Source of the DNA: a virus
Virus record (IMG/VR): IMGVR_UViG_3300017708_000771
Coordinates: 1 to 29,971 of that record
Length of the DNA: 29,971 bases
Reading direction: 5' to 3' (one strand)
Numbering within the stretch: the stretch's first letter is position 1; the number at the start of each line of letters is the position of its first letter. The position numbers were made by a program, and so were the translations under genes. A model generated the notes under the pieces. That model saw nothing but the letters and a program-made list of their open reading frames with translations. It was not told the DNA's origin and did not search any database. Below are positions 1-29,971 of this stretch, piece by piece.

Positions 1-216
1 AACGGAGGTATAGTATCAGCGCCAACTCTGGCAATGGTCGGAGATAATAGAGGAGCTGGTAGAGGTAATCCAGAAGTCATAGCTCCATTAAATAAATTAA
101 AAGGAATGATAGGGCAAACAGGAGCAGTTAATATTTCTGGAGGCTTTAGATTAGAAGGTCAGGATTTAGTATTAGCTTTAGAGAGAGCTAATAGGAATAG
201 AAATAGATTTTTATAA
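1..216 (+). CDS. Tail tape-measure protein, C-terminal end (continues from 27795-29971)
   Basis: This is the last part of the tape-measure protein, whose N-terminal 725 codons lie at the right end of the window. Reading from base 1 gives NGGIVSAPTLAMVGDN and then a GAGRGNPEVIAPL stretch, the usual Gly/Pro-rich C-terminus of siphophage tape measures. The frame is open from the first base, so the internal ATG at 34 is not the real start. The joined protein is 793 residues. Its stop at 214-216 overlaps the ATG of the next gene by one base (TAATG), so the two are probably translationally coupled. The assignment is firm once the ends are joined; in isolation the fragment would be called only by its C-terminal motif. 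Confidence 0.88.
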   Translation, partial: NGGIVSAPTLAMVGDNRGAGRGNPEVIAPLNKLKGMIGQTGAVNISGGFRLEGQDLVLALERANRNRNRFL

Positions 217-2129
217 TGTCATACGGAGAAAAGTTTAAACTGGTTTTTTCTGATAGATACAACAATCCAAGAAAATTATCAATTCTACAGAAAAATTACA
301 GCGGATCTGTAAAGGATCTGATTGGAACTGGAGATCCTGTAACTATTAAATGGCATAATAAAGACAATATCTATAATCCTATAATAGGATCTACTTGCGA
401 GATAAATTTACTTGTCACTGAATCTACTGGGGGAATAGGCTGGGATGATGTAGAGGACAACTGGAATCTAAGTGAGACACAGTGGGATGAAAGAACAGGA
501 ACTCAGGGAACCGACTATGACAACTGGTATGAATCAGATGAGAGAGAATATAAAGTAAAAATATCTACTGGAGATATAAGTGGATCACCATTGTGGGACT
601 CTATAACAGATCAGTGGCAGACTTCTGCTGTAGATTGGGATGATCCAGATGCTCAAGGTTTTGAGTTTTACTGGGAGGGATTTTTAATAGTAGATGCTTA
701 TCAAGAGCCTTACACTACAGCTCCCTATCCTATCAAGCTCATAGCAAGTGATGGACTAGGTTTGCTGGATGGATTTGATGCGCCAGATTCTAATATAGTT
801 TATACTACTGCTCCAACTATTGATGTTTCAGATGGATCTCAATCTAACTTTGATAGCGCCTTTTATTATGTGAGAAAAATACTAGAAAATACAGGCTTAG
901 ATTTAGATATTTTTATAGCTAATAATATTAGAAAAAGTACATATTCTAGTACAGATCAAGATACTTTGCTTCATGATATTAGTATTTTTGAGTATGGAGT
1001 GGTAAACAACTCTAATTTAAATCTGACTGCTAAAGATTTGCTTACAAAAATATTAAACTCTATAAATTCTAGAATATTTCAAAGTCAAGGGCGCTTTTAT
1101 ATTGTTTCAAATTCAAACTTAATAGATCAGAGGATTTTTGAGTCTGCTGAGACAGCAGTAGCAACTCCTATAATAGACAATATCCACATAAAAACTACCG
1201 AAAATATACCAGCTACAATAGAATTAAAAGGATTTGATGCTGATGGTCTGTCTTTAACATTTGCTATCACAGATGATGTAGATAATGGATCAACATCTCT
1301 AAGCGGATCTACAGTAACCTATACTCCTACTACTGACTATGTAGGAAGAGATCAATTTTACTTCACAGCAACAAACGGAACAAACACCTCAGCTGCTGCT
1401 TATGTAATTATTTCTGTTGTAGAGGCTCCAGTGGAAGCGGTTACCCCTGATAGTTTTGTAGTTCCTCCTTACAATGTTAGGGCTAATGTGAATGCATATT
1501 ATGGAATTAATATAACAGAGTCTTTATCTAGAGCTAAAGGAATTGGAAGATTATTTGAGCGAACTCATGAGGATTATATTTTGGGAGAAATTGAAGGTCA
1601 GACTCATTCACTTTACAGTATTGATTCTTATATTCAGCTAATTTCAGCTTTTGATATTACTAACGCAGTAAATGTATCTGTAGGAGCTGGGATGAGAAAT
1701 GGTTCTGATCCAAAGACTTGGCGATGGGGTCAAATAGGAGGAAAGATGGTCTGGTATTTTAGAAGTTTTGGATCTACTTATGGGTATAATTTAGCTAATA
1801 ATAGCCTAGATCCTAGCCCACCAAACCTGTCATATAAGAATCCTAGAACTCCTACTTTTGATAATGCTGTTTTTAGTTTGCCTAATGGATACTATTCTTT
1901 TAGAACTCAGCCATTGATAAATAATAACTTATTTGGAGCTGAAAAAAATCAATATGCAGCTGTTTTAGGATTAAGCTTATCATCAGCTTTTGATGAATCT
2001 GTAACTACTATAGATGACTATCCACAGGATTTAAAAGATGTCGTTAGTAATTTTGGAGCTAACTATATAGTAACAGTTAGAATAGAAAATGACTATATTA
2101 CCGAGAGGTATCAATTTGCAGATGTATAA
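216..2129 (+). CDS. Tail-tip (distal tail / hub-like) protein with Ig-like domain
   Basis: This 637-residue protein follows the tape measure, the position of distal tail and hub proteins in siphophages. Its N-terminal 185 residues (FSDRYNNPRKLSILQKNYSG near 11-30, then YWEGFLIVDAYQEPY at 152-166 and ASDGLGLL at 177-184) resemble a tail-tip protein common in Bacteroidetes phages. Two inserts carry tryptophans exactly seven residues apart: W76, W83, W90 and W127, W134, W141. Residues about 318-403 form a bacterial Ig or cadherin-like module (GFDADGLSLTFAI, then STVTYTPTTDYVGRDQF), possibly for binding host surface sugars. It overlaps the genes on both sides by one base. The tail role is inferred from position and resemblance; whether it is Dit or the hub itself is uncertain. 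Confidence 0.7.
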   Translation: MSYGEKFKLVFSDRYNNPRKLSILQKNYSGSVKDLIGTGDPVTIKWHNKDNIYNPIIGSTCEINLLVTESTGGIGWDDVEDNWNLSETQWDERTGTQGTDYDNWYESDEREYKVKISTGDISGSPLWDSITDQWQTSAVDWDDPDAQGFEFYWEGFLIVDAYQEPYTTAPYPIKLIASDGLGLLDGFDAPDSNIVYTTAPTIDVSDGSQSNFDSAFYYVRKILENTGLDLDIFIANNIRKSTYSSTDQDTLLHDISIFEYGVVNNSNLNLTAKDLLTKILNSINSRIFQSQGRFYIVSNSNLIDQRIFESAETAVATPIIDNIHIKTTENIPATIELKGFDADGLSLTFAITDDVDNGSTSLSGSTVTYTPTTDYVGRDQFYFTATNGTNTSAAAYVIISVVEAPVEAVTPDSFVVPPYNVRANVNAYYGINITESLSRAKGIGRLFERTHEDYILGEIEGQTHSLYSIDSYIQLISAFDITNAVNVSVGAGMRNGSDPKTWRWGQIGGKMVWYFRSFGSTYGYNLANNSLDPSPPNLSYKNPRTPTFDNAVFSLPNGYYSFRTQPLINNNLFGAEKNQYAAVLGLSLSSAFDESVTTIDDYPQDLKDVVSNFGANYIVTVRIENDYITERYQFADV

Positions 2130-3454
2130 TGGGAGATTTTAGAAATGCACAACTGGATTTATTAACCAATACTGGTCAGGAATTTATAGAGTTCAAGACT
2201 TATGATAAAGATGGCAACTTCAAAGAAACACTACAAGAGGATGTTTTATTAGTGGCTCCAGATCAAATAATTCCTATAAATAATGATCTTATAGTAGAAT
2301 ACCTGAAGCCTGTAAAAAAGGCTCAGTATGAGGTAGAAATTGATGAGTATGAAGATAAACATCCAAATAGTCATTTTTTATATAAAGCCTATAATTGGGC
2401 TTATGGTATTTCTGGAGTAGAGTTTATAAGTCCGCCAGTAAACAACACAGCTAATCCTTTTCCTGTTAGCAAAAATACTTATTTAGTTTGTTCAAATTCA
2501 AATAATGCCTCTACTATGGCGGCTGCAAAAGCTCTAAATGAATTAATGGTAGGTACTGCAGGAACTGTAGGCGCTCCAGATCAAGCAGACATTCCTAATC
2601 TGCCAGAAGTAAGTCAAAAGATTCCAGTGAGGATAGAATTTGATTATTTTGCTGATACAGATTCAGATATAGATATTGAGATCGCTATGGAAATCAAATA
2701 CTATTTTATTAGTTCCTCTACAACTTATGACATTGATTTTGATCAGGATGAGCAAAAATGGAAATACAATTTTAATCCATCGATAAGAAGAGAGAGAGAT
2801 TTTGTCAAGGTGCAGAATCAAAACCAATGGCAAAAATTCAGCTTAGATCTGCCTCCAATATCAGCTCATGAGTTAATAAGCGGTGTTAATGCTGGAGACT
2901 ATACTGGTGGGTTTTTTGTAGATATAAGACTAGGAAAGCCTATGATGACTACTGCTCATAGCAGTGATTTTAATCAGTTGTTTATTGATAATTTTAAGAT
3001 ATCTGAAATAAACCAAACAAGACAAACAGCTATAATGAGTCAGGAATCTCTTGAGTCTAAGACTTATTCAGGAGTTTACAAGTCAGGTAAAAATATATTA
3101 TCAAATGAACTTAAAAACACTAAACATGATGGAAGGATAGCTGGATCTTTTATTTCTTTTAGAGATGACTCTACTGTAAGGTCTATAGATGACATTATAA
3201 CTCAGGAAATGATTAACGATCATAGAACTTTTTTAAAAAGATATGAAGGCACATTCTACAGCACAAATCCAGAGCCAATTCCTATCTCATTTCATAATAA
3301 AATCTGGATGAACTTTATCACAGAGCAGGATCCAGTCTCTTGTTTTATTGATAATATGGAATACTCAGTCAAAAACAATGAGTATAAAATTATAATGCAT
3401 CAGCCTAATCAGGATGATGATGTCAGCTCTGTTTTTAAAATACTCTATAAATAA
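2129..3454 (+). CDS. Tail-tip protein, second component
   Basis: This 441-residue protein overlaps the preceding tail-tip gene by one base, so the two are probably coupled and may act as one assembly. No catalytic motif is visible. The C-terminal third (DDIITQEMINDHRTFLKRYEG, then ISFHNKIWMNF, DPVSCFIDNMEY and MHQPNQDDD) resembles the end of large tail proteins in Bacteroidetes phages, in which it may be fused to the upstream partner. The middle is rich in Asp, Ser and aromatic residues and looks beta-structured. No signal peptide or membrane segment is seen. It is the last gene before the promoter that opens the replication block. The tail assignment rests mainly on position and on this C-terminal pattern. 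Confidence 0.62.
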   Translation: MGDFRNAQLDLLTNTGQEFIEFKTYDKDGNFKETLQEDVLLVAPDQIIPINNDLIVEYLKPVKKAQYEVEIDEYEDKHPNSHFLYKAYNWAYGISGVEFISPPVNNTANPFPVSKNTYLVCSNSNNASTMAAAKALNELMVGTAGTVGAPDQADIPNLPEVSQKIPVRIEFDYFADTDSDIDIEIAMEIKYYFISSSTTYDIDFDQDEQKWKYNFNPSIRRERDFVKVQNQNQWQKFSLDLPPISAHELISGVNAGDYTGGFFVDIRLGKPMMTTAHSSDFNQLFIDNFKISEINQTRQTAIMSQESLESKTYSGVYKSGKNILSNELKNTKHDGRIAGSFISFRDDSTVRSIDDIITQEMINDHRTFLKRYEGTFYSTNPEPIPISFHNKIWMNFITEQDPVSCFIDNMEYSVKNNEYKIIMHQPNQDDDVSSVFKILYK

Positions 3455-3477
3455 TTTCCTTTAAACTGATATTTTTT

Positions 3478-3485
3478 TATCTTTG
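3478..3485 (+). promoter_or_regulatory. Bacteroidetes-type -7 promoter box for the replication block
   Basis: The sequence TATCTTTG matches the TAnnTTTG -7 consensus of Bacteroidetes primary-sigma promoters. It lies 16 bases before the ATG of the HTH gene at 3502, in the short gap after the tail-tip genes. No clear -33 TTG is present at the usual distance. It probably drives 3502-8410. Confidence 0.6.
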
Positions 3486-3501
3486 CGTAAATTATATATG
3501 T

Positions 3502-3741
3502 ATGGATAAAAAAAAGTTAATCATGCAATTTAGTATACAAATGCTAAAGCTTGATCTGAGTAAGCAGTTTATATGTGAAAAATTAAGCATTTCTCTGCCT
3601 ACATTAAACTCTAGGATCAGAGATCCTAAGAGGTGGACTATTGATAATTTATTAAACCTAAAAAAAATAGGATTCAGTTATGACTATTACGAACAATTAT
3701 TACGAGAATTTAAGAAAAATTCCAGTAAGGGAGCATTTTGA
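3502..3741 (+). CDS. Small helix-turn-helix DNA-binding protein
   Basis: This 79-residue protein has the pattern of a Cro/Xre-like helix-turn-helix: QFICEKLSISLPTLNSRI at about 22-39 fits helix 2, turn and recognition helix, followed by WTIDNLLNLKKIGF. It is the first gene after the promoter at 3478-3485 and precedes the recombination genes, so it may autoregulate or control this early unit. Its 3' end overlaps the next gene by 62 bases in another frame. An ATG at 3498 gives only a three-codon peptide, leaving 3502 as the start. It is the only regulator-like protein seen in the genome. The DNA-binding fold is likely; target and role are not visible. Confidence 0.62.
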   Translation: MDKKKLIMQFSIQMLKLDLSKQFICEKLSISLPTLNSRIRDPKRWTIDNLLNLKKIGFSYDYYEQLLREFKKNSSKGAF

Positions 3742-4207
3742 CAAAAAAGGCAACCTTGACTATTTAGCTTGGTCTAAGGCTTGGGACTTCTTAAAGAGAC
3801 ATCATCCATCAGCAGAATATTGGGTGGTGAAAAATGAAAAAGACAATCTAAACTACTTCACTAATAATAACTCAGGGTGGGTTACTGTGGTAGTATCTAT
3901 AGATGGTCTGGATCATTCAGTGGATCTGGCTATTATGGATAACAGAAATAAAGCCATTACCAAAGATGAAATCACTTCTGTAGATGTGATGAATACAATT
4001 CAGAGGGCAACTGTTAAAGCCTGTGCGATGCATGGGCTAGGAATAAATGCTTGGACTGGAGAGAAAGATTATATATCAGAGGCGGATTTTAATAAAATGA
4101 TTGAGGCTAATGATTATAATCTAGCGATCAAAACATACAATAATTTTCAATTAACAGCCGAACAAAAAAATAGGCTATCAACTAAATTTAAAAAACAAAA
4201 ATCATGA
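3680..4207 (+). CDS. Single-strand annealing protein, Sak3/DUF1071 family
   Basis: This 175-residue protein matches the DUF1071 (SSAP_Sak) pattern: LDYLAWSKAWDFLKRHHPSA at about 26-45, an internal VTVVVSIDGLDHSVDLAIMD strand pair, and TIQRATVKACAMHGLGINAW near 106-125. Members anneal complementary single-stranded DNA in phage recombination and often suffice with an exonuclease for Red-like exchange, here probably the PD-(D/E)XK exonuclease at 4479. The start at 3680 lies inside the upstream HTH gene; no later in-frame ATG precedes the conserved core, so the 62-base overlap seems real. The stop overlaps the next ATG by four bases. The family call is from motif recall, not a search. Confidence 0.8.
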   Translation: MTITNNYYENLRKIPVREHFDKKGNLDYLAWSKAWDFLKRHHPSAEYWVVKNEKDNLNYFTNNNSGWVTVVVSIDGLDHSVDLAIMDNRNKAITKDEITSVDVMNTIQRATVKACAMHGLGINAWTGEKDYISEADFNKMIEANDYNLAIKTYNNFQLTAEQKNRLSTKFKKQKS

Positions 4208-4476
4208 GTAATAAACCAGTAGAAAAACTTTGGGGATACCTCAAAAAAACAGAATTAGAAGAAATTTTAAAAAATCCATCAGCAGTCAAAAAACATGAGA
4301 AGTATGGCGAACAGATTTTAATTCAGGCTGCAAAATGGGAGAGTGGAAATATTACAGTCCAGTTTTGGGATAAAGAAAGCAACAAAAATATTGATGTTTT
4401 AGTCTTAAGACCAGATAGTAATAATCCTGTATCTGTAGATAAAACAGATGATAATGATTCAGATTTTGCCTTTTAG
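4204..4476 (+). CDS. Small protein with SSB-like acidic C-terminal tip
   Basis: This 90-residue protein starts four bases inside the annealing-protein gene and ends two bases before the exonuclease gene, so it is part of the recombination cassette. No classical SSB signature is obvious, although ILIQAAKWESGNITVQFWD at 39-57 is beta-rich. Its C-terminus, DKTDDNDSDFAF, is a disordered acidic tail ending in hydrophobic residues, as in bacterial SSB proteins (consensus DDDIPF), which dock repair and replication enzymes. A single-strand DNA-binding or accessory role is therefore inferred from the tip and the neighbours. It could equally be an unrelated recombination accessory protein. Confidence 0.5.
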   Translation: MSNKPVEKLWGYLKKTELEEILKNPSAVKKHEKYGEQILIQAAKWESGNITVQFWDKESNKNIDVLVLRPDSNNPVSVDKTDDNDSDFAF

Positions 4477-4478
4477 TT

Positions 4479-5258
4479 ATGATTATAGTAAAAGACACTA
4501 ATCAAGAATATCATTCTAAAGAAAATTATATCAGCGCTAGTGGGCTTAAATCAATTTGGCTCACTAGTGTATATGATTATAATAGAATAGAGTATGAAGA
4601 TAAACCAGCTTATAGGCTGGGTACTATGATCCATGAGATGATTCTAGAGCCTGAAGAGTTTAAAGAAAATTATCACCTACCTAAAGAAAAAATAGATAGG
4701 CGAACAAAAGAAGGAAAAGAAAAGTTTGCAGAACTCAGTAACATGGGTAAAATAGTAGCTACTACAGATGAGGTTTTTGTAGTCAATGGAGTTAAAAAAT
4801 CCATAGAGTCAGATGATGAAATGGCAAAACTGGCTAGAAAGTATCTTGAAGGTCAGGCTGAGCTTTCGCATTATTTAGAGTTTCAAGGTCTTAATGTAAG
4901 AGTAAGACCAGATATGAAAGGTCAAGACTTTATATCGGATATTAAGACAGCTCAATTCAATTCTAGAGGCTTTGGAAAAAAAGAGTTTAGAAGTCATGTT
5001 AGGTCTTTTGGTTATCATCTGCAGGCTGCTTTCTATTCTGATATGCTGGAGATAGATCCTAGAAATTTTAAATTTATCTGGATTGAAAAAAAGGCGCCTT
5101 ATAGAATAGCTGTAGCTACTTTAAATGATGATCAGATTGATGAAGGTAGGGCTGGATATTTGCAAGCTATTGAGGATTGGAAGTTATATATTGAAACTGG
5201 ATTAGAGAAAAGATTTAATGATTCAGATGTTTTATTTGATGGAAGTATAGAGCTATGA
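4479..5258 (+). CDS. RecE-like PD-(D/E)XK exonuclease (DUF3799 type)
   Basis: This 259-residue protein has the pattern of phage exonuclease VIII-like nucleases: GTMIHEMILEPEEF near 48-61, RVRPDM with D145, SDIKTA with D154 and K156 as the PD-(D/E)XK core, and GYHLQAAFYSDML at 178-190 with the His-x-Gln-x-x-x-Tyr signature. Such enzymes resect one DNA strand to make single strands for annealing. Pairing with the Sak3-type protein at 3680 gives a two-component recombinase like RecE/RecT. It follows the SSB-like gene by two bases and its stop overlaps the DnaA-like gene by four. Motifs and context agree well. Confidence 0.82.
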   Translation: MIIVKDTNQEYHSKENYISASGLKSIWLTSVYDYNRIEYEDKPAYRLGTMIHEMILEPEEFKENYHLPKEKIDRRTKEGKEKFAELSNMGKIVATTDEVFVVNGVKKSIESDDEMAKLARKYLEGQAELSHYLEFQGLNVRVRPDMKGQDFISDIKTAQFNSRGFGKKEFRSHVRSFGYHLQAAFYSDMLEIDPRNFKFIWIEKKAPYRIAVATLNDDQIDEGRAGYLQAIEDWKLYIETGLEKRFNDSDVLFDGSIEL

Positions 5259-5701
5259 ATGAAATAGATATTTTTGTATATAGAACAGTATGCGATCATT
5301 TTGGAATAGACATCCAAAACAAGACCAGAAGAAGGAACTATGTAGATGGTAGAAGGATTTATTTTAAGATTTTAAAGGAGTTAAATCCAGTAAGATCTTT
5401 AGCTAGTTTAGGGAAATCTCTAGATAGGATTAAATTTGATCATGCTACAGTGCTGCATCATTTAAAAGAAATAAATCATTTATTATCTACTGAGGATGGC
5501 TTAGCTCTAAAGTTTAGTAATATTTTAGAAATTTGTATGAACTTTAAGAAAGATAATAAGGATATAGTTTTTGTAAATAATTTAAAATATGAGTTCAAAC
5601 CCATTCGAGAAGTATCTGGGCAAGGAGGACAAGATGCAGGAGTCAGTAATGAAGTATATCAGCACAAAGTATTCTGGAACTTTTGCAGTTCACATTCCTA
5701 A
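5255..5701 (+). CDS. Stand-alone DnaA domain IV-like DNA-binding protein
   Basis: Residues 1-75 of this 148-residue protein match the C-terminal DNA-binding domain of DnaA: an initial VCDHFGIDI helix, RRNYVDGRRIYFKILKELN at 27-44, and the DnaA signature FDHATVLHHLKEINHLL at 61-77. In DnaA this domain reads DnaA boxes. The AAA+ ATPase domain is absent, so it cannot be a complete initiator by itself; it might recognise a phage origin or compete for host DnaA sites. The residues after about 118 are encoded by the overlapping start of the VRR-NUC gene and look like read-through tail. It lies between two nuclease genes and about 500 bases before an almost pure A+T tract. The domain call is strong; the function is inferred. 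Confidence 0.8.
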   Translation: MNEIDIFVYRTVCDHFGIDIQNKTRRRNYVDGRRIYFKILKELNPVRSLASLGKSLDRIKFDHATVLHHLKEINHLLSTEDGLALKFSNILEICMNFKKDNKDIVFVNNLKYEFKPIREVSGQGGQDAGVSNEVYQHKVFWNFCSSHS

Positions 5702-5960
5702 CGAAGGTAAAAGATCAAAGTTTGAACAGTTTAAGCTTAAAAAGATGGGAGTAGTCGCTGGGATGCCAGATGTAATGATTTTTGATCCAAGAGGGATTTA
5801 CAGCGGCTTAGCCATCGAATTAAAAGCTGGGTATAACAAACCTACAGAGAGCCAAAAAAAGTGTCTTAGAGAGCTTGAGAATCGCAAATGGAAGGTAATG
5901 TGGTCTAATTCACTTGATGAAGTTTTAAAATCAATAGATAATTATTTAAAAGATGTATAA
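5589..5960 (+). CDS. VRR-NUC domain nuclease
   Basis: This protein of up to 123 residues carries the complete VRR-NUC fold of the PD-(D/E)XK superfamily: HIPNEGKRS at 35-43, VAGMPDVMIF with D61, AIELKAG with E77 and K79, and PTESQ with Q89. Family members act on branched or flapped DNA, and phages often carry them as small resolvase-like nucleases. The listed ATG gives a 113-base overlap with the DnaA-like gene. An alternative ATG at 5634 is preceded five bases upstream by AAGGAGG (5622-5628) and would give 108 residues with all catalytic motifs intact. It overlaps the next small gene by eight bases. The family is clear; the start is not. Confidence 0.8.
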   Translation: MSSNPFEKYLGKEDKMQESVMKYISTKYSGTFAVHIPNEGKRSKFEQFKLKKMGVVAGMPDVMIFDPRGIYSGLAIELKAGYNKPTESQKKCLRELENRKWKVMWSNSLDEVLKSIDNYLKDV

Positions 5961-6204
5961 AAAAAGAATGATATTCTGGGATCAAAATAGGCAGAGAATT
6001 AGATTCTCAGCTACTAATGACTTCAAGGGTATAGAAAATTATTCTTTTATAGGCTTTTCAAGTGAGCATGAATTTGAAATTTTGCTGGAGGTTCTTTTTG
6101 ATAGATATGGAGATCAAAATATTACTACAAACCAAATCCTAACTATTTACCAGAATTTCATGAAGTTTTTAGATAATCTTAAAAATCTTACTTCTGGTAT
6201 ATAA
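5953..6204 (+). CDS. Hypothetical protein in the replication block
   Basis: I do not recognise this 83-residue protein. It starts eight bases inside the VRR-NUC gene and its stop opens the A+T tract at 6199-6280. It has an aromatic- and basic-rich N-terminus (MYKKRMIFWDQNRQRIRF) and two probable amphipathic helices (EHEFEILLEVLFDRYG and ILTIYQNFMKFLDNLKNL). There is no signal peptide, membrane segment or Cys cluster. The tight overlap supports real expression with the replication genes, perhaps as an accessory to a neighbouring nuclease or origin protein, but no function can be assigned. Confidence 0.55.
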   Translation: MYKKRMIFWDQNRQRIRFSATNDFKGIENYSFIGFSSEHEFEILLEVLFDRYGDQNITTNQILTIYQNFMKFLDNLKNLTSGI

Positions 6205-6280
6205 TAATATAATATATATAATAATATATATAAGCTATTATATAAAATAAATAAAATAAAATATATATATATTATATAAC
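6199..6280 (+). other. Almost pure A+T tract, candidate origin or DNA-unwinding element
   Basis: About 80 bases contain only a single GC step (6234-6235) and one terminal C besides A and T, arranged as overlapping ATAAT, TATATA and AAATAA repeats. It is the only sizeable gap in the replication block and lies between the nuclease cluster with the DnaA-like gene and the resolvase-like and primase-helicase genes. Such tracts are typical of duplex-unwinding elements. I found no perfect DnaA box (TTATCCACA) beside it, so the origin call is inference. It could instead be a promoter region for 6286-8410, although no clear TAnnTTTG box is present. Confidence 0.45.
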
Positions 6281-6285
6281 TACCG

Positions 6286-6759
6286 ATGATCAAACAAACT
6301 GAAAAAGTAAAAAAAATGATCTCTGATGGGTCAAAAGCGGAGGATCTTTTTGAGTATGTTATGAAGATGCTTAGGCGCCCTGTTAAAAGATCTTCTACGA
6401 ATCAAAATAAATATCAGCACATTGATTTTTTTATAGGAGATAAATCCTATGATGTGAAAAGTAGAAGGGATCAGAATACTGTATGGTTAGAGGCAAAAGG
6501 AATTTATGGTCATGATGGCTGGCTTTTAGGAAAAGCAACATACATAGTAATTTATTACATAGAGCTGCAGGAGTTTGTCTTTTATCTTAGAGAAGATTTA
6601 GTTAGTTTTGCTAGAAAATTTACAAAAAAATCTAAGGTTAAAAGATATTATAGATGGTACACTAGAGAAAAATGGGGTCGAAAAGATGCCTGTTTATTAG
6701 TAAAAAAATCAGATTTATTACAATTAGAAATTCAAACAATTACAATTACAAATGTTTAA
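6286..6759 (+). CDS. Putative PD-(D/E)XK-type nuclease (resolvase-like)
   Basis: This 157-residue protein has an arrangement of acidic and basic residues typical of PD-(D/E)XK nucleases: YQHIDFFIGD with D47, SYDVKSRR with D56 and K58, and WLEAKGIYGHDGWLLGKATY with E69 and K71, at residues 43-87. Similar sequences with the DVK and GWL.GKA.YI pattern occur in many phages of Bacteroidetes and are treated as uncharacterised or Holliday-junction-resolvase-like. It starts just after the A+T tract and overlaps the primase-helicase gene by eight bases, which fits a replication or recombination role. The C-terminal half is Lys/Arg/Tyr-rich. The fold is plausible; the substrate is unknown. Confidence 0.55.
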   Translation: MIKQTEKVKKMISDGSKAEDLFEYVMKMLRRPVKRSSTNQNKYQHIDFFIGDKSYDVKSRRDQNTVWLEAKGIYGHDGWLLGKATYIVIYYIELQEFVFYLREDLVSFARKFTKKSKVKRYYRWYTREKWGRKDACLLVKKSDLLQLEIQTITITNV

Positions 6760-8410
6760 CGATTTTATAGAGATAGGCATATATCCTAAAGGAAATGCCT
6801 CTAAACAGAAATTAGTCTGTCCAAAATGCTCACAGACTAGAAAAAACAAAACAGATAAATCCTTATCAGTAGACATTCTCAGAGGTCTATATAATTGCCA
6901 TAATTGTGGCTGGAAGGGAAATGTAAAAATCAAAGAGCGAAAGGAATTTACTAGACCAGTCAAAAATGATTCTGGTCTATCACCTAGTGTCTTAAAGTAT
7001 TTTGAGAATAGAGGTATCTCTGAAAGTACTTTAGTAAATTGGAAAATCACTGAATCAGTAGAATACTTTCCTCAAACTAAAGATAAAAGAGCTGCTATAA
7101 ATTTTAATTATTACAGAGAGGGCGAGCTTATAAATGTAAAATACAGAGACAGTGATAAGAACTTTAAATTGGTTTCTGGAGCTGAGCTGATCTTTTATGG
7201 GCTAGATAATATTAAAGACTCAAAAACTGTCTACATAACTGAAGGAGAAATAGATGCATTAAGTTTAAATGAATGTGGAATATATTCAGTTTGTTCAGTA
7301 CCTAATGGAGCCTCAAAAGGCTCCCAGAGATTAGAATATTTAGACAACAGCTGGGAATATTTTAAAGACATAGAGAATATAATTATATGTACTGATAACG
7401 ATTCAGCTGGGCTATCACTTAGGCATGAATTAGCTAGAAGATTTGGACAGTATAGATGCCAGTATTTAGATTTTAAAGATTTCAAAGATGCTAATGAGGT
7501 CTTAGTAAAGAGTGGATCAAAAGTCTTAAGAGAAATACTAGAGAATCCTTTAAGCTTTCCCTTGGAGGGAGTTCTAAACATAGATACTATATGGGATAAT
7601 GTTTTAAACTGGAATAGTAATGGAGTTAAAAATTACTCTATAGGAATGGGAGCTGATGCTAACTTTAAAGTAATGATGGGAGAGTGGACTACCATAACAG
7701 GGATCCCAAACTCAGGAAAGTCAGATGTGCTGGATCAAATTTGCGTAAATATGGCGCTAATGCATGATCATAAGATAGCTATGTTTAGTCCAGAGTCATT
7801 TCCTTATGAGGCGCATATTAGAAGGCTGGCTAATAAAATTAATTCTACAGATTGCAGTAAAGAAATGCTACAGCAAACAAAGACATTCATAGAAGATCAT
7901 TTTTTCTTTATTAAGATTGACATTGAAAATATCAGTCTAAAAAACATCCTAGATAGATTTAAGGATTTAGTATTTCAAAAAGGAATTAATATCTGTGTGA
8001 TAGATCCTTGGAATATGCTACAGCATGATCAGCAGTATGATCTTAGCTATATCTCTAAGATGCTTGGACAGATAACTCAGTTTTGTCAGAAAACAAATAC
8101 TCATCTATTTCTAGTAGCTCACCCTAGGAAAATGGAATACTTCAATGGCACATACAAAGTGCCTACTCCTTATGATATTTCTGGATCATCTGACTTTTTT
8201 AATAAGTCATTTTCAAATATTACTGTTTATAGAAAACTTAATAATAGGACTAAGTATGGCTCAGATCTTGTAGAGGTTCATGTGCAGAAAGTAAAAAGAA
8301 GAGAAAATGGAACTCAAGGAGTTTTTGAAATAGCTCCAGATTTTAAGAATGGAGGTTTTTATAGAACTATGGGAGAAAACAACAAGGTAATAATAACTGA
8401 AATAGATTAA
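6752..8410 (+). CDS. T7 gp4-like primase-helicase
   Basis: This 552-residue protein joins a primase and a replicative helicase, as in phage T7 gp4 and Twinkle. A zinc-binding domain holds C23, C26, C50 and C53. The Toprim region has TEGEID with E165 and CTDNDSAG with D215 and D217. The helicase part has Walker A GIPNSGKS at 317-324, a Walker B-like ICVIDPWN at 414-421 and LVAHPRK near 454-460. It would unwind the phage fork 5'-3' and lay down primers for the host polymerase, since no phage polymerase is visible. It is the last gene of the replication unit and its start overlaps the upstream nuclease gene by eight bases. Confidence 0.9.
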   Translation: MFNDFIEIGIYPKGNASKQKLVCPKCSQTRKNKTDKSLSVDILRGLYNCHNCGWKGNVKIKERKEFTRPVKNDSGLSPSVLKYFENRGISESTLVNWKITESVEYFPQTKDKRAAINFNYYREGELINVKYRDSDKNFKLVSGAELIFYGLDNIKDSKTVYITEGEIDALSLNECGIYSVCSVPNGASKGSQRLEYLDNSWEYFKDIENIIICTDNDSAGLSLRHELARRFGQYRCQYLDFKDFKDANEVLVKSGSKVLREILENPLSFPLEGVLNIDTIWDNVLNWNSNGVKNYSIGMGADANFKVMMGEWTTITGIPNSGKSDVLDQICVNMALMHDHKIAMFSPESFPYEAHIRRLANKINSTDCSKEMLQQTKTFIEDHFFFIKIDIENISLKNILDRFKDLVFQKGINICVIDPWNMLQHDQQYDLSYISKMLGQITQFCQKTNTHLFLVAHPRKMEYFNGTYKVPTPYDISGSSDFFNKSFSNITVYRKLNNRTKYGSDLVEVHVQKVKRRENGTQGVFEIAPDFKNGGFYRTMGENNKVIITEID

Positions 8411-8411
8411 T

Positions 8412-8419
8412 TAACTTTG
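8412..8419 (+). promoter_or_regulatory. -7 promoter box for the packaging genes
   Basis: TAACTTTG matches TAnnTTTG and lies directly after the primase-helicase stop, 14 bases before the ATG at 8434. The following leader is A-rich. No -33 TTG is evident. It would drive 8434-10114. Confidence 0.55.
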
Positions 8420-8433
8420 TATAAATTTAAAAA

Positions 8434-8595
8434 ATGGGAGAGGTTACTTTTTATCCGATTATGGGACTTGTATTGGGAGCTAATTATTATAGCTCAGAGA
8501 CTGATGATATAGATCTGGGTATTTTTAAAAAGCATACTGTAGAAATATTTTTGTTTTTATTTGGAATTAATATTAACTGGTACACTGACGTATAA
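8434..8595 (+). CDS. Small hypothetical protein upstream of terminase
   Basis: This 53-residue open frame (MGEVTFYPIMGLVLGANYYS at the start, FLFLFGININWYTDV at the end) fills the gap between the promoter at 8412 and the terminase small subunit. Its stop overlaps the terminase ATG in a TAATG junction, the same coupling seen at many gene borders here, which argues that it is real. Residues 38-50 are hydrophobic but too short for a confident membrane helix. Small open frames in this position recur in Bacteroidetes phages. The function is unknown; it may mainly serve to couple translation into the terminase gene. Confidence 0.55.
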   Translation: MGEVTFYPIMGLVLGANYYSSETDDIDLGIFKKHTVEIFLFLFGININWYTDV

Positions 8596-8957
8596 TGGCA
8601 TACGATACTAAAGAACTTGAGAAGAAAGCTCTGGCAGCAATCAAGAAAAATAAGCTGATGTTTATTGAGCATATAGTGGCTTTTTTGCCTTGTAGTAGAG
8701 AGACTTTTTATCATCATAAATTACACAAATCTGACACTATAAAAAAGGCTGTGGAGGAGATGAGAATAGGCAAAAAGACTAAGATGCTTTCTAATTGGAT
8801 TGATTCTGAATCTAATGCCTTACAGATAGCAGCTATGAAAATGATAGCTACAGAGGAAGAATCTCATAGGCTGTCAGGAACTAGAACTGAGATAAAACAT
8901 AAAGGCGCAATAGAATCTACACTGATTGAATGGAAGCCAGCGGAACGCAAAGAGTAG
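8595..8957 (+). CDS. terS: Terminase small subunit
   Basis: This 120-residue protein is predicted to be the DNA-recognition subunit of the packaging terminase. Its N-terminal half has a helix-turn-helix pattern (MFIEHIVAFLPCSRETFYHH at about 22-41), as in small terminases, followed by a helical oligomerisation segment (SESNALQIAAMKMIATEEES) and a charged tail. The large subunit begins inside its last 28 bases, and the portal follows, which is the normal terS-terL-portal order. It was assigned from position and architecture more than from a distinctive motif. Confidence 0.75.
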   Translation: MAYDTKELEKKALAAIKKNKLMFIEHIVAFLPCSRETFYHHKLHKSDTIKKAVEEMRIGKKTKMLSNWIDSESNALQIAAMKMIATEEESHRLSGTRTEIKHKGAIESTLIEWKPAERKE

Positions 8958-10114
8958 AGCAGTATTTAAATAGACAGTTTTATGATTTACTATACTCTGA
9001 TAAAAGATATCGTGTACATAGTGGTGGATCCAGATCTGGAAAGTCTTGGGCTTGCTGCCAGTTTATTGCCTACTTATTACAGACCACAGATAAACCTTTG
9101 TTAATTGATATAGTGAGAAAGACTCTACCGAGTCTAAGAGGATCAGTAATGAGAGATATGATCCAAATACTTCAGGAGACTAATATCTATTGGGAGGGTG
9201 ATCACAATAAAGCTGAGAATACATTCACCTATAAAGGATCTACTCTTTCTTTTATTTCCTTAGATATGGCGCAAAAGATTAGAGGTAGAAAAAGAGATAT
9301 AGCTTTACTGGAGGAGGCTAATGAGCTGACTCAAGAGGACTTCAGGCAGATAGATTTAAGAACAGAGCAGTTCTTAATTTTTACTTATAATCCATCTGAT
9401 GTAACTAGCTGGCTATATGATTTGCCAGAAGAGGAAACAGATGAATGGATAACGACATTTAGAGATAATCAGTTTTTATCTGATAATATAAAAAGAAGTA
9501 TAGAGGCGCTAAAGGATAAGGATCCAGATTTTTATAGGGTCTTTGGAGAAGGTCAGAGAGCTGTATTTAGTCAGCGCCAGATATTTAATAACTGGAACTT
9601 CTTAGATTACAGAGATTTTCCAGAGACTGATGAGGTTTATTTAGGGATCGACTTTGGATACTCAAATGATCCAGCGGCAGTCTGTGAGGTCAGAAGAGTG
9701 GGTGGGGATCTTTATGTGCATGAGGTATGCTACAGGCTAGGAATGACAAATGGAGATCTATCTAGGTATATATCAGATCTAGGGTATAAAGACACTTTGT
9801 GTATATATGATTCAGCAGAGCCAAAGAGTGGAGAGGAGCTGAGAAGAATAGATGAGGTAGGTAATATGTATAAAGCCAGTAAAAAAGGTCAAGGATCTAT
9901 TAATGCTGGAATAAGCTTTTTAAAAGAATTTAATATACATTTATCTGTAGAGTCTAAGAACTTTAAGAAAGAGTATGAGAACTATCTCTGGGATGTTTTA
10001 AAAGATGGAACTATCATAAATAAGCCATGCGATAAATGGAATCACTTGCATGATAGCCTGAGATATTGTGTTTATACAGTATGGGGAGATAGATCCAGCT
10101 TCTTTGTAATTTAA
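8930..10114 (+). CDS. terL: Terminase large subunit
   Basis: This 394-residue protein is the packaging ATPase-nuclease. Walker A is GGSRSGKS at 32-39, Walker B with the catalytic glutamate is IALLEEA at 124-130, and the coupling motif is TYNP at 152-155. The RNase H-like nuclease domain begins with GIDFGYSNDPAA containing D241, and the final acidic cluster lies in WNHLHDSLRY near the C-terminus. Spacing and length fit the PBSX/Terminase_3 type. The start at 8930 lies within terS; the next in-frame Met is after Walker A, so this start is the only sensible one. Type of packaging (cos or headful) cannot be read from the sequence. Confidence 0.93.
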   Translation: MEASGTQRVEQYLNRQFYDLLYSDKRYRVHSGGSRSGKSWACCQFIAYLLQTTDKPLLIDIVRKTLPSLRGSVMRDMIQILQETNIYWEGDHNKAENTFTYKGSTLSFISLDMAQKIRGRKRDIALLEEANELTQEDFRQIDLRTEQFLIFTYNPSDVTSWLYDLPEEETDEWITTFRDNQFLSDNIKRSIEALKDKDPDFYRVFGEGQRAVFSQRQIFNNWNFLDYRDFPETDEVYLGIDFGYSNDPAAVCEVRRVGGDLYVHEVCYRLGMTNGDLSRYISDLGYKDTLCIYDSAEPKSGEELRRIDEVGNMYKASKKGQGSINAGISFLKEFNIHLSVESKNFKKEYENYLWDVLKDGTIINKPCDKWNHLHDSLRYCVYTVWGDRSSFFVI

Positions 10115-10118
10115 TTTA

Positions 10119-10126
10119 TATTTTTG
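10119..10126 (+). promoter_or_regulatory. -7 promoter box for portal and MuF genes
   Basis: TATTTTTG matches TAnnTTTG and is followed directly by TAAAAAATA, an extension shared with three other promoters here (18501, 22914 and 26583). The portal ATG lies 14 bases after the box. Confidence 0.62.
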
Positions 10127-10140
10127 TAAAAAATAATTTA

Positions 10141-12411
10141 ATGGGAATTTTTGATAGATTTAGGGGTGCTATAAGCAAAAGCTCCCAAGCAACCAATGAA
10201 GCATATAATAAATTAGTCTATAGATATATAGGAAACAACTTAATAAGCTCTACAGAGAATGATGATACTTACATTAATAAGGGCTACAGATTCAATTCTA
10301 CTATATACTCCTTAGTAAATCTCTTAAGTAAGACAGCCTCTACTATTCCTTTTCAGGTTTATGAGGTAAAGAATGACAATGAACTCAAGAGATATAAGTC
10401 TCTAACTTCTGGGATATATGACAGCTCTAGTCTTTTAAATTCTAAGATAGTCCATAAAAAGGCGCTAGTACAAGTAGATGATACTGAGCTGCATCAAATC
10501 CTAGACAGACCAAATCCATCACAGAGTTATACTAGTTGGATTCAGGAGATAGTGGCTTTTGGGTCACTTACAGGAAATAGATATATCTATGGGATAGCTC
10601 CAGAGACAGGACAGAATACAGGAAAGTTTCAGGAGCTTTATGTTTTGCCTAGTCAGGTAGTAGAGATACATAGTGGAGGCTTAATGAAGCCAGTCAAAGA
10701 ATATACTCTAGAATATAATGGGACTTATAAAATACCAGCTGAGCTGATCTGTCATATAAAGAATTATAATCCTTACTATGATGGCTCTGGGTCTCATCTT
10801 TATGGGATGAGTCCATTAAAAGCAGGACTTAGATCTATGGATGCTAATAATGAGGCGCTAACTACTGGAGTAAAGTATCTACAGAATCAAACAGCTAGAG
10901 GGATGCTGGTGTCTGATGAAGGGGATATAACAGAATCACAGGCTAAACAGCTAAAGGATAAGTTTAGAAATACCTATCAAGGATCAAATAATGCTGGGGA
11001 TGTTATTATAACTCCCAAAAAATTATCATGGGTAAACTTTGGACTCAATGCCTCAGATTTATCTTTGATCGAGCAGTACAATGCAACTATAAAAGATCTT
11101 TGTAATATCTATAATATACCAGTTCAACTTCTTAATAATACGGATTCTGCTACATACAACAATATGAAGGAGGCTAAGAAAGCCTTATATCAAAACGCTG
11201 TAATCCCTGAAATGGTTAAGATCAGAGAAGAGCTTAATAGGTGGCTTACTCCTAAGTATGGAGATAAGCTATATATAGATTTTGATTTTAGTGCCATTCC
11301 AGAACTGCAGGAGGAGACTGAAAAGATAGTGGGACAAATGTCTCAGAGCTGGTGGCTGACTCCGAATGAGAAAAGAGCCGCTATGAATTACGGAGTAGAT
11401 GAAGAGGCTGATAAAATGAATCAGTATTACATTCCAGCCAACTTACTTCCTTTAGATCCTAGTAGTGATATTGATGATATAGCTGATCTTATAGAAGAGC
11501 AGAAAATGCAAAAGACAGAAGTGAGGGGTATGAATGATGTATTCACCACAATAAGAGAGGCTAGAGATAGAGCTGAGCAAATGGGAGGCAGCGGTTATCA
11601 CCAGCATCTTTTTGATGGTAATACAGTATATATGCCTTTTGAAAGTCATGAGGAGTATGAGGCAGCTAAGGAGGGAAGGCTGGATGAGTATTATACAGAT
11701 AGAGCCTCAGAAGAGGATCACATGGATTTTGATGATGCTCTTTATGAAATGTATGATATGGAATTAAAGGCGCCTAAAATAAGCGCTAATATGGAGACAG
11801 CTCTTAGAAACAAAGTGGATGATCATAATGAGAAGTATGGAGATGATCCAGCAAAGAGAGCTACCTATTCAATGCTAGCCAGATCCTTTGTTAGAGGGAT
11901 AGGAGCTTACAGAACTAATCCCAGCTCAGTCAGACCAAACGTAAGCAATGAACAGCAGTGGGCGCTAGGAAGAGTCAATGGGCTGCTCTATGCTTTAAGG
12001 AGTGGGAGGTTTAGATCTACAGCTTATGACACTGATCTACTTCCAGAAGCTCATTCATTATCATCAAAAAAAGAAGTAGAAAATAAGAAGTATGATAATT
12101 ATCCTCAAGGTGCTACTAATAATGCTCAGAGAGTTTTAGACTGGGATGATAAGTATGATCTAAGGGGTAAGATGGGAACTGATACTGGATGGGCTAGAGC
12201 CAGACAGTTAGCAGCAAGGCGCTCATTGAGTCAATCTGATGTTAATGAGATATACAGCTTTTTAAGAAGGCATGAGCAGAATGCTGAAATAGCTGAAGAG
12301 TTTAGAGGAACTCCTTGGAATGATAAGGGCTATGTTATGTACAATGCTTGGGGAGGCAGAGCTATGCTTTCTTTTGTAGAGAGAAATAGATCAGCTAATC
12401 AAGATGACTAG
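10141..12411 (+). CDS. Portal protein with a long C-terminal extension
   Basis: Residues 1-450 form an HK97/SPP1-like portal: LHQILDRPNPSQSYTSW at 117-133, IYGIAPETG near 149-157, GMSPLKAGLRSMDANNEA at 222-239, and NIPVQLLNNTDSATYNNMKE at 325-344. The portal ring is the DNA entry vertex. The remaining 300 residues are unusual for a portal: a GGSGYHQHLF module at 482-491, an FVRGIGAYRT...QQWALGRVNGLLY block at 583-617, and a TGWARARQLAARRSLS...YNAWGG block at 682-739. The last two resemble segments found fused to other phage head proteins, such as capsid maturation proteases and minor head proteins. The next gene starts directly after the stop. The portal call is strong; the roles of the extension are unknown. 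Confidence 0.85.
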   Translation: MGIFDRFRGAISKSSQATNEAYNKLVYRYIGNNLISSTENDDTYINKGYRFNSTIYSLVNLLSKTASTIPFQVYEVKNDNELKRYKSLTSGIYDSSSLLNSKIVHKKALVQVDDTELHQILDRPNPSQSYTSWIQEIVAFGSLTGNRYIYGIAPETGQNTGKFQELYVLPSQVVEIHSGGLMKPVKEYTLEYNGTYKIPAELICHIKNYNPYYDGSGSHLYGMSPLKAGLRSMDANNEALTTGVKYLQNQTARGMLVSDEGDITESQAKQLKDKFRNTYQGSNNAGDVIITPKKLSWVNFGLNASDLSLIEQYNATIKDLCNIYNIPVQLLNNTDSATYNNMKEAKKALYQNAVIPEMVKIREELNRWLTPKYGDKLYIDFDFSAIPELQEETEKIVGQMSQSWWLTPNEKRAAMNYGVDEEADKMNQYYIPANLLPLDPSSDIDDIADLIEEQKMQKTEVRGMNDVFTTIREARDRAEQMGGSGYHQHLFDGNTVYMPFESHEEYEAAKEGRLDEYYTDRASEEDHMDFDDALYEMYDMELKAPKISANMETALRNKVDDHNEKYGDDPAKRATYSMLARSFVRGIGAYRTNPSSVRPNVSNEQQWALGRVNGLLYALRSGRFRSTAYDTDLLPEAHSLSSKKEVENKKYDNYPQGATNNAQRVLDWDDKYDLRGKMGTDTGWARARQLAARRSLSQSDVNEIYSFLRRHEQNAEIAEEFRGTPWNDKGYVMYNAWGGRAMLSFVERNRSANQDD

Positions 12412-14112
12412 GTGGAACTTAATACAAAAAAATTCAAAGAATCATGGAGGGAAGCCTTTTTAGGAAGGCTAGAACTCAATGAGAAGAAGCAAGTCTCTAG
12501 ATGGAAGAGATACCTTAAAGGCGAATACTTCAAAGGGGTTGATTCTTTTTTAAATACTGGATCTGAGAGAGAATTTACTACACTATTTCAAAGACCAGAT
12601 ATAGAAAATCTATACATAGAACTCTATGAGGAGGTAGGCTTAGACTTTGCTAAGTGGTATGCTAGGAGCTTTGATAAATTTCTGGAGAAGCAGGCTGGAA
12701 ATGAATCTACTTGGCGCACAACATTCTCAAGGATAGGACAGACAGAAGCTGGAAGTAAAATCTCTATAGTGGGTGGAACTGCTCTAAAAGAGCTTAAGAA
12801 AAACATAGGTAATCTATTTAAAGATCCAGAGTTTCAGTCTCTGGGTAGGAAGCAGCAGGGCAGGATCCTGCAGAATAGATTCAAAAGCATTACTGAGTAT
12901 CAAGCTCAGAGGATAGTAAGGACTGAGGCTACCTCAGCAGCTAATGAGGGAATAATGCAATCAGCTCAGGATATATTTCCTAAAGCTAGTCTAGTAAAAG
13001 AATGGATCAGCTCCCAAGATGGGAGAACTAGATCATTCAATAGAGGAGATAAATCTGATCACTTAAATATGAATGGCAAAGTAGTAGGCTTTGATCAGAC
13101 CTTTGCAGTTCCAGAGTTTGGCAGAGTGGTACAGATGAAAAAGCCAGCGGACTTTAGATCTGGAGCCTCAGCTCATAATATTGTGAACTGTAGATGCTCT
13201 GTAGCTGTATATCCAAAAGAGGGAGCAGAAGTTAGGGAAGGAGTTTCTCTTACTGGTCTAGGAGGAGGAGTAAGCGCCAGAACTAGCCAGCTCATAGGAG
13301 ATGAAATAGTAACAGCTAGGAAGCCAGATCCAGTAGTGGTAGAAGATACCTCTGGATTATCGAAATTAGATAAATTAATAAGACAAAGAATAGAGAGAAA
13401 TAAACCAGCTAACTTAGATAAGGCAGTAAGGGGAGAAAAAATAAATGATGAATTTTTTGAACTCTTAGGAGATAAAAAACCAAATTTAGTTTTAAATAGA
13501 GGTGGAGGATCAGCTCAGTACTTTTTTGATAATAGGATTAAAATAGATATTCAAAGATATAAGAAATCTATAAACAAAGTCTTAGCGCATGAATATGGGC
13601 ATGAAATACATGATCAACTAGGGTGGATAAATAAATCTCAAACTCATCCAACTATTCAAAAGTTTTTTAAAAAACATAAGAAAATAGCTGGAGAAGGTAG
13701 ATCAAAAGAACAAATAGCAAAAAGAGAAAAACTAAAAGAGTTTTGGGGTTATAATCATGGATTAGATCCTCTTAGTGCTAGATATGAAAGAGTAAAATTT
13801 AAAAATAGAAAGGATCAAAAAAAGATTAGGGATTTATTTAAAAACCTTGATGATGAACATTTTGATGAAGATTTTGGAGCTACTGCCGATATTTTAGGAG
13901 CGCTAACAAAAAACAGAGTAGGTCATGGACATACAAATGGATATTATAATAATATAAATCCTCAATATTGGGAATATGTTGCCCATGCTTTTGAAGTTAA
14001 ATATGTAGGAAATCCAGTTTTAAAAAAATATTTTCCAGTAATACATGATGACATGATAGAAATGATGGATGAACTGATAAAAGAATTTAGAGAAAAAACT
14101 TATAATTTATGA
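12412..14112 (+). CDS. MuF-type minor head protein fused to a zincin metallopeptidase domain
   Basis: Residues about 150-270 carry the Mu gpF / SPP1 gp7 head morphogenesis domain: AQRIVRTEATSAANEG at 165-180, EWISSQDGRTRSFNRGDKSD, HLNMNGKVVGF at 217-227 and the end motif GASAHNIVNCRCS at 251-263. Such proteins enter the procapsid with the portal and can be ejected with DNA. Residues 315-566 are a separate domain with the zinc-binding motif AHEYGHEIH (H393, E394, H397), then GATADILGALTKNRVGHGH at 489-507 and WEYVAHAFE at 520-528, whose glutamates could give the third ligand. MuF proteins with toxic C-termini are known as polymorphic toxins. The start is GTG, directly after the portal stop; no early ATG exists. 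Whether the peptidase acts in head maturation or on the host is open. Confidence 0.83.
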   Translation: MELNTKKFKESWREAFLGRLELNEKKQVSRWKRYLKGEYFKGVDSFLNTGSEREFTTLFQRPDIENLYIELYEEVGLDFAKWYARSFDKFLEKQAGNESTWRTTFSRIGQTEAGSKISIVGGTALKELKKNIGNLFKDPEFQSLGRKQQGRILQNRFKSITEYQAQRIVRTEATSAANEGIMQSAQDIFPKASLVKEWISSQDGRTRSFNRGDKSDHLNMNGKVVGFDQTFAVPEFGRVVQMKKPADFRSGASAHNIVNCRCSVAVYPKEGAEVREGVSLTGLGGGVSARTSQLIGDEIVTARKPDPVVVEDTSGLSKLDKLIRQRIERNKPANLDKAVRGEKINDEFFELLGDKKPNLVLNRGGGSAQYFFDNRIKIDIQRYKKSINKVLAHEYGHEIHDQLGWINKSQTHPTIQKFFKKHKKIAGEGRSKEQIAKREKLKEFWGYNHGLDPLSARYERVKFKNRKDQKKIRDLFKNLDDEHFDEDFGATADILGALTKNRVGHGHTNGYYNNINPQYWEYVAHAFEVKYVGNPVLKKYFPVIHDDMIEMMDELIKEFREKTYNL

Positions 14113-14300
14113 ATGAATTAGATAAGCTAATAGATAACTATTTTCAAAAATATTCAGAGCCTTTAGAACTCTATGAATTAGATTTAGCATTAGGGGAAGC
14201 TGGAGCTGTTAAGTTTATGAAAGATAGCAAAGGCAAACAAATATTTTATTCTCCTCCAGTAAAAGGCGCAAAGGATGATATAGGATCATTTAAATTTTAA
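14109..14300 (+). CDS. Small hypothetical protein overlapping the MuF-zincin gene
   Basis: I do not recognise this 63-residue protein. It starts four bases inside the MuF-zincin gene (ATGA overlap) and ends just before the promoter of the protease gene, so it is expressed as the last gene of the portal-MuF unit. Its N-terminus is helical and acidic (ELDKLIDNYFQKY, then EPLELYELDLALGEAG), and the C-terminus is SPPVKGAKDDIGSFKF. Placement right behind a possible effector domain makes an immunity or inhibitor role conceivable, but it may equally be a small head protein. No signal peptide or membrane segment is present. Confidence 0.58.
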   Translation: MNELDKLIDNYFQKYSEPLELYELDLALGEAGAVKFMKDSKGKQIFYSPPVKGAKDDIGSFKF

Positions 14301-14306
14301 AATTAA

Positions 14307-14314
14307 TATCTTTG
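14307..14314 (+). promoter_or_regulatory. -7 promoter box for protease and capsid genes
   Basis: TATCTTTG matches TAnnTTTG. Only four bases separate it from the ATG at 14319. If used at the normal distance, the transcript would start at or next to the start codon, making it leaderless or nearly so. Confidence 0.55.
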
Positions 14315-14318
14315 TAAT

Positions 14319-15005
14319 ATGAAAAATATATTATTTAAACAAGCTCCCATGGGGGAGCTAATTGATGCAGATGATAAAGCTGGAATAGTTAAAGGCTATG
14401 CCTCTGTTTTTGATAACGTAGATTCCGATGGGGACATAATTAGAAAAGGCGCCTACTTAAAAACAATCTCAGAAAATGGTAATAGAGTCAAGTATCTCTA
14501 TCAGCATGAAATGGATAAGCCAATAGGCAAAATGAGAATGCTGGAAGAGGATCAGAAGGGATTAGTCTTTGAGGCTGAAATAGCTAAGACTACTCTGGGA
14601 AAAGATGTAATGGAATTAATCAAGGCTGGAGTGATCACTGAGAACTCTGTTGGGATTATGCCAGTAAGAAAAGAAATGAATGCTCAGAATAAGAGAGAGA
14701 TCTATGAGGTCAAGCTCTTTGAGGTTTCTGCAGTAACTCTAGCCGCTAATGATGAGGCTAAAATAATGGATCATAAAGGAAACTATGATCCGACTAAAGT
14801 AGCTGATAGATTTGATAAAATTGCTAAGCTGCTAAGAAAAGGAAATATCTCAGATGATCTAGGCTTTGCCCTAGAAGCTGAAATATATAAGCTCAAAGGA
14901 ATATTTCAAACATTCACTCTGCCAACTGTAGAAGTTACAGAGCCGATAGAAGTTAAAAACGATGAGCTGGATTTTTTAACTCAAGTGTATAATAATTTAA
15001 AATAA
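14319..15005 (+). CDS. Prohead protease, HK97 family (peptidase U35)
   Basis: This 228-residue serine protease is predicted to cut the capsid scaffold domain during head maturation. Typical motifs are GIVKGYASVFDNVDSDGD at 22-39, the catalytic histidine in YQHEMDKPIG (H63), the catalytic serine in VITENSVGIMPV (S110), and LFEVSAVTLAAN at 133-144 with E135. A C-terminal helical region after 150 is normal for the family. It sits immediately upstream of the major capsid gene with six bases between them, the standard arrangement. Its promoter box is only four bases before the ATG. Confidence 0.92.
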   Translation: MKNILFKQAPMGELIDADDKAGIVKGYASVFDNVDSDGDIIRKGAYLKTISENGNRVKYLYQHEMDKPIGKMRMLEEDQKGLVFEAEIAKTTLGKDVMELIKAGVITENSVGIMPVRKEMNAQNKREIYEVKLFEVSAVTLAANDEAKIMDHKGNYDPTKVADRFDKIAKLLRKGNISDDLGFALEAEIYKLKGIFQTFTLPTVEVTEPIEVKNDELDFLTQVYNNLK

Positions 15006-15011
15006 TTTAAA

Positions 15012-16223
15012 ATGTCTGAAATTCAAAATCAATTAGACAAGATCGGAAATCTTGTCGATGAGAGAATAGAGAAGGCTTCTGGACAGATTAAAGATAACGC
15101 TAGAAATGAAATTGATGGTGTACTAAAATCTGAAATCCAAAACCTATCTAATGAGTTTGTCGCTAAATTTGATGAGCAAACTAAAAGAATGGATGCTGTA
15201 GAAATAGCAGCCAAAAAAGATGCTGAGTCATCTATGAAACTGTCTTTTAAAGGTCAAATAGAGAAAGCTGTCAATGATGGCGCCCTAGAAGGTCTAAGAA
15301 AAGGAACTCACAATGGAGCAAGGTTTGAGCTAAAGTCATCTGATATGACAATGGCTAATACCTTTACTGGTGTAGTCGCTGGAGAGCAAGTGATCGAAGA
15401 TTTCAAATTTGATCCATCTAGAAAAGTACACATCAGATCATTGATTCCTAATGGATCTACTGATGCTCAAACTGTAAGATTTCCTAAAGAATCTGCTTAC
15501 ACTGACAATGCAGCTGCTACAGCTCAAGGATCAGCGCTAGGACAGTCTGACTTTGATGTAACTGCAACTTCAGTAAATATGGAGAAGATTGGAACTTTTA
15601 TGAAAGTAACTGATGAGCTTTTGAGTGATACAGCTGGTCTATCTTCTTATCTAGCTGCAAGAGTGCCTAATAAGGTGCTTTCTGTAGAGGATACTGAGAT
15701 TCTAAATGGAGATGGATCTAGTCCAAATCTAGATGGACTCTTTACTGATGGAGCTGCTTTTGTAACTTCTGGCGGAGCTTTTGATGATGCTGTAGAGTCA
15801 GCTAATGAGTATGATGTTATAGTAGCTGCTTTGAATCAGTTAGCTTTGTCTAACTATCAAGCGGATACTATCTTATTGAATCCTACTGATTTGCATAAGA
15901 TCGTATTATTGAAATCTACTGCTAATGAATACCTAAGACAGCAAATCTACACAGGACTTCAGCCTACTATCATGGGCATTCCTGTAACGATTAACACTGC
16001 TGTAACTGCTGGTAAATTCTTGACAATGGATTCAAGAGCGGCTACTCAGTACTGGATCAGAGAGAATCTAGGAATTGAGTTCTCTAGAGAAGATGGAACA
16101 AACTTCCAGAGTAATTTTGTAACTGTAAGAGCGCAGCTTAGAGCTGGTCTTACTAACTATGCTCCCAATGCTATCGTGCAAGGGACATTCTCGACAGCTA
16201 AAGCAGCTTTAGAGACTCCATAA
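15012..16223 (+). CDS. Major capsid protein, HK97 fold
   Basis: This 403-residue protein forms the head shell. The N-terminal 95 residues are a charged coiled coil (KIGNLVDERIEKASGQI and FVAKFDEQTKRMDAVEIA), the expected scaffold or delta domain removed by the adjacent protease. The HK97 core follows, with VRFPKESAYTDNAAATAQGS near 155-174, EKIGTFMKVTDELLSDT, ILNGDGSSPNLDGLF near 232-246, and a C-terminal REDGTNFQSNFVTVRAQLRA at about 363-382. Codons are relatively rich in GCT, GGT and GTA, as expected for a highly expressed gene. A strong terminator follows 18 bases after the stop. Confidence 0.93.
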   Translation: MSEIQNQLDKIGNLVDERIEKASGQIKDNARNEIDGVLKSEIQNLSNEFVAKFDEQTKRMDAVEIAAKKDAESSMKLSFKGQIEKAVNDGALEGLRKGTHNGARFELKSSDMTMANTFTGVVAGEQVIEDFKFDPSRKVHIRSLIPNGSTDAQTVRFPKESAYTDNAAATAQGSALGQSDFDVTATSVNMEKIGTFMKVTDELLSDTAGLSSYLAARVPNKVLSVEDTEILNGDGSSPNLDGLFTDGAAFVTSGGAFDDAVESANEYDVIVAALNQLALSNYQADTILLNPTDLHKIVLLKSTANEYLRQQIYTGLQPTIMGIPVTINTAVTAGKFLTMDSRAATQYWIRENLGIEFSREDGTNFQSNFVTVRAQLRAGLTNYAPNAIVQGTFSTAKAALETP

Positions 16224-16241
16224 TCTAAGGAGCGATTAATT

Positions 16242-16271
16242 AAAGGGGATCTTTGTGATCCTCTTTTTTTT
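16242..16271 (+). terminator. Intrinsic terminator after the capsid gene
   Basis: AAAGGGGATC and GATCCTCTTT form a 10-bp stem with one G-T wobble around the loop TTTGT, followed by an uninterrupted run of T to 16271. It closes the protease-capsid unit. Confidence 0.85.
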
Positions 16272-16313
16272 ACCCCTACTCTAAAAAAACTTTAAAAAAA
16301 ATAAAAAAAGTTT

Positions 16314-16342
16314 TGGTGGAATAAAAAAAGATTGTAGTTTAG
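16314..16342 (+). promoter_or_regulatory. Host-like promoter of the accessory small-gene island
   Basis: TTG at 16314-16316 (within TTTTGG) is followed 18 bases later by TAGTTTAG at 16335-16342, a variant of the -7 box. Spacing fits Bacteroidetes promoters. The leader to the ATG at 16374 contains AACAACAACAACACTAG. Just upstream, AAAACTTT and AAAGTTTT around 16283-16315 can pair around an A-rich loop and might be an operator or weak hairpin. The rest of the 16224-16373 gap holds only the capsid terminator. Confidence 0.5.
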
Positions 16343-16373
16343 CAGATGTAAAACAACAACAACACTAGAAATT

Positions 16374-16679
16374 ATGGAACATTTAAGATTTAACAGACAC
16401 GAAATTTTTACACAAGAGGACAGAACTGAAGTATTAGATATACTTTCAGAGGTATCTAGAGAGGCTTACAAGCAAGGAAAGTCAAGATATGATGGAAACT
16501 ATGGATCTATCTCTAATATGCTTTATGGCTTATTTGATGGCTATCTTTACTTTGACTTATTTATCCAATCAAAAGATTCTTTATCAGATGATCTAGCTAA
16601 GAGAGTGGATAAGATCTGGAGAAAGTCTTATGACTTTATATGTGCAAATGATGGATTTAAATTTGATTCTACTTTATAA
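16374..16679 (+). CDS. Hypothetical accessory protein
   Basis: I do not recognise this 101-residue protein. It is the first gene of the small-gene island behind the capsid terminator and has its own promoter. It appears soluble and mostly helical (RTEVLDILSEVSREAYKQGK, then DDLAKRVDKIWRKSYDFI), with a central aromatic and glycine-rich stretch (SNMLYGLFDGYLYFDLF). No signal peptide, cysteine pair or catalytic motif is visible. Its stop overlaps the first copy of the 34-base hairpin repeat. The host-like promoter and island position suggest early or separately controlled expression, perhaps in host takeover or anti-defence, but this is speculation. Confidence 0.6.
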   Translation: MEHLRFNRHEIFTQEDRTEVLDILSEVSREAYKQGKSRYDGNYGSISNMLYGLFDGYLYFDLFIQSKDSLSDDLAKRVDKIWRKSYDFICANDGFKFDSTL

Positions 16680-16711
16680 CTAACCAAGGGAGCCGAAAGG
16701 CTCCCATTAAA
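16678..16711 (+). repeat. 34-base hairpin repeat, copy 1
   Basis: Contains GGGAGCC-GAAA-GGCTCCC (16688-16705), a perfect 7-bp stem closed by a GNRA-type GAAA loop, and is identical over 34 bases to 17075-17108. There is no T-run, so it is not an ordinary terminator. It lies in the leader of the gene at 16722. Confidence 0.88.
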
Positions 16712-16721
16712 AATTAATATT

Positions 16722-17066
16722 ATGAATGCATTAGAAATTATTAAGAAACTAAAAGAAAGAAAAAGCTCATTGGAATTTCAAACTAGACTACATTCTGGTT
16801 TAATCTCTCACAACTATATTGTAGAGGTAGGTGCAAATACTGTCGCTAAGGTAGATGGTAAAGCTACTCTAAAGCCTATTGAAGGTTCTGGGTTACCCTC
16901 ACAATGGACTGCTGCTGGAGTCAAAGAAATCAAAGAGAACTGTAGCTGGACTAATATGCTAGGTAAAAAGATGCAGATTAAAGCTATAAACTACAGAGAT
17001 TGGTACGCTAAGGAGCTTGAGAGTATTAAAGAAACTATAGATATGTTCGAGCCTTTAGTCAAATAA
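16722..17066 (+). CDS. Hypothetical accessory protein
   Basis: I do not recognise this 114-residue protein. It has two Lys/Glu-rich helices at its ends (ALEIIKKLKERKSSLEFQTR and YAKELESIKETIDMFEPLVK) around a beta-rich middle (NYIVEVGANTVAKVDGKATL, then LPSQWTAAGVKEI). It is soluble by appearance. The hairpin repeat stands 17 bases before its ATG, and a second copy stands after it, so the gene is bracketed by the two hairpins. This suggests shared post-transcriptional control with its neighbours. No function can be assigned. Confidence 0.6.
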   Translation: MNALEIIKKLKERKSSLEFQTRLHSGLISHNYIVEVGANTVAKVDGKATLKPIEGSGLPSQWTAAGVKEIKENCSWTNMLGKKMQIKAINYRDWYAKELESIKETIDMFEPLVK

Positions 17067-17074
17067 TTAAAAAC

Positions 17075-17108
17075 AACTAACCAAGGGAGCCGAAAGGCTC
17101 CCATTAAA
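17075..17108 (+). repeat. 34-base hairpin repeat, copy 2
   Basis: Identical to 16678-16711 over 34 bases, with the same GGGAGCC-GAAA-GGCTCCC hairpin at 17085-17102. It lies between the genes at 16722 and 17119, ten bases before the ATG of the latter. Confidence 0.88.
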
Positions 17109-17118
17109 TCAACTAATT

Positions 17119-17286
17119 ATGAGAAACAGTCAAAGAGTAAGATCACAAAGATGGTCAGTGAGATTTGAAATAGGAGGGAATCCTCTGGTAATTGAGGCAG
17201 ACTTCTGGAACGTTAAAGATGCTAGGAATTGGATTGAGAAGTCCATAGGTCAGCGCCTTGTAGGTATCAGTAAAATCTTAGATTAA
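17119..17286 (+). CDS. Small hypothetical accessory protein
   Basis: This 55-residue frame begins with an Arg- and Gln-rich segment (MRNSQRVRSQRW) and continues as a compact alpha/beta sequence (SVRFEIGGNPLVIEADF, DARNWIEKSIGQRLVGISKI). It follows hairpin copy 2 and a TCAACTAATT leader like those of its neighbours, which supports real expression. It could be a small DNA- or RNA-binding or inhibitor protein, but there is no motif to prove this. Confidence 0.58.
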   Translation: MRNSQRVRSQRWSVRFEIGGNPLVIEADFWNVKDARNWIEKSIGQRLVGISKILD

Positions 17287-17311
17287 TCAACTAGCTTAAA
17301 ATCAAACTATT

Positions 17312-17554
17312 ATGGAGTATAAAAAAATCGCTTACTTTGTGGTGAGTAAAAATTCTAAGGAGTTTATGACAGAGGATCATAAATGGACTATAAACTTCAA
17401 CAAGGCTAAAGCCTTTGAAGATAGAAAAGATGCTGTAAGCTTTATCAGTAATCTTAGCCTAAGAAAAGCCAGTGTAACTGAGGTAGTGGACTGGTGGATA
17501 ATAGAAAATAACCAGATGACTAGATCTGGTCAAGCATTAATTCAAAAAAAATAA
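17312..17554 (+). CDS. Hypothetical accessory protein
   Basis: I do not recognise this 80-residue protein. It alternates short strands and helices (KKIAYFVVSKNSKEFMTEDH, FNKAKAFEDRKDAVSFISNL, EVVDWWIIENNQ) and appears to be a small globular cytoplasmic protein. The DAVSFI helix echoes the DARNWI helix of the 55-residue neighbour upstream, so the two may be distant relatives. The leader has a TCAACTAG and CAAACTATT sequence but no hairpin. No function can be assigned. Confidence 0.57.
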   Translation: MEYKKIAYFVVSKNSKEFMTEDHKWTINFNKAKAFEDRKDAVSFISNLSLRKASVTEVVDWWIIENNQMTRSGQALIQKK

Positions 17555-17555
17555 T

Positions 17556-17702
17556 ATGGAACTAAAAAACTATAAAAGAATAAGCAGGCGCAAAAACATT
17601 ATTAACATTAAAAAACAGTTCAGATGGCTGGGCTTTATGCTCTTCTTCTCAATAATTGTAGCTCATCTGGTAGCTTATACATTTCTAAAAGTAGTATTAT
17701 GA
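17556..17702 (+). CDS. Small single-span membrane protein
   Basis: This 48-residue frame has a strongly basic N-terminus (MELKNYKRISRRKN) followed by one clear membrane helix (WLGFMLFFSIIVAHLVAYTF at 24-43). It starts one base after the preceding stop and ends in an ATGA overlap with the next membrane gene, which supports it as real. With the next gene it may form a membrane pair. Function unknown. Confidence 0.58.
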   Translation: MELKNYKRISRRKNIINIKKQFRWLGFMLFFSIIVAHLVAYTFLKVVL

Positions 17703-17845
17703 AAAAACCAAGCGCCAAAAAAATCAAATGGGTACTTATTACAGCGTTTGTAGTATGGGGACTGAGTTTAACTTTAAGATATGATGCTTATGCTGATTCA
17801 TGTGCCATGATAACATTAGCAATGTTAATTTATGCAAACGAATAA
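17699..17845 (+). CDS. Small membrane protein
   Basis: This 48-residue protein starts MKKPSAKKIK and has a membrane helix (WVLITAFVVWGLSLTL at 11-26) and a second hydrophobic stretch (CAMITLAMLIYA). A longer reading from 17624 in the same frame exists, but it would overlap most of the membrane gene upstream and lacks sense; the ATG in the ATGA junction at 17699 is preferred. Function unknown; partnership with the upstream membrane protein is likely from the coupling. Confidence 0.57.
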   Translation: MKKPSAKKIKWVLITAFVVWGLSLTLRYDAYADSCAMITLAMLIYANE

Positions 17846-17954
17846 AAAAGATACATTTAAAGAGTCTATGGATAAAATAGATAAGTCCATAGAAAAGATC
17901 CAGAGGCTTACTGATTTAATCAGAAGGCTAGACAATCCCCCCAGATCAAAATAA
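17832..17954 (+). CDS. Small coiled-coil-like protein
   Basis: This 40-residue frame overlaps the preceding gene by 14 bases and is the last in the island transcript. It is an amphipathic charged helix (KESMDKIDKSIEKIQRLTDL) ending NPPRSK. The heptad-like isoleucine spacing suggests a coiled coil. The terminator at 17977 follows. Its small size makes it less certain than its neighbours. Confidence 0.45.
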   Translation: MQTNKKDTFKESMDKIDKSIEKIQRLTDLIRRLDNPPRSK

Positions 17955-17976
17955 TCCTTTTTTCATTTTTGTTGTT

Positions 17977-18007
17977 AAAGCCGCTCAGAGATGGGCGGTT
18001 TTTTTTT
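17977..18007 (+). terminator. Intrinsic terminator ending the small-gene island
   Basis: AAAGCCGCTC and GGGCGGTTTT can pair over 10 bp with two G-T wobbles around the loop AGAGAT, followed by a T-run to 18007. Confidence 0.82.
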
Positions 18008-18009
18008 GC

Positions 18010-18017
18010 TATCTTAG
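18010..18017 (+). promoter_or_regulatory. Variant -7 box before the nuclease gene
   Basis: TATCTTAG differs from TAnnTTTG at one base and directly follows the terminator. It is 21 bases before the TTG start at 18039. The same variant ending TTAG occurs at 16335. Confidence 0.4.
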
Positions 18018-18038
18018 AGATAGGATAATAGGATAATT

Positions 18039-18410
18039 TTGGAGATTAATCACTTAGGCTGCTTTGCTGAGTATCTGTTTTGTGCTGAATGTACTAAAAG
18101 AGGATATACTGTTTCAATGCCTATTCTAGACTCTAGTATATATGATTGTGTAGTGGACACTGGTAAGGATCTATATAAGATCCAGATCAAGTCATCTGAA
18201 AAAACTCCTAGAGGAAACGAGAACTCAGTTAATATTTCTTTAGATAATACTAAAAACAAATACACAAAAGACAAAGTAGATTATTTTGCTATTTACAGCG
18301 GTTTTTACGGAGGTTTTTTTGTTATACCTAACTCAGGCTCCATGAAAGCATTTAGAGCCTCTAGAAGCGGTAAAAATGCTATCTACTATGATAGATTTGA
18401 TTTTGTTTAG
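18039..18410 (+). CDS. Putative PD-(D/E)XK endonuclease
   Basis: This 123-residue protein has the pattern of small PD-(D/E)XK endonucleases related to group I intron and archaeal Holliday-junction enzymes: GCFAEYLFCAECTKRGYTVS at 7-26 with E11, DSSIYDCVVD at 31-40 with D36, and KIQIKSS at 47-53 with Q49 and K51. The substrate is unknown; a host-DNA or competitor-phage nuclease, or a resolvase, is possible. The start is TTG at 18039, because an in-frame stop at 18021 bars upstream ATGs and the next ATG would remove E11. It has its own terminator upstream and promoter, so it is a single-gene unit inside the accessory island. Confidence 0.68.
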   Translation: MEINHLGCFAEYLFCAECTKRGYTVSMPILDSSIYDCVVDTGKDLYKIQIKSSEKTPRGNENSVNISLDNTKNKYTKDKVDYFAIYSGFYGGFFVIPNSGSMKAFRASRSGKNAIYYDRFDFV

Positions 18411-18418
18411 TATCTTTG
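18411..18418 (+). promoter_or_regulatory. Orphan -7 promoter box
   Basis: TATCTTTG, identical to the boxes at 3478 and 14307, begins directly after the nuclease stop. No open reading frame follows before the terminator at 18466. Confidence 0.5.
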
Positions 18419-18424
18419 AATCGT

Positions 18425-18500
18425 AATTGTTTTTGTAATAACTTTAATTGTTTGGTTTTTAATTGAAAAGGCGCTACTTATCTGAGTGGCGCTTTTTTTT
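18425..18500 (+). ncRNA. Candidate small RNA between an orphan promoter and a terminator
   Basis: A -7 box ends at 18418, so transcription could start near 18425. No start codon with a useful frame follows, and a strong intrinsic terminator ends at 18500, giving a predicted RNA of about 75 bases. The 5' part is U-rich (GTTTTTGTAATAACTTTAAT) and the 3' part is the terminator stem. This layout is typical of bacterial small RNAs, but it could also be a terminator leader of the previous gene with a chance box. Confidence 0.35.
18466..18500 (+). terminator. Intrinsic terminator abutting the next promoter
   Basis: AAAAGGCGCTACT and AGTGGCGCTTTT pair over about 13 bp with two wobbles around the loop TATCTG, followed by eight T. 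The -7 box of the next unit starts at the very next base. Confidence 0.85.
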
Positions 18501-18508
18501 TAAATTTG
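18501..18508 (+). promoter_or_regulatory. -7 promoter box for connector and lysis genes
   Basis: TAAATTTG matches TAnnTTTG and is followed by TAAAAAATA as at 10119, 22914 and 26583. The ATG at 18524 lies 15 bases after the box. Confidence 0.65.
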
Positions 18509-18523
18509 TAAAAAATAAAAATT

Positions 18524-18748
18524 ATGTTAGTAAAGATTTTAAAAGATGTTTATTCAGTCAATGGCTGGAGAAAAGAGGGAGAAATTGTAGAGCTAGAAGG
18601 CAGGGAACTCAGACACTACTTAGCTGTTAATATTGCTGAAGAGCATAAGGGAGAGGCTAAGAAGGAGATTAAGAAAGAGGAGAAAGCCAAAAAAGAAACT
18701 AAGCAAGCTAAGGCTCCATCAAAAAGAACTACTAAAAGATCTAAATAA
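18524..18748 (+). CDS. Small head-region protein with Lys-rich tail
   Basis: This 74-residue protein has a compact N-terminal part (MLVKILKDVYSVNGWRKEGE, then LEGRELRHYLAVNIAEE) and a long Lys/Glu tail (KKEEKAKKETKQAKAPSKRT at about 52-71). Small proteins of this design often precede the first head-tail connector in siphophages. The tail could bind DNA or be disordered. Its stop overlaps the connector start in a TAATG junction. No specific function is known to me. Confidence 0.6.
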   Translation: MLVKILKDVYSVNGWRKEGEIVELEGRELRHYLAVNIAEEHKGEAKKEIKKEEKAKKETKQAKAPSKRTTKRSK

Positions 18749-19305
18749 TGGGATTTAAGACTAGAGGCTATTTAAGTGAGCGCCCAGAGGAGTTTCACTA
18801 TCAAACCAAAGTAAATTCTGTGACAGGATCAGAGCTAATTAACAATACATTAGCTAAAAGCTTTTTAAGAGTAGACACTACTGCAGATGATACTTTGATA
18901 GATAAGATGATAGTTACAGCTAGAGTCTGTTTAGAGAATTATCTAGGCAGGGATATTGTGGCTAAAAATAGAACTATCTATATTCCTTATCTAGGATCTA
19001 GAGTGGATCTACCTTTTGCGCCAGTAGCATCAATCAGCTCAGTTACTGTAGATGGATCAAGCGCCTCTTATTCAGCTAAAGGATTAAATAATGAGATCAT
19101 AGAGCTTGAGGAGCTGCCAGCAAAAGAAGTTAAAATCACTTATATAACTGAAGGCTTATCTGGATCTAATTATGATCATGCTCTACTCCAGCTGGTTTCT
19201 ACTTACTATGACAATAGAGCTGAATTTAAAACTGGAGAAGCTGTAAATGACATTCCTACTTCTGTGAGGATGTTTTTAGCTGGAGAGAAAAATATTTTTA
19301 TTTAA
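18748..19305 (+). CDS. Head-tail connector (HK97 gp6 / SPP1 gp15-like)
   Basis: This 185-residue protein has the pattern of the first head-tail adaptor ring: AKSFLRVDTTADDTLIDKMI near 35-54, the helix ARVCLENYLGRDI near 58-70, the beta part VDLPFAPVASISSVTVDG near 90-107, and a C-terminal helix LLQLVSTYYDNRAEF near 145-159 followed by IPTSVRMFLA. It sits first in the standard adaptor, stopper, gp10-like and terminator order. It starts and ends with one-base overlaps. The role is inferred from family resemblance and gene order, both good. Confidence 0.82.
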   Translation: MGFKTRGYLSERPEEFHYQTKVNSVTGSELINNTLAKSFLRVDTTADDTLIDKMIVTARVCLENYLGRDIVAKNRTIYIPYLGSRVDLPFAPVASISSVTVDGSSASYSAKGLNNEIIELEELPAKEVKITYITEGLSGSNYDHALLQLVSTYYDNRAEFKTGEAVNDIPTSVRMFLAGEKNIFI

Positions 19306-19631
19306 TGGATGCTGGAAGATTAGACACTAGGGTAGTAGTAAAGCGATTAACTAAGTCAGCTGATGGATATGGAGGCTTTACCTCCTCAAAATCTACAATA
19401 TCTACTATCTGGGCATATAAAAAAGATATATCTGGAGATATAACTACTCAGAATGTACAGCGAAAAAAGTTTACATCCATAGAGCTGATAGTTAGAAAAA
19501 AGACAGCGGACACTATACAGGATAATGACATTCTACAGATAGAGGGGGACTCTACTGAATACAGAATTAATGAGATCTTTGATAGTGGTCATAAATATTA
19601 TTCAACTATAAAAGCTACAGAAATTGGCTGA
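19305..19631 (+). CDS. Head-tail stopper / joining protein (SPP1 gp16-like)
   Basis: This 108-residue beta-rich protein fits the phage head-tail joining family: GRLDTRVVVKRLTKSADGYG near 4-23 at the start, an IWAYKKDISGD strand, the middle VQRKKFTSIELIVRKKT, and LQIEGDSTEYRINEIFD near 82-98. Such stoppers close the DNA channel before tail joining. It directly follows the connector gene with a one-base overlap. Length matches the family. Confidence 0.8.
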   Translation: MDAGRLDTRVVVKRLTKSADGYGGFTSSKSTISTIWAYKKDISGDITTQNVQRKKFTSIELIVRKKTADTIQDNDILQIEGDSTEYRINEIFDSGHKYYSTIKATEIG

Positions 19632-20139
19632 TATTAAGATAAATAATAGAGATCTTAAGAAGCTGCAGAGAAAAATAGGGCAGCTCCAGAAACTTTCTGA
19701 AAAAGGATTAAGTACTGAGCTAGGGACTACTGTAGCTTTGGCAGATGCTAGAATGAAAAGGACTATCAGTGGATCTGGATTTAAAGAATCAAAAGGAGGG
19801 CTTGTGCAAGGTCAGAACTTTGGAAAGTCAGGAAATCAAGCTTTTGTAGAAAATACTACAATGTATTCACCTTATATAGAATTTGGAATTGGAAGAGATG
19901 TAGATCTATCAGAACTTAGAGAGTTAGGTATTCCTGACAGCTATGCTTCTCAATTTAAAGGCAGAGGATTTACTGGGACTATACCAGTTAATCTAGGTAC
20001 TAAAGAGGCGCCTAAATGGAGGATGGTCACATTTCCTCAAGACAGAGCGCCTAAGCCTTTCTTTTTTCCAGCTGTAAGGGTGGAGCTGCAAAATCTTCTT
20101 AATAGAATTGTTAAAAGAATTAAAGATATAAAAAGATGA
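19624..20139 (+). CDS. HK97 gp10-like tail completion protein
   Basis: This 171-residue protein resembles HK97 gp10: a helical N-terminus (RDLKKLQRKIGQLQKLSEKG), VALADARMKRT, a TTMYSPYIEFGIGRDV segment around 78-93, and the conserved end FPQDRAPKPFFFPAVRVELQ near 136-155. These proteins help to attach or complete the tail. The start is a TTG at 19624 overlapping the previous gene by eight bases; no ATG occurs early in the frame. It ends in a four-base overlap with the tail terminator gene. Confidence 0.8.
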   Translation: MADIKINNRDLKKLQRKIGQLQKLSEKGLSTELGTTVALADARMKRTISGSGFKESKGGLVQGQNFGKSGNQAFVENTTMYSPYIEFGIGRDVDLSELRELGIPDSYASQFKGRGFTGTIPVNLGTKEAPKWRMVTFPQDRAPKPFFFPAVRVELQNLLNRIVKRIKDIKR

Positions 20140-20576
20140 ATGAGGCATTACATCACTTGAGGGCTGTTTATTATACTAGATTAGATGGTACTATTACTCC
20201 TACAGGAGGATCACCAGTTCCAGCTTATAACAGAGTGCCATCAGATGCGAGCGAGCCTTATATAAAAATTTATTCTGTAGGGACTAGAGAAATAGACAGA
20301 ACTCAGGACTCCTTTATTATAAACTGTGAAACTAGGATAGAGGTGGTTACTGGCTTTGATGGAGATTCTGGAGGAGAACTTCAGGTTAATCAAATAGTAG
20401 ATGGAGTGATTAATGCTGTTAGAACTAGATCAGCAGGCTATCCAGATTTAAGCTCCAGCAGTTTTAATGTCTACACTACAGAGATAGAGAATATACAATA
20501 TCTAGAAGATGACTTTCAGGATAAGTCATACTTTAGAGCAATCATTGAAATATCAAACAGGATAGAGAAGCTATAA
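20136..20576 (+). CDS. Tail terminator-like protein (DUF3168/gp17-like)
   Basis: This 146-residue protein occupies the tail terminator position after the gp10-like gene. Features are an N-terminal helix, a loop VPAYNRVPSDASEPYIKIYS near 28-47, a strand DSFIINCETRIEVVTGF, a helix ELQVNQIVDGVINAVRTR, and a C-terminal strand KSYFRAIIEISNRIEKL. This matches the fold order of tail terminator proteins that cap the tail tube. The call depends on order and fold pattern rather than a sharp motif. Confidence 0.72.
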   Translation: MNEALHHLRAVYYTRLDGTITPTGGSPVPAYNRVPSDASEPYIKIYSVGTREIDRTQDSFIINCETRIEVVTGFDGDSGGELQVNQIVDGVINAVRTRSAGYPDLSSSSFNVYTTEIENIQYLEDDFQDKSYFRAIIEISNRIEKL

Positions 20577-20580
20577 TATA

Positions 20581-20895
20581 ATGATCAAAAAAATATTTTT
20601 TTTACTATTTAGTACTTTTGTACTAGCTCAGCATAATGATATATATGGGCTTTGGGTTAGCCAACAAGGGGAGTTTGTGGTGATAAAAGAAAATAATACT
20701 TTTCAAAGGTTTGTAAAAAATGACAGCATAAGAATCTTAGCAAAAGGAGATCTTGATATAATTGATAATCAGATTTTTGTTTTTAGGAAAGATACTCTAG
20801 ACAGCTATAGCTTATGCTTTTATAGAGGAAATGAAACAATGACAGTTTGTAAGCCTAGAGAAGATAAGGCTTGGCTGTTTTACAAAATAAGATAA
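20581..20895 (+). CDS. Exported hypothetical protein
   Basis: This 104-residue protein begins with a clear signal peptide, MIKKIFFLLFSTFVLAQ, probably cleaved after the alanine; there is no lipobox cysteine. The mature part is beta-rich (IYGLWVSQQGEFVVIKENNT, FVKNDSIRILAKGDLDII, LCFYRGNETMTVCKP) and resembles small lipocalin-like secreted proteins. It lies between the tail terminator and the lysis cassette, and overlaps the next small membrane gene by one base. A role in the envelope is likely, for instance in lysis, as a spanin-like partner, or in superinfection exclusion, but none is shown. Confidence 0.62.
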   Translation: MIKKIFFLLFSTFVLAQHNDIYGLWVSQQGEFVVIKENNTFQRFVKNDSIRILAKGDLDIIDNQIFVFRKDTLDSYSLCFYRGNETMTVCKPREDKAWLFYKIR

Positions 20896-21047
20896 TGGAT
20901 GATATGAGAATTTTTGGACTATATGGGCTGAATTTATCAGCTTTAATGATTAGCGTAAGTGAGATAAATCCTATCCTCCAGTTTTTAGTATTAATTGCTA
21001 CGCTAACATACACATTAGTAAACATAGTAAAAGCCCTAAAAAAATGA
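20895..21047 (+). CDS. Small membrane protein of the lysis cassette
   Basis: This 50-residue frame sits in the 148-base gap between longer genes. It overlaps the previous gene by one base (TAATG) and the next by four (ATGA), strong evidence for a real gene. It has a hydrophobic N-terminal stretch (IFGLYGLNLSALMISV) and one good membrane helix (PILQFLVLIATLTYTLVNIV at 26-45) with a basic end KALKK. Small membrane proteins at this position occur in Bacteroidetes phages and may be accessory holins. Confidence 0.62.
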   Translation: MDDMRIFGLYGLNLSALMISVSEINPILQFLVLIATLTYTLVNIVKALKK

Positions 21048-21448
21048 GTACAAGTACTTCAAATAGAAATAAAGATATAAGACACTTTTTTGGATCTCTG
21101 ATGATCTTTGGAATGGTAATAGCTATTATGTATTATCTTTCTCAGTATGAGATACCTAGTCAGAATAGAGACATTCTAACTACCCTGACTGGAATGCTGG
21201 CGGCTAGTTTAGCGATGATCATAGCAGCTATAACAGGGTCTAGACCCAATGAGCTGGAAGAAGCTAGAAAAGAAATATCATCTCTGAGAATGAAAGTAGA
21301 GATGCTGGTTACTCAAAAGGATGGACTAGAGTCTATGCTTATAGATATGCAGAATCAGACCATCTCTAGACTTCTTATTGCTGAAGATGTAGAAGGATCT
21401 GAGGGATGTAAATGTGGAGAAAATGAATGTAAATGTAATGATCAATGA
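21044..21448 (+). CDS. Two-span membrane protein with coiled coil and Cys-rich tail
   Basis: This 134-residue protein has two membrane helices (about 15-33 and 44-64), then a charged helix likely to form a coiled coil (LEEARKEISSLRMKVEMLVT at 71-90), and ends CKCGENECKC with C122, C124, C129 and C131. It starts in the previous gene by four bases and ends in an ATGA overlap with the endolysin gene. It could be a holin, pinholin regulator or spanin-like protein. The four-cysteine end could bind metal or form disulphides. The exact role is uncertain. Confidence 0.6.
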   Translation: MSTSTSNRNKDIRHFFGSLMIFGMVIAIMYYLSQYEIPSQNRDILTTLTGMLAASLAMIIAAITGSRPNELEEARKEISSLRMKVEMLVTQKDGLESMLIDMQNQTISRLLIAEDVEGSEGCKCGENECKCNDQ

Positions 21449-21828
21449 ATTTAAAAAACTTTAAAATTGAAGAATTTGATAGCCCAGATATGGAAGTGGG
21501 ATCTGCCGCTGATTATATGTCTAGTGATTTCCTCAATAAGCTTGATTTGGCTAGGGATTATGCCAAAATACCATTCCACATCAATAGTGGAGCTAGATCG
21601 CCAGAGCATAACAAAAAAGTGGGAGGAAAGCCCAACAGCTCACATCTCACCACAACAGAGGGAGGAGCGTGTGCAGCAGATATTAAATACCTTGGATCCA
21701 GAAATAGATTCATTATTGTTAATGCATTGCTCAAGGCTGGTCTATCAAGGATCGGAATCCATGAGGTTTTTATCCATGTGGATTCAGACTCCACAAAGGA
21801 TCAAGATGTCATCTGGTTATATAAGTAA
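21445..21828 (+). CDS. Endolysin, peptidase M15 family
   Basis: This 127-residue protein is an M15-type D-Ala-D-Ala peptidase-like lysin. Motifs are FHINSGARSPEHNKKVGGKP at 44-63, NSSHL with zinc ligand H67, CAADI with ligand D79, and VFIHVD with H111 and catalytic-site D113. It would cut peptide cross-links of the host wall. It has no signal peptide, so a holin must let it through; the holin candidate follows 18 bases downstream. Length and motif order match phage M15_3 lysins. Confidence 0.88.
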   Translation: MNLKNFKIEEFDSPDMEVGSAADYMSSDFLNKLDLARDYAKIPFHINSGARSPEHNKKVGGKPNSSHLTTTEGGACAADIKYLGSRNRFIIVNALLKAGLSRIGIHEVFIHVDSDSTKDQDVIWLYK

Positions 21829-21846
21829 TACAACAGGATCAACTCT

Positions 21847-22224
21847 ATGCTTAAATTATTATTAGGTTTATTAGGTGGAAAAAATAATGAAAAGTCAGCT
21901 ATTGGAGGACTGGCTTGGGAGATTAGAGAGGCTATAAAAGGAAAAGAGCTTGATCCAAAAGAATTAATAGAACTTCAAACTAAAATAAATGAAGCAGAAG
22001 CAAAACATAGGAGTATTTTTGTTAGTGGTTGGCGCCCTAGTGTGGGCTGGATTTCATCATTATCCTTTGGCTATCATTTCCTTATATATCCAATTATTAG
22101 AACTATCTATCCAGATACGGAGTTTCCTGTTTTAGATACAGAGCCTCTTTTTACTGTACTGATGGGGATGCTTGGGTTAGGAGGTTTAAGGACATTTGAA
22201 AAGCTAAAAGGGAAAACTTCTTAA
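21847..22224 (+). CDS. 3-TM holin (GTA holin-like)
   Basis: This 125-residue protein matches the 3-TM holin type: an acidic N-terminal helix, then FVSGWRPSVGWISSLSFGYH at 58-77 with the GWRP signature, FLIYPII as membrane helix, PVLDTEPLFTVLMGMLGLGG at 94-113, and LRTFEKLKG at the end. Holins make the membrane lesion that releases the endolysin. It follows the M15 endolysin, completing the lysis cassette. The motif match is good. Confidence 0.82.
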   Translation: MLKLLLGLLGGKNNEKSAIGGLAWEIREAIKGKELDPKELIELQTKINEAEAKHRSIFVSGWRPSVGWISSLSFGYHFLIYPIIRTIYPDTEFPVLDTEPLFTVLMGMLGLGGLRTFEKLKGKTS

Positions 22225-22225
22225 T

Positions 22226-22357
22226 ATGGCTAAAATCAAGGAGGTTTCTTTTTATAAAAAGAATAAAAAAAAGAGGAAAGGAGTTCATTCTAAGAATGCA
22301 TCCAAAGGTCAAAAAGGATGGAAGAAAAAATATAAGGGACAAGGTAAAAAAAGATAA
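22226..22357 (+). CDS. Small Lys-rich protein conserved in Bacteroidetes phages
   Basis: This 43-residue frame encodes a very basic protein (KKNKKKRKGVHSKNASKGQK at 11-30, ending KYKGQGKKR). Proteins with the KG-V-H-S-K and K-Y-x-GQGK pattern recur in Bacteroidetes phages, often near lysis or tail genes, and are uncharacterised. It starts one base after the holin stop and ends two bases before the next gene. It may bind nucleic acid. It resembles a ribosomal-protein tail in composition. Confidence 0.65.
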   Translation: MAKIKEVSFYKKNKKKRKGVHSKNASKGQKGWKKKYKGQGKKR

Positions 22358-22359
22358 TA

Positions 22360-22653
22360 ATGGCAACTAGAGACTTATACAGTTCAAATAATTTTTATAG
22401 AATGTCTTTTGGAGATTATGGCTTTAGACTTCTAGACTATACACATGGGAACTCCTCTACTCCATCTGGAGAGTATTTTTGTTCTATAGAATGTACAGAG
22501 AATAGTACAATAACATTAACAAACGACATATCTGGAGGAGACTCTGGCTACACAGACTTTTCAATTAAAGAAGGGCATATTATTTACGGAAACTTTACCA
22601 ATATCTCAATAACTCATGGACAGGTAATCTGTTATTTAAGAAAGCCTAAATAA
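22360..22653 (+). CDS. Hypothetical beta-rich structural protein
   Basis: This 97-residue protein looks beta-rich (YGFRLLDYTHGN, GEYFCSIECTENSTITLTND, DFSIKEGHIIYGNFTNISIT), without signal peptide. It resembles small phage decoration or fibre-associated proteins in composition, with many Ser, Thr, Gly and Asn. It lies between the lysis genes and the fibre genes and overlaps the next gene by one base. I cannot name a family. Confidence 0.55.
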   Translation: MATRDLYSSNNFYRMSFGDYGFRLLDYTHGNSSTPSGEYFCSIECTENSTITLTNDISGGDSGYTDFSIKEGHIIYGNFTNISITHGQVICYLRKPK

Positions 22654-22907
22654 TGTTAGGACTGTCTTTTACAAATTTATCAAGGTCTAAAAAGACTAAA
22701 AAGATTATAAAAAAATATCTTCAAGATAATCTTGAGGATCTGTGGAATAATACAGAGGATAGGTGGCAATCTTACAACTATCTAATTCCATTAACTTGGG
22801 ATTCTATAAATGAAGTTTGGGATAGATACAATGAAAGACTTCCTGAGACTTGGGAAGTGATGAATAGTAACTGGAACTCAGAGAGTGATCTATGGAATGA
22901 AATATAA
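22653..22907 (+). CDS. Protein with heptad-spaced tryptophans
   Basis: This 84-residue protein has a basic N-terminal 22 residues (LSRSKKTKKIIKKYLQ) and then seven tryptophans in a strict pattern: W31 and W38, W49 and W56, and W67, W74 and W81. Neighbours are seven apart within a group, and group starts are 18 apart. Local sequences such as WDSINEVWD closely match WDSITDQW in the tail-tip protein at 216-2129. A structural, perhaps tail or fibre, role is inferred. The next promoter overlaps its stop. Confidence 0.58.
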   Translation: MLGLSFTNLSRSKKTKKIIKKYLQDNLEDLWNNTEDRWQSYNYLIPLTWDSINEVWDRYNERLPETWEVMNSNWNSESDLWNEI

Positions 22908-22921
22908 TTTTGTTAAATTTG
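22905..22921 (+). promoter_or_regulatory. Tandem -7 boxes before the fibre genes
   Basis: Two candidate boxes follow each other: TAATTTTG at 22905-22912 and TAAATTTG at 22914-22921. The second is followed by TAAAAAATA like the boxes at 10119, 18501 and 26583 and lies 13 bases before the ATG at 22935. Confidence 0.62.
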
Positions 22922-22934
22922 TAAAAAATATAAT

Positions 22935-23564
22935 ATGGGAACGAGTTTAAGCGGCTTAAAGATAAAAGATACTTATCAGGGGATTATAAAGCTTACTGAT
23001 AATGCTGCTGCGTCTGGCTCTACTAAAGAGCTTACAGATGGAGTAGGGAATGATCTAAATATACAAGTAGATACAACTGGGAGACTAGAAGCTACTTCTT
23101 TCGTCAAAACTTCTGGGACTAGCTCACAGATACTTTTAGCGGATGGAACTGTAGCTACTTCCATTGGATCTTCATTTATAGCGAATGATTCTGTAGGATA
23201 TGATCAGCTTACTGATAGATACACAGCAAAACAAGATATATCTACTACTACTGGGACTATTAACTTAAATGCTGCCTCTTATGCGGTTTTTGAACTTACA
23301 GGAAATGTAGGGACTGCAACTCTTAATATACAGAACATAAAAAAAGGAACTGTAATAGACATTTTACTATCTGGATCTGATTTATCCAGTGCGGTAATAA
23401 CTTTATCTGATAGTTTTACAACTTCTGCAATTAATAAAGTGGGAAGCAATAATCTAGACACTAGCGGAACTAATTTGATTCAGGTAGTTTGTTTAGATGA
23501 TAATGATTCAGATGCAATACTGAATTATGCAATAGCAACTTATACAACTGATACAACTCCTTAA
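22935..23564 (+). CDS. Putative fibre or tail-associated structural protein
   Basis: This 209-residue protein is rich in Thr, Ser, Asp and Asn and mostly beta. The N-terminal part (LKIKDTYQGIIKLTDNAAAS, then GNDLNIQVDTTGRLEATSF) is of a type repeatedly seen at the start of fibre or head-fibre proteins in Bacteroidetes phages and probably anchors to the virion. The C-terminal half (AVFELTGNVGTATLNIQNIK, VIDILLSGSDLSSAVITLS) looks like a trimeric beta structure. It opens a three-gene unit that ends in the LamG receptor-binding protein. The structural role is inferred. Confidence 0.62.
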   Translation: MGTSLSGLKIKDTYQGIIKLTDNAAASGSTKELTDGVGNDLNIQVDTTGRLEATSFVKTSGTSSQILLADGTVATSIGSSFIANDSVGYDQLTDRYTAKQDISTTTGTINLNAASYAVFELTGNVGTATLNIQNIKKGTVIDILLSGSDLSSAVITLSDSFTTSAINKVGSNNLDTSGTNLIQVVCLDDNDSDAILNYAIATYTTDTTP

Positions 23565-23568
23565 TAAT

Positions 23569-24126
23569 ATGAAAGCAAAAACTATAAATGGTCAAGTAAA
23601 AATATATAAAAGCTTACCATCACAATACACGAAGGATGATGGAAGTGTGATCCTAAATTTTAGAAATGCAGACTCAGCAGCTCATGAAGCTGAGGGTTTT
23701 TTTGATGTTATAAAGCCTAGCTATAATCCTTTAACTCAAACCAAAGGCGGCTTATACTTTAATGAAGATGATTCAGTATTCACTTATGATGTTACAGATA
23801 TTGACTTTAGTCAAGAGATGGACATCATTGGAGAAGATGGAGAGCCTACAGGAGAGACAGAAAATAGATATAAGATAGCCGACATCAAAGCAAGTAAGTT
23901 ATCTGAGATTAAATCTAAGGCAGGTAAAATGTTAGAGCCTACAGATTGGCAAGTCATAAGAAAATCAGAAAGAGATATAAATATTGATTCAGATGTACAG
24001 ACAGAAAGGGCAGGCATTTTAACTGAAGCTGATAGATTAGAAGCTGAGGTTAATGCTTTTACTTCTTACGCTGATGTTTTACAATACAGTGTAGTATTTT
24101 TTCCTTCATCTGATGAAATAGAATAA
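23569..24126 (+). CDS. Putative fibre-associated or assembly protein
   Basis: This 185-residue protein lies between two fibre genes. The N-terminal half has beta features (VKIYKSLPSQYTKDDGSVIL, GGLYFNEDDSVFTYDVTDI); the C-terminal half is helical (KASKLSEIKSKAGKMLEPTD, WQVIRKSERDI, ILTEADRLEAEVNAF). The helical part with TDWQVIRKSE resembles the C-terminal domain of tail-fibre assembly chaperones and XkdW-like proteins. It may help to fold the LamG protein encoded next. No signal peptide is seen. Confidence 0.58.
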   Translation: MKAKTINGQVKIYKSLPSQYTKDDGSVILNFRNADSAAHEAEGFFDVIKPSYNPLTQTKGGLYFNEDDSVFTYDVTDIDFSQEMDIIGEDGEPTGETENRYKIADIKASKLSEIKSKAGKMLEPTDWQVIRKSERDINIDSDVQTERAGILTEADRLEAEVNAFTSYADVLQYSVVFFPSSDEIE

Positions 24127-24127
24127 T

Positions 24128-26542
24128 ATGAGCTTTAACAAAAAATTTTTTACAACTGGAGGGATTGTAGCCTCTAGTGGTGCAGTAACTTGTACAACTG
24201 ATTCCACAGACCCATTTGGTGATTCAAGTGGTGTAGCGTTATACAATCTTGATTACGATGCAAGTACTGCTCCTGATGCGACTACTGACTACTCAGGCAC
24301 ACCTAATGATATTGACTTTGGAGTTGATGGACATATAAATTGGGGTGCAAGGTTTAACGGAAGCAGCAGTATTATAAAAGATGTTTTAGGCAGTGGTTTT
24401 ACTTATGCAACCAAAACTATGACTTTTTCTGCTTGGATATTTGTAACAGATAACTCTAATGATAATGTGATTATTGCGGATGGGTTTACAAATTCTACAG
24501 GGGGATGGGCAATTTCCACTGGATATGGGAGTGCGCCAAATCAAAAATTAGCTTTTAGTAGGTCAGGTTCTGTTGGAGGTGTTCAGCAAACGTATGGATC
24601 TGTAACTATTCCTGACGATACTTGGACACATATTGTGGTAAGCGTTGATTTCCCAAATATGACTACAAATAGCAGTATAAAAATGTACATAAATGGAACG
24701 GAGGACACGAGTCTTACGGATGGCATTGGTTATGCGTTCCAAGAAAATTCAACATATAACACTTCTATCGGAGGTAGTTGGTCAGGCTCTGCAGGAAGAT
24801 TATTTGAAGGTAGTATTGACCAAGTTAGGATATTCAACAAAGCGTTATCATCAAATGAAGTAAGTACACTTGCGGCAGAAACCGCTTGTGTATATACATC
24901 CACCACAGACATAGTGAACTATCCTACAGGAACTACACCAGTAGCTTATTACAAATTGGATAACAGTTCAGAGGACTTTTCTACAGGGGGTAACGATGGA
25001 ACAGACACGAACGTTGAGTACAGGTTTGGGCGGTATGGTCAAGCTGCGAGTTTTGATGGTGGTGGGGATTCAATACAAATAAATGGATTTTCAGGATTTA
25101 CAAACTATAATTTTACTTTGTCTATTTGGATCAATTCAACTGATACTTCAGCCTATATAACTTCTTTTCGTGATCCTATGTATATAAGTATCATTTTGGG
25201 TGGTTATAGTGGTGGCACTAATGGAATGGGCATATATGATGGGTCAAATCAATACTTTATAAATAATACCGCAATGCAAGGTATTAATGATGGTAATTGG
25301 CATCATATTGTAATGACTCACGATGGCACAAATCTAAAAGGGTATATAGATGGAAGTATTATAGCAACTGTATCATCAGGTACTACAACGCAATATTCAG
25401 GAGGAACTAATTATAACAGGATTGGTATGAGAGGTGATGGAAATTCAAGTAGTTTTGATTATAATGGTTTAGTTGATCAATTGCGTTTATTTAATTCTGC
25501 CCTTACATCAGATCAAGTAACCGAACTATACAACGAAAAGCCTGAAGTAGATACATCTAACTTTAAAGCGGTGTTGTATGAGGGGAATAGTAGTACTCAA
25601 TATATTTCAAATGTAGGGTTTCAACCTGACTTTGTTTGGATAAAGAATAGGGATACTACAAATAACCATATGCTTTACGACTCCGTAAGAGGTGCAACTA
25701 AAACACTTAACAGTAATGGCACAGGTTCTGAAGGAACACATTCTGATGCTTTAACATCTTTTGAAGATAATGGCTTCTTTTTAGGTTCTAAAGCACACGT
25801 TAATGGTAATAATAATAGCCTTGTAGCTTGGAATTGGAAAGCAGGAGGCGATGCGGTCAATATCGGAGTAAATTCAATTACAGGATCTACACCATCTATT
25901 GCATCAGATGTTAGTGCAAATACTGCTGCAGGTTTTAGTGTAGTAAAAGTAACTAACCATAATAATACTCAAACTATTGCACACGGACTATCACAAGCAC
26001 CTGAAGTAATATTTCAAAAAATAACAAATTCATCAGGTTATGGATGGTATGTTTATCATAAAGACGTAGGAAACGACAAGTATTTACAACTTAATACAAC
26101 TGCTGCCGCAGTAAGTGATAACTTTTGGGATTACACTTCGCCAACAGATACTGTTTTTACTCACAAATTTTCTACTTCTTCTTTCAATATGATTTTTTAT
26201 TGTTGGCATTCAGTTGCAGGATATAGTAAGATAGGGACTTATGAGGGTGATGGAACTAATGATTATAGCAAAGAAATAACAGGATTAGGTTTTGACCCAA
26301 GTTTTGTAATGGTTAAAAATGTAGATAGTAGCGGAAGTAATTGGGAAATGATAGATATAAGAAGGGGTGATGAGAAAAACCTATATGCAAATGAAAGTTA
26401 TTCTGAAAATGCAAACAGTGCTTCTTCTTATGGTTCGGGTAAATTTATTACAGATGGATTTGAAGTAGCAAGGGGATCTGTTTCTTCTTCTGTACATTGG
26501 AACAGATCAGACGATACCTATTTATATATGGCATTTAAATAA
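24128..26542 (+). CDS. Receptor-binding tail fibre with two LamG domains
   Basis: This 804-residue protein is the likely host-recognition fibre. Two concanavalin/LamG-like (Laminin_G_3) domains occur at about 35-250 and 270-470; each has a TFSAWIFVT- or FTLSIWINST-type strand, a WTHIVVSVD or WHHIVMTHDG strand, and an end FEGSIDQVRIFNKALSSNEV or YNGLVDQLRLFNSALTSDQV. The C-terminal 320 residues (VGFQPDFVWIKNRDTTN, LYDSVRGATKTL, LVAWNWKAGG, TIAHGLSQAPEVIFQKI) match a repeat domain common in marine phage structural proteins (DUF7483-like). Its CpG content is about twice that of the terminase gene and its GATC content lower, which suggests recent acquisition. It ends with the region before the major tail gene promoter. 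Confidence 0.8.
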   Translation: MSFNKKFFTTGGIVASSGAVTCTTDSTDPFGDSSGVALYNLDYDASTAPDATTDYSGTPNDIDFGVDGHINWGARFNGSSSIIKDVLGSGFTYATKTMTFSAWIFVTDNSNDNVIIADGFTNSTGGWAISTGYGSAPNQKLAFSRSGSVGGVQQTYGSVTIPDDTWTHIVVSVDFPNMTTNSSIKMYINGTEDTSLTDGIGYAFQENSTYNTSIGGSWSGSAGRLFEGSIDQVRIFNKALSSNEVSTLAAETACVYTSTTDIVNYPTGTTPVAYYKLDNSSEDFSTGGNDGTDTNVEYRFGRYGQAASFDGGGDSIQINGFSGFTNYNFTLSIWINSTDTSAYITSFRDPMYISIILGGYSGGTNGMGIYDGSNQYFINNTAMQGINDGNWHHIVMTHDGTNLKGYIDGSIIATVSSGTTTQYSGGTNYNRIGMRGDGNSSSFDYNGLVDQLRLFNSALTSDQVTELYNEKPEVDTSNFKAVLYEGNSSTQYISNVGFQPDFVWIKNRDTTNNHMLYDSVRGATKTLNSNGTGSEGTHSDALTSFEDNGFFLGSKAHVNGNNNSLVAWNWKAGGDAVNIGVNSITGSTPSIASDVSANTAAGFSVVKVTNHNNTQTIAHGLSQAPEVIFQKITNSSGYGWYVYHKDVGNDKYLQLNTTAAAVSDNFWDYTSPTDTVFTHKFSTSSFNMIFYCWHSVAGYSKIGTYEGDGTNDYSKEITGLGFDPSFVMVKNVDSSGSNWEMIDIRRGDEKNLYANESYSENANSASSYGSGKFITDGFEVARGSVSSSVHWNRSDDTYLYMAFK

Positions 26543-26562
26543 AATGGAAGATTTGAAGATAT

Positions 26563-26590
26563 TTGAGAAAATTAAAAAGTATTATATTTG
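26563..26590 (+). promoter_or_regulatory. Full -33/-7 promoter of the major tail gene
   Basis: TTG at 26563-26565 is followed 17 bases later by TATATTTG at 26583-26590, a complete Bacteroidetes-type promoter, and then by TAAAAAATA. The ATG at 26607 lies 16 bases after the box. This is the best promoter in the window, before a gene needed in many copies. Confidence 0.75.
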
Positions 26591-26606
26591 TAAAAAATAA
26601 AGAATT

Positions 26607-27041
26607 ATGGCGAGTACAGTATTTAACGGAACTGATCTAGTTTTGAAATTAGTAGCCGATGGAGGCACATTAGAGCCTCTAGGACATTCAACTTCATGCT
26701 CTATGACTATCAATCATGATCTTCCAGAAGCAACCTCTAAAGACAGCGGAGGCTATTCAGAAGCGATCTCAGGATTAAGATCCTTTGAGGTATCTTTTGA
26801 TGGTTTGGTGGATTATACTGATGAGGGATCAAGTAAGACTAATGCTGATGGAATTATCACATTAGTAAATAACAGAAGTAAAGTAGATTTTACTTTTGGA
26901 ACTGCTACTACTGGAGATCAGTTAATAACTGGCGAAGGTTTTATTTCTAGTATTGAGGTAAGCGCTGAAATGGAATCAGCTGTATCTTATTCTGGAACTA
27001 TTACTGGAACTGGAGCAATCACCATCTCTACCAACTCATAA
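26607..27041 (+). CDS. Major tail tube protein (TP901-1-like)
   Basis: This 144-residue protein fits the tail tube family: FNGTDLVLKLVADGG at 6-20, SCSMTINHDLPEATSKDSGG at 30-49, GLRSFEVSFDGLVDYTDEG around 56-74, then VDFTFGTATTGDQLITGEGF near 92-111 and SAVSYSGTITGTGAIT at the end. It stacks as hexamers to make the tail tube. It has the best promoter in the genome and is followed by the G/GT chaperones and tape measure, the standard siphophage order. Confidence 0.87.
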   Translation: MASTVFNGTDLVLKLVADGGTLEPLGHSTSCSMTINHDLPEATSKDSGGYSEAISGLRSFEVSFDGLVDYTDEGSSKTNADGIITLVNNRSKVDFTFGTATTGDQLITGEGFISSIEVSAEMESAVSYSGTITGTGAITISTNS

Positions 27042-27049
27042 GCTAGTAC

Positions 27050-27442
27050 ATGAATATCAAAAGAGGCTACTATACTGCCAGTCTAGGCGGTGAGGATAGA
27101 GTCATGCGCTTTAATATGAACTTCTGGGCGGAGTTCTGTGATATTTTAGATGTAAAGCTTGAACAAATAGGAGATCTTTTTGATGGTGGAGTTTCTTTGT
27201 CTGCTATCAGAGCCTTAATTTATTCTGGTCTAGTTACTTTTGACAGAGAAAATAATAAGGAAATAAATTATACTATCTATACTGTGGGATCATGGCTAGA
27301 TGACATGAAGGCGGAGGAGCTTACTGGAATAGTAGAGGCTATGATGCAATCAAAAATACTAGGTAATGATCTCAATGTAGGTATAGATAGAAATCCAGAT
27401 CCAGAAAAAAAAACGAAAGCAGCTCCAAAAAAGCAGGAGTAA
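27050..27442 (+). CDS. Tail assembly chaperone, G-type
   Basis: This 130-residue protein lies between the major tail and tape-measure genes, as does lambda gpG. It is helical (FNMNFWAEFCDILDVKLEQI, AIRALIYSGLVTF, WLDDMKAEELTGIVEAMMQS) and ends in a Lys/Pro/Ala-rich tail. The last 40 bases contain two slippery heptamers in the correct frame: A-AAA-AAA at 27406-27412 and A-AAA-AAG at 27427-27433. A -1 shift there joins it to the downstream frame to make a 239-residue GT protein. G and GT guide tape-measure assembly and set the ratio. Confidence 0.82.
   Translation: MNIKRGYYTASLGGEDRVMRFNMNFWAEFCDILDVKLEQIGDLFDGGVSLSAIRALIYSGLVTFDRENNKEINYTIYTVGSWLDDMKAEELTGIVEAMMQSKILGNDLNVGIDRNPDPEKKTKAAPKKQE
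27427..27433 (+). promoter_or_regulatory. Programmed -1 ribosomal frameshift site
   Basis: In the frame of the G gene the sequence reads CCA AAA AAG CAG GAG TAA, so A-AAA-AAG is a canonical X-XXY-YYZ slippery heptamer, the same as in E. coli dnaX, nine bases before the stop codon ends. A second slippery run, A-AAA-AAA, lies at 27406-27412. The -1 frame is open from 27391 to the stop at 27766-27768. Confidence 0.78.
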
Positions 27443-27768
27443 GCTGGGATGATTTACTGGATTACTATATAGGTCAAGTAGGCATAGATCCTGATACATT
27501 CTGGAATAATACATGGGCAGAGAATCAACTCCTAGGGGAGTCTTATAATATAAGGCAAAATCTAGAATGGGAGAGGATTAGATACTTAGCGACAATGATT
27601 CACAATGTAAACTGTACGAAAAAGTCAGAGATGAAAAAACCAGAGGAACTCATGAAACTTCCTCAAGATAAAATCAACAAAAATAAGATAGAGCCAAAAT
27701 CTACCAGAGAGCAGTTTGAGAAGTTTTGGGCTAGAGTACAAAGGGCGCATAATCAAGAAAAGGATTAG
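27433..27768 (+). CDS. Frameshift-encoded T extension of tail chaperone GT
   Basis: This frame of 111 residues is open in the -1 frame relative to the G gene and has no useful start codon of its own; the first ATG comes after about 50 codons. Its product starts AGVSWDDLLDYYIGQVGIDP, with further helices (NIRQNLEWERIRYLATMI and STREQFEKFWARVQRAHN). The SWDDLLDYY start is typical of the T part of siphophage tail chaperones. Slipping at 27427-27433 makes a 239-residue fusion with 128 residues of G. The 3' end overlaps the terminator stem. Gene order and frame agree fully with the lambda G/GT arrangement. Confidence 0.82.
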   Translation, partial: AGVSWDDLLDYYIGQVGIDPDTFWNNTWAENQLLGESYNIRQNLEWERIRYLATMIHNVNCTKKSEMKKPEELMKLPQDKINKNKIEPKSTREQFEKFWARVQRAHNQEKD

Positions 27769-27780
27769 CGCCTTTTTTTT
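27740..27780 (+). terminator. Intrinsic terminator after the tail chaperone gene
   Basis: AAAGGGCGC and GCGCCTTTT pair over 9 bp with one wobble, extended inward by TAATC/GATTA with one bulged A, around the loop AAGAAAAG, followed by a T-run to 27780. The next -7 box begins at 27783. Confidence 0.85.
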
Positions 27781-27782
27781 AT

Positions 27783-27790
27783 TAATTTTG
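27783..27790 (+). promoter_or_regulatory. -7 promoter box of the tape-measure gene
   Basis: TAATTTTG matches TAnnTTTG. It lies two bases after the terminator T-run and only four bases before the ATG at 27795, so the message may be nearly leaderless, as at 14307. Confidence 0.55.
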
Positions 27791-27794
27791 CATT

Positions 27795-29971
27795 ATGGCA
27801 GATCAAAAAATAAGAGTAGATATACTAGGAAATGCTAGAGGGCTTACAACTTCACTAAGACAAGCCTCTGGTAGTTTAAAAGCATTTGGCGGACAAGTTA
27901 AAGCTATAGGAGCAACTCTAAAGACTAGAGTGACATTACCTCTGGCATTAGCTGGAGGAGCTGCAATAAAGTCAGCTGTTGATTTTCAGAAGTCAATGAC
28001 TCAGATAAAAACTCTTGTAGGAGTCGCTGGAGATGAGGTAGATAGAATGGGAACTCAGGTGAAGCAGATGGCTGCAGATACTGGGGTTTCTTCCAAAGAG
28101 GCAGCTGATGCTTTATTCTTTATTACCTCAGCTGGACTAAGGGGAGCTGATGCTTTGTCTGTTTTGAATCAAGCTACTAAAGCTAGCGCTATAGGATTAG
28201 GAGAGACTGCTATTGTGGCAGATCTAGCAACCTCAGCTCTTAATGCTTACGGAATAGAGAATCTAAATGCTGAGCAGGCTACTGATATTTTGACTGGAGC
28301 TGTAAGGGAAGGTAAATTATCAGCAGATAGTCTGGCTATGTCAATGGGTAAAGTTTTGCCTTTTGCTAGTCAGCTAGGGATAAAATTTGAGGAGGTCGGT
28401 GCTGCTTTTGCGGCTATGTCTAGAACTGGTACGGATGCGGCTACAGCATCAACTCAGATCAAAGGTATAATGACAGCCTTACTAAATCCAACTAAGGCAG
28501 CTGAGAAACAATTAGAGCAGCTAGGATTAACATCTGCTGGGCTTAGAATGCAGCTTAGAGAAGAGGGTCTTTTAGCTACTTTGCAAACGCTTACGGACAG
28601 CTTTGGAGATAATGAAGAGGCGGCTGGTAATGTATTTGGAAATGTTAGAGCATTGGCTGGAGTCTTGGATCTTATGGGATCAAATCTAGAAAGTACTAGG
28701 AAGATCTTTAGCAGTATGAATCAAACTGCTGGAATAACATCAAAAGCATTTAAAACGCTAGAGCAAGACTCAGCTTTCAAGTTAGAGAAATCTCTAAACA
28801 ATCTAAAAGCAACTTTTACAAATTTAGGATCAGCTTTGCTGGATGTATTTCTTCCAGTGATCCAGAATGTTTCTACTATTGTAGTAAATGCTGTAAAAGC
28901 CTTTAAGGATTTATCACCAGAAGTCCAAACTTTCTCTTTAGCTATGGCTGGAGTGGCTGCAGCTCTGCCTTTTGTTATATCATCTATAGGATCTCTAATA
29001 GGATTACTAGGCGTAATACTTAGCCCAATAGGGTTAGTAGCAGCTGGTTTAGCCGCAATAGCTACAGTAATCTATAAAAATTGGAATGAGATCCTCCCAG
29101 TAGTTGTAGGATTACAAAACAGATTTGTAGATCTATTCAACAGCAGTAAATTTGTAAGAGTCGCTATTTTTGGCTTAAGATCAGCTTTTAAATCTGCTTT
29201 TGTTTTTGCTAAGTCTCAAATAGATCAGGTAGTAAATGCTTTCTCTACTATGTGGAGGCTTATAAAGGCTTTCTCAGAGGATGGATTTGATGCTAGTTTT
29301 ACAGATATATTAAAAGAAGGGTTTGATGAGTCTCAGAGAATAACAACTCAAAGAGGATTAGATATAGCAAAAACTTTTATAGATGGCTATGAGGATGCTT
29401 TAAGTAGTAATCTAGAGTATGCTACAGTGGATGGAGTTAAAAAAGGGCTTTCTAATGCCTTAGATCAAGCTAAGGGTCTAGTAAATCAATTTAAAAATAC
29501 TTTACTTTCTGGAGTAGGAACTGTAGGCGGTGCAGGTGGAACAGATGCTGGAACTGACTCAGGAGGAGGTGCTGCTGGAGGAGTTTTACCTAAAGCTAAC
29601 TTTTCTCATGGATTTTTGGCAGATCTAATAGAGACTACAGAAAAGGTCGGCATGGAATTTGGCAATCTAGAGAGTGCTATAGCTGATGGGATAGGAGATA
29701 CTTTATCATCTATAACATCAGGAGACGCTAGTCTAGGATCAGCTTTTGGTAGTCTGTTAGGGATGCTAGGAGATGTAGCTATACAGATAGGAAAGGCGGC
29801 TATAAAAATTGGATTAGGAATGATAGCTATAAAGGCATCATTTAAAAATCCAGCTACAGCTATTGCTGCTGGAGTAGCTTTGGTAGCTATTGGGGGATTC
29901 ATTAAAAACTTTGGTAATCAATTCTCTGGTGGCTCTGGGGGAGGAATCCCAGCTCTAGCAAACGGAGGTAT
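27795..29971 (+). CDS. Tail tape-measure protein, N-terminal 725 codons (continues at base 1)
   Basis: The frame is open to the window end and continues in frame at position 10-12 to the stop at 214-216, giving 793 residues. Tape measures set tail length and are partly ejected at infection. The N-terminal region holds the PhageMin_Tail domain: VDFQKSMTQIKTLVGVAGDE near 62-81, QMAADTGVSSKEAADALFFI, and LATSALNAYGIENLNAEQAT. The middle and C-terminal parts have Gly/Ala/Leu-rich hydrophobic runs (FVISSIGSLIGLLGVILSPI) that may insert into the host membrane, and a Gly-rich linker near 575-595. By the usual rule of about 0.15 nm per residue the tail would be roughly 120 nm. It begins a new unit behind a terminator. 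Confidence 0.92.
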   Translation, partial: MADQKIRVDILGNARGLTTSLRQASGSLKAFGGQVKAIGATLKTRVTLPLALAGGAAIKSAVDFQKSMTQIKTLVGVAGDEVDRMGTQVKQMAADTGVSSKEAADALFFITSAGLRGADALSVLNQATKASAIGLGETAIVADLATSALNAYGIENLNAEQATDILTGAVREGKLSADSLAMSMGKVLPFASQLGIKFEEVGAAFAAMSRTGTDAATASTQIKGIMTALLNPTKAAEKQLEQLGLTSAGLRMQLREEGLLATLQTLTDSFGDNEEAAGNVFGNVRALAGVLDLMGSNLESTRKIFSSMNQTAGITSKAFKTLEQDSAFKLEKSLNNLKATFTNLGSALLDVFLPVIQNVSTIVVNAVKAFKDLSPEVQTFSLAMAGVAAALPFVISSIGSLIGLLGVILSPIGLVAAGLAAIATVIYKNWNEILPVVVGLQNRFVDLFNSSKFVRVAIFGLRSAFKSAFVFAKSQIDQVVNAFSTMWRLIKAFSEDGFDASFTDILKEGFDESQRITTQRGLDIAKTFIDGYEDALSSNLEYATVDGVKKGLSNALDQAKGLVNQFKNTLLSGVGTVGGAGGTDAGTDSGGGAAGGVLPKANFSHGFLADLIETTEKVGMEFGNLESAIADGIGDTLSSITSGDASLGSAFGSLLGMLGDVAIQIGKAAIKIGLGMIAIKASFKNPATAIAAGVALVAIGGFIKNFGNQFSGGSGGGIPALANGG
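29961..29971 (+). repeat. Terminal 11-base overlap with positions 1-11
   Basis: The last 11 bases, AACGGAGGTAT, are identical to the first 11. Both lie inside the same reading frame of the tape-measure gene, so joining them restores one continuous gene. This is best read as the overlap of a circular assembly and not as a biological repeat. Confidence 0.8.

Follow-up and report, generated by a model that had tools for sequence, protein, structure and literature searches.

Among the described proteins in which DnaA domain IV occurs alone is GafY of Caulobacter, first named HdaB and read as a replication protein, a reading later revised to activation of gene transfer agent genes (PMC9632790, PMC11150451). 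Both it and the N-terminal portion of Rhodobacter GafA represent DnaA domain IV without the rest of DnaA and are associated with a cluster of phage-like genes (PMC9632790, PMC9638019, PMC11150451). Genes of this kind are also common in Bacteroidota phages, where they are annotated merely as “DnaA” or “replication initiator”; Cellulophaga phage phi10:1, Olleya phage Harreka_1, and Flavobacterium phage mumin carry stand-alone domain IV genes (annotated as DnaA or DnaA HTH), and for Polaribacter phages P12002L/S the likeness to the protein studied here comes from the “DnaA” annotation only. Two other known systems bear on this locus: the stand-alone VRR-Nuc proteins (psNUC, stNUC, and saNUC; PDB 4qbl and relatives), which are dimeric and cleave four-way junctions (PMC4103454), and the lambda-type origin, which lies within the initiator gene (O protein, ori).

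We analyzed a virus record of 29,971 bp (the window, i.e., the whole stretch of DNA), the ends of which overlap by 11 bp and meet inside a single tape-measure gene; two relatives (30.2 and 29.3 kb) have identical 123-bp ends. All the main genes are on the + strand. The series begins with a Sak single-strand annealing protein (3680 to 4207; PF06378, E value of 1.9e-26) and a 90-amino-acid (aa) protein (4204 to 4476), followed by a RecE-like exonuclease (4479 to 5258; DUF3799, E value of 2.7e-20; phrog_412 exonuclease VIII, E value of 6e-51) immediately 5' of the gene for the DnaA domain IV protein, here DnaA-IV (5255 to 5701). Next come a VRR-NUC nuclease (5589 to 5960), an 83-aa conserved protein recognized by tblastn synteny, with no family match above the cutoff (5953 to 6204), an A+T-only tract (6198 to 6279), and a 157-aa protein that resembles a small PD-(D/E)XK nuclease (6286 to 6759; motif seen by eye, no family match). 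The primase-helicase, with TOPRIM and DnaB/RecA-type helicase parts (6752 to 8410; Toprim_2, E value of 7e-12; phrog_239, E value of 1.6e-85), precedes a probable terminase small subunit, so named from synteny and its position before TerL (8595 to 8957), and a PBSX-type terminase large subunit that matches annotated members of that family (8930 to 10114). The C termini of the 90-aa protein (DDNDSDFAF) and of its L014 homologue (EEIDSPF) resemble the acidic tip of single-strand-binding proteins, and the 90-aa protein may be a phage SSB.

DnaA-IV and the primase-helicase, and subsequently the fused protein described below, served as queries for scans of IMG/VR, which gave about a hundred contigs sharing the gene order of the window. 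In a tree of the primase-helicase, the window and five of them (L011, L012, L013, L014, and L091) formed one branch with full support, referred to here as the window clade. Flavobacterium, Olleya, and Cellulophaga are suggested as hosts only by the isolated relatives. A scan of genomes for host range was discarded because most of the genes that the pattern retrieved were ordinary clostridial dnaA, with a few doubtful contigs besides. Also rejected were two “Bacteriophage sp.” GenBank records with full-length DnaA (MT835965 and MT835859; L008 and L009), which are bacterial dnaA loci in DNA that looks bacterial.

The first-pass annotation had described the product of the gene at 5255 as a complete DnaA domain IV without the AAA+ motor, and this was borne out. 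The conserved domain covers approximately residues 1 to 104 of the 148 aa, with a match to Bac_DnaA_C (PF08299) at residues 8 to 73 (E value of 6.3e-8; 33 bits against a curated cutoff of 31.5). The nearest solved structure by sequence was 1j1v, E. coli DnaA domain IV with DnaA-box DNA, and an AlphaFold model made with 34 phage homologues, confident over residues 1 to 100, superimposed on it with a TM score of 0.84 (by target) and an rmsd of 1.6 Å. No AAA+ part was found within these 148 aa, and the score against TIGR00362 (34.6 bits) was far under its cutoff (343.9). The protein shares its fold, its length, and almost all of the residues that read DNA with bacterial DnaA domain IV but differs in lacking domains I to III and in having Ala at the position of T435 (E. 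coli numbering) and, in the window clade, a 3-residue insertion directly before the recognition helix. Since domains I to III are missing, it would have no ATPase, oligomerization, or strand-opening activity by itself.

Among 43 distinct phage homologues, the equivalents of R399, R407, and H434 were identical throughout, that of D433 was kept in 37, T436 was T or S, and T435 was replaced by Ala in 36, a residue also present in one bacterial DnaA compared. The window protein keeps R399, D433, and H434 and has the Ala. In E. coli DnaA, the R399A and T435M changes make box binding defective (PMC5742627). Because the DNA-reading residues are kept, DNA binding by DnaA-IV would probably be sequence specific.

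The gene that overlaps DnaA-IV encodes a 123-aa nuclease of the PD-(D/E)XK, Holliday-junction-resolvase type (PF08774, E value of 5.3e-6, 26.9 bits against a cutoff of 23.8; phrog_824 and phrog_5702). The active-site pattern PD...ExK...Q appears as GMPD, IELK, and SQKK, and over 20 aligned rows the E and K were invariant and the P, D, and Q were present in at least 90%. The last 37 codons of the DnaA-IV gene lie within the overlap (113 bp), with VRR-NUC in the +1 frame, and in the window the two are separate genes. A programmed frameshift linking them is not favored, given that an ATG of the nuclease frame itself directly follows a stop codon and that in L063 the two genes are separated by a gap. 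Substitutions in the core of DnaA-IV were mostly at third codon positions. Within the overlap, they fell at the third positions of the VRR frame, which showed fewer amino acid changes, so selection there acts on the nuclease and the DnaA-IV tail is a passenger.

Both parts formed a single reading frame of ca. 220 to 240 codons in 46 of 95 loci, a count that takes in near-identical contigs from different samples; they were split in 47, and DnaA-IV was missing in 2. Both Pfam domains exceeded their cutoffs in the fusion of L065, and in that of L083 DnaA-IV was clear and VRR-NUC scored 23.0 against 23.8. In a model of the fused protein, both domains were folded (mean pLDDT of 88) and matched 4qbl and 1j1v. 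The nuclease half resembles the stand-alone VRR-Nuc enzymes in sequence and fold, but a DnaA-type DNA-reading domain comes before it or is joined to it in one polypeptide, which is not so in those enzymes. In a phylogeny of VRR domains, the fused state required three changes, one of them forced by well-supported branches, and the window clade grouped with the fused L207 (support of 84/83, not starred). None of the annotated phage records covered 80% of a fused protein, and the combination is a new element found in no annotated phage.

The association extends to a second phage group (L007, L027, L029, L030, L031, L049, L057, L069, L070, and L138), in which the VRR-NUC gene is located 0.26 to 0.61 kb upstream of DnaA-IV. 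Over 46 phage representatives, every VRR-NUC gene detected (21/21) was within 0.61 kb of DnaA-IV and on the same strand, although the profiles derive from genes adjoining DnaA-IV and are biased toward detecting adjacent copies. The pairing is not universal, since many DnaA-IV genes of other phages have no adjacent VRR-NUC: none was found beside DnaA-IV in 25 of the 46 representatives, nor in the regions examined around the genes of phi10:1, Harreka_1, and mumin. In another phage group (L018, L034, L060, and L149), a ParB_N-domain protein comes after DnaA-IV.

Approximately 500 bp 3' of the DnaA-IV gene, the first-pass annotation had noticed an 80-base tract nearly free of G and C. Recounting confirmed this description, with 2 G/C in the 80 bp from 6198 to 6277; no other part of the window is as rich in A+T (the next lowest value was 12). 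Two runs within it, of 36 and 44 bp, consist only of A and T, and in 100 third-order Markov simulations the minimum was 7 G/C and the longest A/T run was 34. The tract has a TA-rich left arm, an A-rich center (AAATAAATAAAATAAAA), and a TA-rich right arm. An intergenic A+T tract was found in the same place in the five relatives; the A+T content and the rough three-part plan stay across the clade, and the sequence itself is not conserved. No lambda-type iterons were detected beside it in the interval from 5900 to 6800, and only A/T-only strings repeat inside it. It contains no match to the Bacteroidota promoter (TTG N17-23 TAnnTTTG).

Outside the window clade, all loci covering this slot had an O/DnaD-like initiator gene between the gene for the 83-aa protein and the slot of the small nuclease-like gene, which is also present in most sister phages inspected. 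The family corresponds to phrog_19658 (its best members have E values of 1e-23 to 1e-29) and HTH_36. One of these proteins shows, in its N-terminal part, 60 to 65% identity to phage proteins annotated for replication initiation. A profile of the O-like family had no match in the window or elsewhere in the window clade. The A+T minimum was close to the middle of the gene in 32 of 34 O genes, and 22 of the 34 had repeats of 12 to 22 bp just upstream of it (P ≤ 0.05; ca. 2 expected), for instance, three repeats of 22 to 23 bp in L022 and four of 15 bp in L094. The sister phages, and likewise Cellulophaga phage phi39:1, thus have the lambda-type layout, i.e., an O-like gene with iterons and then an A+T tract. 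The window differs in lacking the O-like gene and the iterons, although the extreme A+T tract is present.

Because sister phages place the O-like gene with its embedded origin in exactly this slot, the tract makes a good candidate origin, as had been proposed at first sight, and it is probably an origin unwinding element of phage replication. GC skew gave no guidance here, as its detrended minimum falls at different places in four relatives and does not point consistently to the tract. Strings of 19 to 25 bp made of A and T that are common to the window tract and the O-gene tracts exceeded shuffled sequences for L023 and L026 (strings as long were found in 3 and 9 of 300 shuffles, respectively), and other loci showed less or none. 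These common strings were too weak to derive the window tract from the O-gene tracts, and that descent was rejected. The primase-helicase tree is unrooted and does not resolve the base of the group; the window clade presumably lost the O-like gene, as opposed to the relatives having gained it. The clade is a natural case of phages that lack the O-type initiator of their relatives and yet have the origin slot filled by an A+T tract, and it allows asking what opens an origin without its initiator.

Putting these results together, we consider it moderately probable that DnaA-IV reads DNA as one half of a two-part nuclease and that the tract is an origin unwinding element in a clade without an O-like initiator gene. 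DnaA-IV would bind duplex DNA, probably at DnaA-box-like sites, and would carry or position VRR-NUC, the product of the overlapping gene; judging from its family, this enzyme would cut four-way and other branched DNA. With the upstream Sak protein and RecE-like exonuclease, the pair would make up a phage recombination set, its halves being one polypeptide in many relatives and two overlapping genes in the window clade. As many related viruses fuse both halves, DnaA-IV is likelier to steer a nuclease than to start replication. A variant that we consider quite improbable would have the site-directed nuclease cut DnaA-box-like sites, in host origins or in phage replication structures, and the freed DnaA-IV replace the O-type initiator at the tract of the window clade.

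The initial proposal that DnaA-IV is an initiator that recruits the primase-helicase fared worse. Under it, after loss of the O-like gene, DnaA-IV would bind the origin, open the A+T tract that occupies the origin slot, and bring in the primase-helicase; it is the sole recognized initiator-type DNA-binding fold in the replication module of the clade, and the clade without the O-like gene is also the one that bears the insertion before the recognition helix. However, DnaA-IV stands in the same operon slot in sister phages that keep the O-like initiator, and in two of these (L092, 647 to 1045, and L098, 2615 to 2944) a different small HTH protein, with weak HTH matches only, takes its place directly before VRR-NUC. 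This coexistence and replacement, together with the 46 fused loci, disfavor a dedicated initiator, which DnaA-IV is probably not. The DNA at the tract also argues against this role: besides the lack of iterons, perfect DnaA boxes had not been seen beside it at the outset and the search agreed (TTATNCACA, none in the whole window against 1.1 expected), near matches showed no excess there, and boxes were not enriched in phages of the synteny group. The residues that read DNA are nearly identical between DnaA-IV of the window and that of L014, but no specific motif common to the tracts of the two was obvious. We therefore regard DnaA-IV as very unlikely to be the agent that opens the tract. No more credence is due to a host-directed role, in which DnaA-IV would occupy host DnaA boxes and block host initiation or send VRR-NUC to oriC. 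The box-reading residues are nearly invariant, the Ala at the T435 position has its counterpart in a bacterial DnaA, and the synteny group has rather fewer canonical boxes than expected (5 against 11.1). Nevertheless, this deficit is weak, at the 4th percentile of scrambles, and is absent in the second VRR-NUC group (5 seen against 3.5 expected), and the host-directed role appears very doubtful.

The main rival to a nuclease-steering DnaA-IV is a transcription regulator of the GafY/HdaB type that binds upstream of phage promoters and activates middle or late genes. GafY, first described as the replication regulator HdaB, is itself a stand-alone DnaA domain IV protein that activates prophage-like genes (PMC9632790, PMC11150451). 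Unlike GafY and GafA, which are host encoded, alphaproteobacterial, and partnered by GafZ, DnaA-IV of the window is phage encoded and tied to VRR-NUC, and a nuclease fusion is hard to square with a pure activator. The terminase was downstream and on the same strand in all 23 DnaA-IV clusters that showed one, often within 0.8 kb and directly after DnaA-IV in ca. 11, and a conserved TAACTTTG element without a good upstream TTG box marks the primase-helicase/terminase junction; a single rightward operon, however, explains the same-strand order, and no common operator was found. We consider this role unlikely in general, although, given the position of DnaA-IV upstream of the terminase on the same strand, it may hold at least in such phages. 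A different alternative concerns the tract alone and is compatible with any reading of the DnaA-IV protein, namely, that the tract is a by-product, whether an untranslated spacer, an RNA hairpin, or a recombination joint between exchanged nuclease genes. Its inverted repeats folded better than shuffled sequences in L013 (z score of −4.1) and L014 (z score of −3.1), whereas those of the window and L012 did not, and the hairpin was rejected as the cause of the tract. The gene that follows (6286 to 6759) was 72% identical to that of L013 and 46 to 48% identical to those of L014 and L012, unlike its neighbors; recombination at the tract has probably exchanged it. Against a by-product are the exact correspondence of the slot with the embedded origins of sister phages and the extreme A+T content retained in all six clade members; we find this explanation rather unlikely, though less so than the regulator, and prefer the origin unwinding element.

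For the stand-alone DnaA domain IV genes of Bacteroidota phages, the fusions offer a concrete, testable function, the targeting of a resolvase-type nuclease. They also caution against taking DnaA-IV for an initiator, an error made once with HdaB/GafY.

Some further features were noted in the window. Bacteroidota-type −7 elements that recur in relatives were located at ca. 3480, before the early operon (TATCTTTG), and at ca. 8418, where the junction element mentioned above lies, and a full promoter match was found in an intergenic gap (26563 to 26590). Amid the structural genes, the open reading frame from 18039 to 18410 encodes another PD-(D/E)XK endonuclease (PDDEXK_5, E value of 1.5e-13).
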